DNA of 64,000 nucleotides, from NCBI RefSeq assembly GCF_000716715.1, contig NZ_JNYJ01000025.1, positions 88,352 through 152,351 of the forward strand, written 5' to 3'. Position numbers and translations under genes: made by a program. Numbering within the stretch: the first letter of the stretch is position 1; the number at the start of each line of letters is the position of its first letter. Source of the stretch: Dactylosporangium aurantiacum (GTDB lineage: Bacteria > Actinomycetota > Actinomycetes > Mycobacteriales > Micromonosporaceae). Below, in pieces: positions 1-64,000 of the stretch. The notes beneath the pieces were generated by a model. It was not told where the DNA came from and searched no databases. It saw nothing but the letters and a program-made list of their open reading frames with translations.

Positions 1-38
1 TCTACGCCGACGACTTCCGGGTCGCCTGCGTCTGGTGA
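1..38 (+). CDS. C-terminal end of an unidentified protein (partial)
   Basis: The first bases read in frame as YADDFRVACVW followed by a TGA at 36-38, so a plus-strand gene probably enters from the left and ends here, convergent with the chemoreceptor whose stop lies five bases further on. Eleven residues are too few to name a family. It could be a chance open frame. Confidence 0.3.
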   Translation, partial: YADDFRVACVW

Positions 39-42
39 CGGG

Positions 43-1587
43 TCAGGAACGTTCCAGCAGCTGCGCCATGCGCGCCTGATCCTCGAGGACCTCGTTGATG
101 CGCGCCTGCACGGTGTCCATCTGACCGATGGTCTCGCTGGTGACGTGGATGCCGTCGGTGACGGACCGGGCGTTGGTCTGGATGCCGGCGATCTGGTCGG
201 CGACCTTCTGCGTCGCGGTGGCGGTCTCCCGGGCCAGGTCCTTGACCTCGCCGGCGACGACCGCGAAGCCCTTGCCGACGTCGCCGGCGCGGGCGGCCTC
301 GATGGTGGCGTTGAGCGCCAGCAGGTTCGTCTGGTCGGCGATCGAGGAGATGATTTTGATGACGTCGCCGATGGCGGTCGACGACTCGCTCAGGGCGGTG
401 ACGTCCGTGGTCATCTCCGAGGCGCGGGCCACCGCCTCCCGGGCGACCCTGGTCGCGTCCTGGCTGGCGGCGCGCAGGCGGGAGATCGAGTCCAACAGCT
501 GCCGGGCGTTCTCGGCGGCGGACTCGCCGGCCCGCACGATGTCGAGGCGCTGCGAGACCAGTTGCTGCACGTTGCGCAGCGCCGACGCGCGGGACTCGCT
601 GAGCTCGACGTACTCGCTGGTGAAGAAGTCCATCGTGCCGACGACCCGCTCGCCGCTCAGCACCGGGAAGCAGATGCCGGACCGGACCCCGGCGCGCTGC
701 GCGGCGGGCGCCCGCACGCAGTCGGTGAGCTCGGCCAGGTCGCGGACGAAAACCAGGTCGCGGGTGCGCCACGCGCGCCCCGACAGCCCGACGCCCTCGG
801 CGAAGGTGGCCTCGAGGGTGACCTTGCGGAACTCCTCGCCGGCGGAGCCGGACTCCGTGTGGAACCGCAGCTCGCGCCCGCTCGGGTCGACCTCCCAGTA
901 GGAGCCGTACGCCCACCCGAACGCGCTGCGGACGGTGTCGAGGGCGGCGCGGATGGTGCTCGGCACGTCGTGCGCCTTGCCGAGCGCGCTGACGACCGTG
1001 GTGACGGCGAGCCGGTCGGCGGCGAGCTGCTTCAGCTCGATCGTCGCGAGCGCCTGGTTGCGGGCCTGCTCGGCGATGCGGGCGATGGCGTTCCACTTCT
1101 CCGTCCGGGGGCCGTCGACGCCCAGCTGGTGCCGGGAGTAGTACTCCAGGACCGCGATGACCCGCCCGGCCTTGACCACCGGGATGGTCACGGCGGAGAC
1201 GGCGCCCGCCCGCACCGCCGCCTGGCAGCGCGGGCAGTCGTGCACGTCGCGGGCGTCGTCGATGTAGATCGGCTGGCGGCTCTGCTGCGCCCGGCCGACG
1301 AGGCCCATGCCGACCGGCAGGTCCCGCCCGGCCGTGACGGCCCGCAGCTCGCCGGCGATGTCGCCGGTCTCGAAGCCGACGCGCAGGTGACCCTCGGGAT
1401 CGGGCAGCCACACGGCGCCGTACATGAACTGGTGTGACCGGACGAGCGACTCCACGGTGATCCGCCAGGTCGCGGCCTCGTCAGGGGCGCCGTCCAGCGC
1501 GATGATCAGCTGCTCCAGTGACTCCACGTCCCGCGGGACGGGCGCCGCGGCCCGCTGGTCCCGGCCACGTGCACGCAACAGACCCAA
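43..1587 (-). CDS. GAF-domain methyl-accepting chemotaxis-like signalling protein
   Basis: 514 residues, no signal peptide or membrane segment, so probably a cytosolic receptor. Two GAF-type sensor domains lie at about residues 30-175 and 195-340; the first contains a CPRCQ pair. The C-terminal third (about 370-500) is a short methyl-accepting signalling domain with the hallmark stretch [19 protein letters not shown] and [15 protein letters not shown]. The domain is shorter than in classical receptors and no HAMP is present. The start is a TTG preceded by GAGGGG. A second receptor-type protein lies at 3724-5298, but no cheA/cheW gene is present in the window, so its partner kinase is elsewhere or it works outside chemotaxis. 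Confidence 0.85.
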
Positions 1588-1686
1588 AGCATCCCCTCAG
1601 AGTGCGACGGATATGCCCTTCCATCGGCACCGCGCGGGTGCACTTGAGCATCCCGGCGGGTTGCGGCTGCGGTGCATGTCCGGCCG

Positions 1687-3030
1687 TCAGTCGTTGATGC
1701 CGGTGCGGCCCGGGGCGGCGAGCGTGTCGTCGATGTCGGCGCTGGTGCGGGTCAGGATCGCCTGGATCTCGTCGCGGGACAGTTCGCCGGGGGCGTGCCA
1801 CAGCTCGGCGAAGTCCTTGGCGATGACGCTCTCCACGACGATCCAGGCGGCGACCGACGGGTACATGCGGCCGTGGCCGATCATCTCGCGGAACGCGCCG
1901 TACGCGGGTTCGGTCTCCAGTTTCGTGCCGGCGACGGCTTCGGTGCGGGCGGGCCAGAGGCCGGTGCTGACGGCGTACCGTTGCTGGCTCTGCTTTCCCG
2001 TGAGGAACCTGACCCATTCGAAGGCGGCGTCGGGGTGCGCGGCGTCCTTGAGGATCGCGAGGTTGGAGCCGCCGAGGAAGCCGAACCGGCCGGCCCGGCC
2101 CGCGGGCAGCGGCGCGGTCGACCAGCCGGCGCGCAGGCCGGCGCGGTCGGGGTTGGCCAGGAAGTCGCCGACGGACTGGGAGCTGTCGATGGTGACGGCG
2201 CCGCGGCCGGCGGCGAACGCGGCCGGCACGTCGTTGTTGACCATCCTGGCCACGGTCGGATCGTTGTACCGGGCGACGAGCCGCTGGTAGTACTGCACGG
2301 CGTCGACGGCGGCCGGCTCGGCGAGCCGGGACGCGGTGCCGGAGGCGTTGAGCAGGTCACCGCCGGCGCTCCACACGAACGGGGCGACGTTGTGGATGAT
2401 GCCGAACGTGTTCTCGTTGCCGATCGCCAGCGGCGCGACCGGGCCGCCGGCGTCGTGGATGCGTCGCAGCGTCGCCTCCAGCGACTCCCAGGTGGCGAAC
2501 GCGGTGGCCGGGTCGATCCCGGCGGCGGCGAGCACGTCGGTGCGGTAGAACAGCGCACGGATGTCGACCAGCCACGGCATGGCGGTCGTGTCCGGCGAGC
2601 CGATCAGGTGGCTGGAGCTCCAGCTGGCGGCGGTGAACGCCGACTGCCCGCCGACCGCGGCGATCTCGGCGGCGGTGTAGGGGCGCAGCGCCCCAAGCTC
2701 GCTGAACCCGCCGACCCAGGTGGTGCCGAGCTGGGTGACGTCGGGTCCCTCGCCGCTGGACGAGGCGGTGCTGAGCCTGGTGAGCGCGTCCTCCCAGACG
2801 ATCCGCACCGGGTTGACGGTGATGTTGGGGTGCGCGGCGTGGAACTGTGCGGCCTCGCCGGCGATGACCTGGTCCTGCAGCGGCCCGCCGGACGGCATGT
2901 ACCAGAAGTCGATGGTGACCGGCGGCCGGTCCGGGGCGTAGCCGACGTCCTGCGGCGTCTCACCGTCGCCGCGGGCGCAGCCCGTGATCGTGAGCACGGC
3001 GACGGCCGCAACCGCCAGGATCCTCAGCAC
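1687..3030 (-). CDS. Family 1 extracellular solute-binding lipoprotein (sugar ABC transporter type)
   Basis: 447 residues. The N-terminus has a short hydrophobic signal ending in the lipobox ITGC, with Cys18 as the predicted lipidated residue. The body starts with VTIDFWYMPSGGPLQDQ and continues with features of the maltose/multiple-sugar binding protein family (WEDALTRLSTA, PWLVDIRALFYRTDVL, AAGRGAVTIDSS, FEWVRFLTGKQSQQ). It would capture an oligosaccharide outside the membrane for an ABC importer. No permease or ATPase gene is adjacent, so it is an orphan binding protein. The start is a GTG. A candidate promoter lies at 3176-3204. Confidence 0.85.
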   Translation of the reverse strand: MLRILAVAAVAVLTITGCARGDGETPQDVGYAPDRPPVTIDFWYMPSGGPLQDQVIAGEAAQFHAAHPNITVNPVRIVWEDALTRLSTASSSGEGPDVTQLGTTWVGGFSELGALRPYTAAEIAAVGGQSAFTAASWSSSHLIGSPDTTAMPWLVDIRALFYRTDVLAAAGIDPATAFATWESLEATLRRIHDAGGPVAPLAIGNENTFGIIHNVAPFVWSAGGDLLNASGTASRLAEPAAVDAVQYYQRLVARYNDPTVARMVNNDVPAAFAAGRGAVTIDSSQSVGDFLANPDRAGLRAGWSTAPLPAGRAGRFGFLGGSNLAILKDAAHPDAAFEWVRFLTGKQSQQRYAVSTGLWPARTEAVAGTKLETEPAYGAFREMIGHGRMYPSVAAWIVVESVIAKDFAELWHAPGELSRDEIQAILTRTSADIDDTLAAPGRTGIND

Positions 3031-3175
3031 GTCCCGCTCATCGGCCGCGCCCGCCGATGCCTGAGGACTCGCGGACCGCCGGTGAATTCGACGGAGTGCA
3101 GCCGGTCCCGGCCGAGGTACCGGCGGGTGCGCGGCGCCAGGCGGCTGGGTGCGCCCGGCGGCACAGTCCCTATCA

Positions 3176-3204
3176 ATCCTATCTTCTTAGTAGTGTTTAG
3201 TCCA
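3176..3204 (-). promoter_or_regulatory. Candidate promoter of the solute-binding lipoprotein gene
   Basis: Read on the minus strand, TGGACT (3204-3199) and TAGGAT (3181-3176) are separated by 17 bases in an unusually AT-rich patch, about 145 bases upstream of the GTG at 3030. Four of six bases match each sigma-70 consensus box. Confidence 0.35.
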
Positions 3205-3253
3205 CGCGGGGACCCGGTGCGGTGACAAGGGCGACAAAGCACGGGAAACGGCG

Positions 3254-3283
3254 TTGACACTGCGATACCGGCGCTGCTGCACT
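3254..3283 (+). promoter_or_regulatory. Candidate promoter of the short leader-peptide ORF
   Basis: A perfect TTGACA at 3254-3259 is followed after 18 bases by a weak TGCACT (3278-3283), six bases before the ATG at 3290. The spacing would start transcription at or next to the ATG, giving a leaderless message. Confidence 0.35.
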
Positions 3284-3289
3284 GTCGGC

Positions 3290-3364
3290 ATGGCACGCAC
3301 GCCACTGTGGACCCGCGATCACATCGACTTCGGTCGAGTGTGGTCCGCCTCCTGTCCCGCCTGA
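3290..3364 (+). CDS. Putative 24-residue leader peptide (HIDxxRVxSxxC type)
   Basis: A 24-codon ORF encodes a peptide containing HIDFGRVWSASCPA. Actinomycetes carry many very short peptides with the pattern R/D-H-I/V-D-x-x-R-V-x-S-A-x-C near their C-terminus, annotated as putative leader peptides and usually placed before sulfur-assimilation or transport genes; mycobacterial Cys-containing short ORFs act as cysteine-responsive attenuators. There is no clear Shine-Dalgarno sequence, which fits a leaderless start from the TTGACA promoter just upstream. The sulfur gene that would normally follow is missing; only a 54-codon ORF lies downstream. Family assignment is from pattern recognition, not a search. 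Confidence 0.55.
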   Translation: MARTPLWTRDHIDFGRVWSASCPA

Positions 3365-3450
3365 CCCGCGCCCTCTCCCTCGCGCGCTCCCGGCGCACCG
3401 TCGCCGCGCTGAGCGCCGTTTCACCACACCCAACTTCGTGAGGAACCGTG

Positions 3451-3615
3451 ATGTCAGCACCGCGTGCCCGCAAACGTCCACCCACCGCAGACCGACACCG
3501 CTACGACTCGGCGTACGTCGTCGTCGCCCTCGCCGTCCCGGGCGGCGGCCCGGACGACGTCGCTCCCCCGCTGGTCTTCCGGGTGCAGCGGCGCCCTCAG
3601 GGCGGGCAGCGGTGA
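3451..3615 (+). CDS. Small protein of 54 residues, function unknown
   Basis: An ATG with GTGAGGAA seven bases upstream opens a 54-codon frame containing DRHRYDSAYVVVALAV and ending in QRRPQGGQR. The good ribosome binding site and position 86 bases after the leader-peptide ORF suggest a translated gene in the same transcript. The sequence is not recognised; the basic ends and a central hydrophobic YVVVALAV segment are the only notable features. It may be a remnant of a larger gene. A GTG-initiated frame overlapping its stop (3612-3761) runs into the next gene and is not called. Confidence 0.35.
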   Translation: MSAPRARKRPPTADRHRYDSAYVVVALAVPGGGPDDVAPPLVFRVQRRPQGGQR

Positions 3616-3723
3616 ACGGCCGGGCCGTCACCGCCTACCGGTGGCTGCGCTGGCTCGGCGGTCACCCCTCCGCCGCGCCGGCCACGACCCGCGACGCGAC
3701 CGGCCGCGGCACCGTGGCGAGCG

Positions 3724-5298
3724 TCAGCGTGGCGTGCCGTCGCCGATACGGAACCGGCTGACCACCGCCTCGAGCCGCCCGGCCGTCGCGGTCAGCCGCT
3801 CCGCGGCGGCCTGGGTCTCCTCGGCGGACGCGGTCGCCTCGCGCGAGGCGTCCGACACCCCGCTGATCCGGCCGGCGGCGGTCGCCGACTGCTCGGCCGC
3901 GTGCGCGACGTTGGCGCCGATGTCCTGGGCCGCGGCGGCCTGCTGACGGGCCGACTCCGCGATCGTGTCCTGGATGGCGACGATCCGGTTGATCGTCTCG
4001 GTGACGCGCTGCAGGCCGCTGACGGCGGAGGCGGTGTCGGCCTGGATCGCGTCGATGCGCTCGCCGATGTCGCTGGTCGCCTTCGCGGTCTGCTTCGCCA
4101 GCTCCTTGACCTCGCTGGCGACGACCGCGAAGCCCTTGCCGGACTCCCCCGCCCGGGACGCCTCGATGGTGGCGTTGAGCGCGAGCAGGTTCGTCTGGTC
4201 GGCGATCGCGGTGATCACCGACGCTACCTCGCTGATCCTCGCGCTGGAGGCGTCGAGCTCGGAGATCGTCCGGTTGGCCACCGCCGCCTCCTGCACGGCG
4301 TCGGCGGCGATCCGGGCGGCCTCCGCGACCCGGGCCGCGACGTCGTCGACCGCGTCCTGCAGGGTGCGGGTGCTGTCGGAGGCGACCCGCACCTCCCGGC
4401 TGGCGGCGCCGATCGCGCCGGCCACCACCGTCGACTCCTCCGCGAGCCGGTCGGCGCTGCTGGACAGGTGCCGGCTGACGTCGCGCAGGCCACCGGAGGC
4501 GGACGTGAGCGCCCCGGACTCCTCGGTGATGCCGGACAGGGCGGCGCCCACGTGCTCGACGGTCGTGTTCAACGCCTGGGCCATGTCGGCCAGCTCGTCG
4601 CGGCCGCGGACCGGCACCCGCCGGGTGAAGTCGCCGGTCGCGACCTGTTCCAGGACCGCTTTGGTCGACCGGACGGGCCGGATGATCGAGCGGGCCAGCA
4701 GCCACATCGCGATGAGCACGACCGGCACGGTGAGCCCGCCGACCACGCCGAGCAGCACCCGGGCGCGGGTCTCGCCGTCGGCGGCGATGCGCTGCTGCTG
4801 CGCGACGACGTCGACGAGGTGCGTCTTGAGCGTGTCGCTACTGGCGTCGAAGCCGTCCCACGCGGCCTGCGCGGCCTGGGCCTGCGGGACGCTCAGCGTC
4901 CCGTTCGCCCCCTCGATCGTGGTGGCGACCGCCAGCACGTCCCGGACCGTCGCGGCGAACGCGTCCACCTCCGCCTCGGTGCCCCACCGGGAGCGGGCGG
5001 CGGTGATGTGCTCCAGCTGCTCGCGCAGCTCGCCGGCGTGCTCGGTGGACCGCTCGACCGCCGCCGCGCGGGCCGCCTCGTCCAGCCGCGTCGCGAGGGT
5101 GTACGCGCTGGCCAGGATCACCGACGCGGTGTGCTGGGCGTCGTTGACCTCCGACAGCAGCTGCGACGCCGCCACGGCGTCGCGGCCCTCCCGGCCGGTG
5201 GTCGACGCCTGCGCGAACCCGATCGCGGCCAGCGCCACCGTCGCCAGCGTCAGCGCCGCGGCGACACCGCCGATGCGTCGTGCCAGGGTCCACCGCAT
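3724..5298 (-). CDS. Transmembrane methyl-accepting chemotaxis protein
   Basis: 524 residues with classical receptor architecture: an N-terminal membrane helix (about 10-30, [20 protein letters not shown]), an external four-helix-bundle sensor region (about 35-190), a second helix (about 193-215, [20 protein letters not shown]), a HAMP domain beginning RSIIRPVRS (about 216-270) and a long coiled-coil signalling domain whose hairpin reads [19 protein letters not shown]. It would relay an external ligand or redox signal to CheA/CheW, not found here. The ATG at 5298 is chosen because it directly precedes the first membrane helix. Confidence 0.88.
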
Positions 5299-5372
5299 GT
5301 ACGCCGCCTCCGTCCGCCGTCCCCCTTGTACCGTTCGGCGCGGCCCGGCCCGGGTTGAGCGAATCCGGCCCG

Positions 5373-6419
5373 TCAGTGGTGATGTGCCACCGTGGCGTGG
5401 GCGGCGGCCGCGGCGGTGTCCGGGTCGGTGTGGATGGTGGCCGCCGTCAACCGGGGCACCGCGTGCAGCAGGCGGTGCTCGGCGTCGACGGCGATGGCGT
5501 GGGCGTCCACGACGCTCAGGGTGTGCGACACCACCACGTCGGTCTCGGCGTGCAGGCGGTGCCCGATCCAGCGCATCCGCAGCGCCCCGACCGCGAGCAC
5601 CCCGGGGGTGCCGGCGAGCGCGTGGCCGGCCGCGGTCACCAGGTCCGGGTCGACGGCGTCCATGAGGCGCCGGTACACCTCGCGGGCCGCGTCCTTGAGC
5701 ACGAACAGGATCGCGGCGGTGATGCCGAGCCCCACGACCGGGTCCGCCCACGGCAGGCCGGCCGCAACGCCGGCGGCGCCGAGCAGCACGGCGAGCGAGG
5801 TGAACCCGTCGGTGCGGGCGTGCAGCCCGTCGGCTACGAGCGCGGCCGAGCCGATCCGCCGGCCGACCGTGATGCGGTACCGGGCGACGACCTCGTTCCC
5901 GGCGAACCCGACGAGGCCGGCGGCGGCGACCCACGGCAGGTGGCTGACGGGCGCCGGGTGCAGCAGGCGGCCGACGGCCTCGTACGCGGCGAACCCGGCC
6001 GAGGCGGCGACGGTGAGCACGATGACGATCCCGGCGAGGTCCTCGGCGCGGCCGAAGCCGTAGGTGTACCGGCCGGTCGCCGCGCGCCGCCCGACCACGA
6101 ACGCGACGCCGAGCGGGACCGCGGTGAGCGCATCGGCGACGTTGTGCATGGTGTCGCCGAGCAGCGCCACGGAGCCGGACACCACCACGATCAGGGCCTG
6201 TGCGGCGGCGGTGACCCCGAGGAACAGCAGCGACACCCACACGGCGCGGATGCCGTCCCTGGACGCCTCCATCGCGGCGTCGACCTTGCCGGCGGCGTCG
6301 TGGGAGTGCGGTGTCAGCAGGTGCCGCAGCCGCCGCGCCCAGCCGTGCCCGTGACCGTGACCGTGGCCGTGCTCGTGGTGGTGGTGCTCGTGCTCGTGGT
6401 GGGCGGGGTGCTCGTGCAT
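5373..6419 (-). CDS. Cation diffusion facilitator (CDF) metal efflux protein
   Basis: 348 residues. The first 30 residues are extremely rich in His and Glu ([20 protein letters not shown]), a likely divalent-metal chelating tail. Six membrane helices follow with the CDF signature: [17 protein letters not shown] (metal-binding D/H pair of helix 2) and [19 protein letters not shown] (helix 5 HxxxD). A short cytosolic C-terminal domain ends TVAHHH. Family members exchange Zn, Co, Cd or Fe for protons. GGGAGGG lies just upstream of the ATG. The gene is divergent from the ArsR regulator at 6478, 58 bases apart, which is a standard metal-responsive pairing. Confidence 0.92.
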
Positions 6420-6477
6420 GGTGGCCCTCCCTGGCGGTGGTGGCGGTGCGCGGTCCGCACTGGCAGGATAGGTGCTC

Positions 6478-6834
6478 ATGTACGCACGCGACAACGTTGC
6501 ACCTGCCGCTGACCTGCAACAACCACCCAGCGGCGCGCAGGTCGACGCGGCAGTGACCGCCCTGCGGATGCTGGCCGACCCGACCCGCCTGCGGCTGCTG
6601 TGGCATCTGCGCCACGGCGAGCAGGACGTCACCACGCTCACCGCCGCCGTGGAGGCGTCCCGGCCGGCCGTCTCCCAGCACCTGGCGAAGCTGCTCCTGG
6701 CCGGCCTGGTCAGCTCCCGCCGCGACGGCCGGCGCGTGCTGTACCGGGTGCGCGGCGGCCACGTCCGCCGGCTGGTGACCGAGGCCCTGCACGCGGCCGA
6801 CCACCACGTCACCGGCGCACCCGAGCACGACTGA
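6478..6834 (+). CDS. ArsR/SmtB-family metal-responsive repressor
   Basis: 118 residues. The winged helix covers about residues 20-95: [21 protein letters not shown], then the recognition helix region [29 protein letters not shown]. The C-terminal helix reads HAADHHV...PEH, resembling the alpha-5 zinc site (D-x-H ... H-x-x-E) of SmtB/CzrA sensors. It most likely represses the divergent CDF exporter and releases DNA on binding Zn or a similar ion. A GTG two codons upstream is also possible. An inverted repeat (GTTGCA/TGCAAC) sits inside the first codons. Confidence 0.9.
6496..6520. promoter_or_regulatory. Inverted repeat at the start of the ArsR gene (candidate operator)
   Basis: GTTGCA at 6496-6501 and TGCAAC at 6515-6520 form a perfect 6-bp inverted repeat with a 13-base spacer, 77-101 bases from the CDF start and just inside the ArsR frame. 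Self-binding ArsR repressors often use imperfect palindromes near their promoter; a position within codons 7-15 is less usual. Confidence 0.3.
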
Positions 6835-6846
6835 CAGAGACGCGCC

Positions 6847-6862
6847 GGCCGGGCGCCCGGCC
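6847..6862. terminator. Palindrome between convergent genes
   Basis: GGCCGGGCGCCCGGCC is a perfect 16-base palindrome between the ends of the ArsR and photolyase genes. It could act as a GC-only bidirectional terminator, but it has almost no loop and no T-run. Confidence 0.3.
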
Positions 6863-8344
6863 TCAGGGCGCGCGCGAGCCGCGGTCGCGCTCCTGCGCCA
6901 CCACGGCGTCGAGGTCCGCCAGCCGGTCCAGGCCGCGCAGCGGCTGGGCCATGCGGTGGTTGCCGGCCAGGAGCTCGCTGGTGCGGTGCAGCAGCGCCCA
7001 GTAGCCCGCCGTGTAGGGACACGCGTCGGGGCCGAGCCGCTGCCGCGGGCGGTACCGGCAGTCGTGGCAGTAGTCGCTCATCCGGTCCAGGTACGCCCCG
7101 CCGGCCGCGTACGGCTTGGTGCTCATGGTGCCGCCGTCGGCGTACTGGCTCATGCCGATCACGTTGGCGGTCATCACCCACGCGTAGCCGTCGACGAAGC
7201 AGCGGTGAAACCAGTCGGCGACCGCGGCGGGGCGCCAGCCGCGCTGCAGCGCGTAGTTGCCCAGCACCATCAGTCGGGGGATGTGGTGCACCCAGGCGCG
7301 GTCGCGGACCCCGGCGAGCACGTCGGCGAGGCACCGGGCCTGCACCGCGTCCGCGTCCAGCCGGGCGAACCAGGCGGGCAGGGGCCGGGTCGCGCGCAGC
7401 GCGTTGGAGCGCGGGTAGTCCTCGCCGCGGTACCAGTACAAATGCCAGACGTAGTCGCGCCAGCCGATGATCTGCCGGATGAACCCCTCGACGCCGGCGG
7501 CCGGGGCCAGGCCGCGCCGGTACGCGTCCTCGGCGGCGGCGACCACCTCCATCGGGTCGAGCAGCCCGAGGTTCAGCGACGACGACAGCGTGCTGTGCGC
7601 CATCCACGGGTCCTCGGCGAGCATCGCGTCCTCGTACGGCCCGAACTGCGGCAGCCGGTGGGCGATGAAGTGCTCCAGCCGGGCGAGCGCCTCGGCGCGG
7701 GTGGCCGGGAAGAGCCGGGGGCCGTCCCGGCCCACGAACCGCACGCCGTCGGCCTGCCACGCGTCGAGGTCGCGGCGGACCTGCGCGTCGATGTCGTCCT
7801 CGGTCGGCAGCGGCGGCGGGGGTACCGGCAGCGTCCGGTGCCCGCGCGGCGGCGGCAGGCGGTTGTCGGTGTCGTAGTTCCACCGTCCGCCGGCGGGGGC
7901 GTCACCGTCCATCAGCACGCCCAGCCGGGTCCGCGCGTCGCGGTAGAAGTCCTCCAGCCGGAGTGTGCGCCGGCCGTCGGCCCAGGCCACGAACTCCTCC
8001 GGCCGGGTGGTGAACCCGCGCGGCGGCAGCACGTCGATCGCCGGGTGGCGGCGCAGCAGCTCCCGCGCCGGCCGGGACGTCGGGTGGCACACGTCGAGCC
8101 GGTCGGCGGTCCCGCGCAGCGCGGCGCCGTACGTCTCGGCCTGCACGAACGCCGCCTGGCCGGCGAGCTCGGCGGCCCGGTGGCGCAGCGCGGACAGCAC
8201 CAGGTGCGCCTTCTGGCGGTGGAAGGCGCGCCGGCGGAACACCGACCTCGCCTCCACGAGCAGCACCGGCTGCCGCCCGTCGTCGAGGAAGTGCGGCCCG
8301 AGCTGGTCGGCGAACAGCCAGCGCCGGCGCATCGGGGCGGGCAC
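6863..8344 (-). CDS. Cryptochrome/photolyase family protein of the iron-sulfur (FeS-BCP, 6-4) type
   Basis: 493 residues. The protein opens with [11 protein letters not shown], typical of the deoxyribodipyrimidine-photolyase-related group rather than class I enzymes. FAD-pocket and active-site stretches are visible ([56 protein letters not shown]). Four Cys positions fit a 4Fe-4S cluster as in Agrobacterium PhrB: one in the ARCLADV segment, then CHDC and CPY near the end. Family members repair (6-4) photoproducts with light. The GTG at 8344 is taken as start; an ATG is available at 8332. It directly follows the SRPBCC gene and is probably cotranscribed. Confidence 0.88.
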
Positions 8345-8345
8345 G

Positions 8346-8759
8346 CTACCGCGCGTCCCCGGACTCCTCGCACAGCCGCCGGAAGCCCTTGAGGTCCATG
8401 CGCAGCCGGCGGCGCAGGACGTCCTCGGGCAGGTCGTCGTAGAGCCGCACGCTGTGCTGGTCCAGCCGCAGCACCGCGGTCACGTCGGTGTGCCCGGCGG
8501 TCTCCTGCAGCCAGAACGACTCGCTGAGCGTCGCGGCGTCCCAGTGCACGTACGCGTCGGGGTCGGTGTCGGCGATGACCGCGTCCAGCTCGACCCGGCA
8601 ACCGCCGACGTCGAGCGTGAGGTGGGCCGCGGCGTCGTCGACCGGCGTGCAGCCCAGCACGCCGGACATGAACCGCGGGTACTCGTCGAACCGCACCAGG
8701 TGCGCGTAGGCGGACGCGGCCGGCACTCCCACGCGTACCGCATCCTGAACGATGATCAT
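8346..8759 (-). CDS. SRPBCC-family (polyketide cyclase/START-like) protein
   Basis: 137 residues starting MIIVQDAVRVGVPAASAYAHLVRFDEYPRFMSGV, the opening of the SRPBCC helix-grip fold with its loop between strand 1 and helix 1. Such proteins bind small hydrophobic ligands; members of this subgroup resemble coenzyme Q-binding COQ10/cyclase proteins. No catalytic residues are known for this type, so the ligand cannot be named. GGAGGGA precedes the ATG. It lies immediately upstream of the photolyase gene on the same strand, suggesting a shared light or DNA-damage context. Confidence 0.75.
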   Translation of the reverse strand: MIIVQDAVRVGVPAASAYAHLVRFDEYPRFMSGVLGCTPVDDAAAHLTLDVGGCRVELDAVIADTDPDAYVHWDAATLSESFWLQETAGHTDVTAVLRLDQHSVRLYDDLPEDVLRRRLRMDLKGFRRLCEESGDAR

Positions 8760-8840
8760 GAGATCCCTCCAGCCGTTCCACCTTGCGTCGAATTCTGCGT
8801 CGGTTTCAGTCTACGACCATGTCCGCGGCAGCGCCGGTGA

Positions 8841-9120
8841 TCAGCCGTTTCCGGTCGCCGCGGCACGCACCAGGTCGCGCGCCAGGTGCAGCCCGGCCGC
8901 GGCGGGGCCGTCCGGGCCGAGGCGGGCGGCACTGGTGTAGGCGCCGTCGATCAGGACGGCGAGCTGCCCGCCGAGCGCCGCGGCGGCCGGCGCGGGGAGC
9001 AGCCGCGGCATCGGCCGCGAAGCCGGCCGCCAGCTCGCACAGCTCGGCCACGGCGTCCTGCTCGCCGCCCGCGACCCGGGTGCCGCCGAGGCCGCCGCGG
9101 CGCAGGTCGGCGCCGGCGCG
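8841..9120 (-). pseudogene. 3' remnant of a TetR-family regulator gene, frameshifted
   Basis: Reading backwards from a TGA at 8841-8843, the minus strand encodes LGGQLAVLIDGAYTSAARLG and LHLARDLVRAAATGNG, the typical C-terminal helices of TetR regulators. Upstream the similarity continues in another frame (EQDAVAELCELAAGFAADA), so a frameshift lies near 9000. The N-terminal DNA-binding helix-turn-helix is absent. The similarity ends near 9120 where an SDR gene fragment in the opposite orientation begins. Confidence 0.5.
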
Positions 9121-9199
9121 GATCGTGTGGGCGGCCACCCTGCCCGACGGCGGCCCGAGCGGCGGCCTGTTCCGCGACGGCGAGCCGCTGCCGTGGTGA
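9119..9199 (+). pseudogene. 3' remnant of a short-chain dehydrogenase/reductase gene
   Basis: The plus strand encodes RIVWAATLPDGGPSGGLF and then RDGEPLPW before a TGA at 9197-9199. This is the characteristic C-terminal tail of carbonyl-reductase-like SDR proteins (usually WLATLPDDGPTGGFFRDxxPxPW). Nothing of the Rossmann fold or the YxxxK active site remains upstream, so only about the last 26 codons survive. Confidence 0.5.
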
Positions 9200-9205
9200 C
9201 CGGCG

Positions 9206-9241
9206 GGCCGGGCCAGGGGCGTGCGTACCCCTGACCCGGCC
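9206..9241. terminator. Hairpin between SDR remnant and pectate lyase gene
   Basis: GGCCGGG-CC-AGGGG (9206-9219) can pair with CCCCT-GA-CCCGGCC (to 9241) around an eight-base loop. It sits 15 bases after the pectate lyase stop on the minus strand and 7 bases after the SDR remnant stop. Confidence 0.5.
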
Positions 9242-9255
9242 GCCGCGGGGTGTGA

Positions 9256-11070
9256 TCAGAGGCTGACGGTGCGCCCGCCGAGGGTCACCACCAGGTGGCC
9301 GTCGGCGGCGAAGGACCAGGCCAGGGCGCCGCTGTAGGTGGTGCAGCGGGAGCCGTTGGTGCCGGTCCAGAACTGGTTGGAGCTGTCGGCGTTGCCGATG
9401 GTCTTGTCGTTGGAGCCGCCGCTGCTGAAGCGGCACGACGTGTTGTTGCGGTACGTGTGCGTACCCGCGTCGAACGAGAAGTTGCGTTCGGCGTTGTCGA
9501 TGGACAGGTTGTTGGAGATGGTCATCGACCCCGGGTTGCTGTTGTACGTGAAGCCGTGCTTGCCGTTGCGGTAGGCGATGCTGCGCTGCACGACGTGGTT
9601 GACGCCGATGTTTTCGCCGCCGAGCTTGTAGCCGTTGCGGTCGCCGTTGGTGTTGACCGTGCCGTTGCTGAGCGTGCCGTTGTTGTAGGACAGCGAGTCC
9701 TGGATGGTGACCGGGCCGATCGCGCCGGTGTCGGTCTTGGTGTACAGGTCCCAGCCGTCGTCGATGTTGTTGTGCGACACGGTGTACCGGAACACGTTGC
9801 CGGTGCCGACGGTCAGCTTGGCGGCGAAGCCGTCGGCGTCCTCACCGTCGGAGTCGGCGTTGTCGTGCGACTCGGAGCTGATGATGAGGTTGTTCGCCGG
9901 CCACTGCGCCTTCGGCGTGTCGGAGGCGATGCGGGAGATCTGCAGGCCGCTGTCGCGGTTGAACCGGGTGATGACCCGCTCGACGGTGTTGTTGCTGCCG
10001 CCGACGAAGATGCCGTTGTCGCCGGCGCGCTCCACGATGATGCCGGTGATGTGCCAGTAGTTGCCGTTGACGGCCAGGCCCCGGTTGGCCGGGTCCTCGC
10101 TCTGGGCGGAGAAGTTGAACACCGGCGTCTCGCCCGGGTAGGCGGTGATGTTCTTGGTCGCGCCCGACGTGCCGTTGTTGCCCGGGGCGATGGTGATCGT
10201 CGAGGACTGGTTGTAGGTGCCGCCGCGCACGTAGATCGTGCCGCCGGCGGTGACCCGGGTGATCGCCGAGGCGAGCGTCGTCGGGCTGGCCTGGGTGCCG
10301 GCCGCACCGGCGGTGCCGTTGGGCGCCACGTACAGGGCGGAGGACGGCGGCTGGCTCGTGGACGGTGACGTGCTCGGGGTGCGCGACGGCGTCGGCGACG
10401 CGGTCGGCGAGGCGGTCGTCTGCGTCGGGGTCGGGGTGGTGCCGCCGGTGGTGACGGTGACGTTGTCGAAGTTGGCGCTGGCGTAAGCGGTCTGCAGGCC
10501 GATGCGGCCCTTGGTGATCGCCGCGTTCGTCGCGGTGGCGACCGTGGCGCCGTCGACCGTGCCGCTGATCGTGCTGCCGTTGACCGTGATCGCGAGGGTG
10601 TACCAGGTGCCGGTCGCCACGCTGCGCGACGCGCTGCCCAGGACGGTGACCGAGCCACTGTTGACCGCCTGCAGCTGCACCGCGTTGCCGGGCAGCAGCG
10701 CGAGCCGGTAGAACGTGGTCGAGCTGGTGGAGCGGGCGAGCAGGCCGACGAAGCCGCCCGAGCCCAGCGACAGCGGCTTCACGGCGGCCTGCACGGTGTA
10801 GTTCGTCCAGCCGCTGTCGCCGGCGAACTGGCGGGCGTTCTCGCTGCCGGCGTTGGACTGCTGCAGGACCTTGCTGCCGTCGGTGACGACGCTCCAGGTG
10901 CCGCCGGACTTCGACCAGCCGCTGGTGGAGCCGTCCTCGAACGTCGCGGTGAACGCGGTGTCGGCGAACGCGACCTGGGTGGCCAGCACGACGCCGGCGG
11001 CCGTCACGGCGGCGGCCGCGGCGGCCGGCCACCGGTGTGACCGCAGCCGGGATCCGATCTGTAGACGCAT
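9256..11070 (-). CDS. Secreted pectate lyase, PL9-type right-handed beta-helix, with LamG-like N-terminal domain
   Basis: 604 residues. A signal peptide ends at about residue 36 (QVAFA). Residues about 37-210 form a LamG/concanavalin-like beta-sandwich (FEDGSTSGWSKSGGTWSVV), probably carbohydrate-binding. A Thr/Pro/Ser linker (about 212-245) leads to a parallel beta-helix domain beginning LYVAPNGTAGAAGTQASPTTLASAI, with the PL9 segments FSAQSEDPANRGLAVNGNYW, DADGFAAKLTVG and DDGWDLYTKTDTG. It would cleave pectate by beta-elimination outside the cell. GGAGGA precedes the ATG at 11070. A LacI-type palindrome lies at 11194-11207. Confidence 0.9.
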   Translation of the reverse strand: MRLQIGSRLRSHRWPAAAAAAVTAAGVVLATQVAFADTAFTATFEDGSTSGWSKSGGTWSVVTDGSKVLQQSNAGSENARQFAGDSGWTNYTVQAAVKPLSLGSGGFVGLLARSTSSTTFYRLALLPGNAVQLQAVNSGSVTVLGSASRSVATGTWYTLAITVNGSTISGTVDGATVATATNAAITKGRIGLQTAYASANFDNVTVTTGGTTPTPTQTTASPTASPTPSRTPSTSPSTSQPPSSALYVAPNGTAGAAGTQASPTTLASAITRVTAGGTIYVRGGTYNQSSTITIAPGNNGTSGATKNITAYPGETPVFNFSAQSEDPANRGLAVNGNYWHITGIIVERAGDNGIFVGGSNNTVERVITRFNRDSGLQISRIASDTPKAQWPANNLIISSESHDNADSDGEDADGFAAKLTVGTGNVFRYTVSHNNIDDGWDLYTKTDTGAIGPVTIQDSLSYNNGTLSNGTVNTNGDRNGYKLGGENIGVNHVVQRSIAYRNGKHGFTYNSNPGSMTISNNLSIDNAERNFSFDAGTHTYRNNTSCRFSSGGSNDKTIGNADSSNQFWTGTNGSRCTTYSGALAWSFAADGHLVVTLGGRTVSL

Positions 11071-11193
11071 GAATCCTCCGGGATGACGGTGCGCACGTCG
11101 GGGGTGTCGCACGGGTGCGCACGGTGAGGCCCTCGGCGGCGTTCCGGGCGGGGAACGGAGGGCGGACCTTCGTGCCGACAAATCGGACCCTAA

Positions 11194-11207
11194 GGAAAGC
11201 GTTTTCC
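11194..11207. promoter_or_regulatory. LacI-family-type operator upstream of the pectate lyase gene
   Basis: GGAAAGCGTTTTCC is a 14-base palindrome with one mismatch and a central CG, the layout of LacI/GalR-family operators that control secreted polysaccharide hydrolases in actinomycetes. It lies 124 bases upstream of the pectate lyase ATG. Confidence 0.5.
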
Positions 11208-11274
11208 CCGCGCAAGACATAGACGTTCGCAGGATGGTTGCAGGATCCCGCCGGCCCGCGTGCCGCTGAAAATT

Positions 11275-11997
11275 TCAGGCGGGCAGGCGCACGGCGGCCC
11301 AGACCGTCTTGCCGGCGGCGCCGCGCAGCCAGCCCCAGGCCGCGGCCCGCCGCTCCAGCAGGTGCAGGCCGGTCGGCCGGCCGGCCGGGAGCCGGGGCGG
11401 TGCCGGGTCGCCGTCGCGGACGGAGATCCACAGGTAGGCGCCGCGCCGGCCGGCCGTGACGGTGCACTCGGTGCCGGCGTGCACGACCGCGTTGAGCGCC
11501 AGCTCGACGACGATCCGGCACGCGGTCGCGGCCAGCTGCGGCACGCCCCGGCTGACACAGGCCTCGTGCACGAGTGCGCGGGCCCGGCTGACCGCGAGCG
11601 CGTCCGGCCGCAGCACGACCCGGAACTGCTCCGGTGCTGGCGGGCCGGCGTCCAGGGCCGCGACGGCCTGGTCGAGGCGGTCGTGCAGGCGCAGCGCGCG
11701 CCGCCAGTGCGGCACGTCGAGCCTGGTGCGCAGCGCGCCGCGCGCCGGCATCACCCACAGCAGGGCGACGCCGTAGTCCTGCCGCGCGGTGACCTGCGCG
11801 GCGACGAACAGCGCCGCCGCGGTGCCGCTGACGTCGTCGAAGTCGCGCAGGTCGACGATGACCGCGCGCGGGCACGCGGCGAGGGCCTTGCTCAGGCAGG
11901 TCCGCAGGTAGTCCCGGCGGTCCGCGGTGAGGTGGCCGCTGACGGTGAGGCGGGAGATCTCCCGCTCCAGGTCATGCACCGAGTCAACCGTCAGCAT
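11275..11997 (-). CDS. STAS-domain plus RsbW-like ATPase fusion protein
   Basis: 240 residues. The N-terminal part (about 1-115) is STAS-like: VIVDLRDFDDVSGTAAALFVAAQ matches the region that holds the phosphorylatable Ser in anti-anti-sigma factors. The C-terminal part (about 130-240) is a GHKL ATPase of the RsbW type, with VELALNAVVHAGTE (N box) and LRGAAGKTVWAAVRLP at the end. A single chain joining the antagonist and the kinase-like module suggests a regulator of sigma factor availability, or of a partner protein encoded elsewhere. The G1 glycine box is weakly conserved (DGDPAPPRLPAGRPTGLHLL). The ATG at 11997 gives a compact STAS N-terminus. Confidence 0.75.
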   Translation of the reverse strand: MLTVDSVHDLEREISRLTVSGHLTADRRDYLRTCLSKALAACPRAVIVDLRDFDDVSGTAAALFVAAQVTARQDYGVALLWVMPARGALRTRLDVPHWRRALRLHDRLDQAVAALDAGPPAPEQFRVVLRPDALAVSRARALVHEACVSRGVPQLAATACRIVVELALNAVVHAGTECTVTAGRRGAYLWISVRDGDPAPPRLPAGRPTGLHLLERRAAAWGWLRGAAGKTVWAAVRLPA

Positions 11998-12124
11998 GGC
12001 TGCACCGTACGGCCGATCGGTTGGCGCTGCATCCGCTGGATGCCCGACCCCGATCGTGCGACGTGGCTTGACATCACCGCGCTCCGCGCCCGCGGCGGTA
12101 CGAAACCGGCGAACCGGTTGACGA

Positions 12125-12144
12125 TGGAAATGAAAACCGATACC
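12125..12144 (+). promoter_or_regulatory. Copy 1 of a shared 20-bp motif upstream of the SCO5389-family gene
   Basis: TGGAAATGAAAACCGATACC lies 53 bases before the ATG at 12197. A near-identical element occurs at 12660-12679 before the metal ABC operon (consensus TGRAAATGAAAMCCGRTASC). The left half TGAAAATGA resembles an actinobacterial Zur half-site, but the right half is not palindromic. Confidence 0.45.
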
Positions 12145-12196
12145 ACTAAGTGCGTACGATCGCCCGTACCACCGCGCACCGACCGAAGGAGATCCC

Positions 12197-12589
12197 ATGT
12201 CCCTCGACGTCCCCGCCGCCCTGCTCGAACGGGCCGAGGCCGGCCCCGTCGACGACGAGGAGTTCGTTGCCTGCGTGCGCGACTCCCTGCCGTACGCCTG
12301 GAGTGTGATCAGCGGTGTCGCCGGCACCCTGCACGCCTCCGGCGGCGACTTCGCCGACCACGAGGTCCCGCCGCCGGGCGAGGCCGAGCGCGGGCAGCTG
12401 CTGCGCGCGCTGGCCAGCGACGCGATCCGCGGCGGCCTGGAGCGGCACTTCGCGGTGCGGCTCGCGTTCCAGAACTGCCACCGCGTCGCCGCGTTCGCCC
12501 CGGCGGCCGTCGGCGGCGAGCGGCACCGGGCGTTCGTCTCCCCGCGCGGCCAGCTGCTCAACCAGTCGCCGGGGCTGCGCAACTGCTGA
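12197..12589 (+). CDS. SCO5389-family conserved actinobacterial protein
   Basis: 130 residues. The sequence closely follows the conserved Streptomyces SCO5389-type protein: MSLDVPAALLERAEAGPVDD, FVACVRDSLPYAWSVIS, LASDAIRGGLERHF and the C-terminal RGQLLNQSPGLRNC. The family is widespread in actinomycetes and has no established biochemical role that I know of. GAAGGAGA precedes the ATG at ideal spacing. It shares an upstream motif with the metal transporter operon 500 bases further on, so it may be controlled by metal availability. A strong terminator at 12595 separates it from that operon. Confidence 0.85.
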   Translation: MSLDVPAALLERAEAGPVDDEEFVACVRDSLPYAWSVISGVAGTLHASGGDFADHEVPPPGEAERGQLLRALASDAIRGGLERHFAVRLAFQNCHRVAAFAPAAVGGERHRAFVSPRGQLLNQSPGLRNC

Positions 12590-12594
12590 CGCCG

Positions 12595-12628
12595 GTGCGG
12601 GCCCGCCCGGGTGCGGGCGGGCCCGCAC
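12595..12628 (+). terminator. Strong terminator after the SCO5389-family gene
   Basis: A perfect 14-bp stem, GTGCGGGCCCGCCC (12595-12608) with GGGCGGGCCCGCAC (12615-12628), closes a six-base loop five bases after the stop codon. Confidence 0.75.
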
Positions 12629-12659
12629 ATGCGGACATGGCGATGCGACGGCTCGTTAT

Positions 12660-12679
12660 TGAAAATGAAACCCGGTAGC
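12660..12679 (+). promoter_or_regulatory. Copy 2 of the shared 20-bp motif, upstream of the metal ABC operon
   Basis: TGAAAATGAAACCCGGTAGC lies 39 bases before the binding-protein ATG. It matches the copy at 12125-12144 in 16 of 20 positions. Its last bases overlap a TAGCGT that could serve as the -10 box, so a bound repressor would block the promoter. Confidence 0.5.
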
Positions 12680-12717
12680 GTCTGGGCGGTCCGACACGTC
12701 CTCAGGGAGCCACCGAC

Positions 12718-13680
12718 ATGCAGCCTCGCCGGCGATCACTCGCTGTCACCACCGTCCTCACCGCGCTCACCGCCGCCCTCGCCGCGTGCGGCGGCGGACC
12801 GGCCACCACGGCGCAGCCCGGCAGCGGCGCCGGCAGCGGCGCCGGCGCCCGGCTCGCCGTCGTCGCGACCACCACCCAGGTCGCCGACTTCGCCCGCGTC
12901 ATCGGCGGTGACCGGGTCGCCGTCACCCAGATCATCCAGCCCAACATCGACCCGCACGACTACGAGCCGACCCCGGCCGACCTCACCGCCATCCGCGCCG
13001 CCAAGGTCCTGGTCAAGAACGGCGTCGGCCTGGAGGGCTGGCTCGACGCGACGATCGCCTCCGCCGGGTTCCGGGGCACCACCGTCGACGCCAGCGCGGG
13101 CGTGCGCATCCGCCAGGGCGAGGGCGAGGAGGCCGAGCACGGCGACCCGCACATCTGGCACGACCCGCGCAACGCCAAACGCATGGTCCAGACCATCGAG
13201 CGGGCGTTCGCCGCGGCCGCGCCCGGCGACGCCGACACGTTCGCCAGGAACCTCGCCGGCTACGGCGCGCAGCTCGACGCGCTCGACGCCGGCATCGCCG
13301 CCAAGCTCGGCGCGCTTCCCGCCGCGGACCGCAAGCTCGTCACCAACCACGACGCGTTCGGCTACTACATCGACCGGTACCAGCTGCAGTTCGTCGGCTC
13401 GATCATCCCCAGCTTCGACACCTCGGCCGAGCTGTCCGCCAAGGACGTCGACGACATCGTCGCCAGGATCAGGCAGACCGGCGCCAAGGCCGTGTTCTCC
13501 GAGAGCTCGCTGCCCCCGAAGACCGCCGAGGCGATCGCGAAGCAGGCCGGGGTTAAGGTCGTCGCCGGCGAGGACGCCCTGTACGGCGACAGCCTCGGCC
13601 CGGAAGGCTCCGCCGGCGACACGTACCTCAAGATGGAGCAGCACAACACCGACACGATCGTGCGGGCCCTCGGTGGCTGA
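12718..13680 (+). CDS. Metal ABC transporter substrate-binding lipoprotein (ZnuA/TroA family)
   Basis: 320 residues. The signal peptide ends in a lipobox (LAACG). The cluster A-I metal-binding fold is clear: IQPNIDPHDYEPTPADL holds the first His ligand, DPHIWHDPRNAKRM the second region, and NHDAFGYYIDRY and SSLPPKTAEAIAKQAG the later ones. An acidic/His loop EGEGEEAEHGD precedes DPHIW. It binds Zn or Mn outside the membrane and hands it to the permeases encoded downstream. The order SBP-ATPase-permease-permease with overlaps shows one operon starting here. Confidence 0.92.
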   Translation: MQPRRRSLAVTTVLTALTAALAACGGGPATTAQPGSGAGSGAGARLAVVATTTQVADFARVIGGDRVAVTQIIQPNIDPHDYEPTPADLTAIRAAKVLVKNGVGLEGWLDATIASAGFRGTTVDASAGVRIRQGEGEEAEHGDPHIWHDPRNAKRMVQTIERAFAAAAPGDADTFARNLAGYGAQLDALDAGIAAKLGALPAADRKLVTNHDAFGYYIDRYQLQFVGSIIPSFDTSAELSAKDVDDIVARIRQTGAKAVFSESSLPPKTAEAIAKQAGVKVVAGEDALYGDSLGPEGSAGDTYLKMEQHNTDTIVRALGG

Positions 13681-14428
13681 CCTCGCCCTGCGCCTGGCGC
13701 ACGCCACCGCCGGCTACGACGGCACCCCGGTCCTGCAGGACGTCACCGGCCAGGTCCGCGCCGGCGAGACCGTGGCGCTCATCGGCCCCAACGGCGCCGG
13801 CAAGTCCACGCTCATCAAAGCGGTCCTCGGCCTGGTACCGGTCACCGCCGGCACGATCACCGTGCTCGGCCGGGCCCCGGCCGCTGCCCGCCGCGACGTC
13901 GCCTACGTCCCACAGGCCGACACCCTCGACCCGCAGTTCCCGATCTCCGTGGCCCAGGTCGTGCTCATGGGCCGCTACCGCAGGACCGGGTGGCTGCGCC
14001 GCCCCGGCCGCACCGACCGGCGCATCGCCGCCGACGCCCTGGACCTGGTCGGCCTCGCCGACCGGGCCCGGGTCCGGTTCGGCGCCCTCTCCGGCGGGCA
14101 GCGCCAGCGCGTCCTGCTCGCCCGGGCCATCGCCCAGCAGCCCCGACTGCTCCTGCTCGACGAGCCGTTCAACGGCGTCGACGTCGTCAGCCAGGACGCG
14201 CTGCTGGCGGCGATCGGCGCCCTCATCCGGCAGGGCGCCGCCGCCGTCATCAGCACCCACGACCTCGCCCTCGCCCACCTGGCCTGCGACGCCGCCTGCC
14301 TGCTCAACCGGCACGTGCACGGCTTCGGACCGGTGCGGGAGGTCCTCACCCCGGCCCTGCTGCGCGCCGCGTACGGCAGCCAGGCCCTCGACCTGCGCGG
14401 CGACCGGGTCATCGTCGCCCGCCCGTGA
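13673..14428 (+). CDS. Metal ABC transporter ATP-binding protein
   Basis: 251 residues. Walker A is GPNGAGKST, the ABC signature is LSGGQRQRVLLARA, and Walker B is LLLLDEPFNGVD, followed by the switch histidine in ISTHDLALA. It drives metal uptake with the binding protein and permeases. The GTG start at 13673 lies eight bases inside the end of the binding-protein gene, which points to translational coupling. Confidence 0.93.
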   Translation: MADLALRLAHATAGYDGTPVLQDVTGQVRAGETVALIGPNGAGKSTLIKAVLGLVPVTAGTITVLGRAPAAARRDVAYVPQADTLDPQFPISVAQVVLMGRYRRTGWLRRPGRTDRRIAADALDLVGLADRARVRFGALSGGQRQRVLLARAIAQQPRLLLLDEPFNGVDVVSQDALLAAIGALIRQGAAAVISTHDLALAHLACDAACLLNRHVHGFGPVREVLTPALLRAAYGSQALDLRGDRVIVARP

Positions 14429-14437
14429 GGAGCCACC

Positions 14438-15310
14438 GTGCACGCCGTCCTCGTTGAGCCGTTCACCGTGCCGTTCATGGGCCGGGCCCTCGCTGAGCTG
14501 CTGCTGCTCGCCCTGCTCGCCGGGGTCGTCAGCGCGTTCGTGCTCATCCGGCGCCTCGGGTTCGTCGCCGACACCATGACCCACACCGTCTTTCCCGGCG
14601 TCGTCGTCGGGTTCCTCAGCGGCGGCCCCGGGGGCGTCTTCCCCGGCGCCCTCGCCGCCGCCGCCGTCACCGCGGTGCTGCTGACCCTGCTCACCCGGTC
14701 CCGGCGGGTCACCGACGACACCGCCCTGGCCGTGCTGCTCGCCGCCATGTTCGCCGTCGGTGTGGCGCTCGTGTCGCGGCGCGCCTCCTACCGCGCCGAC
14801 CTCACCGCGTTCCTGTTCGGCCGGCTTCTCACCGTCACCCCCACCCAGCTGGCGCAGACCGCGGCGGTGGCCGCCGTCGTGCTGGCCACCCTCGCGGCGC
14901 TGGCCAAGGAGCTGCGGCTGCGGGCGTTCGACCCGCAGGCCGCGGCCGCCATGGGCTACCGCGTATGGCTGCTGGACCTGACCCTGAACCTGGGCGTCGC
15001 CCTCGTCGTCGTCGCGGCCGCCCAGGCCGTCGGCACGATCCTCGTGGTGGCGCTGCTGGTCGTACCGGCGGCGACGGGACGGCTCGTCTCGGACCGCCTC
15101 GCGGTGATCGCCGCCGTCGGGGTCGCCGCCGCGGCGCTGGCCGGGTACCTCGGCCTCGCCGTCAGTTACCACGCCTCCGTCACCCACGGGGTGCGGCTGG
15201 CCGGCGGCGGCACCGTCGTGCTCGCCCTCGTCGCCCTGTACCTGCTGGCCCTGCTCGTCGCGCCGGTCCGCCGGCTCGCCACCCGCGGGAGCGCCGATGC
15301 CGTCGGCTGA
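14438..15310 (+). CDS. Metal ABC transporter permease 1 (ZnuB/MntB family)
   Basis: 290 residues with about eight membrane helices. The sequence GRALAELLLLALLAGVVSAFVLIRRLGFVADTMTHTVFPGVV and the EAA-like loop AFDPQAAAAMGYRVWLLDL are typical of ABC-3 family permeases for Zn, Mn or Fe. A GTG start with GGAG upstream follows the ATPase stop after nine bases. The two dissimilar permeases suggest a heterodimeric channel. Confidence 0.9.
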   Translation: MHAVLVEPFTVPFMGRALAELLLLALLAGVVSAFVLIRRLGFVADTMTHTVFPGVVVGFLSGGPGGVFPGALAAAAVTAVLLTLLTRSRRVTDDTALAVLLAAMFAVGVALVSRRASYRADLTAFLFGRLLTVTPTQLAQTAAVAAVVLATLAALAKELRLRAFDPQAAAAMGYRVWLLDLTLNLGVALVVVAAAQAVGTILVVALLVVPAATGRLVSDRLAVIAAVGVAAAALAGYLGLAVSYHASVTHGVRLAGGGTVVLALVALYLLALLVAPVRRLATRGSADAVG

Positions 15311-16157
15311 CGTCGCGTTCCACCGGGCCCTCGTCGAGGCGGTCCTGGTCGGCGTCGCCACCGGGCTGCTCGGCGTGCAGGTCGTGCTGCGGCGGCTGGC
15401 GTTCTTCACGATGGCGATGACCCACGCCACGTTCCCCGGCGTCGTCGTGGCCGCGGTCGTCGGTGTCGACCTGTACCTCGGCGGTGCCGCGGCCGGGGTC
15501 GCCGCCGCGCTCGCCGTCGCCGCGCTGTCCCGCCGCCGCGGCCACGACCCGAGCACGGCGACCGCGGTGGCGCTCGCCGCCGGGTTCGCGCTCGGCGTCG
15601 TGCTGCTGTCCGCGCAGCGCGGCTTCACCAGGGACCTCACCGCCTACCTCGTCGGGTCGATCCTGACCGTCACCACCGAGGACCTGGCCGCCGCCGCGAC
15701 CGTCGTGGCCGCCGTCGCCCTCAGCGTGGCCGTGGCCGGCCGGGCGCTGACGTACACGGCGTTCGACCGCGACGGTGCCCGCGCCGCCGGGTACCGCACG
15801 GGCACCGTCGACCTCGGCGTCCTGCTGCTCGTCGCCGCGGTCGTCGTCACCGCCGTGCCGGCCGTCGGCACCATCCTCACCGTGGCACTGGTCGTCGCAC
15901 CGGCCGGCGCCGCCCGGCTGTGGACCGACCGGATCGGCACCATGACCGCCGCGTCGGTCGGTATCGCCGTCGCCAGCACGGTCGGCGGGCTGCTGCTGTC
16001 GCGCGGCTGGGACGTCGCGGCCGGCGCGGCGATCAGCCTCACCGCCGCCGGCTGCTTCGCGGTGTCCCTGCTCGTCGGTCGCCGCGACAGCCTGCTCACC
16101 CGCCGGCGGACCCGCCGGCCGGGCAGGACGGCGGCGCCGGTGGCCGGCCGCGCCTGA
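15297..16157 (+). CDS. Metal ABC transporter permease 2
   Basis: 286 residues, another ABC-3 family membrane protein (FHRALVEAVLVGVATGLLGVQVVLRRLAFFTMAMTHATFPGVV; AFDRDGARAAGYRTGTVDLG). The ATG overlaps the end of the first permease gene by 14 bases, so the two are translationally coupled. A polar tail (RRRTRRPGRTAAPVAGRA) follows the last helix. Confidence 0.9.
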   Translation: MPSADVAFHRALVEAVLVGVATGLLGVQVVLRRLAFFTMAMTHATFPGVVVAAVVGVDLYLGGAAAGVAAALAVAALSRRRGHDPSTATAVALAAGFALGVVLLSAQRGFTRDLTAYLVGSILTVTTEDLAAAATVVAAVALSVAVAGRALTYTAFDRDGARAAGYRTGTVDLGVLLLVAAVVVTAVPAVGTILTVALVVAPAGAARLWTDRIGTMTAASVGIAVASTVGGLLLSRGWDVAAGAAISLTAAGCFAVSLLVGRRDSLLTRRRTRRPGRTAAPVAGRA

Positions 16158-16168
16158 CCCGCCGGCGC

Positions 16169-16188
16169 CCCGGTGTCGCCGCACCGGG
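16169..16188 (+). terminator. Weak hairpin after permease 2
   Basis: CCCGGTG and CACCGGG form a 7-bp stem about 12 bases after the permease stop. It may only attenuate, since the next gene on the same strand appears functionally linked. Confidence 0.3.
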
Positions 16189-16355
16189 CTTCCGCGGTCG
16201 AGGGGCGGGCCCGTACCGTGTCCGCAGGCCCGCACCCGGCGCGGCCCGGCGCTCCTCGGCGGGAGCCCGGGACGCGCGGCGGGCACCGCACGATGTCGGG
16301 TGGTCACGGCGGGCCGCCTCGATGACGGCTGTCATCCTGAGCGAGGAGCACACCT

Positions 16356-17030
16356 GTGGGCAACACCAAACGCCGTCCCACCGCCGTCCCGCACCGCCGC
16401 GGCGGGGTCCACTGGGTATGGATCGTGCTGGCCCTGGCCGCCGGCGCCCTGCTCGGCGGGCCGATCGGCGCCGCCACCGCCGACCCGCGCTCCGACACGC
16501 AGCGCTCCATCGACGCGATCCGGGCCGCGGACGCCAAACGCGACGCCGAGCAGATCGTCGCGCTGACCACGCAGGCGCGGCAGGTCCGTGACGCGCTCGC
16601 CCCGGTCCTCGACGCGTTCGCCGCCGCCGTCCCGCCCGGCGCCAACGCCGTGCCCGGACCGGAGGCCACCACCGACCAGGTCGCGACGTGGCGCACCGCG
16701 ACGACGAAGGCCGTGGAAGGGTTCGCCGACCCGCCGTCCGCCGGCACCGGGGTCAACATCGCCCGCGCCGGCCTCGCCGCCGCCACCCGCACCCTGCAGG
16801 AGGCCGTCATCGCCTACGAGCAGGCGCTGCGGGTGCCACCGGCGTCCAGGGCCGCGCAGCTGACCCACGCCGGGCAGCTGCGCGACATCGCCGTGGCGAC
16901 CTGGGCCGTCGGCGGCACCCAACTCGACCAGCTCAACGTCGACGCCGGCCACGGCCACGCGCACGTCTTCCTGCCCGCCGTGCCCGGCCAGGGCGCGATG
17001 ACCTCGGACGGCTCGCCGGAAGGCAAGTGA
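16356..17030 (+). CDS. Membrane-anchored exported protein with C-terminal His motif, end of the metal operon
   Basis: 224 residues. After a basic N-terminus there is one hydrophobic segment (about 20-42, VWIVLALAAGALLGGPIGAA) that is either a signal peptide or a membrane anchor. The rest is predicted helical and exported. Near the C-terminus lies DAGHGHAHVFLPAVPG, with three closely spaced His residues that could bind metal. No family was recognised. It follows the metal permeases on the same strand after about 200 bases, so an accessory metal-binding role is plausible but unproven. The start is GTG with GAGGAG upstream. Confidence 0.6.
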   Translation: MGNTKRRPTAVPHRRGGVHWVWIVLALAAGALLGGPIGAATADPRSDTQRSIDAIRAADAKRDAEQIVALTTQARQVRDALAPVLDAFAAAVPPGANAVPGPEATTDQVATWRTATTKAVEGFADPPSAGTGVNIARAGLAAATRTLQEAVIAYEQALRVPPASRAAQLTHAGQLRDIAVATWAVGGTQLDQLNVDAGHGHAHVFLPAVPGQGAMTSDGSPEGK

Positions 17031-17054
17031 GGCCGGCGCGCCCGGCGATACAGG

Positions 17055-18206
17055 TCAGGCCGCGTCGCGCCGCACGACCGCGGTCGACGGGGGCGCGGCG
17101 GCGGTCGGGGTGGCGGTGGCGGTCGGGGTGGCCATGCCCTTGCGGACCGCCTCCAGCAGCGCGGTGCCCTGCGCGGCCAGGGAGGCCACGACGCTGTTGA
17201 GCCCGTCGGCGCCGTTGAGCACGGTGAGGTTGGCGCCCTGCAGGCCCTCGGCGGCGGCCCGGAGGAGGTCCGGGAGCTGCTCGATCATCATCTGGTCGAG
17301 GGCGATGCGGCCCTGGGCGGCGGCGGCCTCCGCGGACAGCTTCGTGGCGTCGGCGTCGGCACGGGCGAGGGTGCGGATCCGCTCGGCCTCGGCCTCCGCC
17401 GGGCGGATGACCTCGGTGACCAGCTCCGCCTGGCGCAGCTCGGCACGCTTCTGCGCGACGATCGCCTGCTCGACGAGGACGTGCTGCTGGGCCTGGGCGG
17501 CGGCGAGCGGGCCGGCCTGCGCGGCGGTCTGCTGGGCCTGGTCGATCTCGGCCTGGTAGCGCGCCTGAGCGATGGCGGTCTGCCGGGCGTACTCGGCCTG
17601 GTTGCGCTTGCTCTCCTGCTGCGCCATCGCGCTGGCCTGGTCGGCGATCGCCTGCGCCACGTTGGCCTCCTGGTTGACCCGCGCCTGGTGCGGGGCGGCC
17701 AGGGCCTTGATGTAGCCGACGCCCTTGTCGTGGATGCTGCTGATCTGCAGCGAGTCGATGTCCAGGCCGATGCGGGCCATCTCGGTCTTGCTGGCGTCGA
17801 CGATCGCGTCGGCCAGGGTCTGCTGCTCCCGGATGATCGCCTCGACGGTCATGCTGCCGATGATGCTGCGCAGGTGGCCGCTGAAGATCCGGCCGACGAG
17901 GACCGGCATCTGCGACTGGTCGCCCTGGAAGCGGCGGGCCGCCGCGGCGATCGACTCGTGGTCGTCGCCGACCTTGAACGCGATGACGGCCTGGACGTGC
18001 AGGGTGAGTCCCTGCTGGGTGTAACAGTCCTCCTCGACCTCGGCCTCCTGCATCGCCAGGGTCAGCCGGGTCGCCTTGGAGAAGACCGGGACGACGAACG
18101 TGCCGTGCCCCGTGACGATCTTGAACGGTAGCGCATCGGCCCCTCGCTGCTTGCGGCCGCTGATCAGCAGGGCCTCATTGGGCGCGGGCACACGGTAACC
18201 GAACAT
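17055..18206 (-). CDS. SPFH/flotillin-like protein
   Basis: 383 residues. An SPFH domain (about 10-190; MFGYRVPAPNEALLISGRK, FKIVTGHGTFVVPVFSKATRLTLAMQEAEV) is followed by a long Ala/Gln/Glu-rich coiled coil (about 190-340) and a C-terminal tail. Flotillins scaffold ordered membrane microdomains. Unlike most, the N-terminus has no strong hydrophobic hairpin. It lies 12 bases downstream of an NfeD-like gene, the standard partner of SPFH proteins. Confidence 0.88.
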   Translation of the reverse strand: MFGYRVPAPNEALLISGRKQRGADALPFKIVTGHGTFVVPVFSKATRLTLAMQEAEVEEDCYTQQGLTLHVQAVIAFKVGDDHESIAAAARRFQGDQSQMPVLVGRIFSGHLRSIIGSMTVEAIIREQQTLADAIVDASKTEMARIGLDIDSLQISSIHDKGVGYIKALAAPHQARVNQEANVAQAIADQASAMAQQESKRNQAEYARQTAIAQARYQAEIDQAQQTAAQAGPLAAAQAQQHVLVEQAIVAQKRAELRQAELVTEVIRPAEAEAERIRTLARADADATKLSAEAAAAQGRIALDQMMIEQLPDLLRAAAEGLQGANLTVLNGADGLNSVVASLAAQGTALLEAVRKGMATPTATATPTAAAPPSTAVVRRDAA

Positions 18207-18217
18207 GGTGGCCTCTC

Positions 18218-18460
18218 TCAGCCAGTGGTGGTGTGGTCCCCGGGCATCGGTGACCACGGTTCGACGTCGACCTGACGCGCGCCGCGGAAATGGACGACGA
18301 GCACGTGGGTGCCGGACGGCACCGGCTCGGCGGCGTATGCGAGGTAGTGGTGTGGGACGCCCTGGACCACGATGCGGATCTCGCCGGGACGGTCTCCCCC
18401 GCGAACTGCGGTGACCACCACGCCGACCCTGCCGACCAGCGACTGACCACGCACGGCCAC
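18218..18460 (-). CDS. Small NfeD-like OB-fold protein
   Basis: 80 residues with no membrane segment, corresponding only to the C-terminal OB-fold of NfeD proteins: SLVGRVGVVVTAVRGGDRPGEIRIVVQGV, then ending PSGTHVLVVHFRGARQVDVEPW. NfeD-type genes pair with SPFH genes, and here it immediately precedes the flotillin gene, so the two probably form an operon. The GTG at 18460, with GGATGGGGA upstream, is preferred because it precedes the first conserved strand. Confidence 0.65.
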   Translation of the reverse strand: MAVRGQSLVGRVGVVVTAVRGGDRPGEIRIVVQGVPHHYLAYAAEPVPSGTHVLVVHFRGARQVDVEPWSPMPGDHTTTG

Positions 18461-18606
18461 TCCCCATCCGCCGCCCGCCGCGCGCTCCCGCGCGTCGTGA
18501 CGTGTGCGATCCAGATTGTGCACCCGTCCCGCCACGGTGTGTGTCCCGTCAGGCCGCGCGGCGGTGTGTCGAGCGCGACAGTGTCGGCTTCCGGGCCGGC
18601 GGGTGG

Positions 18607-20607
18607 TCAGGCGCCGACGTGGACGCCCGGGCGGCGCTGCGGGTCGGGCTCGTGCTCCCGGATGATCTCCCTGGTCACGGGGGCGGTGTCGCCGCGGCCG
18701 AGCAGGAAGTACCGCACCATGTGGACCAGCGGGCTGCCCTCGGCCCAGGCGAAGTAGCAGTGCGGGCGCACGCCGGTGGTGTCGCGCAGGGCGAGCAGGA
18801 TCGCGGCGATGGCGTTCGGCGCCGCCGGGGCGTCGGCGCGCAGCACCCGGTGGCCGTCGACCTTGACGCCGCGCACGGTGAGCGTGTCGCTGAAGCTGGA
18901 CGGGTCGACCACCGTGATCTCCAGGAAGATCACGTCGGCGGAGCCGGGGACGGCGTTCTCGCCCCGCTGCTCGAACTCCTTCTCCGTGTACTCGGCCGCG
19001 TCGCCGGCGCCCGGGCGGTTGGCCAGGAGGTTGATCCGCCCGTCGTAGGCGAGGGTCTCGGTGATGAACCGGCGGGCGGCGTCGTCGAACTCGATGCGGT
19101 CCGCGCGCAGCTCCGTCGTGCGCGACACCCTCGAGATCAGCGAGATGGTGATGATGCCGGCGATGAACAGCCCGGAGATGGTGAGCCCGTCGGGCTTGTC
19201 GCGGATGTTCTCCACCAGGGCGTAGGCGAGGACGGCGGTGAGCAGGCCGAATCCGGCGCCGGACGCCGTGGCGCGCCGCCGGAACGCGGACACGGTGACG
19301 GCGAACGCGCCGGAGACCATCATGGCGAGGATGCCGGTGGCGTACGCGCCGGCCTGCGCGTCGACGTCGGCGTCGAACGCGATCGTGATGGCGACGGTGA
19401 TCGCGGTGTAGACGAGCACCACCGGGCGCACCGCCCGGCCCCACTCCGGGGCCATGCCGTAGCCGGGCAGGTAGCGCGGCACGATGTTGACCAGGCCGGC
19501 CATCGCCGACGCGCCGGCGAACCACAGGATGAGCACGGTGCTGAGGTCGTACACGGTGCCGAACGCCTCGCCGAGCTGCTCGTGGGCGAGCCAGGCGAGG
19601 GCCCGGCCGTTGGCCTGGCCGCCTTCGGCGAACTCGGCCGGCGGGATCAGCACGGTGGTGACGAAGCTGCTGGCCAGCAGGTAGACGCTCATGATGAGCG
19701 CGGCCGCGGTGAGCAGCTTGCGGGCGTTGTGGATGCGGGCCCGCAGCCGCTCCTGCGGGTCGGCGCCGTCGGCGGCGATCAGCGGCATCATGCTCACCCC
19801 GGTCTCGAAGCCGGACAGGCCCAGCACGAGCAGCGGGAACGCCAGGACCGCGGGCAGCACGAGGTCGCCGAAGCCGGTGCCGCCGGCGGTCAGCGCGTGC
19901 GTCCAGGTCGGCAACGCGTCCGGGGTGGACACCACCTCGATCACGCCGGCGACGACGATGACCGCGTTGAGGGCAAGGAACACCGCCACGAGCGGGATCG
20001 CGACGCTGACCGCCTCGCTGAACCCGAGCAGGAACACCCCGCCGAGGACCAGCAGCAGGATCACGGTGAGCGCGACGGCGTGGCCGTGCAGGAAGTCCGG
20101 GGCGTGTGGGTTCTCTTGCACGTGCAGGCTGGCGTCGGCCGCCGACAGGGTGATCGTGATGATCCACGAGGTGGCCACGAACCCGAGCAGCACCAGCACG
20201 AAGATCTTGCCGCGCCAGAACGGCAGCAGCTGCTCCAGCATCGACACCGAGCCGGCGCCGTGCGGGCTCTCCTTGGCGACCCGCCGGTACATCGGCAGCA
20301 TCCCGAACAGTGTCAGCGCCACGATCAGCAGGGTGGCCAGCGGGGACAGGGCCCCGGCGGCGGTCGCCGCGATCGCCGGCACGTAGGCGAGGCTGGAGAA
20401 GTAGTCGACGCCGGTCAGGCACATCACCTTCCACCAGGCGTGCTGCTCGGCGTGCGCCTCGCCGGCCGCCGGCCCGACCGGCTGCACGCGGTGCCGCAGC
20501 AGCCACCGGGCCACCGGCCCGCCGCGCGGCGGGCGCCGCGCCGGGGTCTGCACCACCGCCGGCACCGCGTACTCGTCCAGCGCCCCGGCGTCGTCAGTGG
20601 TGTTCAT
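18607..20607 (-). CDS. APC-superfamily permease with cytosolic C-terminal domain
   Basis: 666 residues. About twelve membrane helices (60-490) are of the amino acid/polyamine/organocation type, with the motif [29 protein letters not shown] and later [17 protein letters not shown] soluble C-terminal region of about 170 residues follows ([60 protein letters not shown]). The substrate cannot be read from sequence; amino acids or potassium are the usual cargoes. No riboswitch-sized leader is available in the 88 bases upstream. Confidence 0.85.
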
Positions 20608-20695
20608 ATGCGCTCCAGTGCCGTTGGCGATACCCGGCCGATCACGGTACGAGCCTCCGGCACTTCCCGCAGCCCGACGGGGGCGGTGACGGTGA

Positions 20696-22783
20696 TCACG
20701 CCGGGCGGGGCGGCACGCGCGGGACGCGGATCGTGGCGGTCGTGCCGGCCGGGCCGGCCGGGCTGGCCGGGGTGAGCGCGACGGTCCCGTGGTGCCGGCG
20801 CAGGATCGCGCGGGTCAGTGCCAGGCCCAGGCCGCTGCCGGGGATGCCGGCGTGCCGGGCGTTGCTACCGCGGTGCAGCCGGCGGAAGACCGCGTCGTGC
20901 TCCCCGGCCGGCAGGCCGCCGCCCGCGTCGGTGACGGCCACCACGGCGACGTCGCCGTCGGCCCGGCCGGCGACGGTGACCCGGGCGCCGTCGGGGCTGT
21001 AGGTGACCGCGTTGAGCAGCACCTGGTCGACGGCCTGGCGCAGCCGGCGCTGGTCGCCCGGCACCGGCAGATGCGGGGGCAGCTCCACGGTGACCGTGAT
21101 GCCACGTGGCTCGGCGGTCGCGGCCACGTCGGCGGCCGCCGCCGCGGTGAGCGCGGCCAGGTCGACGGTGCCGATCGTCAGCTCCGCGTCGCCGGACTCG
21201 AGCGCCGCCAGGTCGATCAGCCGGTCGACGAGGTCGCGCAGGTGGGCGTTGTTGCGGTGGATGACGCCGAGCAGGTCGCGGATCTCGCCGAGTGCCGTGG
21301 TGTCCGGCGAGTCGGCGATGAGGTCGGTGTACACGCCGATCGACGTCAGCGGGGTGCGCAGCTCGTGACCGACCAGCGCGATGTAGTGCTCGGTGCTGGC
21401 CGCCAGCTGCAGGGCCAGCTCGTCCGCGCGCCGGCGCTCCAGGTACGCGCCGATGCAGCCGGCGACGCCGGTGAGCAGGATGCCCAGCGAGGGCTCGGGC
21501 TCCTGCCGGCAGTCGGAGAAGAAGGTGATCACGCCGGTGACGGTGCCGCCGCTGCACACCGGCACCGCGCCCGCCGCCTGGTACGCGCACGCCGCGGCCA
21601 CCTCGGGCAGCACGGGCGCGCCGGGCGCCCGGATGTCCGGCACCCACACCAGTTCATCGCGCTGCCAGGCGGCCCCGGCGAGCCCTTCGCCGCGGGCGAA
21701 GCTGTCCGGCAGCGGCAGCGGCCGCTCCCCCGGCGCGGTCCACGCCGCGACCGGGTGCAGCCGGTCGGTGAGCGGATCGACCTGCCAGAACCGCATGTAC
21801 GGCCAGCCCAGCGTGGTGGCGATCGCTTCGAGCAGCTGCCCGGTCGCGGTGCCGGTGTCCGGCGCGGTGGCCAGGACCCGCAGCACCTGGCTCTGGCATT
21901 CGTAGCAGCGGCGGGCGAGGTCTTCGGCGGTGACGTCGTGCACCGCCGCGACCGCGCCGAGGAGCGCGCCGGACGGGTCGCGGACCGGCCGGGCGTTGAC
22001 GGCCAGCGACCGGAGCCGGCCGGCCGCGTCGTGCGCGACCAGGTCGCCGTCGCGGACCTGCTCTCCGGCGAGCGCGCGGGCGAGCGGCCGTTGCCCGGCG
22101 GCGACCGGTGAGCCGTCCCGCCGGCACAGCGCCATTCGCTCCGGCGCGCCGTCGCCGAACGTGCGGCGCAGCCACGTGTTCGACACGACCGTCCGGCCGC
22201 GGGTGTCGCAGGCGACGACACCGGCCTCGACGGTGCCCAGCAGCGCCTCGGTGAGCGGGTCCGGCGCGGTGTCCGGCCCAGCGGCGTCCGGCGCGGTGTC
22301 CGGCCCGGCGGCGTCCGGCGCGGTGTCCCGTCCGGCGGCGTCCGGCGCGGTGTCCCGTCCGGCGGCGTCCGGCGCGGTGTCCCGTCCGGCGGCGTCCGCT
22401 GCGGGGTCCGGTCCGGCCGGGTCCGTCGCCAGCTGCGCGGTGACCACGTCGGCGAGCTCCCGCACGCTGAACGGCTTGCGCACCACGGCGGTGACACCGC
22501 TGCCGGCCAGCCGCGGATCGGACGGTCCGAGCAGCGCGGTCACCACGACCACCGGGATGCCGGCCAGCGCGGGGTCGTCCCGCATCGCCCGGCACATGCG
22601 CAGGCCGTCCATCATGGGCATGTCGACGTCGGCGACGACCAGGTCCGGCCGGTGCGCCGCGGCCGCCGCCAGCCCCTCGACGCCGTCCGTCACCGCCGTC
22701 ACGTCGTGCCCGAGCCGCCGCAGTACCGCGGTGATGGCGCGCTGATGGTCGACGTTGTCCTCGGCCAGCAGCACTGACCCCAT
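20696..22783 (-). CDS. Hybrid sensor: receiver, PAS, GAF and histidine kinase domains
   Basis: 695 residues. An N-terminal receiver domain (about 1-120; [13 protein letters not shown], phospho-acceptor in [11 protein letters not shown], switch Lys in VVRKPF) is joined by a repetitive linker (about 128-178) to a PAS-like domain (about 180-275), a GAF domain (about 290-450) and a kinase core with H box [19 protein letters not shown] box [15 protein letters not shown] and G boxes [10 protein letters not shown] and GSGLGLAL. A receiver placed before the kinase suggests it takes phosphate from another kinase. No partner regulator is adjacent. Confidence 0.9.
22260..22394. repeat. 27-bp tandem repeat, five copies, in the kinase linker
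   Basis: Five in-frame 27-base units (TCCGGCGCGG-TGTC... on the plus strand) encode repeats of DAAGRDTAP or DAAGPDTAP between the receiver and PAS domains; a sixth degenerate unit follows to about 22421. Copies 3-5 are identical at DNA level, which points to recent slippage or unequal crossover. Confidence 0.9.
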
Positions 22784-23007
22784 AGCGTCAAAATAGCGCT
22801 GCGGCCCGCGGCCGCGCCGGCAAATCGGCGCTATCGGGTGGCGCCGCGCGGCCCAGTTCCCTGATCTCGGCCGGCGCCGGCCGGATCTGAGGGTTTCCGG
22901 GAAAGTGCGTCCGGTCGGCCGTCACCGGTCGGTTCGACCGTGTCGGGTGGTCGGGCAGTGTTGCGTCGCGGCCGGTGCCGGCGGGTCGCGGCGCAGGCAT
23001 GGTTGTG

Positions 23008-23032
23008 CCCTGGAAGATCTGGTTCTCCAGGG
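23008..23032 (+). promoter_or_regulatory. Hairpin directly before the ribosome binding site of the subtilase-like gene
   Basis: CCCTGGA (23008-23014) pairs with TCCAGGG (23026-23032), whose last two bases belong to the GGACGGAG ribosome binding site of the ATG at 23049. The hairpin could tune translation or protect the message. Confidence 0.35.
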
Positions 23033-23048
23033 ACGGAGTACCCATTTC

Positions 23049-24386
23049 ATGAACATCGGCAGAAGACTGCGGGCAGCCGTGGCCACGGCGGTCGCGGTGC
23101 CGGCGGGGCTGGCGCTGACCGGCGGACCCGCGTCGGCCGTGGTGTCGTCCGCGGACACCACCGCGGGGGCGACCACCCTGGCCCAGGTGCGCTCCGTCAT
23201 CGGCGCGGACACCGGCACCGCGGCGACCCTGACCGGCAAGGGCGTCGGCGTGGCGCTCATCGACACGGGCGTGGCGTCCGTGCCGGGGCTGCCGGCGGCG
23301 CAGATCGTCAACGGGCCGACCGCCACGGGGGCGGTGGACGTCTCCCAGATGATCGCCGCGCTGGACTGGGTCGTGCAGCACCGCAACGACGACCCGGCGA
23401 ACCCGATCCGGGTGCTGAACCTCTCCTACGGCTCCGGCGGCAGCGGGCAGTCGTGGACCGACCCGCTGCAGTTCGCGGTGGAGCGGGCGTGGAAGGCCGG
23501 GATCGTGGTGGTCGCCGCTGCCGGCAACAACGGCAACGCCGCGGGCACGCTGACCAACCCGGCGACCGACGACTGGGTCCTCGCCGTCGGCGCCACCGCG
23601 ACGAACGGCACCACCGCCACCGGCGACGACACCCTTGCCACGTTCACGAACCTGGCCTCGACCACCACGGCTGGCGTCGCCGGTCAGGTCGACCTGCTCG
23701 CCCCCGGCACGTCGATCGCGTCGCTGCGCGTGCCCGGGTCCAACGTCGACAACCTGTACCCGTCGGCGCGGGTCGGCGAGACGCTGTTCAAGGGCAGCGG
23801 CACCTCCCAGGCGACGGCCGTGGTCAGCGCCGCCGCGGCGCTGCTGCTGCAGGCCAAGCCGGCCGCGACCCCGAACCAGGTCAAGGACTGGCTGATCAAG
23901 GGGGCGACCGCGCTCGGCACCGGCACCGCGAAGACCCTCGGGCTGGCCGAGCTCAACGTCAACGGGGCGCTGGCCCGCACCGGCACCACCGTGACACCGC
24001 CGGCGCTGCAGGCGTCCAGCGGCGCCGGCTCCCTGCAGGGCTCCCGCGGCACCAGCTACCTCACCCTCGACGGCGTCAAGCTCACCGGCGAGCGCACCGT
24101 GTGGGGCCCGTTCTCCAGCATCCAGTGGGCGGCCGCGACGTCGTGGAGCGGCGGGCTGTGGCTGGGGTACCGGCTGGCCGGCGACGGCTGGACCGGCACC
24201 TCGTGGGCGTCGAAGACGTGGGCCGCCGGCACCTGGTCGGCCGCGCCGTGGGCCGGCAGCGCCGCCACCGGCTGGAGCGACCCGGCGTGGTCCGGGCGCA
24301 CCTGGTCCGGGCGGACCTGGTCGGCCGGCACGTGGTCCGGGCGGACCTGGTCCAGCGACGGCTGGTCCGCGACCGCCTGGAGCTGA
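23049..24386 (+). CDS. Secreted subtilase (S8)-like protein lacking the catalytic His region
   Basis: 445 residues. A signal peptide ends at about residue 30 (GGPASA). The S8 catalytic Asp is present in GVALIDTGVASVPG, the oxyanion Asn in VVVAAAGNNGN and the catalytic Ser in GSGTSQATAVVSAAAALLL. Between the Asp and the oxyanion site, however, QIVNGPTATGAVDVSQMIAA jumps directly from NGP to the GAVDVSQ stretch; the GHGTHMAGIIAG segment with the catalytic His, normally in between, is absent, an in-frame loss of roughly 55-65 residues. The tail (about 365-445) consists of Trp-rich repeats such as WSGRTWSGRTWSAGTW, common in actinomycete S8 proteins. It is probably an inactive pseudoprotease. Confidence 0.8.
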   Translation: MNIGRRLRAAVATAVAVPAGLALTGGPASAVVSSADTTAGATTLAQVRSVIGADTGTAATLTGKGVGVALIDTGVASVPGLPAAQIVNGPTATGAVDVSQMIAALDWVVQHRNDDPANPIRVLNLSYGSGGSGQSWTDPLQFAVERAWKAGIVVVAAAGNNGNAAGTLTNPATDDWVLAVGATATNGTTATGDDTLATFTNLASTTTAGVAGQVDLLAPGTSIASLRVPGSNVDNLYPSARVGETLFKGSGTSQATAVVSAAAALLLQAKPAATPNQVKDWLIKGATALGTGTAKTLGLAELNVNGALARTGTTVTPPALQASSGAGSLQGSRGTSYLTLDGVKLTGERTVWGPFSSIQWAAATSWSGGLWLGYRLAGDGWTGTSWASKTWAAGTWSAAPWAGSAATGWSDPAWSGRTWSGRTWSAGTWSGRTWSSDGWSATAWS

Positions 24387-24393
24387 CCGTCCC

Positions 24394-24440
24394 GCGCACC
24401 CGGCACCCCGCCCGCGTCGTGCGGCGGGGTGCCGGTGCGC
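24394..24440 (+). terminator. Strong terminator after the subtilase-like gene
   Basis: GCGCACC-C-GGCACCCCGCC pairs with GGCGGGGTGCCGGTGCGC with a single bulged C, giving an 18-bp stem around a ten-base loop shortly after the stop codon. Confidence 0.7.
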
Positions 24441-24456
24441 GCATAGGATCGCCGGT

Positions 24457-25203
24457 ATGGCGCTGCGACCGGCTCACGTGATCATCAAGGCGCTCGACGC
24501 CGCGGCGGTCGGCCGGTTCTGGGCCGAGGCGCTCGGCTGGCACGCGTACCGCGGCGCCGCCGGCGTGACCACCTATGTCGGGCCCGCCGGCGGCCTGGTG
24601 TGGCCTGACCCGGTCGTCATCGGCCTCGACGTCGTGCCCGTCCCGGAGCCCAGGACCCCGGTGAAGAACCGGACCCACCTCGATCTGGCCACCACCTCCG
24701 CGGACCAGCAGGCGGACCTCGTGGCCCGCCTGCTGGCGCTCGGCGCGACGCCCGCCGACGTGGGCCAGGGCGACGTGCCGTGGACGGTCCTGGCCGACCC
24801 GGAGGGCAACGAGTTCTGCGTGCTGGAGCCCCGGGAGCGGCACCGGGACACCGGTCCGGTCGCCGCGGTCGTCGTCGACTGCACCGACCCGCGGGCCATG
24901 GCCCGGTTCTGGGGTGCGGCGACGGGCTGGACCGTGCACGAGGTCACCGACGGGTTCGCCGTGCTGCGCTCCGCCGAGGGCACCGGCCCCTACCTGGAGT
25001 TCCCGCGCGCGCCCGGCGCGAAGATCGTGCCGGACCGCCTGCATCTCGACCTGCTGCCGTTCCCCGGCGGGGACCCCGCGGCCGAGGTCGCCCGGCTGCG
25101 CGCCCTCGGCGCCGCCGACCTGGACGTCGGGCAGGGCGACGTGGCGTGGACGTGCCTGACCGACCCCGACGGCCACGAGCTCTGCGTCCTCGCCCAGGAC
25201 TGA
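24457..25203 (+). CDS. VOC/glyoxalase-like protein with two tandem domains
   Basis: 248 residues forming two similar halves (about 1-122 and 128-248). Each has the pattern A/R-x-x-x-FW at the first strand-helix (VGRFWAEALGW; MARFWGAATGW), a THLDL or LHLDL His strand and a closing DPEGNEFCVLEP or DPDGHELCVLAQD strand. This matches the glyoxalase-like group of the vicinal oxygen chelate fold. The substrate is unknown. The ATG follows the terminator at once, so the gene has its own promoter. Confidence 0.8.
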   Translation: MALRPAHVIIKALDAAAVGRFWAEALGWHAYRGAAGVTTYVGPAGGLVWPDPVVIGLDVVPVPEPRTPVKNRTHLDLATTSADQQADLVARLLALGATPADVGQGDVPWTVLADPEGNEFCVLEPRERHRDTGPVAAVVVDCTDPRAMARFWGAATGWTVHEVTDGFAVLRSAEGTGPYLEFPRAPGAKIVPDRLHLDLLPFPGGDPAAEVARLRALGAADLDVGQGDVAWTCLTDPDGHELCVLAQD

Positions 25204-25230
25204 CCCGCCCCGCCGGTGACGCCGGCCGGC

Positions 25231-28200
25231 TCAGCCGGTCGTCGCGGCCAGGTCTCGGCGCAGTTGCGCGGCCTCGGGCACGCCGAGGTCGTCATACAGG
25301 GCGAGGGCCCGGGCGAAGTGTTCCCGGGCGCGGCCGGGGTCGCCGTCGGCGCGGTGGGCCCGGCCGAGCCCGGCGTGCGCCCGGGCCTGCTGCTCGCGGA
25401 CGCCGGCGCGCACGGCGGTGTCGAGCGCGGCGGTGTGGTGCGCCAGCGCGTCCGCCGTCCGCCCGGCCGCCGCGGCCGCCTCGCCGAGCCCGTTGCGGGC
25501 CCACGCCTCGCCGTGCCGGTCCCCCACCTCGAGGAACAGGGCGAGGCTGCGGGCGTGCAGCTCGGCGGCGGCGTCCGGCCGCCCGAGCCGCGCCTCGATG
25601 ATGCCGAGGTCGGTGAGGCTGGTCGCCTCGCCGGCCCGGTCACCGATGCGCCGGTGCACGGCGATCGCCTCCCGCTGGTGCGCGGCCGCGGCCGCGTAGT
25701 CGCCGAGCTGGTAGCCGGCCATGCCGAGGTTGATCAGGGTGCGCCCGACACCGGCGTCGTCGCCGTGCCGCCGGGCGATCGTGAGGGCCGCCCGGTAGTG
25801 GGCGGTGGCCGGCTCGTACCGGTGCAGCCGCTGCTCGACGCCGCCGAGGCCGAACCGGGCCCGGCCGACCCCGGTCGCGTCGCCGGCCACCTCGAAGGCG
25901 GCCCGTGCCCGCGCGAAGTGCCCGGCCGCCGCGGCGAGCCGCCCCAGCTGCTGCTGCGCCGTGCCCAGCCCGAGCTCGGCGTGCCCGATGCCGGGACCGT
26001 CGCCGAGCAGTCCGGCGGCGTCGCGGGCCGCGCCGTGCACGACGAGCGCCTCGGCGGCGGCGCCGCCCACCAGGTACCGGTACAGCGTGCGGGCCAGCAC
26101 GACGGCGTGCGCCGGCCAGCCGTGCCCGGCCGCGTACCGCACCGTCGCGACCAGCCCGGGCAGCTCCGCCTCCAGCCAGGCCCGGGCGGTCTCCCGGTCG
26201 GGCAGCGGCGGGGTCGTGGCCGCCGGCGGCACGTGCGGGCGGTGCCGCCGGTCCGCGGGGAACAGCACGTCCATCGCGGCGGCCGCCGCTGCCGTGCTGT
26301 GCTCGAACAGCCGGGTCCGCGCCGCGTGCCCGGCCGCGTCGCCGCCGAGGCCGAGGGCGTACGCGCGCAGCAGGTCGTGCATGGCGAACCGTTCCCCGGC
26401 GGTGCCCTGCAGCAGGTGGCCGCGCACGAGCAGCCACAGCGTCCGCCGGGCCTGCGGCACCGGGACACCGGCGAGGGCGGCCGCGGCGTACACGTCGACG
26501 TCGGCGCCGGGGTGCAGCGCGAGCAGCCCGAACAGGTCCGCGGCCGGGGGCGGCAGGTGCCGCAGCGACCACGAGAACGCGGCGGCGACCGAGCCGCGCG
26601 GGTCGCCGCCGGCGTCCAGCAGGGCCAGCCGCCGGTGCTGGTCGCCGAGCTCGGCGGCGAGCTGGTCGAGGGTCGCCGCCGGCCGGGAGACGACGAGCTC
26701 GGCGGCGACCCGCAGCGCCAGCGGCAGCCGCGCGCACAGCTGCGCGACGGTGACGGCGGCGGCCGGCTCGGCCTCGGCCCGGGCACCCACCAGCCGGCGC
26801 AGCAACGCCCCCGCCTCGACGACCGTCAGCAGCCCCAGGTCGATGCGGTGCGCGCCGTGTACGGCCACCAGCCCGGCCAGCTGGTCGCGGCTGGTCACCA
26901 GCACGGTGCACGACGCGGTGCCGGGCAGCAACGGCCGGACGTGCTCGGCCGAGGCGGCGTTGTCCAGCACGAGCAGCATCCGCCGGTCGGCGACCTGGCT
27001 GCGCAGCCGGGCGGCGCCCTCGTCGACGTCGGCGGGGACCTCCGCGCCGGGGACGCCGACGGCGCGCAGCAGCCGGCGCAGCGCGTCGGCGGTGGTCATC
27101 GGCTCGTCGGGATCGTAGCCGCGCAGGTTCAGGTACACCTGACCGTCGGGGTACCGGTCGCGGACCCGGTGCGCCCACCGCACGGCGAGCGCGGTCTTGC
27201 CGACGCCGGCCGTGCCGCAGATCGCGACGATGATCGCGGCGGTCGGCTGTCCGGCGGTGCCGGTCGCGGCGATGCGGTCCAGTTCGGCCAGCTCCGCGGC
27301 CCGGCCGGCGAACCCGGGCACGTCCGGGGGCAGCTGCGCCGGCACGACCGGGGCACCCGGGTGGACGCCGCCCGGCGCCGCGGCCTCCCGGCGCAGCGCC
27401 CGCCGGTGGGCGTCGCGCAGGTGGGGGCCGGGTTCGACGCCGAGGTCCTCGACGAGCCGGTGGCGGATCTCGGCGTACGCGGCGAGCGCGGCCGCCTGCA
27501 GGTCGCTGCCGGCGAGCGCGGTGATGAGCCGGGCGTGCAGCGGCTCGTGCAACGGCTCGGCCGCCGCGAGGTCCCGCAGCACCGGCAGGGACCGGCCGGG
27601 CTGCCCGGCCGCCTCCGCCAGGTCGGCGAAGCGCAGCGCTGCCGTGACCCGTTCCTGCGCCACGGCGGTGACCAGCGGGTGGTGCCGCAGCTGCGGCACG
27701 TCGGCGAGCGGGTGTCCCCGCCACATCGACAGCGCCCGCTCCAGCAGGTCGAGGGCGCCGGCCGGGGACGCGGTGCGGGCCTGTTCGACGCGGTGCCGGA
27801 AGCCGGCCAGGTCGAGCCGGTCCTCGCCGAGGTGCAGCCGGTAGCCGGCCGGTGTCCAGCTGATCGCCGGGCCTGAGCCGCCGGGGCCGAGGCCGGCGCG
27901 CAGGCGCGACACGTAGGTCTGCACCGCGTGCGCCGGCGCGCTGGGCGGCTCGGTGTCCCACAGCAGGTCCACCAGCTCCGGCAGTGGCACGGCCGCGCCG
28001 CCGGCCAGGGCGAGCCGGCCGAGTAGGAGCCGCTGCCGCCGTGAGCCCAGCGCCACCGGCCGGGCTCCACGGTGGACGGTCAGCGGCCCGAGGACCGCCA
28101 CCCGGGCCGGCTCCGCGGCCTCGGGTGCCGCCGGCGCCGGATCCGGTGCGGCCGGCCGGGCCGGGGACTCGTCCGCCGCCGCCAGCCGCAGCGCCGCGGC

Positions 28201-28398
28201 CCGCGCGCCGGTCAGGCCGAGCCCGGCGATCAGCCCTTCCGCCGACGCGGGCTGCGGCCGGCGGGTCCGGCCCTGCTCCAGGTCGCGCAGCGCGGCGAGG
28301 CTCATCCCGGCCCGCTCGGCCAGCTGCCGCTGGCTGAGCCCCGCCTCCCGCCGCGCCGCGCGCAGCGACCTTCCCAGTCCGGCGTCGCCGCTGCCCAT
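25231..28398 (-). CDS. AfsR/SARP-like regulator with XRE, BTAD, NB-ARC and TPR domains
   Basis: 1055 residues. Domain order: N-terminal helix-turn-helix of the XRE type (about 5-65; LRAARREAGLSQRQLAERAG), OmpR-like winged helix (about 95-180; RVAVLGPLTVHRGARPVALG), bacterial transcriptional activator domain (about 185-335), NB-ARC ATPase with Walker A GTAGVGKTALAV (about 380-640), then TPR repeats to the end (NLGMAGYQLGDYAAAAAHQ and similar). Such proteins activate target genes, often natural-product clusters, after signal-dependent oligomerisation. The extra XRE domain at the front is less common. Start options are ATG 28398 and ATG 28416. Confidence 0.9.
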   Translation of the reverse strand: MGSGDAGLGRSLRAARREAGLSQRQLAERAGMSLAALRDLEQGRTRRPQPASAEGLIAGLGLTGARAAALRLAAADESPARPAAPDPAPAAPEAAEPARVAVLGPLTVHRGARPVALGSRRQRLLLGRLALAGGAAVPLPELVDLLWDTEPPSAPAHAVQTYVSRLRAGLGPGGSGPAISWTPAGYRLHLGEDRLDLAGFRHRVEQARTASPAGALDLLERALSMWRGHPLADVPQLRHHPLVTAVAQERVTAALRFADLAEAAGQPGRSLPVLRDLAAAEPLHEPLHARLITALAGSDLQAAALAAYAEIRHRLVEDLGVEPGPHLRDAHRRALRREAAAPGGVHPGAPVVPAQLPPDVPGFAGRAAELAELDRIAATGTAGQPTAAIIVAICGTAGVGKTALAVRWAHRVRDRYPDGQVYLNLRGYDPDEPMTTADALRRLLRAVGVPGAEVPADVDEGAARLRSQVADRRMLLVLDNAASAEHVRPLLPGTASCTVLVTSRDQLAGLVAVHGAHRIDLGLLTVVEAGALLRRLVGARAEAEPAAAVTVAQLCARLPLALRVAAELVVSRPAATLDQLAAELGDQHRRLALLDAGGDPRGSVAAAFSWSLRHLPPPAADLFGLLALHPGADVDVYAAAALAGVPVPQARRTLWLLVRGHLLQGTAGERFAMHDLLRAYALGLGGDAAGHAARTRLFEHSTAAAAAAMDVLFPADRRHRPHVPPAATTPPLPDRETARAWLEAELPGLVATVRYAAGHGWPAHAVVLARTLYRYLVGGAAAEALVVHGAARDAAGLLGDGPGIGHAELGLGTAQQQLGRLAAAAGHFARARAAFEVAGDATGVGRARFGLGGVEQRLHRYEPATAHYRAALTIARRHGDDAGVGRTLINLGMAGYQLGDYAAAAAHQREAIAVHRRIGDRAGEATSLTDLGIIEARLGRPDAAAELHARSLALFLEVGDRHGEAWARNGLGEAAAAAGRTADALAHHTAALDTAVRAGVREQQARAHAGLGRAHRADGDPGRAREHFARALALYDDLGVPEAAQLRRDLAATTG

Positions 28399-28469
28399 CG
28401 CCCGCCCCCGTCGCATCGATGCGCCCCGAACCCTAGTCGTTGCGGTGGGTCCCGGGTGGACCCGGCCGC

Positions 28470-28928
28470 TCAGGGCGCCGGTTCGGCGCCGGCGAGGTGG
28501 GCGCCCAGGGCCGCGGCGAGCTCGTCGCGGCGCTGGTCGCCGACCCGCTGGTCCTCGGGCACGCCGAGGTGGCCGAAGATCCGCGGGCCGATCCGGTCGG
28601 CGGGCAGGTCGGCCGGGCGCGGGATCACGTGGAAGTGCACGTGGGCGAAGCCTTCCTTCTCGGCGAACTGCACGACGTAGGTCTTCGGGCAGCCGGTCAC
28701 CGCCCGCAGCGCCCGGGACAGCCGCACCTGCCAGGTGCCGAGCGTGGCCGCCTCGGCGTCGGTCAGCTCGGCGATCGACGTGACGTGGCGGCGGGGCACG
28801 AGCACGAGCCAGCCGGGCAGCGCCGTGTCGAAGCAGTGCGCGACCCGCCAGTGCTCGTCGGCGGCGACGCGTTCCGCCGCCGGCAGTTGGGCGAGGTCGC
28901 GGTTCATGCGGCACGAGAAGCACTCCAT
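28470..28928 (-). CDS. HIT-family nucleotide-binding protein
   Basis: 152 residues. The histidine triad is EGFAHVHFHVIPRP, where the central His acts as the nucleophile in nucleotidyl hydrolysis or transfer. CFSC near the N-terminus (residues 3-6) is a common zinc-binding pair of this family. GWLVLVPRRHVTSIAEL is the conserved strand-helix. It probably hydrolyses dinucleoside polyphosphates or aminoacyl-adenylates. Confidence 0.9.
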   Translation of the reverse strand: MECFSCRMNRDLAQLPAAERVAADEHWRVAHCFDTALPGWLVLVPRRHVTSIAELTDAEAATLGTWQVRLSRALRAVTGCPKTYVVQFAEKEGFAHVHFHVIPRPADLPADRIGPRIFGHLGVPEDQRVGDQRRDELAAALGAHLAGAEPAP

Positions 28929-28958
28929 CCACGGAGGTTAGCGGCCGGCCCGCTGCGG

Positions 28959-29822
28959 TCAGGCTCTGCCCGCGGTCGCCGCGGCCGGCCGGGCGGGTCC
29001 CGGCGGGCAGAACCCGGCGACGAGGTCGGCGAGCGCCGCCGGCGCCGTGAGCGGGTACAGGTGGTCGCCGTCGACGGTGACGACGGTGGCGCCGGGGACG
29101 AGCCCGGCGAGCCGGGCGATGAGCCGGTGGAACGGCGCCGGGCTCGCGCCGCCCTGGATGAACAGCACCGGCAGGCGCAGCCGGGTCACGCCGGGCACGT
29201 CGAGGGTGTACGCGTTGATCGCCGGGATCTCGTCGCTGAACAGGTATCCGCTGCGCTCCTGCGCGCGCCGCACCGCCGCCGCGCCGAGGGCACGGGTCAT
29301 GACCTCGCGGTACGCGGGACCGCACACGCCGGTCATGAACAGGTCGTACGCGTCCGGCACGGCGCCGCGGGCGGCCGCGGCCAGGGCGCCGCCGAGGGCG
29401 GGGCCGAGCATGGCGCGGAGGGTCTCGTGGTCCTCGGGCGCGGCCAGGGTCTCGATCAGCGGGGGTTCGCTGAGCAGGAGGGTGCGGACCAGCCCGGGGT
29501 CGTCGAGGGCGAGCTGCAGCGCGATGGTGCTGCCCGAGGAGTGGGCGAGCACGTGTGCGGGTGCGGCGTCGAGGTGGCGCAGCAGCGCGGCGGCGTGCCG
29601 GGCGTGGTCCGCGATCCGCAGGCCGGCCGGTGCGGGTGCACCGGTGTAGCCGGCGCGGACCATGCGGATCACGCGGTATCCGCGCAGCGCCGGCTCGGCG
29701 GCCAGGGGCGTGAACCAGTCCGCGGACCCGCTGGCGTGGATCAGCAGCAGGGGCGCGCCGTCGCCGCCGGAGTCGGTGTAGGTGATCTCGGCGCCGTCGA
29801 TGGTCCAGGTGGTGAGTGTCAT
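28959..29822 (-). CDS. Alpha/beta-hydrolase
   Basis: 287 residues. The fold is shown by LLLIHASGSADWFTPLA (oxyanion loop), the nucleophile elbow LAHSSGSTIALQL with Ser at GxSxG-like HSSGS, and the catalytic His in VDGDHLYPLTAP. It hydrolyses an unknown ester, amide or peptide-like substrate. It follows the VOC gene on the same strand after 17 bases and is probably cotranscribed with it under the TetR operators upstream. Confidence 0.85.
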   Translation of the reverse strand: MTLTTWTIDGAEITYTDSGGDGAPLLLIHASGSADWFTPLAAEPALRGYRVIRMVRAGYTGAPAPAGLRIADHARHAAALLRHLDAAPAHVLAHSSGSTIALQLALDDPGLVRTLLLSEPPLIETLAAPEDHETLRAMLGPALGGALAAAARGAVPDAYDLFMTGVCGPAYREVMTRALGAAAVRRAQERSGYLFSDEIPAINAYTLDVPGVTRLRLPVLFIQGGASPAPFHRLIARLAGLVPGATVVTVDGDHLYPLTAPAALADLVAGFCPPGPARPAAATAGRA

Positions 29823-29839
29823 GATCGTTGCTCCTCTGG

Positions 29840-30226
29840 TCAGGCGGTCTCGTCGGCGTACAGGCGGATCTCGATGCCGTCGGGGTCGTGCAGCCCGACG
29901 AGGACGGCGCCGCCCCGGTGACCGGTCACGACGCCGCCGTGGGCCTGGCCGAGCTCGTCGAGCCGGTGCCGCCACGCCTGGACGGCGTCCCTGGTGGGCA
30001 CGGCGAGCGCGATCGGGTCGAAGCCGGCGAGCGCCGCGGCCCGTGGCGGGTCGTGGCGCAGCGCCAGCCGGATCCCGCCGGCGGCGAGGGCGAGCCCTTT
30101 GACGACGCCTTCCTCGACGAACTCGATCTCGACGTGCAGGCCGAGGACGGTCGTGTACCAGGCGCGGCTGCGGTCCAGGTCCGAGACGGGCAGCTTGACG
30201 TGGTGAAAACCGGACAGGTCGGGCAT
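29840..30226 (-). CDS. VOC-family (glyoxalase/bleomycin-resistance fold) protein
   Basis: 128 residues, a single vicinal oxygen chelate domain: FHHVKLPVSDLDRSRAWYTTVLG at the start, FDPIALAVPTRDAVQAW in the middle and HDPDGIEIRLYAD at the end, giving the usual His/Glu metal ligands. Chemistry is not deducible. It is divergent from the TetR gene at 30285 across two operator-like repeats, so repression and induction by a small molecule is likely. Confidence 0.85.
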   Translation of the reverse strand: MPDLSGFHHVKLPVSDLDRSRAWYTTVLGLHVEIEFVEEGVVKGLALAAGGIRLALRHDPPRAAALAGFDPIALAVPTRDAVQAWRHRLDELGQAHGGVVTGHRGGAVLVGLHDPDGIEIRLYADETA

Positions 30227-30242
30227 CGCGCCTATCCTTTCG

Positions 30243-30281
30243 CTAGAAGCGCCTCTAGTAATTGACTAGGGTAGCCTCTAG
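30243..30281. promoter_or_regulatory. Two TetR-type operators between the VOC and TetR genes
   Basis: CTAGAAGCGCCTCTAG (30243-30258) and CTAGGGTAGCCTCTAG (30266-30281) are imperfect 16-base palindromes in tandem, 23 bases centre to centre, filling the 58-base divergent spacer. The outer arms CGCTAGA and TCTAGCG also mirror each other. Confidence 0.65.
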
Positions 30282-30284
30282 CGA

Positions 30285-30962
30285 ATGACGGATGCTGTCA
30301 AGCGCGTGAAGAAACCCGACAGTGCCCCGGGGCCGGCCCGCGGCACGAAGCGGGCCGAGCAGGCGCGCGCCACCCGCCGGCGCATCGTCGCCGCGGCCAC
30401 CGAGCAGTTCGTCGCGCACGGCTACGGCGCGGCACTGCTGGACCAGGTCGCCGAGCGGGCCGGCGTCGCGATCCAGACGGTGTACTTCCACTTCGGCAAC
30501 AAGCGCACCCTGCTCAAGGAGGCCCTCGACGTCGCCGCCACCGGCGACGACGAGCCGGTCCCGGTGCTGGAGCGGCCGTGGGTGGCGCAGCTGCGGCAGG
30601 AGCCCGACCCGCGGCGCGTCATCGCCCTGTGGGTCGCCCACGGCCGCACCATCGTGCAGCGCGTCGCCCCGCTGATGCGGGTCGTGCGCGGCGCCACCGG
30701 CACCGACCCCGAGCTGGCCGCCCAGTGGGACACCAACCAGCAGCAGACCCGCACCGCGTACGCGATGCTCGTGCAGCTGCTCGCCGAGCGCGGCGCGCTC
30801 AACCCGGCACTCACCGCCGAGCAGGCCCGCGACGTCGCCTTCGTCATCGGCAACGTGGAGAGCTACCTGCAGTTCAGCGACGTCTGCGGCTGGACCCTCG
30901 ACGAGTGGCAGGACCGCACGACGACCGTCCTGACCGCGACCCTGCTGCCGCCCGGCCGGTGA
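30285..30962 (+). CDS. TetR-family transcriptional regulator
   Basis: 225 residues. The N-terminal DNA-binding helices are ATRRRIVAAATEQFVAHGYGAALLDQVAERAGVAIQTVYFHFGNKRTLLKEAL (about 25-78), a standard TetR helix-turn-helix. The ligand domain (about 90-220) contains EQARDVAFVIGNVESYLQF. It most likely represses itself and the divergent VOC-hydrolase operon by binding the two palindromes at 30243-30281. The ATG begins only three bases after the second operator. Confidence 0.9.
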   Translation: MTDAVKRVKKPDSAPGPARGTKRAEQARATRRRIVAAATEQFVAHGYGAALLDQVAERAGVAIQTVYFHFGNKRTLLKEALDVAATGDDEPVPVLERPWVAQLRQEPDPRRVIALWVAHGRTIVQRVAPLMRVVRGATGTDPELAAQWDTNQQQTRTAYAMLVQLLAERGALNPALTAEQARDVAFVIGNVESYLQFSDVCGWTLDEWQDRTTTVLTATLLPPGR

Positions 30963-30979
30963 CGGCTACCCGGTGACGG

Positions 30980-33853
30980 CTACTCCTGCGCGAGGAGCTG
31001 GGCAGTGGGCAGCCGGTGCAGCATGGCGATCGGCACCGACATGGCCAGGGTCGACACCACCACACCGGCCGCGAACGCGGCCACCGCGCACCACACCAGC
31101 GGCGCGGTGACGGCACCGGCGAAGACGGCGGCGGCGCCGAGCCCGAGGGCGGCGCCGGCGGTCCCACCGAAGGCGCCCATGGTGACCGCCTCGGTGCCGA
31201 CCATGCGGCGCAGCGTCGCGTCGGGCCAGCCGGTCGCGCCGAGCAGGGCCAGCTCCGTCGCGCGTTCGGAGATGTTCAGGTACAGCACGTCGCTGACCGA
31301 GGCGATGCCCAGCACGATCGTGACGATGACGGCGAGGTAGTCCACGGTGCGCGCCTGCACCGCGACGGCCTCGCCGAGCAGGGTGCCCACGACGGCGCCG
31401 CGGAACGCGAACGTGATGGCCAGCAGCATGGTCAGCGCGGCGACGCCGATGGCGAGGCTCGCCGCGCCGAGCGCGGTGCGGCCGGGCGTCCGGGCCAGGT
31501 TCGCCAAGGCGAGCCCGGGCACCCGGCGCGGGGTCCGCCGGCGGGCCGACGGCGCCGACACGGCGGGACGCACGGCGACGGCCGGGTCGGCGCGGGCCGC
31601 CCGCCAGGCGGGCCAGATCCCGGCCGCGACGGACAGCAGCACGGCGACCGGCACCGCGAGCAGCGCGTGCAGCCAGCCGATGTCCAGCCCGAAGGCGAAG
31701 GCTATCGGCACCGCCAGGACCGTGCCGGCCACACCGGCGGCCAGGCCGACGCCGACGACCTCGGTGAGCAGCAGCCGCAGCAGCTGCCGCCGGCTCCAGC
31801 CGAGGCAGGCCAGCACGCCCAGGTCGGCGCGGCGGGAGCGGGTGGCGGCGTTGGTGGCGTTGAGCACGGCGAGCGCGCACACGGCCAGGACCAGCCCGGA
31901 CAGCAGGGCGCTCTTGCGGTCGGCGGCGCGCACCAGCACCGCCGCGACGCCCTTCTTCACCCACGGCTCGTCGACGGCCAGGTCGGGCCGGCCGAAGCGG
32001 CCCGCCGGGTAGTGCACGGTGACGCCCGTCGGCGACGAGCCGAGGGTGATGTCGACCTGCAGGCCGGTGCGCTCGGCGATGCGTTCGGCGACGAGCCGGA
32101 CCCGTTCCCGGGAGGCGGCGTCGGTGCCGATGTCGCCCGCCAGCCGCACGCGCACCATGCTGATCGGTGCGGCCCGGTTGAGCTGGTACTCGGGGTAGCC
32201 GGGCTCGGTGCCGTAGCCGTCGGGGCCGAAGATGGCCGGCAGCGCGCCCATCGTGGTGAGCATGAGCGGCGGCTGGCTGAGCAGCCCGCTGACGTTGGCG
32301 TTGGGCTCCAGGCGCCGGCCGCCCAGCGCGCGGCGGGACGCGTCGTCGGCGCCTTCGGCACCGGGGTTGAAGTACGTGTCCATCGGCACCGCGGACAGGG
32401 CGCTGCCGAGCTGGATGCGTTTCGGGTCGAACGTGCCGACGGCGTCGATCGTGACGTCGGGCATGACGATGTCGCCCACGCCGACGTCGTGCTCGGCGAC
32501 GATGTTCGGGTGGGCGGCGACGCCCCCGCGCACCCCGGTGTCGGCGAACTCCATCGGCACCGGGTGGCCGGAGTCGCCGGAGTCGGCGCCCTGGCCCCAG
32601 ATCTTCAGGTCGTACGGGACCTGGCGGGTGCGCAGGCCGTCGCCGTCGGGGTCGGTCGCGGCGGGGCCGACGGTCCAGAACCGGTCCAGCCACACGGTGT
32701 TGGACACCGCCATGTCCTCGGCGCCGTGCTGCAGGGGGTGCCGCATCCGGTCGACGAGGTCGCGGTAGGGTCCGTCGATGGTCACGGTCCGGGTCTGCAC
32801 CGACCGGCCGGGCCGGCCGAGCAGGGCGGCGCGCAGCGCCTGGTTGTCGGTGCCGGTGCGGACCAGCTGCACCGCGTCGCCGCCCATGCGCTGGACGTCC
32901 AGCTCCAGCCGGGCGTCGATCTGCGGGCTGTCGGCGACGAGGATCGGCAGCGCCGAGTACGGGTACGGCATGCCGTCGAGCCGTCGCTGCGGCGGTACCT
33001 CGCCGGGGGTGAAGTAGCGGCCGGACGTGACGGCCTTGTCCAGCCCGGCGAGCGCCGCCTCCGCCTGCGGGTCGACGGCGGCCATCAGGAACGGCACCGA
33101 CCACGCGAGGGTCACCGCCGGAACGGCCGGCCGGCCCAGCTCGTCGGCGGATCCGGGGCCGCCGACGCAGGTCAGCGAGGAGCGCCCCTGCGGGTCGGTC
33201 GGGTCGATCCAGTCCCGCTGGCCGATGGACGGCACGTACGGGCAGATCCGGGTCCGGCCGCCGTCCGGGTCGAGCTCCTCCGGCGGCGGCGCGCCCTCGC
33301 CGCTGCGCCATTCCGACAACGGCTTCTGGTAGAGCACGTTGCGGGTGGCGTACAGGTACGCCGCCCCGTCGGGGATGCGGGACAGGCCGGCGTCGGTGAC
33401 CCAGGTCGGCTGGACGCGCAGCACCTGCCGCTGCGCGGCCGGGTCGAGGTCGCCGGCGAGGTCGACCCTCACCGGGACGGTCCGCATGATGTAGCCGATG
33501 ACCGCGACCGGCGCGGCCACGGCCACGTCGCGAATGCCCTGGATCTCCCGCCATTGATCGACGGTGATACCGCCGCGCATTCCGGCGAGCTGCCCGGACT
33601 GCACCAGGTTGCGTTGCCGCTCCAGTTCCAGGGCGCTGCCGCCGGGGCGGATCAGGATGTCGTACGCGGGGCGGAAATTGGCCTGCACGGTGCCGACCGC
33701 GTCCAGCCGGGCGGTGACGGCCGCGGCGGTGAGCACGGTGAACCCGACGACCGCCACGGTGATCATCGACAGCAACGCCAGTGACCGGCGGGCCTGCCGG
33801 CGCCAGTGCGCGACGGCCATGCCCAGCACGGTGTGCGGCGTCGATCGAGACAT
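30980..33853 (-). CDS. Large FtsX/MacB-type ABC transporter permease
   Basis: 957 residues. One membrane helix at about 25-45 (LALLSMITVAVVGFTVLTAAAV), a very large extracytoplasmic region (about 50-580), three helices with an FtsX-like domain (about 585-720, including ADLGVLACLGWSRRQLLRLLLTEV) and a second FtsX-like set (about 760-950, including ATELALLGATGWPDATLRRMVGTEAVTMGAFGG). Such permeases work with an ATPase of the LolD/MacB type in lipoprotein or peptide export or in cell-envelope control. No such ATPase is adjacent. The promoter at 33894-33921 overlaps a LacI-like operator element. Confidence 0.85.
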   Translation of the reverse strand: MSRSTPHTVLGMAVAHWRRQARRSLALLSMITVAVVGFTVLTAAAVTARLDAVGTVQANFRPAYDILIRPGGSALELERQRNLVQSGQLAGMRGGITVDQWREIQGIRDVAVAAPVAVIGYIMRTVPVRVDLAGDLDPAAQRQVLRVQPTWVTDAGLSRIPDGAAYLYATRNVLYQKPLSEWRSGEGAPPPEELDPDGGRTRICPYVPSIGQRDWIDPTDPQGRSSLTCVGGPGSADELGRPAVPAVTLAWSVPFLMAAVDPQAEAALAGLDKAVTSGRYFTPGEVPPQRRLDGMPYPYSALPILVADSPQIDARLELDVQRMGGDAVQLVRTGTDNQALRAALLGRPGRSVQTRTVTIDGPYRDLVDRMRHPLQHGAEDMAVSNTVWLDRFWTVGPAATDPDGDGLRTRQVPYDLKIWGQGADSGDSGHPVPMEFADTGVRGGVAAHPNIVAEHDVGVGDIVMPDVTIDAVGTFDPKRIQLGSALSAVPMDTYFNPGAEGADDASRRALGGRRLEPNANVSGLLSQPPLMLTTMGALPAIFGPDGYGTEPGYPEYQLNRAAPISMVRVRLAGDIGTDAASRERVRLVAERIAERTGLQVDITLGSSPTGVTVHYPAGRFGRPDLAVDEPWVKKGVAAVLVRAADRKSALLSGLVLAVCALAVLNATNAATRSRRADLGVLACLGWSRRQLLRLLLTEVVGVGLAAGVAGTVLAVPIAFAFGLDIGWLHALLAVPVAVLLSVAAGIWPAWRAARADPAVAVRPAVSAPSARRRTPRRVPGLALANLARTPGRTALGAASLAIGVAALTMLLAITFAFRGAVVGTLLGEAVAVQARTVDYLAVIVTIVLGIASVSDVLYLNISERATELALLGATGWPDATLRRMVGTEAVTMGAFGGTAGAALGLGAAAVFAGAVTAPLVWCAVAAFAAGVVVSTLAMSVPIAMLHRLPTAQLLAQE

Positions 33854-33893
33854 GCGGCTCCCCCGGTTGCGCGGCCGATCCACGAGCCTTCGC

Positions 33894-33921
33894 ATGTTAT
33901 CGCTCACACCTACCCAGTCAA
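33894..33921 (-). promoter_or_regulatory. Promoter and overlapping operator of the FtsX-type permease gene
   Basis: On the minus strand TTGACT (33921-33916) and TAACAT (33899-33894) are 16 bases apart. The -10 box is the end of GTGAGCGATAACAT (33907-33894), an element that recurs at 62877-62890 in the same relation to the GH62 promoter, and with one change at 34007-34020. Confidence 0.55.
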
Positions 33922-33965
33922 GCCCGACAACATCAACGATCATGCGATAACGAAAAACGATCGTA

Positions 33966-33994
33966 TTGACATCCAACGAACGCTCGTGTTGCAT
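33966..33994 (+). promoter_or_regulatory. Possible plus-strand promoter in the AT-rich spacer
   Basis: A perfect TTGACA (33966-33971) is followed after 17 bases by TTGCAT (33989-33994). No gene follows on this strand before the hairpin at 34036, so it would give only a short transcript or antisense RNA to the S26 peptidase gene. Confidence 0.25.
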
Positions 33995-33996
33995 GT

Positions 33997-34020
33997 CGCT
34001 CACTGAGTGAGCGCTAACAT
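33997..34020. promoter_or_regulatory. Palindrome plus third copy of the GTGAGCG[A/C]TAACAT element
   Basis: CGCTCACTGAGTGAGCG (33997-34013) is a perfect 17-base palindrome. Overlapping it, GTGAGCGCTAACAT (34007-34020) differs by one base from the elements at 33894-33907 (minus strand) and 62877-62890 (plus strand). Confidence 0.5.
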
Positions 34021-34035
34021 CAAGCAGTCGTGACC

Positions 34036-34068
34036 GCAGTGGCCGGCCTGACGCCGGCCACTGCGGTG
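34036..34068. terminator. Strong hairpin after the S26 peptidase gene
   Basis: CCGCAGTGGCCGGC and GCCGGCCACTGCGG form a perfect 14-bp stem with a five-base loop. It lies 63 bases beyond the stop of the minus-strand peptidase gene and would also stop any plus-strand transcript from 33966-33994. Confidence 0.65.
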
Positions 34069-34130
34069 ATGGGAGCAGGGCAATGCCACGGGGGAAATGG
34101 CGGCCCACCGGCGTGGCCGGATGCCGCCGG

Positions 34131-34640
34131 TCACCGGTCCGCGGTCCGGAGATCAGCGACGACCACACCGACGACGTGCCGCAGGGGCAGCAGGCCCCAG
34201 GCGCGCGAGTCGACGCTGTGCGGGCTGTCGCCGAGCACCACCATCGAGCCCGCCGGGACCAGGGCGGCCGCGCGGGGTGCCGGTGCCGCCGCTTCGAGCG
34301 GCTCGGGCACCTCGGTGCCGGCGGGCCGGTCGAGGGCCGGGAGCACGGCGTCGGGCACGGCGTCGCCGGGCAGCGCGACCAGCCGCTTGACCAGGTACGG
34401 GTTGCGGTGCACCGCCGCCGCGGCGGCCGCACCGGCCAGCGCCGCCTGCCGCAGCACGACCACCGCCCCGACGACCGGCCGGCGCCGGCGGCTCACCAGC
34501 AGCCGGTCCCCGTCCCGGTACGTCGGCTCCATGCTCGCGCCGGCCACCGTCACGATCAGCAGCGACCGGCGCACTGCCAGCACCACGGCCAGCCCACACA
34601 CTCCGGCGGCGATCACCACGTACAGCCACATCTGCGACAT
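34131..34640 (-). CDS. S26-family signal peptidase, divergent partner of the Cys-rich peptide locus
   Basis: 169 residues. An N-terminal membrane anchor (about 6-24) is followed by the nucleophile motif ASMEPTYRDGDRLLV (Ser36) and the general-base motif YLVKRLVALPGD (Lys85), the Ser/Lys dyad of type I signal peptidases; VPAGSMVVLGDSPHSVDSRAWGLLP is the box containing GDSxxSxDSR. The enzyme cuts after A-x-A on the outer face of the membrane. Its neighbour across 50 bases is a MauE-like gene, and the peptide at 38404 has a KASA-C boundary, so it is a candidate leader peptidase for that peptide. The message appears leaderless. Confidence 0.85.
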   Translation of the reverse strand: MSQMWLYVVIAAGVCGLAVVLAVRRSLLIVTVAGASMEPTYRDGDRLLVSRRRRPVVGAVVVLRQAALAGAAAAAAVHRNPYLVKRLVALPGDAVPDAVLPALDRPAGTEVPEPLEAAAPAPRAAALVPAGSMVVLGDSPHSVDSRAWGLLPLRHVVGVVVADLRTADR

Positions 34641-34646
34641 TCGTGG

Positions 34647-34676
34647 AGTATGCGATTATTCGCCGCATACGGTCAA
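34647..34676 (-). promoter_or_regulatory. Leaderless promoter of the S26 peptidase gene
   Basis: On the minus strand TTGACC (34676-34671) and CATACT (34652-34647) are 18 bases apart, and the ATG at 34640 follows after six bases, so transcription would start at the start codon. Confidence 0.5.
34648..34670. promoter_or_regulatory. Inverted repeat between the divergent S26 and MauE-like genes
   Basis: GTATGCG (34648-34654) and CGCATAC (34664-34670) form a perfect 7-bp inverted repeat with a nine-base spacer inside the promoter of the peptidase gene. A regulator bound here could control both arms of the locus. Confidence 0.45.
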
Positions 34677-34690
34677 CGGAGCGGGCCGCC

Positions 34691-35263
34691 GTGCTGTTCC
34701 TGCTGATCCTCATCCCGCTCGGCACCCTCGCGACCTCCGCGGCCGCGAAGCTGCGCGGGCGGGCCGCGTTCACCGGGTTCGCCACGGCCACCGCCACGCT
34801 CGGGCGCCTGCCGCGCCGCCTCGCCACCCCGGCCGCCATTGCCGTGCTGGCCACCGAGACGGCGCTGGCCGCCGCCCTCGCCGGCGCCGTCGCCGCACCC
34901 GGGCCGCTCGCGCTGCCCGCGCTGACCGCGACCACGGCCCTGTTCGGCGCCTTCACCACCGTCCTGGCCGTCGCCCGCCGCGCCGGCACCGCCGGGTCCT
35001 GCCACTGCTTCGGGCCGTCGAAGGAGCCCGTCGCGGCCCGGCACGTCGCCAGGGCCGCGGCCCTCGCCGGGCTCGCCGCCGCCGGTACCGTCGCCGCCGC
35101 CGTCGCGCCACGGGCCCTCGACCCCGCCGGTCAGCCCCCGGCGGTCCTGTTCCTCAACGCCTGCACCGCACTGGCCGCCGTCGCCGTCGCCGCCGGCCTG
35201 GACACCCTCGCCTGGCTGCTCCGGCGCCCCGGCACACCGCCGTCACCCTGGAGGAATCCGTGA
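34691..35263 (+). CDS. MauE/DoxX-like membrane redox protein
   Basis: 190 residues with four to five membrane helices. The N-terminal helix LFLLILIPLGTLATSAAAKL, the FATATATLGRLP loop and the conserved AGTAGSCHCFGPSKEPVA with a CxCFG motif are characteristic of MauE-family proteins. MauE works with the thioredoxin-like MauD in forming the many disulfides of the methylamine dehydrogenase small subunit. Here it overlaps a TlpA/MauD-like gene by GTGA, so the pair probably forms a disulfide-forming module for the Cys-rich peptide downstream. The GTG at 34691 has GGAG eight bases upstream and is preferred to an earlier in-frame GTG at 34643. Confidence 0.8.
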   Translation: MLFLLILIPLGTLATSAAAKLRGRAAFTGFATATATLGRLPRRLATPAAIAVLATETALAAALAGAVAAPGPLALPALTATTALFGAFTTVLAVARRAGTAGSCHCFGPSKEPVAARHVARAAALAGLAAAGTVAAAVAPRALDPAGQPPAVLFLNACTALAAVAVAAGLDTLAWLLRRPGTPPSPWRNP

Positions 35264-35775
35264 CCCTGCTGTACGCCGTCACCGCGGTGCTCACGGTGGC
35301 CGTCGCCGCCGACCTGCTCGTCAGCGGCGCCGTGCTGCGCCGCCTGCGCGACCTCGAGGCCCGCCTCGACCGCGACGCCGCCCCCGTCGGGCTGCCGCTC
35401 GGCGCGCCCCTGCCGGCCGCCGCGCTGCGGCACCACCCCGACCTCGCCACCACCCCGTTGCTCCTCGGGTTCTTCTCCACCACCTGCCGGTACTGCCCCG
35501 ACCAGGCGGCACTGCTCGCCGAGCGGGCCGCCGCGTACACCGGCGCCGGCATCCGCGTCGTCAGCGTCGTGGTGACCGCGCCCGGCGACGACACCACCGC
35601 CCTGACCCGCGTGCTCGGCGCCGCCGGACCGGTCATCGTCGAGACCGGCCCGGGCGAGCTCATGACCGCGTTCAGCACGTTCGGCACGCCGACGTTCCTG
35701 CACTTCGACGCCGCCGGGACGCTGACCGCCCGCGGGGTCACCGTCGACGACGTCCCGCTGCCCGTCCGGTCATGA
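35260..35775 (+). CDS. TlpA/MauD-like membrane-anchored thioredoxin-fold protein
   Basis: 171 residues. An N-terminal membrane helix (about 3-26) is followed by a thioredoxin fold: LLLGFFSTTCRYCPDQAALL carries the CxxC active site (Cys76-Arg-Tyr-Cys79) and FSTFGTPTFLHFDAAGTL the cis-Pro loop (TPT). It should exchange disulfides outside the membrane. Start GTG overlaps the MauE-like stop, and its own stop overlaps the ABC gene start (ATGA), so the three are translationally coupled. MauD proteins share this architecture. Confidence 0.85.
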   Translation: MTLLYAVTAVLTVAVAADLLVSGAVLRRLRDLEARLDRDAAPVGLPLGAPLPAAALRHHPDLATTPLLLGFFSTTCRYCPDQAALLAERAAAYTGAGIRVVSVVVTAPGDDTTALTRVLGAAGPVIVETGPGELMTAFSTFGTPTFLHFDAAGTLTARGVTVDDVPLPVRS

Positions 35776-37595
35776 CCGTGGACGACGAGATCGGCACCGC
35801 CGGGCGGCTGCGGCTGCTCGCCGCGGCCACCGCCCTCTACCTGCGGGCCGCTCCGGCCGCCGCGGTCCTGCGCGGCGTGCTCACCGTCGCCGGCGGCATC
35901 GCACCGGTCGCCATCGCCTGGTGTACCAAGGTGCTCCTCGACCGGCTCGCGCACGGCGACGGCGGCACCCCGCTGTGGCCCGTCGCCGGCATCGCCGGGG
36001 TCGCCACCGGCTGGGCCGTCGCCAACCACGCCGGCCGGTACCTCGAACAGGAGATCGCCCGCCGGGTCACGCTGCGCACCCAGCTGGAGCTGTTCACCGC
36101 CGTGTCCCGCCCGCCCGGCCTCGCCGAGCTGGAGAGCCCGGCGTTCCACGACCGGCTGCAGCTCGCCCGCCAGGCCAGCCAGATGGCCCCGGCACAGCTC
36201 ACCGGCGCCGTGCTGTCGATCGCGCAGACCACCGTCACCACCGTCGGGTTCACCGCCACCCTCGCCGCCGGCTCACCCCTCGTCGCCGGGCTCGTGCTGC
36301 TGTCCACCGTGCCGGCGCTGCTCGCCCAGCTGCGGCTCGGCCGGCACCGCAGCCGCACCCTCGTGCGCATCACCCCCGGCCTGCGCCGGCAGGTGTTCTA
36401 CGCCGAGCTGCTGCTGGACATGCGCGCCGCCAAGGAGATCCGGCTCTTCGGCCTCGCCGGGTTCTTCCGCGACCGGATGCTCACCGAGCTGCGCGGCGCG
36501 CAGGCCGCCGAGCGCGACACCGACCGGCTGGCACTGCGCGTCGACGGGCTCCTGGCCGTCCTCGCCGGCGCCGTGTCCGTCGCCGCGCTCGCCGTCCTCA
36601 CCACCCGCGTCTGCGCCGGTGACGGCACCGTCGGCGACCTGTCGGTCCTCGTCGCCGCCCTCGCCGCGCTGCAGGGCACCCTCGCCGGCGTGGTCGCCGA
36701 GCTCGCCGCCGCCGGGGAGAGCCTGTCACTGTTCCGCCACTACACGGCCGTGACCGCCGCACCGCCCGCCGCGCCCGCACCGGCCGCCGCACCACCCGCG
36801 ACCGGGGCACCGGTCATCGAGTTCCGCGACGTGTGGTTCCGGTACAGCCCGGCGCACGCGTGGATCCTGCGCGGCGTGTCCTTCACCGTCCCGGCCGGGC
36901 ACTCCCTCGCGCTCGTCGGGGACAACGGCGCCGGAAAGTCCACAGTGGTCAAACTGCTGTGCGGGTTCTACCCGCCGACCCGCGGCACGATCCTCTGGGA
37001 CGGCACGGACATCGGCACCGTCGACCCGGCGGCCCTGCGCGCCAGGATGAGCGCCGTGTTCCAGGACTGCATGGCGTACGAGTTCAGCGCCGCCGACAAC
37101 ATCGCCCTCGGCGACCTCACCGCCCTCGGCGACGACCGGCGGCTGCGCGCCGCGGCCACCGAGGCCGGCATCGACGAGGCCCTCGACCGCCTCCCCCGCG
37201 GCTTCGCCACCCCACTGACCCGCACGTTCAACGACCCCGGCGACACCGACGACGGGGTGGCGCTGTCCGGCGGCCAGTGGCAGCGGCTCGCCCTGGCCCG
37301 CGCCGCCCTGCGCGACCGGGCCGAGCTGCTCATCCTCGACGAGCCGTCGTCCGGCCTCGACGTGTACGCCGAACACGAGATCCACCGCCGGCTCACCGCG
37401 CTGCGGGGCAGGCGCACCTGCCTGCTCATCTCGCACCGGCTCAACGCGGTCCGCGACGCCGACGCGATCGCCGTGCTCAACGGCGGCGTCATCGCCGAGC
37501 ACGGCACGCACGCCATGCTGATGCGCGCCGACGGCACGTACGCGGACATGTTCCGGCTCCAGGCCGGCGGCTACCAGATGGAGCCCGTGCAGTGA
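35772..37595 (+). CDS. ABC exporter (fused permease and ATPase) of the Cys-rich peptide locus
   Basis: 607 residues. The N-terminal membrane domain (about 20-320) is of the exporter type and the ATPase lies at about 350-590: Walker A GDNGAGKST, signature LSGGQWQRLALARA, Walker B LLILDEPSSGLD, switch His in LISHRLNAVRD. There is no N-terminal C39 peptidase domain, so leader removal would need a separate enzyme such as the S26 protein. Half-transporters like this act as homodimers and export peptides or lipids. The gene is coupled to its neighbours by ATGA and GTGA overlaps. Confidence 0.9.
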   Translation: MTVDDEIGTAGRLRLLAAATALYLRAAPAAAVLRGVLTVAGGIAPVAIAWCTKVLLDRLAHGDGGTPLWPVAGIAGVATGWAVANHAGRYLEQEIARRVTLRTQLELFTAVSRPPGLAELESPAFHDRLQLARQASQMAPAQLTGAVLSIAQTTVTTVGFTATLAAGSPLVAGLVLLSTVPALLAQLRLGRHRSRTLVRITPGLRRQVFYAELLLDMRAAKEIRLFGLAGFFRDRMLTELRGAQAAERDTDRLALRVDGLLAVLAGAVSVAALAVLTTRVCAGDGTVGDLSVLVAALAALQGTLAGVVAELAAAGESLSLFRHYTAVTAAPPAAPAPAAAPPATGAPVIEFRDVWFRYSPAHAWILRGVSFTVPAGHSLALVGDNGAGKSTVVKLLCGFYPPTRGTILWDGTDIGTVDPAALRARMSAVFQDCMAYEFSAADNIALGDLTALGDDRRLRAAATEAGIDEALDRLPRGFATPLTRTFNDPGDTDDGVALSGGQWQRLALARAALRDRAELLILDEPSSGLDVYAEHEIHRRLTALRGRRTCLLISHRLNAVRDADAIAVLNGGVIAEHGTHAMLMRADGTYADMFRLQAGGYQMEPVQ

Positions 37596-38341
37596 TCCAC
37601 GTCGGGCTCCTCGGCCCGCTGGAGCTGCGCGTCGACGGCCGCGCCGCGGCGGTCGGCGGGCCCGGCCGGCGCGCCCTCATCGCCGCCCTCGCCCTGGAAC
37701 GCGGCGCCGTCGTCGCCGTGCCCCGGCTCGTCGACGTCATCTGGGACGACGACCCGCCGGTCACCGCGGTCACGAAGGTCCAGGGCCACATCTGCGCGCT
37801 GCGCCGCGAGCTGGGCCGCGCCGGCGCCGCCGCGCTGCAGACCCGCGCCCCCGGGTACCGGCTGGACGCCGCCGCCGTCACCACCGACCTCGACGCCTTC
37901 ACCACCCTCACCGCCGGCGCCGCCCGCCTGACCGGCGCACCGCACGCGGCCCACCGCGCCGAGCTGCTGCTGCGCGCCCTCGCCCTGTGGCGCGGCCCGG
38001 CCTGCGGCGACATCCCCGCCCCGGCGATCCAGACCGCCGCCGCCGGGCTGGAGGAGCGCCGCATGAGCGCCCAGGAGGACCTCGCCGAGGCGATGCTCGC
38101 CCTGCACCGCTACGACGAGGCCGTCGACGTCACCGAGGCGCTCGTGCTGCGCCAGCCGTTGCGGGAGCGGGCCTGGGAGTACCTCATGCGCGGGCACCTC
38201 GGCCGGGGTCGTACCGCCGCCGCGCTGGCCGCCTACGGCCAGGTGCGCCGCATCCTCGCCGACGAGCTCGGCATCCCGCCCGGGCACCGCATCCGCGCCC
38301 TCGCCGGCTCGATCGGCGGCCGACCGTTAGCGGAACGTTAG
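37592..38341 (+). CDS. SARP-type pathway regulator with a TTA codon
   Basis: 249 residues: OmpR-like winged helix (about 1-90; VGLLGPLELRVDGRAAAVGG, LVDVIWDDDPPVTAVTKVQGHICALRREL) and bacterial transcriptional activator domain (about 95-240; AELLLRALALWRGPACGDI, RAWEYLMRGHLGRGRTAAALAAYGQVRRIL). No ATPase follows, as in ActII-ORF4-size SARPs. The fifth codon from the end is TTA (38327-38329), a codon rare in such genomes and often read by the developmentally controlled bldA tRNA. Start GTG overlaps the exporter stop. It probably activates this locus. Confidence 0.88.
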   Translation: MIHVGLLGPLELRVDGRAAAVGGPGRRALIAALALERGAVVAVPRLVDVIWDDDPPVTAVTKVQGHICALRRELGRAGAAALQTRAPGYRLDAAAVTTDLDAFTTLTAGAARLTGAPHAAHRAELLLRALALWRGPACGDIPAPAIQTAAAGLEERRMSAQEDLAEAMLALHRYDEAVDVTEALVLRQPLRERAWEYLMRGHLGRGRTAAALAAYGQVRRILADELGIPPGHRIRALAGSIGGRPLAER

Positions 38342-38403
38342 TGGCCCGGGTGACCGTGTCAGCGGTCCACAGGGTGTCGGACCACCGAAGGGAGTGCGCG
38401 ATC

Positions 38404-38628
38404 GTGACCAGAACCCTCAACCGTCTCGGTGACCGGATGCTCTCCGCGCTGCTGCCCACCGCCAAGGCCTCGGCATGCGTGGGTGACTCGGCCGGCTACT
38501 GCGTGTACCGGTACACCGGCTGCGGCGGCAGCCAGTGTTACCAGTACTACCAGTGTGGTGCTTACTGCCGCGTCTACCAGGGTGGTGTCGGCGGCCAGCT
38601 GATCAACAGCTGGAAGGGCTGCTGCTGA
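38404..38628 (+). CDS. Cysteine-rich peptide precursor, 74 residues, eight Cys
   Basis: GTG start with GAAGGGAG ten bases upstream. Residues 1-24 look like a leader (TLNRLGDRMLSALLPTAKASA) that is amphipathic rather than a Sec signal, ending in A-S-A. The remaining 50 residues contain Cys at 25, 33, 40, 45, 51, 55, 73 and 74, many Tyr and Gly (YCVYRYTGCGGSQCYQYYQC, GAYCRVYQGG) and a C-terminal GCC. Eight Cys could give four disulfides or other crosslinks. It is the last gene of a unit with SARP, exporter, TlpA-like and MauE-like genes, and a terminator follows. I do not recognise the family; the role as exported, oxidatively folded product is inferred from context. TGT and other AT-ending codons are used more than in the neighbours. 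Confidence 0.75.
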   Translation: MTRTLNRLGDRMLSALLPTAKASACVGDSAGYCVYRYTGCGGSQCYQYYQCGAYCRVYQGGVGGQLINSWKGCC

Positions 38629-38644
38629 GGCAGCGGATCACGAC

Positions 38645-38674
38645 CCGGCCGGCATCCACATCGATGCCGGCCGG
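38645..38674 (+). terminator. Terminator of the Cys-rich peptide operon
   Basis: CCGGCCGGCAT and ATGCCGGCCGG form a perfect 11-bp stem with an eight-base loop, 17 bases after the peptide stop codon. Confidence 0.7.
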
Positions 38675-38738
38675 CCTGCCGCGCGGGTTGGACCGGGGCC
38701 CGTCCCGGCACCGCGCCGAGACGGTGCTCATCGGTGGT

Positions 38739-39122
38739 TCAGCCGACGCCGACGTGCTGGTGGTCGGGGGCGATGACGGCCACGACGCGTTCCTCGCCGC
38801 GTGGGTACGGCTGGTCGGTGTACTTGGCGACGAGCCGGTCGATGACGTCCCACGCCGCGTCGCCGGTGAGCCAGTCGATGACCCGGCCGCGGATGACGAC
38901 GGGGGTGAAGGGGTTGTCGGCCGGGGCGATGGACAGCGCGAGGCGTGGGTCGCGGCGCAGGTTGCGGGCTTTGCGGGTGCCGGGGCCGGTGAAGATGACG
39001 GCGTGGTCGCCGTGGGTGCCGACGTAGACGGGGATGGCGTGCGGGGCGCCGTCGGGCAGGACGGTGGCGAGGTGGGCGATCGGGGCGCCGTCCAGGACGC
39101 GGCGGACGTCTGGGTCGAGCAT
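38739..39122 (-). CDS. Pyridoxamine 5'-phosphate oxidase-like flavin/F420-binding protein
   Basis: 127 residues, the usual size of small split-barrel proteins: MLDPDVRRVLDGAPIAHLATVLPDG, FTGPGTRKARNLRRDPRLALSI and AWDVIDRLVAKYTDQPYP are typical of PPOX-class TIGR03618-like F420-dependent enzymes. It would transfer hydride between F420 or FMN and a small substrate. It is divergent from the HxlR gene at 39233, a pairing common for HxlR targets. Confidence 0.85.
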   Translation of the reverse strand: MLDPDVRRVLDGAPIAHLATVLPDGAPHAIPVYVGTHGDHAVIFTGPGTRKARNLRRDPRLALSIAPADNPFTPVVIRGRVIDWLTGDAAWDVIDRLVAKYTDQPYPRGEERVVAVIAPDHQHVGVG

Positions 39123-39196
39123 GGCGGGCTCCTTCAGCAAGGGGTTGGTGACGCTTCCGAGTTCCTTCAAGAGACTCCGTGACCGTACCACCGAGA

Positions 39197-39211
39197 GTTC
39201 CCTGAAGGAAC
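39197..39211. promoter_or_regulatory. Palindrome between PPOX and HxlR genes
   Basis: GTTCC (39197-39201) and GGAAC (39207-39211) flank CTGAA. Related TCCTTCA elements occur at about 39132 and 39164 in the same divergent spacer. TAGATT at 39221-39226, six bases before the HxlR ATG, may be a leaderless -10 box. Confidence 0.4.
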
Positions 39212-39232
39212 CCAGACTGCTAGATTGGCCGC

Positions 39233-39688
39233 ATGCAGCGCACGAACTTCGGCGAGATGGCCTGCTCGATCGCCCGGACGCTCGACGTCGTCGGCGAGCC
39301 GTGGTCACCGCTGATCCTGCGGGACGTGCACGTCGGGCTGACCCGGTTCGAGCAGCTCCAGGCCGACCTCGGCATCTCCCGCAAGGTGCTCACCGAGCGG
39401 TTGCACCACCTGGTCGAGCACGGGGTGCTGGAGCGGCGCCCCTATGACCGCCGGCCCCGGTTCGAGTACGTGCTGACCGAGAAGGGCACCGAGCTGTTCG
39501 ACCTGCTGATGGTGATGGTCGGCTGGGGCGACAGGTGGCTGGCGGGTCCGGCCGGCCCGCCGGTGCTGTACCGCCATCACGCGTGCGGTCAGATCAGCCA
39601 TGTGGAGCTGCGGTGCGCGCACTGCGGCCGGCCGATGCACGGCGGCGACGTCGACCTGCTGCCCGGCCCGGGCGCCGCCGCGGCCTGA
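39233..39688 (+). CDS. HxlR-family transcriptional regulator
   Basis: 151 residues. MACSIARTLDVVGEPWSPLILRDVHVGLTRFEQLQADLGISRKVLTERLHHLVEHGVLERRPY is the HxlR winged helix (about 8-80). The C-terminal part has a putative zinc knuckle, HHACGQ ... RCAHCGRPM. Such regulators respond to redox or aldehyde stress and control a neighbouring oxidoreductase, here probably the divergent PPOX-like gene. Confidence 0.9.
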   Translation: MQRTNFGEMACSIARTLDVVGEPWSPLILRDVHVGLTRFEQLQADLGISRKVLTERLHHLVEHGVLERRPYDRRPRFEYVLTEKGTELFDLLMVMVGWGDRWLAGPAGPPVLYRHHACGQISHVELRCAHCGRPMHGGDVDLLPGPGAAAA

Positions 39689-39696
39689 CAACGGTC

Positions 39697-39730
39697 GACC
39701 CGCCGGGAGGGCAGTGCCTCCCGGCGGGTC
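39697..39730. terminator. Strong bidirectional terminator
   Basis: GACCCGCCGGGAGG and CCTCCCGGCGGGTC form a perfect 14-bp stem with a six-base loop between the convergent HxlR gene and the secreted-protein gene. Confidence 0.75.
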
Positions 39731-39756
39731 CTGTGCTGCGGTTCGTCAGCCGTGGA

Positions 39757-40572
39757 TCAGCACCAGCCGGTGGAGACCGGGGCGCTCTGGAAGGAGCCGG
39801 AGACCGCGACCACCGTCTTGCGGCAGTCCGAGCCGGAGGTCACCGTCGTGGCGGTCACCTCGGCGGTACCCGCCTGCGCCGGCACCGTGATCTCCCGGTT
39901 GACGTAGTAGGCGCGGTACAGTTGCCCCCAGCGCGGGTCGGTGTACGGCTCCCAGTACTGCCGGGTGATGGTGATCCGGAAGGACGTCTCCTCGACGGAG
40001 TTGTCCTTGAACCCGATCACCGTGGTGCCGTCGTCCGCCCAGGAGATGTTGCGCACGTTGCTCGGCGCCGCGAGGGTGCCGGTGTACGTCCGGCAGCCCA
40101 GCCGCGGGTTGCCCGGGTTCGGCGCGCCGGCCGGCACCACGCTGATCGCCCAGGCGCACACCTCGTGGGTGCCGAGCCCGGCCGGGACGGTGGCATCGAA
40201 GCCGCGGTACGCCCCGTAGGCCGGGTACGCGTCGGCGACGTCCTGGCGGTAGGTGTTGGCGGTGATGGTCTGCTTCCAGGCGCCGTCGATGTAGATGTCG
40301 ACGATCAGCGGCGCGGCGCCGCTGTCCTGGTCGATGCCCCAGCCGGTGACCCGCACGGCGCCGCCGATGTAGGTGACGGTGTCGAGGGTGCCGTGGACCG
40401 GGGTGTCCTGCGGGGCCGGCGGCGGGTCGTCCTCGCCGCCGTCGCCGCACGCCGGGGGCGGCACGGGCCGGTCGCACATCGCCTCGGCGTGGGCCGGGCC
40501 CGAGGGGATGACCACGGCGCTGAGCAGGCCGGCCAGCGCGACCGCGCCGAGCCGGAGAAGGTGTCGTCTCAC
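39757..40572 (-). CDS. Secreted protein of unknown function
   Basis: 271 residues. A signal peptide ends near residue 29 (PSGPAHA). After a Pro/Asp-rich stretch there is a beta-rich module, about 58-150 (GTLDTVTYIGGAVRVTGWGIDQ, DIYIDGAWKQTITANTYRQD, FDATVPAGLGTHEVCAWAIS), seen in various actinomycete exoproteins. The C-terminal part (about 165-271) resembles a second beta domain (NVRNISWADDGTTVIGFKDNS) with paired Cys (SDCRK and the terminal GWC). No catalytic motif is evident. GTG start with AAAGGAG upstream; a small hairpin lies at 40594-40613 in the leader. Confidence 0.6.
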   Translation of the reverse strand: MRRHLLRLGAVALAGLLSAVVIPSGPAHAEAMCDRPVPPPACGDGGEDDPPPAPQDTPVHGTLDTVTYIGGAVRVTGWGIDQDSGAAPLIVDIYIDGAWKQTITANTYRQDVADAYPAYGAYRGFDATVPAGLGTHEVCAWAISVVPAGAPNPGNPRLGCRTYTGTLAAPSNVRNISWADDGTTVIGFKDNSVEETSFRITITRQYWEPYTDPRWGQLYRAYYVNREITVPAQAGTAEVTATTVTSGSDCRKTVVAVSGSFQSAPVSTGWC

Positions 40573-40877
40573 GTCGTTTTCTCCTTTGCCTCACGTCGCC
40601 CGTAGCGGCGACGGAAGGAATGTAGGAATGGCGCGCGGCCGCCGCCACAATGCGCCGCGGACCGTGGCACGAAATCGGGAGTGCATCCGCGAGCCCGCAT
40701 TCTCTTCCCGGTTCCCGGGACACCTGCCGGGACACAATTCGGGACTCCTGTCCCTGTTCACCTGGGTCTTTGTGCTGCTGTACTGCACCGGGACCGCCTC
40801 GACCGCGCGCCATACCCGCCGGTCAGCTTGCTTATAGGAATTGCCGTTCGTCGATTGCGAAGTTCCGCGAAGACGCA
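40573..40877. other. Intergenic region with no recognised gene
   Basis: About 305 bases. The left end holds the ribosome binding site of the minus-strand secreted-protein gene and a 7-bp hairpin (CGTCGCC/GGCGACG, 40594-40613). The rest shows no conserved protein and no clear RNA. The right end should hold the missing 5' part of the NUDIX gene but contains no recognisable first beta strand. Confidence 0.5.
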
Positions 40878-41219
40878 TTGCGGGCCGGCCTCGTCGACCG
40901 CCGCTGGTACCCGGACGTCTGGGACGTGCCGGGTGGCCATGTCGAGGAGGGGGAGGCTCCACAGGAGAGCCTCGTCCGCGAGCTTCGCGAGGAGCTGGCG
41001 ATCACCGTACCGGCGCCGCCCGGGCCGCCGCTGCACGAGCTGCGGACCGCGGCGTTCGACATGCAGATCTGGCTGGTCGAGCGGTGGACCGGCACACCCG
41101 TCAACGCCGCGCCGGAGGAGCACGACGCCGTGGCGTGGTTCGGGAAGGCCGATCTGGGCGACCTGCGCCTCGCCCACGAGTCGCTCCTGTCGATGCTCAC
41201 GGCCGTGCTCACCGGGTGA
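40878..41219 (+). CDS. NUDIX hydrolase, 5' end missing or degraded
   Basis: The Nudix box is intact: GGHVEEGEAPQESLVRELREEL fits GX5EX7REUXEEXG. It is preceded by RRWYPDVWDVPG, usual for this family, and followed by a normal C-terminal half to AVLTG. But the first beta strand (typically VLLxxR just before RRWYPDVW) is absent, and no ATG or GTG with a ribosome binding site is found; the frame runs open upstream as non-conserved sequence. The TTG at 40878 is given as a nominal start, yielding about 113 residues. Either the gene is 5'-truncated or an unusual start is used. Confidence 0.45.
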   Translation: MRAGLVDRRWYPDVWDVPGGHVEEGEAPQESLVRELREELAITVPAPPGPPLHELRTAAFDMQIWLVERWTGTPVNAAPEEHDAVAWFGKADLGDLRLAHESLLSMLTAVLTG

Positions 41220-41264
41220 CGCCGGGCACCTGCGCCGGGACCGCCGTGGCGCGGGACACACCCC

Positions 41265-41322
41265 AGATTGTTGAAGTTTCAAACTCGGCGACCGATGCTA
41301 GTTCGTGAAAGTTCAACAATCT
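41265..41322. promoter_or_regulatory. Long inverted repeat and MarR-type operators before ribA
   Basis: AGATTGTTGAA (41265-41275) is mirrored exactly by TTCAACAATCT (41312-41322). Each arm also belongs to a short palindrome (TTGAAGTTTCAA on the left, TGAAAGTTCA on the right), the usual form of MarR operators. The MarR gene is the third gene of the operon that starts here. Confidence 0.6.
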
Positions 41323-41333
41323 TGGGGGTCGGC

Positions 41334-42017
41334 ATGACGGTCTCGATCGGTGCGGCGACCGGACTCAACGCGCCGCCGGCGCAGATCCGCACGCGGGTGA
41401 CGGTGCCGCTGCGGTTCCCGGACGGCTACGCCACGACCGCGGACGTGTTCACCTTCACCGGCCTCGTCGACGGTCTGGAGCACCTCGCGCTCGGCCTCGG
41501 CGACTGGCGGGCGGCGGTCACCGCCGCGCGCACCACCGACGGGCCCGGCCCGCTGGTGCGCCCGCACAGCGAGTGCCTCACCGGCGACGTGTTCGGCTCG
41601 CAGCGCTGCGACTGCGGTCCGCAGCTGCGCGAGGCCGTCGAGCGGATCGCCGAGGTCGGCGGGTTCCTGCTGTACCTGCGCCAGGAGGGCCGCGGCATCG
41701 GCCTGTACGCCAAGCTCGACGCCTACGCGCTGCAGGACACCGGCCTGGACACGTACGAGGCGAACGTCGCGCTCGGGCGCGGCGAGGACGAGCGGGACTA
41801 CACCGCGGCGGCGCAGATGCTGCGGGCACTGGATGTCGACCGGATCCGCCTGCTGAGCAACAACCCGGACAAGGCGGTGCAGCTCGACGCGCTCGGCGTC
41901 CAGGTCACCGACCGGATCCGGACCGGGGTGCACCTGTCCGAGGCCAACGCCCGCTACCTGTCGGCGAAGGTCATCCACACCCACCACACCATCGCCCTGC
42001 CGGGAGTCGCCGCATGA
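41334..42017 (+). CDS. ribA: GTP cyclohydrolase II
   Basis: 227 residues, monofunctional (no DHBP synthase domain). Zinc ligands appear in HSECLTGDVFGSQRCDCGPQL, the substrate loop in RQEGRGIGLYAKLDAYALQD, and later conserved stretches are ANVALGRGEDERDYTAAAQML, RLLSNNPDKAVQLDALG and RIRTGVHLSEANARYLSAK. It opens GTP to the first intermediate of riboflavin synthesis. It is not in a riboflavin operon but is coupled by ATGA to a nitroreductase gene and lies under MarR-type operators, so it may boost flavin supply in response to a stress or inducer. Confidence 0.9.
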   Translation: MTVSIGAATGLNAPPAQIRTRVTVPLRFPDGYATTADVFTFTGLVDGLEHLALGLGDWRAAVTAARTTDGPGPLVRPHSECLTGDVFGSQRCDCGPQLREAVERIAEVGGFLLYLRQEGRGIGLYAKLDAYALQDTGLDTYEANVALGRGEDERDYTAAAQMLRALDVDRIRLLSNNPDKAVQLDALGVQVTDRIRTGVHLSEANARYLSAKVIHTHHTIALPGVAA

Positions 42018-42622
42018 CCACCATCACGATCCTGCAGGAGCATGTCGATAAGGCCGCGGCCACGTCGGTACCGCTGCATCCGCTGCTGGCCCGGCGGTGG
42101 AGCCCACGCGCCTTCGACCAGGCGCACGAGCTGACCCCGCAGCAGGTGACCGCGCTGCTGGAGGCGGCCCGGTGGGCGCCCAGCGCGTCGAACACCCAGC
42201 CGTGGCGCTTCGCCGTCACGCACCGCGGCAGCGCCGAGCACGCCGCGGTCCTCGACACCCTCACGGCCGGCAACCGGGCGTGGGCGCACGCGGCGTCCGC
42301 ACTGATCGTGGTGGCCGCCGAGACGGTCACCGGGGACGGCACGGCCCGGCCGTGGGCGGTCTACGACGCCGGGCAGGCGGTGGCGCACCTGTCGGTGCAG
42401 GCCGAGCACGAGGGCCTGGTCGTGCACCAGATGGGCGGCTTCGACCGGGACCGGGTCGCCGCGCTGCTCGGTGCCGCGCGGGTGACGCCGCTGGTGGTCG
42501 TGGCGGTGGGCCGCCGCGACGGGGCGTTCCGGCTGGACCCGCCGCTCGCCGGTCGGGAGCTCGCCGCCCGCGACCGGCTGCCGGTCGAACACCTGCTGCT
42601 GCCGGTCCGCCCCGCGGCCTGA
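42014..42622 (+). CDS. Nitroreductase-family FMN oxidoreductase
   Basis: 202 residues. The FMN-binding start LHPLLARRWSPRAFD, the helix VTALLEAARWAPSASNTQPWRFAV and the later segment AHLSVQAEHEGLVVHQMGGFD are typical of the nitroreductase fold, which acts as a dimer. It reduces quinones, nitroaromatics or similar compounds with NAD(P)H. It overlaps ribA, whose pathway provides its flavin cofactor, and precedes the MarR gene. Confidence 0.9.
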   Translation: MTTITILQEHVDKAAATSVPLHPLLARRWSPRAFDQAHELTPQQVTALLEAARWAPSASNTQPWRFAVTHRGSAEHAAVLDTLTAGNRAWAHAASALIVVAAETVTGDGTARPWAVYDAGQAVAHLSVQAEHEGLVVHQMGGFDRDRVAALLGAARVTPLVVVAVGRRDGAFRLDPPLAGRELAARDRLPVEHLLLPVRPAA

Positions 42623-42663
42623 CCGCCTCAGCACCGTCGTCATGTCGGGAGGAGGATGGACTG

Positions 42664-43140
42664 GTGACCGACGACCGACCCGCCGCCGAGCCACGCTGGC
42701 TGACCAGCACCGAGCTCGACACGTGGATGAACCTCGTGCAGGTGCTCATGCTGCTGCCGACCGCCCTGGACCGGCAGCTGCGCGAGGAGGCCGGCATCCC
42801 GCACGCGTACTACCAGATCCTGGCCACGCTCAGCGACGAGCCGGACCACGCCATGCGGATGACGAGCCTCGCGCGGCTCGTCGGCACCACCACGACCCGG
42901 CTCTCGCACGCCGTCACCAGCCTCGAGGAGCGCGGCTGGGTGCGGCGCCGCGCCTGCGCCACCGACAAGCGGGGGCAGATCGCGGCGCTCACCGACGCCG
43001 GCATGGACGTGCTGCGCGCCGCCGCGCCCGGCCACGTCGCGGAGGTCCGCCGGCGCATCTTCGAGCACCTGACCCAGGACGACGTCACCCGGCTGCGCGA
43101 CATCACCGCCAAGATCGTGCCCGCCCTCAACGACCGCTGA
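42664..43140 (+). CDS. MarR-family transcriptional regulator
   Basis: 158 residues. The winged helix is at about 60-130: RMTSLARLVGTTTTRLSHAVTSLEERGWVRRRACATDKRGQIAALTDAGMDVL. It probably binds the TTGAA-containing operators upstream of ribA (41265-41322) and thus controls its own operon. GTG start with GGGAGGAGG upstream. Confidence 0.9.
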   Translation: MTDDRPAAEPRWLTSTELDTWMNLVQVLMLLPTALDRQLREEAGIPHAYYQILATLSDEPDHAMRMTSLARLVGTTTTRLSHAVTSLEERGWVRRRACATDKRGQIAALTDAGMDVLRAAAPGHVAEVRRRIFEHLTQDDVTRLRDITAKIVPALNDR

Positions 43141-43169
43141 ACCGCCGCCGCTGCCATACCCTTCGGCAG

Positions 43170-44705
43170 ATGGAGTCCTCCGCATCCGACGAGCTCGCCG
43201 CGCGGCGGGCCCGCACGCTGGACGCCGCGCGCCCCGACGCGGTCGCCGCCCGCCACGCCCGGGGTGGGCGCACGGCCCGCGAGAACGTCGCCGATCTCGT
43301 CGACGACGGTTCGTTCGTCGAGTACGGCGCGTTCGCCGTCGCCGCGCAGGAGCGGCGCCGACCGCTCGACGAGCTCATCGACCGCACCCCGGCCGACGGC
43401 CTGGTCGCCGGGACGGCCACGGTCGGCGGCGCGGCGTGCGCGGTCCTCGCGTACGACGCGACGGTGCTCGCCGGGACCCAGGGCCTGCGCGGGCATCAGA
43501 AGACCGACCGACTGCTGCGGCTCGTCGAGCGGCTCCGGCTGCCGGTGGTGTACTTCGCCGAGGGCGGCGGCGGGCGGCCGGGCGACACCGACCACCCGGT
43601 GGTGTCCGCGCTCGACGTGCGGACGTTCGCGTTGTGGGCCCGGCTGTCCGGGGTGGTCCCGCGGATCGCGGTCGTCGCCGGGCGCTGCTTCGCCGGCAAC
43701 GCCGTGATCGCTGGGTCGTCGGATCTCATCGTCGCCACCGCGAACGCGAACCTCGGCATGGCCGGACCCGCGATGATCGCCGGCGGCGGCATGGGCCGGT
43801 TCACGCCGGAGGAGATCGGCCCGATCGACGTGCAGACCCGCAACGGCGTCGTGGACGTCGCGGTGCGCGACGAGGCCGAGGCGGTCGCCGTCGCCAGGAC
43901 GCTGCTCGGCTACTTCCAGGGCACGGCGCCGCCCGGCACGGCGGCGGACCAGCAGGTGCTGCGCGGCATGGTGCCGGAGGGCGAGCGCCGCGCGTACGAC
44001 GTGCGGCCGATCGTGGTCACCCTGGCCGACGCCGGCTCGGTGACGTTCCTGCGGGAGCGGTTCGCCCCGGAGCTGGTCACCGCGCTCGCGCGGATCGAGG
44101 GCCGCACCGTCGGCGTGATCGCCAACCAGACCATGCACGTGGCCGGCGCGATCACCAGCGACGGCGCCGACAAGGCGGCCCGGTTCCTGCAGCTGTGCGA
44201 CGCGTACGGCTTCCCGGTCGTCTCCCTCGTCGACACGCCGGGCATGATGGTCGGCCCCGCCGCGGAGCAGACGGCGCTGGTGCGGCACTCCTCGCGCCTG
44301 CTCGTCGCCGGTGCCCGGCTGCGGGTGCCGCTGGTCGGGGTGGTCCTGCGCCGCGGGTACGGCCTCGGCGCCCAGGCGATGCTCGGCGGCAGCACGAAGG
44401 AGCCGGTGCTGACCGTCGCCTGGCCGGGCGCGCATCTCGGTCCGATGGGCCTGGAGGGGGCCGTGCGGCTCGGCCGGCGCAAGGAGCTCGACGCGATCGA
44501 GGACCCGGCCGAGCGGGAGCGCGCGGTGCGCCGGATGACCGAGGAGTACCGCGAGCACGCGAAGGCCCTCAACGCCGCCCGCCTGTTCGAGATCGACGAC
44601 GTGATCGACCCGGCCGACACGCGGTCCGTGATCGGCCGGACCCTGGCCGCGGCGGACCGTGCGGAGCGGCCGGCCGGCGGCTGGCGGCCGGTCGACACGT
44701 GGTGA
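43170..44705 (+). CDS. Acyl-CoA carboxylase carboxyltransferase subunit
   Basis: 511 residues, the usual size of a beta subunit: GGRTARENVADLVDDGSFVEYG opens the crotonase-like N half, and VSLVDTPGMMVGPAAEQTALVRHSSRLL and VVLRRGYGLGAQAMLGGS belong to the C half with the oxyanion glycines. It transfers carboxyl from biotin to an acyl-CoA. No biotin carboxylase gene is adjacent, so it must use a shared alpha subunit. The substrate (acetyl, propionyl or longer acyl-CoA) is not evident. Confidence 0.88.
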   Translation: MESSASDELAARRARTLDAARPDAVAARHARGGRTARENVADLVDDGSFVEYGAFAVAAQERRRPLDELIDRTPADGLVAGTATVGGAACAVLAYDATVLAGTQGLRGHQKTDRLLRLVERLRLPVVYFAEGGGGRPGDTDHPVVSALDVRTFALWARLSGVVPRIAVVAGRCFAGNAVIAGSSDLIVATANANLGMAGPAMIAGGGMGRFTPEEIGPIDVQTRNGVVDVAVRDEAEAVAVARTLLGYFQGTAPPGTAADQQVLRGMVPEGERRAYDVRPIVVTLADAGSVTFLRERFAPELVTALARIEGRTVGVIANQTMHVAGAITSDGADKAARFLQLCDAYGFPVVSLVDTPGMMVGPAAEQTALVRHSSRLLVAGARLRVPLVGVVLRRGYGLGAQAMLGGSTKEPVLTVAWPGAHLGPMGLEGAVRLGRRKELDAIEDPAERERAVRRMTEEYREHAKALNAARLFEIDDVIDPADTRSVIGRTLAAADRAERPAGGWRPVDTW

Positions 44706-44932
44706 GCGGCCGGGGACGCGCCGCCGGACCGGCCGTGACCCGGCCCGACGACACGATCATCTGCTCCCGGGCATGGGGATGCCACGCCGCGTTGCCCCCC
44801 GAAGGTGCCGCACCGAGCCGCCTCTGGTGGTGCTAGCTCCCCCCACCCGAGGGTCCTGTCACTCCTGACCGGCCACCCCCGCCGAACGTGTAATCGAGAC
44901 CTCGCACCGTCACGTTCCAGGGAGGAACCGCG

Positions 44933-47041
44933 ATGTCCATGCACCGACTGGCCCGGCTGCCATCGGGTCGCCGCACCAAGTTCGCGATGCTCGCCCTGTG
45001 GGTCATCCTCGTGTCGGCGCTGACGCCGCTCGCGCTCAAGCTCACCGACGTGCAGGACAACGCCGCACTGAGCGCCCTGCCGGACACCGCCGAGGCGCAC
45101 CGGGCCGCCGAGCGGGTGAAGGCCGCGTTCCCGACCTCCGACGCGCTCGTCGCGGTCGCCGTCTACGCGCGTGATACCGGCCTCACCGCCGCCGACGAGG
45201 CGAAGGTCGCCGCCGACCGGAGCGCGTTCGCCCGGTACGCCGCGGACGGCGCGGTCGCCGAGCCCGAGCGCAGCGCCGACGGCAAGGCCGTGCTGGTGGT
45301 GTTCCCGCTCGCCGGGACCGCCGAGGAGCAGTCCGCGGCCGGCGTCAAGGTCAAGGAGCTGCTCGCCGCGCGGGCGCCCGACGGGCTGCGGACCGCGCTC
45401 ACCGGCACGGCCGGCGGCGACGCCGACCTCGCCGACGCGTTCGCCGGCATGGATGTGACGCTGCTGCTGGTCACCGTCGCCGCGGTCGCGTTGCTGCTGC
45501 TGCTCACCTACCGCAGCCCGGTGCTGTGGCTCATCCCGCTGCTCACCGCCGGGGTGGCCAGTCAGGTCGCCAGCGCCACGGTGTACCTGATCGTGCGGCA
45601 CACCTCGCTCACGGTCGACCTGCAGAGCCAGAACATCATGACGATCCTGGTGGTCGGCGTCGGCGTCGACTACGCGCTGCTGCTGATCGCCCGGTACCGC
45701 GAGGAGCTGCGCCGCCACGAGGACCGCCACGCGGCGATGGCGGTCGCGCTGCGCCGGTCGCTGCCCGCGATCAGCGCGTCGGCGGCCACCGTGACGATCG
45801 GCCTGCTGTGCCTGCTCGCCGCGCGGCTGCCCGCCACCCACGGGCTCGGCCCGGTCGGCGCGATCGCGGTGGTGGCGACCCTGGTGTCGACGATGACGCT
45901 GCTGCCGGCGGTGCTCGTGCTGTGCGGGCGGTGGGTGTTCTGGCCGTTCGTGCCGCGGTTCTCCGCGCAGCTCACCGGCCACGACGTCGCCCGGGACCAC
46001 GGCGTGTGGGCCCGCGTCGCGGCCTTCGTCGGCCGGTGGCCGCGGGCGATCTGGATCGGCACGGCGCTGGTGCTGGCCGGTCTCACCGCCGGCATCGGCA
46101 GCCTCGGCGTCGGCCTGCCCGGCAACGAGACCTACACCAAGGAGTACGGCTCGGTCACCGGCCAGCGCCTGATCGAGCAGCACTACCCCGGCGGTGTGGT
46201 CGCACCCGCCGTCGTCGTCGCCGCGGCCGGCAGCGCCGATCAGGTCGCCGCGGCCGCCCGGTCGGTCCCGGGCGTCGCCGAGGTCGGCGCCGCGCAGCCG
46301 TCCGCGGACCGGCGGTGGGTGCGCATGGAGGCGGTCCTCGCCGTCGACCCCGCCGGGCAGCGGGCCCTGGACATCGTCGAGCGGCTGCGCGGCGCCGTGC
46401 ACGCCGTCCCCGGCGCGGCGGCGCTCGTCGGCGGCGACACCGCGTACGAGCTGGACAACCGCGTGACCACCGACCGCGACAACGTGGTGGTGATGCCGCT
46501 GATCCTGGCCGCGGTGCTGGTCGTGCTGGTGCTGCTGCTGCGCTCGTTGGTCGCGCCGCTGCTGCTGCTGGTCAGCGTGGTGGTGTCCTACGCGGCGGCG
46601 CTGGGCGCGGCGGGGCTGATCCTCGACGCGATCGGCCACCCGGACCTGTGGAGCCCGCTGCCGCTGCAGACCTTCCTGTTCATCACCGCGCTCGGCGTGG
46701 ACTACACCATCTTCCTGATGACCCGGGCCCGTGAGGAGTCCGCCGAGCGCGGTACCCGCGCAGGTGTCCTGCACGCCCTCACCGTCACCGGCGGCGTGAT
46801 CACCAGCGCCGGCGCGGTCCTCGCGGCGACGTTCACGGCGCTGACGGTCCTGCCGCTGACCCCTTCGGTGCAGACCGGCGTCATCGTGGCCGCCGGGGTG
46901 CTGATCGACACGTTCCTGGTGCGCAGCCTGCTGATCCCGGCGTTGAGCGTCCACCTCGGCCGGTTCACCTGGTGGCCGGGGCGCCTGGCGCGCCGGCCGG
47001 CGGCGGCGCCGGAGCCGGCCGCACCGGCGCTCGTCGGCTGA
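44933..47041 (+). CDS. MMPL/RND-family transporter
   Basis: 702 residues with about twelve membrane helices in two repeats. Key stretches: NIMTILVVGVGVDYALLLIARYREELR and ITALGVDYTIFLMTRAREES (the proton-relay GVDY motifs), and two extracytoplasmic loops. MmpL-type proteins export lipids, siderophores or drugs using the proton gradient. There is no adjacent regulator. An ATG two codons in (44939) is an alternative. A GGGAGGA ribosome site precedes it. Confidence 0.92.
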   Translation: MSMHRLARLPSGRRTKFAMLALWVILVSALTPLALKLTDVQDNAALSALPDTAEAHRAAERVKAAFPTSDALVAVAVYARDTGLTAADEAKVAADRSAFARYAADGAVAEPERSADGKAVLVVFPLAGTAEEQSAAGVKVKELLAARAPDGLRTALTGTAGGDADLADAFAGMDVTLLLVTVAAVALLLLLTYRSPVLWLIPLLTAGVASQVASATVYLIVRHTSLTVDLQSQNIMTILVVGVGVDYALLLIARYREELRRHEDRHAAMAVALRRSLPAISASAATVTIGLLCLLAARLPATHGLGPVGAIAVVATLVSTMTLLPAVLVLCGRWVFWPFVPRFSAQLTGHDVARDHGVWARVAAFVGRWPRAIWIGTALVLAGLTAGIGSLGVGLPGNETYTKEYGSVTGQRLIEQHYPGGVVAPAVVVAAAGSADQVAAAARSVPGVAEVGAAQPSADRRWVRMEAVLAVDPAGQRALDIVERLRGAVHAVPGAAALVGGDTAYELDNRVTTDRDNVVVMPLILAAVLVVLVLLLRSLVAPLLLLVSVVVSYAAALGAAGLILDAIGHPDLWSPLPLQTFLFITALGVDYTIFLMTRAREESAERGTRAGVLHALTVTGGVITSAGAVLAATFTALTVLPLTPSVQTGVIVAAGVLIDTFLVRSLLIPALSVHLGRFTWWPGRLARRPAAAPEPAAPALVG

Positions 47042-47060
47042 GCACCGCCCCGGTTCGATC

Positions 47061-47096
47061 ACGGTCCCGCCCGCGCCACGCGCCGGGCGGGACCGT
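47061..47096 (+). terminator. Terminator after the MMPL gene
   Basis: ACGGTCCCGCCCG and CGGGCGGGACCGT form a perfect 13-bp stem with a ten-base loop, 19 bases after the stop; TCCCGTTTCG follows. Confidence 0.75.
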
Positions 47097-47159
47097 CCCG
47101 TTTCGCCGGACCGGCGAGAATGACGTAAGCGGATCGGGTGGCTGCGACGTATCCAGGGC

Positions 47160-47666
47160 GTGCGGCAATTGGAGTTCACCGAGTTCTACCGGTCCGACCG
47201 CGACCGGTGCCTCAGGGCGGTGCTCGCCGGCGTCGGCGACCGGCAGCTGGCCGAGGACCTGGTCGCCGAGGCGTTCACGCGGGCATGGATGTCCTGGTCC
47301 AAGGTCCGCCGGCATCCGGCGCCGCGGGCCTGGATCGTGCGGACCGCGCTGAACCTGCGGGTCTCGTGGTGGCGCCGGCGGCGGCGTGAGGTCGCCCTCG
47401 ACGGCGAGCACGACACCGCGGACACCGCCGCCGGCGACGCGGCCGGCATCGCGGCCGGCTTCGACCCGGCGCTGCTGCGGGTGCTGCGCCGGCTGCCGCA
47501 ACGGCAGCGGGAGGTGATCGCGTTCCGGGTCTTCCTCGACCTGGACACCGCGGCCACCGCCAAGGCACTCGGCATGGCCCCGGGCACCGTCACCGCCCAC
47601 CTGTCCCGGGCGGTCGCGACGCTGCGCCGGCATCTCGTCACCCAGACCCTGGAGGATCCGTCATGA
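47160..47666 (+). CDS. ECF-type (SigE-like) RNA polymerase sigma factor
   Basis: 168 residues. Region 2 reads FTEFYRSDRDRCLRAVLAGVGDRQLAEDLVAEAFTRAWMSWSKV (about 5-50) and region 4 RVLRRLPQRQREVIAFRVFLDLDTAATAKALGMAPGTVTAHLSRAVATLRR (about 105-158). It directs polymerase to a stress regulon. Its stop overlaps the next gene by ATGA, and that gene looks like its membrane anti-sigma partner. Start is GTG. Confidence 0.9.
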   Translation: MRQLEFTEFYRSDRDRCLRAVLAGVGDRQLAEDLVAEAFTRAWMSWSKVRRHPAPRAWIVRTALNLRVSWWRRRRREVALDGEHDTADTAAGDAAGIAAGFDPALLRVLRRLPQRQREVIAFRVFLDLDTAATAKALGMAPGTVTAHLSRAVATLRRHLVTQTLEDPS

Positions 47667-48454
47667 ACGAACACGACACCGACGTCCTGGACACCCTGCG
47701 CGACGCGCTGGACGACGTCACCATGTCCACCCCGCTGGAGCAGATCGTGACGGTCGGCCGCTCCCGCCGGCAGCACCGCCGCCTGGTCACCGTGGCGGTG
47801 GGCAGCGTGGCCGTCACCGGTCTCGCCCTGGGCGTCGCGGCGCTGGCGAACCCGTCGGCCGCCCCGCCGTCCAGCACCGGCGCCGACGTGCACGTGCGGA
47901 CCGTCGCCTACGCCGTCGACAAGCAGGCCGACGGCACCGTGCAGGTGACCTGGACGAAGCGGCAGTACATCGAGGACCCGGCGGGCCTGGAGGCGGCGCT
48001 GCGGCAGGCGGGCTTCCCGGTGCTCATCAAGGTCGGCGAGTTCTGCCTCGGCCCGGGCGACGACCCGTCCCTCGTGCACGGCACCGGCCCCGGCGTCGAG
48101 GACGTGGTGCGCCGCACCGCCGACACCGAAGGCGAGGCCACGTTCATCTTCGACCCGGCCGCCGTCCCCGCCGGCAAGCAGCTCTTCATCGGCTACCTGA
48201 ACCAGGCCCAGCTGGCGATCACCGGCGGCACCCCCGGCTCGGTCGAGCGCATCGTGCCCACCGGCGTGCCCCTGGTGTGCACCACCGCCCTGCCGCCGGG
48301 GCACGGCAGCCCCGGTGACAAGCGGACCCCGGCCGGGAAGCTGCCCGGCCTGGGCACGCCCGGCGACGGCACCGACCCGAGCGTCAAGCCGACCGGCGCG
48401 CCCCGCCCCGGTGAGAGCCTCGACCCGACCGCGAAGCCACCGCGCGACAAGTAG
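47663..48454 (+). CDS. Membrane protein, probable anti-sigma partner
   Basis: 263 residues: an N-terminal cytosolic part (about 1-40), one membrane helix (about 42-64, LVTVAVGSVAVTGLALGVAALA), then an extracytoplasmic beta-rich region and a Pro/Gly/Lys-rich tail. The position, coupled by ATGA to the ECF gene, and the topology fit an anti-sigma factor, but no zinc-binding HxxxCxxC motif is present. A substrate-sensing outer domain is an inference. Confidence 0.6.
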   Translation: MNEHDTDVLDTLRDALDDVTMSTPLEQIVTVGRSRRQHRRLVTVAVGSVAVTGLALGVAALANPSAAPPSSTGADVHVRTVAYAVDKQADGTVQVTWTKRQYIEDPAGLEAALRQAGFPVLIKVGEFCLGPGDDPSLVHGTGPGVEDVVRRTADTEGEATFIFDPAAVPAGKQLFIGYLNQAQLAITGGTPGSVERIVPTGVPLVCTTALPPGHGSPGDKRTPAGKLPGLGTPGDGTDPSVKPTGAPRPGESLDPTAKPPRDK

Positions 48455-48464
48455 CGCCGTGCGC

Positions 48465-48496
48465 GCCCCGGCCGTGCACCAGTCGGCGGCCGGGGC
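48465..48496 (+). terminator. Terminator after the ECF/anti-sigma pair
   Basis: GCCCCGGCCG and CGGCCGGGGC form a perfect 10-bp stem with a 12-base loop, 11 bases after the stop codon. Confidence 0.65.
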
Positions 48497-48647
48497 ACAC
48501 CGCCCCGCCGATACTCTCCCCCGCAATGCCGCGGGCGGCAACGGTTGTGGTGGGCGGCTGCGGAATTTCCTCAGTTGGCCGCAACCGCTTTACGGCGCGT
48601 GGTGGGCCTTTCGATGATGTCGGTGGCGCACATCGGGGGAGGCAGCC

Positions 48648-49727
48648 GTGACAGACCGCGTCACCGAGGCGATCATTCTCGTCGGCGGGGCCGGCACCAG
48701 GCTGCGACCGTTGACGCTGCGCACGCCGAAGCCGTTGCTGCCGGTCGGTGGGGTGCCGATCCTGGCGCACCAGCTCGCGCAGGTGCGCGCCGCCGGGGTC
48801 GAGCGCGTGGTGCTGGCCACCGCGTACCAGGCCGAGGTCTTCGGCGCGTATCTGGGTCAGCGGCACGGGATGCGGGTCGAGCACCGGTTCGAGCCGGAGC
48901 CGCTCGGCACCGCCGGCGCGGTGCGGCACGCCGCCGGGGCACTGCCCGGTGACGGTGGGTCGGTGCTGGTCGTCAACGGCGACATCCTGACCGCGTTGGA
49001 CCTGCGCGGGTTCGCCGCCGCGCACGCCGCGGCCGGCGCGGACGTGTCGCTGCAGCTGATCGAGGTGCCGGATCCGAAGCAGTTCGGCAGCGTGACCGTC
49101 GACGACACCGGCCGGGTCCGGGCGTTCGTGGAGAAGCCGGCCGACGAGGACTACACCGGCAAGTACGTCAACGGCGCCATGTACGTGTTCCGGCGCGAGG
49201 TCATCGACGCGATCCCGGCCGGCCGGGCGGTCTCCACCGAGCGGGAGGTGTTCCCGGAGCTGCTGGCCGGCGGCGCGCACCTGCACGGGTACGTCTGCAC
49301 GCGGTACTGGTCGGACCTGGGGCGTCCGGAGTCGCTGGTGCGCGCGTCCGCGGACGTGGTGCTCGGGGTGATGCGCTCCCCGGCCGGCGGCACGCCAGGG
49401 CCGTTCCGGCTGATGCCCGGCGCGGTCGCCGACGGCGCGCGGCTGGACGGCGGCACGGTCATCGGTGAGGGCGCCCGCGTCGAGCCGGGCGCGGCCGTGC
49501 ACGGCAGCCTGGTGCGGGCCGGTGCCCGCATCGGCGCCGGGGCGCAGGTGCGCGACAGCGTGGTGGGCGCCGGCGCGAGCATCGGCGCCGGCTGCGTCCT
49601 GGACGGGGTGGTGGTCGGCGACAACGCGAGCGTCGGCGCCGGCAACGAGCTGCGGCACGGGCTGCGGGTGTGGCAGGACGCCGTGCTCGACGACGGCGCG
49701 GTGCGCTTCGCCGGCTGCCTCGACTGA
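48648..49727 (+). CDS. Sugar-1-phosphate nucleotidyltransferase with left-handed beta-helix tail
   Basis: 359 residues. The nucleotidyltransferase domain (about 1-235) has LVGGAGTRLRPLTLRTPKPLLPVGGVPIL, with VNGDIL and FVEKPADEDYTGKYVNGAMYVF for metal and sugar binding. The C-terminal part (about 250-355) has hexapeptide repeats (GARIGAGAQVRDSVVGAGASIG). This is the layout of GDP-mannose or dTDP-glucose pyrophosphorylase-like enzymes. It could feed the glycosyltransferase at 53270 but also belong to general cell-envelope metabolism. GTG start. Confidence 0.85.
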   Translation: MTDRVTEAIILVGGAGTRLRPLTLRTPKPLLPVGGVPILAHQLAQVRAAGVERVVLATAYQAEVFGAYLGQRHGMRVEHRFEPEPLGTAGAVRHAAGALPGDGGSVLVVNGDILTALDLRGFAAAHAAAGADVSLQLIEVPDPKQFGSVTVDDTGRVRAFVEKPADEDYTGKYVNGAMYVFRREVIDAIPAGRAVSTEREVFPELLAGGAHLHGYVCTRYWSDLGRPESLVRASADVVLGVMRSPAGGTPGPFRLMPGAVADGARLDGGTVIGEGARVEPGAAVHGSLVRAGARIGAGAQVRDSVVGAGASIGAGCVLDGVVVGDNASVGAGNELRHGLRVWQDAVLDDGAVRFAGCLD

Positions 49728-49866
49728 ACGGGCACGGCCTCTGTAGGGTCTCGCTGCGCTGGTACACCGGGCGGGCCGTGACGGCAGCCGCACCGGAAAC
49801 CGGCGCACCACAAGGCAAGCGGCGAGCGTACGGCCGGGACGTGGCCGCGCCGAGGAGAACCCCGGA

Positions 49867-50829
49867 GTGGCAGTGAACGCGGTCGCCGACGACGAGCCCA
49901 TGGTGTGGGCGCAGAACCTCCGCAAGACCCACCGCGGCAAGGGCGCGCCCGAGGTGCACGCCGTCGACGGCATCGACCTCGAGGTGCGCCGCGGCGAGGT
50001 GTTCGGCATCCTCGGCCCGAACGGCGCCGGGAAGTCCAGCACGATGCGGATGATCGGTTGCACGTCGCCGGTCAGCTCGGGGGTGCTGCGCGTCCTGGGC
50101 GCCGACCCGGCCGTCGACGACGCCTGGATCCGCTCCCGGCTCGGGGTGGTGCCGCAGGACGACTGCCTGGACCAGGAGCTCAGCGTCCGGGAGAACATCA
50201 CCGTCTTCGGCCGCTACTTCGGCATCGCCAAGCCGGTCCTCGCGCGGCGCGCGGCGGAGCTGCTGGAGTTCGTGCAGCTGACGGAGAAGGCCGGCGCGAA
50301 GGTCGGGGAGCTGTCCGGTGGCATGCGCCGCCGGCTCACGATCGCCCGGGCGCTGGTCAACGAGCCGGACCTGGTGATGCTGGACGAGCCGACCACCGGG
50401 TTGGACCCGCAGGCGCGGCACCTGCTGTGGGACCGGGTGTTCCAGCTCAAGGAGCGCGGCGTCACACTGCTGCTCACCACGCACTACATGGACGAGGCGG
50501 AGCAGCTGTGCGACCGGCTGGTCGTGATGGACGGCGGCCGGATCGTCGCGGCCGGCTCGCCCCGGGAGCTGATCGAGGCGCACGTCACCCGCGAGGTGCT
50601 GGAGCTGCGGTTCCCCCGCGCCGAGCTGGCCGCGGCCGGCGAGAAGCTGCGCGGCGCGGCGGCGCGGGTGGAGGTCCTGCCGGACCGGCTGCTCGTGTAC
50701 GCCGACGACGGCGAGGCGGCGCTCGGCGAGGTGCACGGCCAGGGGCTCGAGCCGGCCGGCACGCTGGTGCGGCGCTCGACCCTGGAGGACGTGTTCCTGA
50801 AGCTGACCGGCCGGACCCTGGTCGACTGA
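49867..50829 (+). CDS. DrrA-type ABC exporter ATP-binding protein
   Basis: 320 residues. Walker A GPNGAGKSS, signature LSGGMRRRLTIARA, Walker B LVMLDEPTTGLDPQARH, switch His in LLTTHYMDEAEQL, then a C-terminal accessory domain typical of daunorubicin-resistance DrrA proteins. With the two following permeases it would export a drug-like or glycolipid product. GTG start with GAGGAGA upstream. Confidence 0.92.
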   Translation: MAVNAVADDEPMVWAQNLRKTHRGKGAPEVHAVDGIDLEVRRGEVFGILGPNGAGKSSTMRMIGCTSPVSSGVLRVLGADPAVDDAWIRSRLGVVPQDDCLDQELSVRENITVFGRYFGIAKPVLARRAAELLEFVQLTEKAGAKVGELSGGMRRRLTIARALVNEPDLVMLDEPTTGLDPQARHLLWDRVFQLKERGVTLLLTTHYMDEAEQLCDRLVVMDGGRIVAAGSPRELIEAHVTREVLELRFPRAELAAAGEKLRGAAARVEVLPDRLLVYADDGEAALGEVHGQGLEPAGTLVRRSTLEDVFLKLTGRTLVD

Positions 50830-50830
50830 C

Positions 50831-51640
50831 ATGACCGCGGACGTCACCACCCCAAGGACCACCCCGACCTGGACCGCCCGGTCGCTGCGCGGGCTGCGCT
50901 ACTGGCTGCACCGCCACCGGCGCACGTGGCGCGGCGCGCTGGTGATGGCGGTGTTCAACCCGCTGGTGTTCCTGTTCGCGATCGGCGCCGGCCTCGGGCA
51001 CATCGTCGACACCACCGGCGGGCTGCCCGGCGGCCAGCCGTACCTGCACTTCTTCGCGCCGGGGCTGCTGGCCGCGGCGGCGATGCAGGCGGCGTTCGTC
51101 GACTCCGGCGGCGCGGTCCGGCTCGCCGCGATGCCCGGCGGCGCCTACCGGGCCGCGATGAACACCCCGCTGCGGCCGTCGGAGATCTTCCTCGGCCACC
51201 TGCTGTACGTCGGGGTGCTCAGCGCGTGCAACGCCACCTTCTTCGTCGCGGTGATGGCCGCGCTCGGCGTGACCGGCTCACCGTGGGCGCCGGCGATGGT
51301 GCCCGTCGGAGTGCTGACCGGGCTGGCGTTCGCGGCGCCGATGGCCGCGTTCTCGATCATCGTGCCGAACCCGGAGAACATCTCGCAGGTGTACCGATTC
51401 GTGATGCTGCCGCTGTACATGTTCTCCGGCACGTTCTTCCCGGTGGACACGCTGCCCGCGGCGGTGCGCCCGGTCGCGCAGCTCCTGCCGCTGTGGCACG
51501 CCGTGACGCTGTGCCGCTCGCTGAACGAGGGCACCGCGACGCTCCTCGGCGCCGCCGGTCACGTGGCCTACCTGCTGGTGTTGTGCGCCGCCGGGCTGAT
51601 CGCCGGGCGGATCACGTACCGCCGGGTCCTGCACCCCTAG
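50831..51640 (+). CDS. ABC-2 type exporter permease 1
   Basis: 269 residues with six membrane helices. LVMAVFNPLVFLFAIGAGLG, then FVMLPLYMFSGTFFPVDTLPAAVRPVAQLLPLWHAVTLCR near the end, are diagnostic of ABC-2 (DrrB-like) permeases. It begins one base after the ATPase stop. Confidence 0.9.
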   Translation: MTADVTTPRTTPTWTARSLRGLRYWLHRHRRTWRGALVMAVFNPLVFLFAIGAGLGHIVDTTGGLPGGQPYLHFFAPGLLAAAAMQAAFVDSGGAVRLAAMPGGAYRAAMNTPLRPSEIFLGHLLYVGVLSACNATFFVAVMAALGVTGSPWAPAMVPVGVLTGLAFAAPMAAFSIIVPNPENISQVYRFVMLPLYMFSGTFFPVDTLPAAVRPVAQLLPLWHAVTLCRSLNEGTATLLGAAGHVAYLLVLCAAGLIAGRITYRRVLHP

Positions 51641-51653
51641 GAAGGACTGCGCG

Positions 51654-52442
51654 ATGACGACGGCGACACCGGCACGGCGCCGGCGGCCGGGCGCCCGGGC
51701 GCCGCTGCTGCTCGAACGCCACCTCCTGGTGAACACCCGCACCTGGGTCAACCTGGCGTTCGAGCTGTTCGAGCCGTTGCTGTACCTGCTCGCGATCGGG
51801 TTCGGGCTGGGCGCCGTCATCGGCTCGGTCGCCGGCTCCGACGTGCCGTACCCGGCGTACGTGGCGCCGGGGCTGCTCGCGGCGGCGGCGATGAACGGTG
51901 CGGTCGGCGAGACCACGTTCCGGGTGTTCCTGCGCATCAAGCACGAACGCTTCTACGAGTCGGTCCTGGTGACCCCGCTCAGCGTCGCCGACGTCGCGGT
52001 CGGCGAGGTCGGCTGGGCGGTGCTGCGCGCGGTGGTCGCGGCGACCGGGTTCCTCGCCGCCAGCGCGGTGCTGGGGCTGCTGCACTCGGCGTGGGCGCTG
52101 CTGGCGGTGCCGGCCGCGGCCCTCATCGGGTTCGCGTTCGGCGGCGCCGGCATGCTCGTGACGACGTTCCTGCGCAACTGGCAGGACTTCCAGTACATCC
52201 AGCTGGTGATGCTGCCGATGTTCATGTTCGCCACCACGTTCTACCCGCTGTCGGTGTACCCGGCGGCGCTGCGGCCGCTGATCGCGTGCCTGCCGCTGTA
52301 CCAGGCGATCGAGCTGGTCCGCGGGGTCGCGCTCGGCACGTTCGGCCAGGGGGTGCTGATCGCCGTGGTGTACCTGGGCCTGCTCGGCGCCGCCGCCCTG
52401 TACTTGGCGGTCGGCCGGCTCCGTGGCCAGCTGCGCCCGTGA
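51654..52442 (+). CDS. ABC-2 type exporter permease 2
   Basis: 262 residues, six membrane helices, similar in layout to the preceding permease (NLAFELFEPLLYLLAIGFGLG; MLPMFMFATTFYPLSVYPAALRPLIACLPLYQAIELVRG). Two different permeases suggest a heterodimeric exporter. Ends just before a strong bidirectional terminator. Confidence 0.9.
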   Translation: MTTATPARRRRPGARAPLLLERHLLVNTRTWVNLAFELFEPLLYLLAIGFGLGAVIGSVAGSDVPYPAYVAPGLLAAAAMNGAVGETTFRVFLRIKHERFYESVLVTPLSVADVAVGEVGWAVLRAVVAATGFLAASAVLGLLHSAWALLAVPAAALIGFAFGGAGMLVTTFLRNWQDFQYIQLVMLPMFMFATTFYPLSVYPAALRPLIACLPLYQAIELVRGVALGTFGQGVLIAVVYLGLLGAAALYLAVGRLRGQLRP

Positions 52443-52473
52443 CCCTTGAGGGCGGCGCACCGCCCTCAAGGGT
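52442..52473. terminator. Strong bidirectional terminator between exporter and epimerase genes
   Basis: ACCCTTGAGGGCGG and CCGCCCTCAAGGGT form a perfect 14-bp stem with a four-base loop, starting at the exporter stop codon; it separates the convergent exporter and epimerase units. Confidence 0.8.
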
Positions 52474-52498
52474 TGCGACGGCACACGGTTGACGACGG

Positions 52499-53257
52499 TC
52501 AGGACGGCACGCCGAGCGTCGCGTCGAGGTAGCGGTCGATGACGGCGCGGAAGTAGTCGGGGCCGAACCGCAGCCGGTCGACGCCCGGGATGAGCCGGCG
52601 CAGCTTCTCGATCGACACGTCGTGCGTGCCGGGGCGGTCCACGTACTCGCGGGTCACCGGCCGGCCCGGCCGCAACCGCCGCTCGACGTGGTCGAGCACC
52701 TCCTCCACGGGCACGCCGACGCCGGTGGCGACGTTGACGACCTCGTTGACGACCCCGGCGGTGAGCAGGTCGTCGACGATGCGCACCACGTCGGCGACGT
52801 CGATGAGGTCGCGGTGCGCGCCGCGGAACACCCGCAGCCGGCCGGCCGTGATCTGCCGCACGAGCGCCGGCAGCAGCTGGTGCGGCGGCTGGCCGGCGCC
52901 GATCGTGTGCGACAGGCGCAGCAGCAGGTGCTCGGCGCCGCTGGCCGCCACGACGCTCTCCAGGGCGAGTTTGTGCCGCCCGTACGGGTCGGGCGGGTAG
53001 ACGGGGTCGGATTCGCGGCCGGTGCTGCCCTGCCCGCCGTACATGCTCGCCGACGACGTGGAGAAGTACACGACGCGGCGGCCGTGCGCGGCGCAGCCAC
53101 GCAGCACCGGGTACAGCAGGTCGGCCTCGCGGGCGAACTGCTGCTCGCTGACGGCGCCGACGCTGGAAACGCCGGCGGCGAAGACGACGGTGTCCGGGTG
53201 GCGGTGCGCGATCGGCTGCAGGCTGCGGGCGATGAATCCGTGGCCGATGATGTCGAT
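52499..53257 (-). CDS. NAD-dependent epimerase/dehydratase-like protein without a canonical start codon
   Basis: About 252 residues of extended SDR type: the NAD motif IDIIGHGFIARSL at the very start, FAAGVSSVGAVSE, then FSTSSASMYG and the catalytic pair in YPPDPYGRHKLALE (YxxxK), RLSHTIGAG, and DLIDVADVVRIVDDLL. After the TAG that ends the upstream glycosyltransferase (53272-53270) the same frame reads GGG AGC GGC GCA ATC GAC, with no ATG, GTG or TTG before the NAD motif. GGGGAG lies seven bases before the ATC at 53257, which is used here as a nominal start. The next usual start, GTG at 53107, would remove the cofactor site. It probably modifies the sugar or substrate of the neighbouring glycosyltransferase. 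Confidence 0.65.
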   Translation of the reverse strand: MDIIGHGFIARSLQPIAHRHPDTVVFAAGVSSVGAVSEQQFAREADLLYPVLRGCAAHGRRVVYFSTSSASMYGGQGSTGRESDPVYPPDPYGRHKLALESVVAASGAEHLLLRLSHTIGAGQPPHQLLPALVRQITAGRLRVFRGAHRDLIDVADVVRIVDDLLTAGVVNEVVNVATGVGVPVEEVLDHVERRLRPGRPVTREYVDRPGTHDVSIEKLRRLIPGVDRLRFGPDYFRAVIDRYLDATLGVPS

Positions 53258-53269
53258 TGCGCCGCTCCC

Positions 53270-54577
53270 CTACGTCAGCGGCCCGGCGGATCGGCCGATC
53301 ACGGTGAAGTGCCGGTCGAGCATGCCGGTGAACGACCGCAGCCAGTTGGTCCGGTAGTCGCGGGTGCGGCGGGTGCGTTCCAGCGCGGCGGCGCTCATGC
53401 GGGCCCGTTCGGCCAGCGGCATCGCCACGACGGAGCGCAGCGCGTCGGCGACCGCGGCAACGGTCCGTTCCTTGGCCATGACCCCGTCGACGCCGTCGTC
53501 GATGAGCTCCGGGTACACACCGGCCGGCACGCCGATGACGACGAGCCCGTTGCCGCCGTTCATGAGGGTCGCCTCGTTGCCGGTGATGGACGCGGACTCC
53601 CGCTCGGACAGGAACGCGGCGGCGAGGGTGAGCCGCCACTGGCAGAACGCGGCGAGGACCCGGTCGTCCTGGCCGGACAGCAGCAGGCCGGGTGAGCCGA
53701 GCGAGCGGTGGTACTCCTCCAGCGCGGGGTTCGGCCGCGGGTTGAGCACGACCGGGAAGACGTCGCCCGCCTCCTTCGCCGCCTCCAGGAACAGTTCGAA
53801 GCCCTTCTCCGGCACGCCGCGACCCCAGCTGATGACCAGCTCCTGGGCCAGCGGCACGCCGAGCGAGCGCAGGATCGCCTCGACCTCGGCCGGGTCCATC
53901 CGGTCGAACTTCGGCGCGTCCTGGCGGATGCCGTTGTAGGCGAACAGGAACTTGTCGTCGGGGATGCCGTACACCTGCTGGTACTGCTCGCGCATCCAGC
54001 TGGACTCCCAGCCGACGGTGACGCGCTCGTCGTGGCGGGCGAGGTGGCCCATGACGGAGTCGGCGTAGGTCTCGGGCAGCTCCGCGTCGCCGCCGGCGTT
54101 GAGCACCGGGTTGTGGGTGAGGTGCACGACCGTGGCCGGGATGTGGAACTGGTCGGCGGCGCGCACCACGAACCGGGTCGCCATCGCGAACATGCTCATG
54201 CCGGTGAGCACCAGCACCGAGTCGGCCTCCTCGGCGACGCGCAGCATCACCTGCCCGCTGGCGGCGCCCATGGCGACGCAGTGCTCGAAGTGGTCCATCT
54301 CCCACGGGTGCGCCCGCGGGTCGGCCATGCGGTGGTACTGGACGTCGCCGTCGCGCAGCCACCGCTGTTCCGCGTACGCCCACCGGTCGGTGTCGTAGCC
54401 GGTGTTCGAGGCCCGTTCGGCGATGTGCCACCGCACGTCGGCGCCGTGCGCGTGCGCGAGCTGTGCCGCCTCCGCGCGCAGGTCGAGGATGTCGTGCACG
54501 ACCCGGGCGACGCCGCCGTCGACCTGACGGAAACCCTCGTTGGTGAAGATGAGCACGGCCAGGCGGTGTTCGCCCAT
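53270..54577 (-). CDS. Glycosyltransferase (GT4/GT1-like, GT-B fold)
   Basis: 435 residues. The N-terminal half begins LAVLIFTNEGFRQVDGGVARVVHDIL (GG-V substrate loop); the C-terminal half has ELVISWGRGVPEKGFELFLEAAKEAG and ASITGNEATLMNGGNGLVVIGVPAGVYPELIDDGVDGVMA, the nucleotide-sugar binding region of GT-B enzymes. It attaches a sugar to an unknown acceptor. GGGGAGGAA precedes the ATG. It is divergent from the condensation-type gene at 54784 and adjacent to the epimerase, and is probably part of the same natural-product cluster. Confidence 0.8.
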   Translation of the reverse strand: MGEHRLAVLIFTNEGFRQVDGGVARVVHDILDLRAEAAQLAHAHGADVRWHIAERASNTGYDTDRWAYAEQRWLRDGDVQYHRMADPRAHPWEMDHFEHCVAMGAASGQVMLRVAEEADSVLVLTGMSMFAMATRFVVRAADQFHIPATVVHLTHNPVLNAGGDAELPETYADSVMGHLARHDERVTVGWESSWMREQYQQVYGIPDDKFLFAYNGIRQDAPKFDRMDPAEVEAILRSLGVPLAQELVISWGRGVPEKGFELFLEAAKEAGDVFPVVLNPRPNPALEEYHRSLGSPGLLLSGQDDRVLAAFCQWRLTLAAAFLSERESASITGNEATLMNGGNGLVVIGVPAGVYPELIDDGVDGVMAKERTVAAVADALRSVVAMPLAERARMSAAALERTRRTRDYRTNWLRSFTGMLDRHFTVIGRSAGPLT

Positions 54578-54710
54578 GCGGATATTCCTCCCCGTGGTGG
54601 CCCCCTCCGGCGGACCCGACCGATCGACGGCGTTCACGCCCTGGGGTGACCAGCACGCAGCCTGCCGAGCACGGCGCCGTGCGTCAATACCGGCGGTACG
54701 CACACGATCG

Positions 54711-54749
54711 CGCACACGATTGCGCCCACCCGGACCGGTTGGTTAGCGT
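54711..54749 (+). promoter_or_regulatory. Promoter region of the condensation-P450-carrier-adenylation operon
   Basis: TTGCGC (54720-54725) and TAGCGT (54744-54749) are 18 bases apart, 35 bases before the TTG start. Just upstream the element CGCACACGAT[C/T]G occurs twice in direct repeat (about 54699-54722), a possible activator site. Confidence 0.4.
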
Positions 54750-54783
54750 TCCGGCGCACGCTGTCCTACGGGGAGGATCACCG

Positions 54784-56187
54784 TTGCACGCATCCGGCTC
54801 TGCGCAAGAAGTGCGCCGCGGCGGCCTCACCTGGGCGCAGCAGCTGTGGACCCGCTGGGTGCCGGCGGACGAGGCGGCGTCCTATGAGGACAACCTGAGC
54901 ATCGTGCTGCCGGTGCGGGCGGTGCCGGTCGCGGTGGCCGAGGCGGCCGTGCGTGACGTGCTGGCCCGCCACGAGGGGCTGCGGACCCTGATCGACCGGG
55001 CGCCCACGCCGTACGGGCACGTGCAGCGCGTCTTCGCCGTCGACGACCTGCGCGGTGTCGTGCTCGTCAGCGACGAGGACGCCGGCGGTGCGGTGTTCAC
55101 CGCGGCGGCCGGCACGTCGTTCGTCATCGGCGAGGACTGGCCGGCGCGGTTCGTGCTGTTCCGCCACGGCGGCACGGTGAGCGAGATCGGTCTGGTCGTG
55201 GACCACAGCGCGACCGACGCGTGGGGGTTCCAGGTGCTGCAGCGCGACGTGGTCCTCGCCGTGGCGGGGCGCGCCGGCGGGCTCGCCGACCCGTTCGTGG
55301 ACGCGCCGCCGGTGGAGCAGCCGGTCGACACGGCCGCGGCGCAGGACACCCCGGACGGCGTGGCGGAGAACCGGCGCGGACTGCAGCTGTGGCGGCGGCA
55401 GGCGCACCGGCTGCGCACCGCGCTGGGCGGGTGGACGTGGGACGACGGGGCCGCCGCCCGCTTCGGGCAGCGCAACGAGACCGGCGCCAAGCACCACGTC
55501 GCGTTCCTCGGCACCGCCGAGCTGTCCGACGCGCTGGCCACGCTCACCGAGCGGGACCGGATCCCGCCGTCGGCGATCCTGCTCACCGCGTACGCGGCGG
55601 CGATCTGCGCGGTGGAGGACCTGCCGGCGGTCGGCGTCTACGCCGTCAGCGTCAACCGGCTGTCGCTGCCGGTGAAGTCCTCCGTGCGGTTCTCGGCGAT
55701 GCCCGCACCCGTCGTCGTGCCGCGCCGGCCGGCCGGCCCGACCCGCGCCGACGTGCTCGACGTGGCGGCGCAGATCTTCCAGAACCACCGCGCGTCCAAT
55801 GTGGACTCTGCGGTCGCGGCGCGGGACTGCGAGGACATCCTCGGCGACCGGTACGGCACCGCGGCGGCGTTCCCGATGTTCAGCTACGTCACTGACCCGG
55901 TCCTCGGCACGGTCGCCAACGCCCGCTCGTTCAGCCGGGAACGCCTCGCGTACCAGGCGCCCGAGCAGCAGGGCGTGGTGACCTTCGCCGAGCCCCGGCT
56001 GCGCGGGCCCCGGCACATGCTGGCCGTGCAGCACTCCGGCGGCTCGGCGCTGCTGATGCTGCGCTGGAACGAGCACACCGGCTGGAACGGCTTCGCCGAG
56101 CCGATGCTGTGGCACGTGCACGACCTGGTTCGCTGGGCCGCCGAGGGGTTCCGCGACGCGCCGCCGGCGTTCGGCCGGGCACGCTGA
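54784..56187 (+). CDS. Stand-alone NRPS condensation-like protein
   Basis: 467 residues of the condensation/chloramphenicol acetyltransferase fold. LTWAQQLWTRWVP is the first helix (C1-like) and ALRTL-like RHEGLRTLID the C2 region; the active-site motif is VVDHSATDAWG, corresponding to HHxxxDG with the first His changed to Asp and the final Gly to Ala while the catalytic second His and the Asp remain. It would join a carrier-bound acyl group to an amine or alcohol. TTG start with GGGGAGGA seven bases upstream. It heads a same-strand unit with P450, carrier and adenylation genes. Confidence 0.8.
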   Translation: MHASGSAQEVRRGGLTWAQQLWTRWVPADEAASYEDNLSIVLPVRAVPVAVAEAAVRDVLARHEGLRTLIDRAPTPYGHVQRVFAVDDLRGVVLVSDEDAGGAVFTAAAGTSFVIGEDWPARFVLFRHGGTVSEIGLVVDHSATDAWGFQVLQRDVVLAVAGRAGGLADPFVDAPPVEQPVDTAAAQDTPDGVAENRRGLQLWRRQAHRLRTALGGWTWDDGAAARFGQRNETGAKHHVAFLGTAELSDALATLTERDRIPPSAILLTAYAAAICAVEDLPAVGVYAVSVNRLSLPVKSSVRFSAMPAPVVVPRRPAGPTRADVLDVAAQIFQNHRASNVDSAVAARDCEDILGDRYGTAAAFPMFSYVTDPVLGTVANARSFSRERLAYQAPEQQGVVTFAEPRLRGPRHMLAVQHSGGSALLMLRWNEHTGWNGFAEPMLWHVHDLVRWAAEGFRDAPPAFGRAR

Positions 56188-56202
56188 GCCGGGGCACCGC
56201 GG

Positions 56203-57390
56203 ATGAGCACCATGGGGCAGGGCACGGCACCGCCGCTGGACTTCGACGACCACACGTTCCAGACCCGGCCGTGGCCGGTGTACGACTGGTACCGCACGCA
56301 CTCGCCCGTGCACTGGTCGCCGCAGCTGCGCGTGTACTTCGTGTTCGGCTACACCAACGTGCGGGCGGTGCTCGGCTCGCCGAAGTTCGGCACCTACCAC
56401 CCGTTCCGGCGCAGCCGCCCCACGTTCGGGGGGTCGCTGCTGGACACCGACGGGACCGAGCACGACCGGCTGCGCTCCGCCCTGGCCGGCGCGTTCCGGC
56501 CGCCGGCGGTGCGCGCCCACGCGGAGCGGGCCGTCACCCCGATCGTGGAGCAGCTGCTGGACGAGGTCCTCGCCGGCGACCCCGACCTGATCCCCGCCAC
56601 GCTCGCCCACGAGCTGCCGATGCGGGTGATCTGCGCGGTGCTGGGGCTGCCGGCCGCCGACACCGGGCTGCTGCACCGGCTGATGGCGCCGCTCATCGAC
56701 TACGTCGACCACGCGCCGGTCCCGCTCGCCGAGGTGCTCGCCAGCCGCGACGAGCTGCGCGCGTACCTGGAGCGGCACCTCGCCGGCGACGGTGGCGGTG
56801 GGAGTGGAGGTGGCCTGCTCGCGCTGCTGCGTGACGCCGACGCGCCGCTGGAGACGGGCGAGATCGTCAGCAACTCGATGCTGCTGATGGCGGCGGCGAC
56901 GAAGACCACCGGCGCGTCCGTCGTCAACCTCCTGGCCCGGGTCGGCACGACCCCCGGGACGCTGCCCGGGCCGGGGCACCAGCCGCGGCAGGTGACCGCG
57001 ACCGTCGTGGAGACGCTGCGGCACGAGCCGCCGCTGCACGTGACGCTGCGGTACGCGGCCGAGGACGTCACGATCGCCGGCACCACGATCCCCCGCGGCG
57101 CGCCGGTGCAGGCGTGCCTGGCCAGCGCCAACCGGGACCCGGCGGTGTACAGCGACCCGGACGAGTGGCGGCCGGGCCGGGCCGGGCCGCTGCCGCTCAC
57201 CTTCGGCTACGGGCGCCACCACTGCCTCGGCAGCGGGCTGGCGCAGGCGGAGCTGGAGACGCTGCTGACGTCGCTGGGCCGGCGGCTGAGCGACCTGACC
57301 GTGACCGCCCCCGAGCATCCGGTGCCGCACGGGCGCACGTTCCGGGTCGTGCCCGGCCTGCGGATCGCCTGCACGCCGCGCCGGGCCTGA
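56203..57390 (+). CDS. Cytochrome P450 with atypical I-helix
   Basis: 395 residues. Heme-binding motif FGYGRHHCLGSGLA (Cys ligand), ExxR as ETLRHEPP, and the substrate loop FGGSLLDTDGTEHDRLRSAL. The I-helix, where most P450s have [A/G]Gx[D/E]T, reads MAAATKTTGAS: the acidic residue is Lys. A Gly-rich insert (GDGGGGSGGG) lies at about residue 200. Next to a free carrier protein, it may hydroxylate a carrier-bound amino acid, as known P450s do for beta-hydroxylation. It follows the condensation gene by 15 bases. Confidence 0.9.
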   Translation: MSTMGQGTAPPLDFDDHTFQTRPWPVYDWYRTHSPVHWSPQLRVYFVFGYTNVRAVLGSPKFGTYHPFRRSRPTFGGSLLDTDGTEHDRLRSALAGAFRPPAVRAHAERAVTPIVEQLLDEVLAGDPDLIPATLAHELPMRVICAVLGLPAADTGLLHRLMAPLIDYVDHAPVPLAEVLASRDELRAYLERHLAGDGGGGSGGGLLALLRDADAPLETGEIVSNSMLLMAAATKTTGASVVNLLARVGTTPGTLPGPGHQPRQVTATVVETLRHEPPLHVTLRYAAEDVTIAGTTIPRGAPVQACLASANRDPAVYSDPDEWRPGRAGPLPLTFGYGRHHCLGSGLAQAELETLLTSLGRRLSDLTVTAPEHPVPHGRTFRVVPGLRIACTPRRA

Positions 57391-57431
57391 GCTTTTCCTT
57401 CCTCCGATCCGACCTTCCAGGAGCCGCCGCC

Positions 57432-57689
57432 ATGGCAACCCCCGACCCGATCACCGGCACCCTCATCGGGTTCCTCAGCGACATCAAGGGCCGCGACGTC
57501 GCCCCCGATCTCGCCGCCGACGACAACGCGCTGCGGGCGCTGAACCTCGACTCCCTGGAGACGGTCGAGCTGTCCGTCCGGCTGGAGAAGGACCTCGGCG
57601 TCGAGTTCGGCAAGGACCCCGCCGACCTCGCCGCCCTGGAGAGCCTGCACGGCCTCACCGCCCTGGTCCGTGACCGGCTGCCCGCATGA
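57432..57689 (+). CDS. Stand-alone acyl/peptidyl carrier protein
   Basis: 85 residues, the usual carrier size. LRALNLDSLETVELSVRLEKDLGVEF contains the DSL motif whose Ser takes the phosphopantetheine arm. It should hold the amino acid activated by the next protein and present it to the P450 and condensation protein. GGAG lies upstream of the ATG, and its stop overlaps the adenylation gene by ATGA. Confidence 0.9.
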   Translation: MATPDPITGTLIGFLSDIKGRDVAPDLAADDNALRALNLDSLETVELSVRLEKDLGVEFGKDPADLAALESLHGLTALVRDRLPA

Positions 57690-59224
57690 GCGGATTTCTC
57701 CGGGCGCTGACGGCGCACGCCCGCGAACGGCCTGACCAGGTGGCGCTGGTGGGGCCCGACGCCACGCTCAGCTACGCGCGGCTGCACCGCGACAGCGCCG
57801 CCGTCGCGGCGGGGCTGGCGGCGGCCGGTGTGCGCCCCGGTGACGTGGTCGCGGTGCACGCGGAGAAGACGGCGGCGGTCATCGCCGGGCTGGTCGGGAT
57901 CGTGCGGGCCGGTGCCGCGTACGTGCCGATCGACCCGACCGCCCCGGCCGCGCACCGCATCGGGCTGCTCGAGGACTGTGCCGCGCGGGCGATCCTGTGC
58001 ACCGCCGGGCGGGCCGACACGCTGCGCCGGCAGGGCGTCACCGTCGTCACCGTCGAGGATCTGGTCGCCTCGGGCTCCCCCGCGGTGGCGGTACACGAGG
58101 ATCCGGACCGCATCGCGTACATGATCTACACGTCGGGCAGCACCGGCCGGCCGAAGGGGGTCCGGATCCCGCACCGCGCGCTCGACGCGTTCGTCGCCGC
58201 GGTCGTGCCGTCGCTGGGGTTCGACGCCGCCGCGCGGTGCCTCAACACGCTGCCGCTGCACTTCGACGGGTCCGTCGTGGACCTGCTGGTGCCCCTGGCC
58301 GTCGGGGCGCGGCTGAACCTGGGACCGGCGGTGATGGCGCCGTCGCTGGTCCTGGACCTCGTCGAGGGTGAGCGCATCACGCACATGACGGCGATCGGCT
58401 CGACCCTCGCCCTGCTCGCCCAGCGTGGCGACCTCGCCGCCCGGGACCTGACCGCGCTGCGGATGGTGCTCACCGGCGCCGAGATCGTGCACCCCGGCGC
58501 GGTGCAGGCGTGGCTGGCGGCGGCGCCGAACCTGACCGTGTTCAACGGGTACGGCCCGACGGAGACCACCGTCATCGTCACCGCGCAGCGCATCAGCGAA
58601 CGGGAACCGGGCCGCACGGCGCCGTACCCGATCGGGCCGGAGCTGCCCGGCTCGCACATCTGCTTCCTGGACGCCGACGGCACCTGCTCCGCCGACGGCC
58701 CCGGGGAGCTGCTCATCGCCGGTGACCAGCTGATGGCCGGCTACCACCAGCGGCCGGAGGAGGAGCGGCGGGCGTTCCTCGAGGTGCACGGCGTGCGGCA
58801 CTACCGCAGCGGCGACATCGGCAGCCGCGGCCCCGACGGCGCGATCCGCTTCGACGGCCGCCGCGACGACGAGGTGAAGATCCGCGGCAACCGGATCAAC
58901 CTCAACGAGGTGAAACGCGGCGTCGAGCGGCACCCCGCCGTCGGGCAGGCGTTCGTGGAGGCCGTCCCGGACGGTGCGGACGGGCTGCGGCTGGCGTGCG
59001 CGGTCACCGTCCCCGCCGGTGCCGGCGACGACCTGCCGCGGCAGCTGGAGGCGCACTGCGCCGCCGTGCTGCCCCGCTCCATGGCCCCGCGCAGCTACCA
59101 CGTGCTGGCCGCCCTGCCGACGCTGCCCAGCGGCAAGCCGGACCGGGCCCGGATCCGGGCGCTACTGACCGAGCCGCAGCCACACGGTCGCGTCGACCGG
59201 CAGGAGCCCGCCGGTCAGCGGTGA
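57686..59224 (+). CDS. Stand-alone NRPS adenylation protein
   Basis: 512 residues. Core motifs in order: A3 MIYTSGSTGRPKGVRIPH, A5 FNGYGPTETTVIV, A7 YRSGDIG, A8 GRRDDEVKIRGNRINLNEV and A10 PSGKPDRARI with its catalytic Lys. It activates a carboxylic acid, probably an amino acid, as the adenylate and loads the adjacent carrier protein. Specificity cannot be called reliably by eye. The last 63 bases overlap the end of the convergent GH13 gene. Confidence 0.92.
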   Translation: MSGFLRALTAHARERPDQVALVGPDATLSYARLHRDSAAVAAGLAAAGVRPGDVVAVHAEKTAAVIAGLVGIVRAGAAYVPIDPTAPAAHRIGLLEDCAARAILCTAGRADTLRRQGVTVVTVEDLVASGSPAVAVHEDPDRIAYMIYTSGSTGRPKGVRIPHRALDAFVAAVVPSLGFDAAARCLNTLPLHFDGSVVDLLVPLAVGARLNLGPAVMAPSLVLDLVEGERITHMTAIGSTLALLAQRGDLAARDLTALRMVLTGAEIVHPGAVQAWLAAAPNLTVFNGYGPTETTVIVTAQRISEREPGRTAPYPIGPELPGSHICFLDADGTCSADGPGELLIAGDQLMAGYHQRPEEERRAFLEVHGVRHYRSGDIGSRGPDGAIRFDGRRDDEVKIRGNRINLNEVKRGVERHPAVGQAFVEAVPDGADGLRLACAVTVPAGAGDDLPRQLEAHCAAVLPRSMAPRSYHVLAALPTLPSGKPDRARIRALLTEPQPHGRVDRQEPAGQR

Positions 59225-60769
59225 GCTGGCCAGGATCAGCTCCCGGTACACCGGCAGCGGCACCGGCTCCGTGCCCAGGTTGACCACGCAGGCGAAGCCG
59301 TCGCCGCGGGTGAACGCGAGCACCGGCGGCGGCGCGTCCAGCCAGGCGAGGGGCCCGTCGCCGAGGCCGGGGGTCGCCGCGCGCAGCCGCAGCATGCGCC
59401 GGTAGAACTCCAGCATCGAGTCGGGGTCGCCGGCCTGCGCCTGCACCGTGTACGCCTTCCACGCCGGCGGCTGCGGCAGCCACGGCTGGGCGGCGCCGGC
59501 GGGGCTGAACCCGAACGGTGGCGCGTCACCGGACCACGGCAGCGGCACCCGGCAGCCGTCGCGGCCGGGGTCGACCCGGTTCGACCGGTGGAACATCGGG
59601 TCGGTGCGCAGCTCGAACGGGATGTCCTCGACCTCGCCGAGGCCCAGCTCCTCGCCCTGGTACAGGTAGACCGCGCCGGGCAGGGCCAGGGCGAGCATGA
59701 TCGCGGCCCGGGCGCGGCGGGTGCCGAGCTCGACGTCGACGGGGGTGTCGTGGCGGCGGGTGGCGACGCTGAACCCGGTCTCGGCCCGGCCGAACCGGCT
59801 GACGATGCGGGTCACGTCGTGGTTGTTGAGCACCCAGCTGGCCGCGGCGCCGACCTCGGCGTGCGCGGCGAGCGTCTCGTCGATGACCTTCCGCAGCCGG
59901 TCGGCGCCCCACTCGCTGCACAGGAACTCGAAGTTGAACGCGCCGTGCATCTCGTCGGGGCGCAGGTAGTTGGCGAAGCGGACCGGGTCGTACAGCCACA
60001 CCTCGCCGATGAGGGCGCGGTCGCCGCCGTACTCCTCGGCGACGCGGCGCCAGCGCCGGTACACGACGTGCGCGTCGTCGCGGTCGGAGTACGGGTGCTC
60101 CTGCACGTCGGCGACCTCGGGCAGGGCCGGGTCCTTGTCGACCAGCGGCGCGGAGTCGATGCGGATGCCGTCGACGCCCCGGTCGAACCAGAAGCGCAGC
60201 ACGTCGTCGAAGTACTCGATGACCTTCGGGTGGCGCCAGTTGAAGTCCGGCTGGGAGCTGTCGAACAGGTGCAGGTACCACTCGCCGTCCGGGACCCTGG
60301 TCCAGGTGGTGCCGGCGAACGGCGACACCCACGTGTTCGGGGCGATCTCGCCGTGCTCGCCGCGGCCGGGCCGGAAGTAGAACAGCTCCCGCTCCGGCGA
60401 GCCCGGCCCGGCGGCGAGGGCCTCGCGGAACCACGGGTGCTCGGTCGAGGCGTGGTTGGGCACCACGTCGATGATCACCTTGATGCCGGCGGCGTGCGCC
60501 TCGCGGATGAGCGCCTCGGCGTCGGCGAGCGTGCCCAGGGTCGGGTCGATGTCGCAGTGGTCGGCGACGTCGTAGCCGCCGTCGGCCATCGGCGAGCGGT
60601 ACCAGGGGCTGAACCAGACCGCGTCGACGCCGAGGTCACGCAGGTACGGCAGGCGGGACCGGAACCCGTTGAGGTCGCCGACGCCGTCACCGTCGGCGTC
60701 GGCGAAGCTGCGCGGGTACACCTGGTAGATGACGGCGCTGCGCCACCAGGCGGCTGCGGTGTCGGGCAC
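59162..60769 (-). CDS. GH13 alpha-glucosidase-like enzyme
   Basis: 535 residues. The TIM barrel shows the GH13 regions: DVVPNHAST (I), GIRIDSAPL (II, nucleophile Asp), IGEVWLYD (III, acid Glu) and VLNNHDVTRI (IV). IYQVYPRSFADADGDGVGDLNG is the typical start of oligo-1,6-glucosidase/alpha-glucosidase subfamilies. Without a signal peptide it acts in the cytosol on short alpha-glucosides. GTG start with GGAGGAGA upstream. It follows the StrR-type regulator on the same strand after 93 bases. Confidence 0.92.
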   Translation of the reverse strand: MPDTAAAWWRSAVIYQVYPRSFADADGDGVGDLNGFRSRLPYLRDLGVDAVWFSPWYRSPMADGGYDVADHCDIDPTLGTLADAEALIREAHAAGIKVIIDVVPNHASTEHPWFREALAAGPGSPERELFYFRPGRGEHGEIAPNTWVSPFAGTTWTRVPDGEWYLHLFDSSQPDFNWRHPKVIEYFDDVLRFWFDRGVDGIRIDSAPLVDKDPALPEVADVQEHPYSDRDDAHVVYRRWRRVAEEYGGDRALIGEVWLYDPVRFANYLRPDEMHGAFNFEFLCSEWGADRLRKVIDETLAAHAEVGAAASWVLNNHDVTRIVSRFGRAETGFSVATRRHDTPVDVELGTRRARAAIMLALALPGAVYLYQGEELGLGEVEDIPFELRTDPMFHRSNRVDPGRDGCRVPLPWSGDAPPFGFSPAGAAQPWLPQPPAWKAYTVQAQAGDPDSMLEFYRRMLRLRAATPGLGDGPLAWLDAPPPVLAFTRGDGFACVVNLGTEPVPLPVYRELILASSPLTGGLLPVDATVWLRLGQ

Positions 60770-60862
60770 GGTTCTCCTCCGGACGCGTGGCGGTGCGGGC
60801 GCGGACGCCCGGGGCGGTGTGGTGCGGCTTCGGCGCGTGCTGGTGCGGTCGGCGCCGGTGCG

Positions 60863-61813
60863 TCAGGCGGGCTCGACGCGGGCGCGGCGTTCGGCCTGCT
60901 CGGCGAAGTCGGCCCAGCGGGACGCGTACTTGCGGGTCAGCTGGGCGATGATCGGCAGGCAGTGCGGGGGCAGCTCCTCGACCACGGTGACGGTGGCCGG
61001 CTGGTTGTGCAGCCACCGCAGCAGGGTGCGGCCGACCTCCGTGTAGCGCAGCGACGGGTCGTGCGACAGGTTGTGCAGCAGCCGGCCGCAGTCGATGTCG
61101 TCGGCGGCGCGGGGCTTGATGGGCCGCACGTTGTCCCGCACCGGCCGGGCGTCGGCGGTCTCGCCGCGGCGGATGCGGTCGCGGACCCCGCGCACCGTCG
61201 ACGGCGACACCCCGGCCGCGCTGGCGACCTCCCGCAGCGACGCCTCGGGGCGGCTGCTGAGCAGCTCCAGGGCGATCTGGCGGCCGCGTTCGGCGTCGAT
61301 CGGGCGGACCCGCCCGTCGGTGCCGACGCGCACGTCGGCGACCGGCCCGTCTGCGGCGCGGCGCAGCACGCCGACGGTCTTGCCGGACAGGCCGACCGCC
61401 TTGGCGACGCGGCGGTCGGACCATTCGGGGTGCATGGCGACGACCCGGGCGGCCGCGGCGCGCCGGTCGGCCAGGGTGAGCGGCAGGCCGTGGGCGATGT
61501 TCGCGGCGACCGCGCTGAGGTAGGCGTCGTCGTCGCTCTCGTCGGACAGCACGGCCGCGATGTCGGACCGGCCGGTGAGCACGGCGGCCCGCACGCGGTG
61601 CATGCCGTCGATGATCCGCAGGGTGCCGGCCTGGACGACGATCGGGGGCAGCGCCTCGACGGACTCCGCGAGCAGGCGGGCGTGGGCCTCGTCGACGCCG
61701 GCGGAGCGCGGGCACACCGGGCCGGCCAGCTCGTCCAGCGGCAGCCGGACGACCGGCCGCGACGACGCGTTGCGGTGGTGCCCCGTATCCGCCCGTGCGG
61801 AATCCAACGCCAT
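60863..61813 (-). CDS. StrR/NovG-type ParB-like pathway activator
   Basis: 316 residues. The ParB/Srx-like domain (about 20-110) contains ARLLAESVEALPPIVVQAGTLRIIDGMHRVRAAVLTGR and SAVAANIAHGLPLTLADRRAAA, followed by helix-turn-helix segments (WSDRRVAKAVGLSGKTVGVLR and ASLREVASAAGVSPSTVRGVRDRI). This is the arrangement of StrR, NovG and Bbr, pathway-specific activators of streptomycin, novobiocin and balhimycin genes. It probably activates the 53-60 kb cluster. The classical StrR site (GTTCGActG-N11-CagTCGAAC) was not found by eye in the window. GGGGAGG precedes the ATG. Confidence 0.85.
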   Translation of the reverse strand: MALDSARADTGHHRNASSRPVVRLPLDELAGPVCPRSAGVDEAHARLLAESVEALPPIVVQAGTLRIIDGMHRVRAAVLTGRSDIAAVLSDESDDDAYLSAVAANIAHGLPLTLADRRAAAARVVAMHPEWSDRRVAKAVGLSGKTVGVLRRAADGPVADVRVGTDGRVRPIDAERGRQIALELLSSRPEASLREVASAAGVSPSTVRGVRDRIRRGETADARPVRDNVRPIKPRAADDIDCGRLLHNLSHDPSLRYTEVGRTLLRWLHNQPATVTVVEELPPHCLPIIAQLTRKYASRWADFAEQAERRARVEPA

Positions 61814-61883
61814 GGTGCCTCCCCGTGTGGCCTGACGCCAGGCGCACTCCAGCGGCGCCCACCTCGCATCGACAACGGGGCAT

Positions 61884-61912
61884 AAATTACAGCGGTCGTC
61901 ATTCGTACGCAA
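61884..61912 (-). promoter_or_regulatory. Promoter of the StrR-type regulator gene
   Basis: On the minus strand TTGCGT (61912-61907) and TAATTT (61889-61884) are separated by 17 bases in an AT-rich patch, leaving a leader of about 65 bases before the ATG at 61813. Confidence 0.5.
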
Positions 61913-61965
61913 TATCCATGCCATGCCTTGCAAATATCCGATGCCGGCGTGCCGTGCGAATGACG
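61897..61965. promoter_or_regulatory. 13-bp inverted repeat around the StrR-type gene promoter
   Basis: CGTCATTCGTACG (61897-61909) and CGTGCGAATGACG (61953-61965) are mirror images with one mismatch, 43 bases apart. The inner arm overlaps the -35 region. Two AATATCC elements lie between them. Binding by a regulator or DNA looping is possible. Confidence 0.45.
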
Positions 61966-62298
61966 TCAGGAGCGGGGCGCATACATGATGACCGCGACGC
62001 CGAGCAGGCAGATGGCGGCGCCGGCGAGGTCGTAGCGGTCCGGGCGGAACCGGTCGAAGGCCATCGCCCAGCCGAGGGAGCCGGCAACGAACACGCCGCC
62101 GTAGGCGGCGAGGATCCGGCCGAAGTCGGCGTCGGGCTGCAGGGTGGCGACGAAGCCGTAGGCGCCGAGCGCGGCGACGCCCGCGCCGATCCACAGCAGC
62201 CCCCGGTGCTCCCGGACACCCTGCCAGACCAGCCACGCACCGCCGATCTCGGCGACGGCGGCGAGCACGAACAGCACGACGGACCGGATGATCGTCAT
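61966..62298 (-). CDS. YnfA/UPF0060-family small membrane protein
   Basis: 110 residues with four membrane helices: [41 protein letters not shown], then [23 protein letters not shown] and [21 protein letters not shown]. Members resemble small multidrug resistance exporters. Its ATG overlaps the stop of the MerR gene, so it is the regulated partner of that metal- or drug-sensing regulator. Confidence 0.88.
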
Positions 62299-62729
62299 GC
62301 GTCGCCGCCGGCGTCGGGGGCGGCGGTGCCGATCGTGAGGAACGGGATGGGGCAGTCGCTGCAGGTGCAGTTGGTCAGGCTGTCGCAGCGGGCGTCGACG
62401 ACGTCGGACAGCGTGCCGCGGATCGCGACGAGGTCGGCGATCCTGGCGTCGATCTCGGCGATCTTCTGGATCGCCCGCTGCCGCAGGTCCGTGGTCGGGT
62501 GCCGGCGCCGGCCGGCGTCGAGCAGCTCGGCCACCTCGTCGAGGGTGAACCCGAGCCGCTGCGCCGCCTTGATGACGTTGAGCAGGGCGACGGTGTCCGG
62601 CGGGTAGAGCCGGTGCCCGCCGGTCGAGCGGGACGGCTCGCGCAGCAGCCCGCGGCGCTCGTAGTAGCGCAGGGTCTGGATGTTCACGCCCGCCCGCTCG
62701 GCGACCTCGCCGGTTCGCAATCCCGTCAT
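62295..62729 (-). CDS. MerR-family regulator with Cys-rich metal site
   Basis: 144 residues. [39 protein letters not shown] is the MerR helix-turn-helix and wing. The C-terminal segment [16 protein letters not shown] has four Cys within 13 residues, likely a metal or metalloid site as in MerR/CueR relatives. ATG 62729 is preferred: it lies seven bases after a -10-like TTATCG, so the longer frame from 62756 would overlap the operator. Confidence 0.88.
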
Positions 62730-62734
62730 CCCAT

Positions 62735-62768
62735 GACGATAAACCTGTACCTGCATACCGGTTGCCAG
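62735..62768 (-). promoter_or_regulatory. MerR-type promoter with 19-bp spacer
   Basis: On the minus strand TGGCAA and TTATCG are separated by 19 bases, the overlong spacer of MerR-activated promoters. Within it ACCGGTA (62762-62756) and TACAGGT (62749-62743) form an inverted repeat with one mismatch. The message of the MerR-YnfA operon would be leaderless. Confidence 0.55.
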
Positions 62769-62862
62769 GGCCGCGATCCCGTCTGTGACCGATCACACCC
62801 CCGGATCCGCGGAAAGTTTCATGCCCCAGCTGCGGAGGAACGATGCACGGTCGACGGCCGCC

Positions 62863-62890
62863 TTGTTCGTCCGCATGTGAGCGATAACAT
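62863..62890 (+). promoter_or_regulatory. Promoter and overlapping operator of the GH62 gene
   Basis: TTGTTC (62863-62868) and TAACAT (62885-62890) are 16 bases apart. The -10 box is the end of GTGAGCGATAACAT (62877-62890), identical to the element overlapping the promoter of the FtsX-type permease at 33894-33907. A LacI-family repressor is the likely ligand. Confidence 0.55.
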
Positions 62891-62965
62891 TCGCCTGCGT
62901 CTGTCTCTTGTCAGCGGCGGCGGGGCCGGACGCGCGCCCGACATCCGTCGTCTCGGAGGACCTTT

Positions 62966-64000
62966 ATGCAGCTCCCTCACTCCCGGCCCTTACTGGTGGC
63001 CGCCTGCGCCGCCACCCTGGCCGCCGCCGGAGCCACCGCGGTGCTGACCGCGAACACCGCCCAGGCGGCCGCCGGCTGCCGCGTCGAATACACCGTCCCC
63101 AGCTCCTGGCAGGGCGGCTTCAGCGCCAACGTCGTCATCACCAACTACGGTGACGCCGTCAACGGCTGGAACCTCACCTGGTCCTTCGGCGCCGGGCAGA
63201 CCGTCACCCAGCTCTGGAGCGGCACCGTCACCCAGTCCGGCGCGCAGGTCACGGTCACCAACGCCGACTACAACGGCAGCATCCCCACCAACGGCACCGC
63301 CAACTTCGGGTTCAACGGCTCCTGGAACGGCTCGAACCCGATCCCCACCAACTTCTCGCTGAACGGCACGCCGTGCAACGGCCCCGTCGGCGGCTCACCG
63401 AGCGCGTCGAGCAGCTCCGGCTCGACCAGCCCGAGCCCCAGTACCAGTACCAGCACCAGCCCGGGCCAGTCGTGCTCCCTGCCGACGCGGTACAGCTGGA
63501 CCTCGACGGGGTCGCTGGCGAACCCGAAGTCCGGCTGGGTGTCGCTGAAGGACTTCACCAACGTCGTCTACCAGGGCAAGCACCTGGTCTACGCCACCAC
63601 GCACAACACCGGCTCGACGTGGGGGTCGATGAACTTCGGCCTGTTCACCAACTGGTCCGACATGGGCTCGGCCAGCCAGAACGGGATGAGCTTCGGTGCG
63701 GTCGCACCGACGCTGTTCTACTTCGCGCCGAAGAACATCTGGGTGCTCACCTACCAGTGGGGCGGCCCCGCGTTCTCCTACCGCACGTCGTCGGACCCGA
63801 CGAACGCCAACGGCTGGTCGGCGCCGCAGACGCTGTTCTCCGGCAGCATCTCCGGCTCCGGTACCGGTCCGATCGACCAGACGATCATCGGCGACAGCCA
63901 GAACATGTACCTGTTCTTCGCCGGTGACAACGGCAAGATCTACCGGGCCAGCATGCCGATCGGCAACTTCCCCGGCAGCTTCGGCTCCTCCTACACCCAG
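62966..64000 (+). CDS. Secreted GH62 alpha-L-arabinofuranosidase with CBM2 (partial, runs off the window)
   Basis: 345 codons are present and the frame is still open at the edge. A signal peptide (about 1-36) is followed by a CBM2 cellulose-binding module (about 37-140; [44 protein letters not shown]), a Ser/Thr linker (about 143-170) and a GH62 domain starting [21 protein letters not shown] with [19 protein letters not shown] and [17 protein letters not shown], the beginning of the five-bladed propeller that removes arabinose from arabinoxylan. A TTA codon occurs at 62990-62992 in the signal peptide. GGAGG precedes the ATG. Confidence 0.92.

Follow-up and report, generated by a model that had tools for sequence, protein, structure and literature searches.

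A compact locus of Dactylosporangium aurantiacum predicted to export and oxidise an eight-cysteine mini-protein

Introduction

Three Streptomyces families in which MauE accompanies precursors with at least eight cysteines were presented as RiPP candidates by decRiPPter (Kloosterman et al. 2020, PMC7794033). In the passages of that paper devoted to them, one family also has mauD, the authors propose modification of the RiPP precursor, MauE is thought to aid disulfide formation in the maturation of methylamine dehydrogenase, and no product, leader, cleavage site, cysteine parity or spread outside Streptomyces is given (PMC7794033). The locus described here resembles these families in that a mauE homologue lies in a small cluster with a transporter, a peptidase and a regulator (assigned by Pfam), and its precursor, with eight cysteines, reaches their minimum of eight, a likeness of description and not a proof of identity. 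One related region (L249, selected by its exporter) comes from Streptomyces viridosporus, which the same passages name as the species of one decRiPPter strain, but its precursor has six cysteines.

Methylamine dehydrogenase maturation likewise joins MauE to a MauD/TlpA-like partner, but the MauD/MauE client there is an enzyme subunit. The light chain of that enzyme (PF02975) had 0 matches in the host genome, a count to be read beside a control search that likewise gave 0 matches anywhere. The Ni-SOD maturation protease is an S26-type enzyme that cuts a non-Sec leader, and thus parallels the S26 protein of our locus, but acts on another substrate. That S26 protein was rejected as a Ni-SOD maturation protease, as it scored 33.6 bits against TIGR02754, below the cut-off of 63.25.

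Pediocin export employs an exporter with a C39 peptidase and a double-glycine leader. Class IIa bacteriocins such as pediocin PA-1 (PedC/PedD), as portrayed in parts of PMC4919988 and PMC9148482, share with our locus a leader peptide, an ABC exporter and an accessory thiol-disulfide protein; cassettes of the type found here differ in their S26 protease, AxA site, MauE, SARP and unrelated, variable cores. In TMcin RiPPs, too, the peptide loses its leader, acquires disulfides and is secreted at the membrane, but the sections describing their precursor give it a transmembrane helix and a membrane-integrated state (PMC13252029), and the terms 'MauE', 'TlpA' and 'S26' are absent from the text of that paper.

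Comparative sequence analysis leads us to conclude with good confidence that the product of the locus is a 50-residue mini-protein with four disulfides, secreted and matured by means of ABC export, S26 cleavage after ASA and oxidation by TlpA and MauE.

Results

Gene content and layout

The analysed window is a 64,000-nt stretch of DNA of the soil bacterium D. aurantiacum, in which the locus was at first defined as 34131..38628 (Table 1). ORF and Pfam analysis reproduced the gene order that an earlier note had read from the letters (S26, MauE, TlpA, ABC, SARP, eight-cysteine peptide), and the overlapping chain claimed from MauE through SARP was found as 4-base overlaps at all three junctions (MauE/TlpA, TlpA/ABC and ABC/SARP). 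For MauE, GTG 34691 is a more likely start than 34643, because a GGAG is well spaced from it and most relatives begin nearby. The terminator postulated after the peptide gene is plausible: a hairpin of 12 bp is present (minimum free energy of a 62-base stretch, −34.5 kcal/mol), but no T run follows it in the sequence.

Table 1. Features of the locus and the permease gene
Feature	Coordinates	Strand	Basis
S26 signal-peptidase-like protease, 169 aa	34134-34640	-	PF10502, 5e-20
MauE-like redox membrane protein, C120-H-C122-F-G (CxCFG)	34643-35263	+	PF07291, 1.6e-15
TlpA/MauD-like thioredoxin, C76-R-Y-C79 (CRYC), hydrophobic N-terminus, presumed cis-Pro144	35260-35775	+	Alignment; Pfam matches weak, below cut-off
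ABC exporter, membrane and ATPase domains fused	35772-37595	+	PF00005, 7.5e-29; PF00664 weak
Small SARP-type activator (BTAD)	37592-38341	+	PF03704, 1e-34
Precursor peptide gene, 74 aa, 8 Cys, GTG start	38404-38628	+	ORF; GAAGGGAG upstream of start
Precursor leader, 24 aa, VTRTLNRLGDRMLSALLPTAKASA, 0 Cys	38404..38475	+	24 aligned precursors
Predicted mature core, 50 aa, 8 Cys	38476..38625	+	Sequence alignment; AlphaFold2 model
Hairpin 3′ of peptide gene, possible terminator	38645..38674	+	RNA fold and sequence
FtsX-like permease, 957 aa	30983..33853	-	PF02687, 2e-18

The exporter was said to lack a peptidase domain, and a Pfam scan at E up to 0.1 indeed lists no C39 domain on it; together with a leader that ends in ASA and not in a double glycine, this argues against a class II (pediocin-like) bacteriocin. 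Scanned against Pfam, the six genes of the cassette, five genes at its flanks and the permease gene showed no lanthipeptide, YcaO or radical-SAM modifying enzymes, in agreement with the statement that no other modifying enzyme is present, and assignment to these RiPP groups was discarded.

The redox and protease genes retain their key residues across cassettes. Ser36 and Lys85 of the S26 protein, the presumed catalytic pair, are kept in 53/53 cassette relatives; each cysteine of the MauE-like CxC is kept in 44/45, and both CRYC cysteines and Pro144 of the TlpA-like protein are kept in 44/44. The window exporter is 54–59% identical to those of ten window-type relatives.

The FtsX-like permease gene lies outside 34131..38628 and, judged by sequence comparison, belongs to the window's version of the locus. 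Its orthologues, 66–73% identical, occur in 9 of the 60 regions fetched with the peptide (L033, L036, L038, L039, L042, L044, L045, L046 and L049), and L041 holds pieces of the gene. The partner ATPase of the relatives' permeases has no orthologue in the window, where the best matches are 35–38% identical. The permease could serve self-protection (immunity) or form a second transport unit. Both this gene and the decRiPPter precedent had been left out of the earlier reading.

Leader, cleavage site and core of the precursor

Across 24 aligned precursors, leader residues G9, A22 and A24 are invariant and D10 is present in at least 90%. The ASA tail of the leader directly precedes the first core cysteine. 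None of the 170 leaders examined contains a Sec-like hydrophobic stretch: the longest A/I/L/V/M/F run is 3 residues in the window leader, with a median of 3 and a maximum of 7 over all 170. An AxA site occurs in 159/170 leaders, a count that is partly built in because the leader/core boundary was set at an [AVST]xA site. The precursors share a pattern in which a non-Sec leader ending near AxA is followed by a variable core, mean identity being 0.31 for cores versus 0.41 for leaders (2858 random pairs). AlphaFold2 models the window core as four β-strands (mean pLDDT 84.9, 13 sequences).

Spread of the cassette

Related regions were assembled by (i) peptide (40 chosen from more than 100 places, plus 20 more, 3 from the host and 17 others), (ii) MauE (40 chosen from a longer match list), and (iii) exporter (the best 80 of 584); the ABC-selected set is not fully separate because some regions occur in two sets (e.g. 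L194/L153, L196/L181, L250/L068). The exporter is present in 55/61 regions of the peptide-selected set, and the six regions without a cassette ABC (L041, L050, L053, L054, L061, L069) were excluded from cassette counts. Of those 55 regions, 54 have TlpA, 53 S26, 49 MauE and 45 a SARP near the ABC.

A single-sequence search of a protein database returned only two homologues of the peptide at E up to 1, as would be expected if the small ORF were a chance neighbour outside the system. This explanation is extremely improbable, because precursors with this leader type sit next to the same set of genes in over 100 fetched regions (a few of them in two sets), and the precursor adjoins cassettes that were selected without it. 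Homologous loci do keep the cysteine-rich small ORF on which the earlier note had staked its reading: it is found in 24/25 MauE-selected regions with ABC, TlpA and S26, and in 63/69 ABC-selected regions with TlpA and S26. The former comprise 21 found by a leader profile (E up to 0.5) and 3 by a leader-free search for ORFs, run where the profile had failed (L158, the weakest, L167 and L183), and the latter 59 found by profile, including the odd L253, and 4 leader-free (L252, L254, L262 and L270).

Several counts weigh against the proposed system. In 26/80 ABC-selected regions, some of which are short, no MauE was detected close to the ABC; it is either not strictly needed or escapes detection. 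The SARP is variable, being found in 35/80 of these regions. S26 was not found near the cassettes of L170, L174, L175 and L190, despite the presence of MauE, TlpA, ABC and an eight-cysteine peptide. A cyanobacterial cassette from Komarekiella (L270, 41% GC) has its own eight-cysteine precursor with the same leader type, and the host genome contains five cassettes with differing cores.

The same disulfide mini-protein might serve the producer as its own signal or as a developmental or structural peptide, a role that we regard as possible but rather unlikely. It would accord with the SARP in 45/55 cassettes, with the want of a nameable target and with a core model that has no distinctive relative among solved structures, but the high variability of the cores and the five differing host cassettes appear to suit conflict better. 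We thus favour a disulfide mini-protein used as a weapon.

Even cysteine number

Identical cores were counted once, which reduced 170 precursors, including those of the six regions without a cassette ABC, to 164 distinct cores; the precursor filters required at least 3 or at least 4 cysteines. The cysteine count is even (4, 6, 8, 10 or 12) in 161/164 cores, which are not fully independent because they share ancestry; clusters are all-even in 120/123 cases at 70% core identity, 48/50 at 50% and 3/5 at 40%. With at least 5 cysteines, counts are even in 151/153 precursors versus 70/220 control ORFs of the same regions, and control ORFs with at least 4 cysteines are mostly even (294/444) because four is their commonest count. 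Among odd precursors, that of L041 (9 cysteines) speaks for the model, since neither ABC, TlpA nor S26 of a cassette was located next to this copy, whereas that of L067 (7 cysteines in a full cassette) speaks against it; L253 is also odd and probably has a broken frame.

The even number points to complete pairing of the core cysteines. TlpA-type proteins may also act as reductants, as TlpA/CcmG-type proteins do in cytochrome c maturation, and cores reach 12 cysteines; TlpA and MauE might then hold the cysteines reduced for metal binding, and the peptide would be a secreted metallopeptide or metallophore. We find this improbable, as full pairing predicts the even counts observed, and retain the oxidised mini-protein as the probable product.

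Discussion

The proposal that these genes form one system that exports, trims and oxidises the peptide gains support from the even cysteine number, the AxA sites and the conserved active residues. Gene content, conservation, the leader with its site and the cysteine parity are computational observations; the order of steps, the redox direction, the cysteine pairing pattern and the biological role are what we infer in the following model. The SARP would turn on the locus, and the peptidase-less ABC exporter would recognise the cysteine-free, non-Sec leader of the ribosomal precursor. At the outer face, the S26 protease would cleave after ASA. The membrane-anchored TlpA-like thioredoxin would pair the eight cysteines, with MauE serving TlpA via its CxC motif, and no further modifying enzyme would be required. 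The product would most likely act extracellularly, in competition between bacteria, and the FtsX-like permease is a candidate for self-protection.

Related cassettes across many actinobacteria look like a large, little-studied class of bacterial mini-proteins. Whether the cassette defines a class of leader-guided, S26-trimmed mini-proteins with disulfide-only maturation, whose fast-diversifying even-cysteine cores (4 to 12 cysteines) act as weapons, several per genome, in numerous families of actinobacteria and as far afield as a cyanobacterium, could go either way. If it does, actinobacterial genomes contain a large and for the most part unread store of stable, gene-encoded disulfide mini-proteins, produced by compact machinery consisting of one leader, one exporter, one protease and two redox proteins. 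The even-cysteine rule combined with the leader provides a simple way of finding such mini-proteins. A small client would become available for testing what MauE-type proteins do, which are best known from methylamine dehydrogenase, and the system may offer a route to the production of disulfide-rich peptides in bacteria.

Organisation of the window locus

The six genes that the earlier note had placed in the window, encoding an S26 peptidase, a MauE-like protein, a TlpA-like protein, an ABC exporter, a SARP and a Cys-rich precursor peptide, were all found at the positions claimed, and the MauE/TlpA, TlpA/ABC and ABC/SARP gene pairs each overlap by 4 bases. Its description of the locus stands with two amendments: translation of MauE probably begins at GTG 34691, and an FtsX-like permease is added to the locus because its orthologues (66–73%) adjoin the same cassette in 9 of 60 fetched regions. 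Some relatives, among them L039 and L044 (L-numbers denote fetched genomic regions), have an ATPase gene next to the permease; the closest match to the L039 ATPase in the host (65%) is on another contig than the window. A Pfam scan of the six cassette genes, the permease and five flanking genes revealed no further modifying enzyme, in agreement with the earlier reading.

Features of the window locus and of a cyanobacterial cassette
Feature	Position	Strand	Description
Precursor peptide	GTG start 38404		Behind GAAGGGAG; 62 bases past SARP gene end; C-terminus KGCC
FtsX-like permease	30983–33853	minus	Belongs to locus
Komarekiella cassette	L270:5655–9749		MauE, TlpA, 8-Cys precursor whose leader is of the same type, S26 (match in two pieces), ABC

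Ser36 and Lys85 of S26 are kept in 53 of 53 cassette relatives, both MauE cysteines in 44 of 45, and the TlpA CxxC and Pro144 in 44 of 44; we take these to be catalytic or cis-Pro positions. By eye, a TCAA-like/GTTGAC box is shared by the S26–MauE gaps of L033, L039, L042, L044, L045, L046 and L049, at promoter-like spacing before MauE; in the corresponding gap of the window (34641–34690), a short palindrome, TATGCG...CGCATA, takes its place.

Precursor leader and core

The leaders are about 24 residues long and carry GD[RK]xL or a close form, a Pro mostly near position 18, and then AxA. A strict AxA lies close before the core in 159 of 170 leaders, a count that is partly built in because the leader/core split was placed at [AVST]xA. 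Cys occurs in one of these leaders, and a Sec-type hydrophobic core is absent from them, the longest A/I/L/V/M/F run being 3 in the window leader (median 3, maximum 7). Random pairs have a mean identity of 0.31 for cores versus 0.41 for leaders, and the cores are rich in Cys, Gly and Tyr. The 50-residue window core was modelled as four β strands (mean pLDDT 84.9, from 13 sequences), for which no convincing relative was found among solved structures.

Distribution of the cassette

A single-sequence protein search returned two homologues of the window peptide, and a search with 48 aligned precursors gave 34 matches at E up to 0.01 in Nocardiopsis, Micromonospora, Nonomuraea, Streptomyces and other hosts, the named ones being annotated as hypothetical proteins. 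Precursor matches occur in 90 of 354 whole genomes of the host's family (E up to 0.1), with the weaker ones partly due to chance, and the precursor profile matches 24 of 394 genomes of the class, a few weakly. The match usually adjoins the same cassette genes: the exporter is present in 55 of 61 peptide-selected regions (60 fetched plus the window), and near it are TlpA (54), S26 (53), MauE (49) and SARP (45). With a crude gene caller, the commonest gene clusters around 54 cassette ABCs are MauE, SARP, S26, TlpA and the peptide, followed by an ATPase (12 regions) and a permease (11).

The 11.4 Mb host assembly contains five cassettes, each with its own core: that of the window and those on contigs C24, C71, C6 and C36 (L102, L103, L104 and L152), the latter four with differing 6- or 8-Cys cores. 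In each of the fetched regions L117 and L118, three precursors whose leaders are alike and whose cores differ stand in tandem beside one cassette.

As these regions had been picked through the peptide, the test was repeated from MauE and from the ABC exporter. MauE matches at E up to 1e-10 occur in 123 of 394 class genomes, many only as distant family. Among 40 fetched MauE-selected regions, the Cys-rich small ORF that the earlier note expected at homologous loci is present in 24 of the 25 with ABC, TlpA and S26, in 4 of the 8 with ABC and TlpA but without S26, and was found in none of the 7 without ABC, one of which was covered by the leader-free ORF search. The best 80 of 584 ABC-selected regions, drawn from matches among named genomes, contain TlpA (75), S26 (71), MauE (54), SARP (35) and a leader-type precursor (65). 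Where both TlpA and S26 are present, 63 of 69 have a precursor (59 leader-type, 4 more by leader-free search). The other six comprise five loci of less than 12 kb and Myxococcus vastator L268, which has ABC, TlpA and S26 of cassette type and in which no convincing precursor was found.

Precursor-bearing hosts of the ABC-selected set include Streptomyces, Nonomuraea, Microbispora, Actinomadura, Lentzea, Amycolatopsis, Nocardiopsis, Nocardia and Cellulosimicrobium, as well as one cyanobacterium, Komarekiella (L270, 41% GC), whose precursor reads ...VADKLLSGILPEDNAAAFCW... and has 8 Cys. L170, L174, L175 and L190 combine MauE, TlpA and ABC with an 8-Cys peptide (like CPPDC...RRQCC) that has a different leader, and S26 was not found nearby. 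A six-Cys, 83-residue ORF without a cassette-type leader (L173:11756–12007), near an ABC, TlpA and MauE set without S26, was left out of the counts.

Even cysteine number

An even number of cysteines is found in 161 of 164 distinct cores: 4 (10 cores), 6 (62), 8 (73), 10 (15) and 12 (1), with 3, 7 and 9 once each. Clusters are all-even in 120 of 123 cases at 70% clustering and in 48 of 50 at 50%, where 92 cores fall into the largest cluster. At 40% the cores collapse into just five clusters, 3 of them all-even, which leaves the test without power. As controls, other small ORFs were counted in the regions that yielded the precursors: with 4 or more Cys, 294 of 444 have an even number, 4 being the commonest count; with 5 or more, only 70 of 220 do, versus 151 of 153 precursors. 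As to the odd cores, L041 lacks the cassette exporter and has its permease in pieces, that of L253 seems to result from a broken frame, and L067, with a full cassette, is a true exception. The simplest cause of this pattern known to us would be full pairing of the cysteines into disulfides.

Relation to known systems and proposed mechanism

In Streptomyces, decRiPPter reports three candidate families that carry mauE, and in one case mauD too, whose precursors each have 8 Cys or more, and suggests that the mauE/mauD genes modify RiPP precursors (PMC7794033), a real precedent for the idea. Among the literature matches listed, there was no account of the product, leader, S26 site, Cys parity or breadth of such cassettes. 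Among those matches, pediocin-type bacteriocins with a thiol oxidoreductase are the functionally nearest characterised systems; the cassette has another type of exporter, another leader and protease, and a different redox pair.

Beyond the computed gene content, conservation and cysteine parity, we infer the following order of steps, direction of redox chemistry and role. The SARP would activate the locus, the ABC exporter would recognise the precursor leader, the S26 protease would cut after ASA, and TlpA, served by MauE, would pair the core cysteines. FtsX-like permeases of the kind found here are often tied to peptide resistance. The product may be a signal or structural peptide; we favour a weapon, because the cores are variable, five cassettes reside in one genome and such a permease is linked to the locus.
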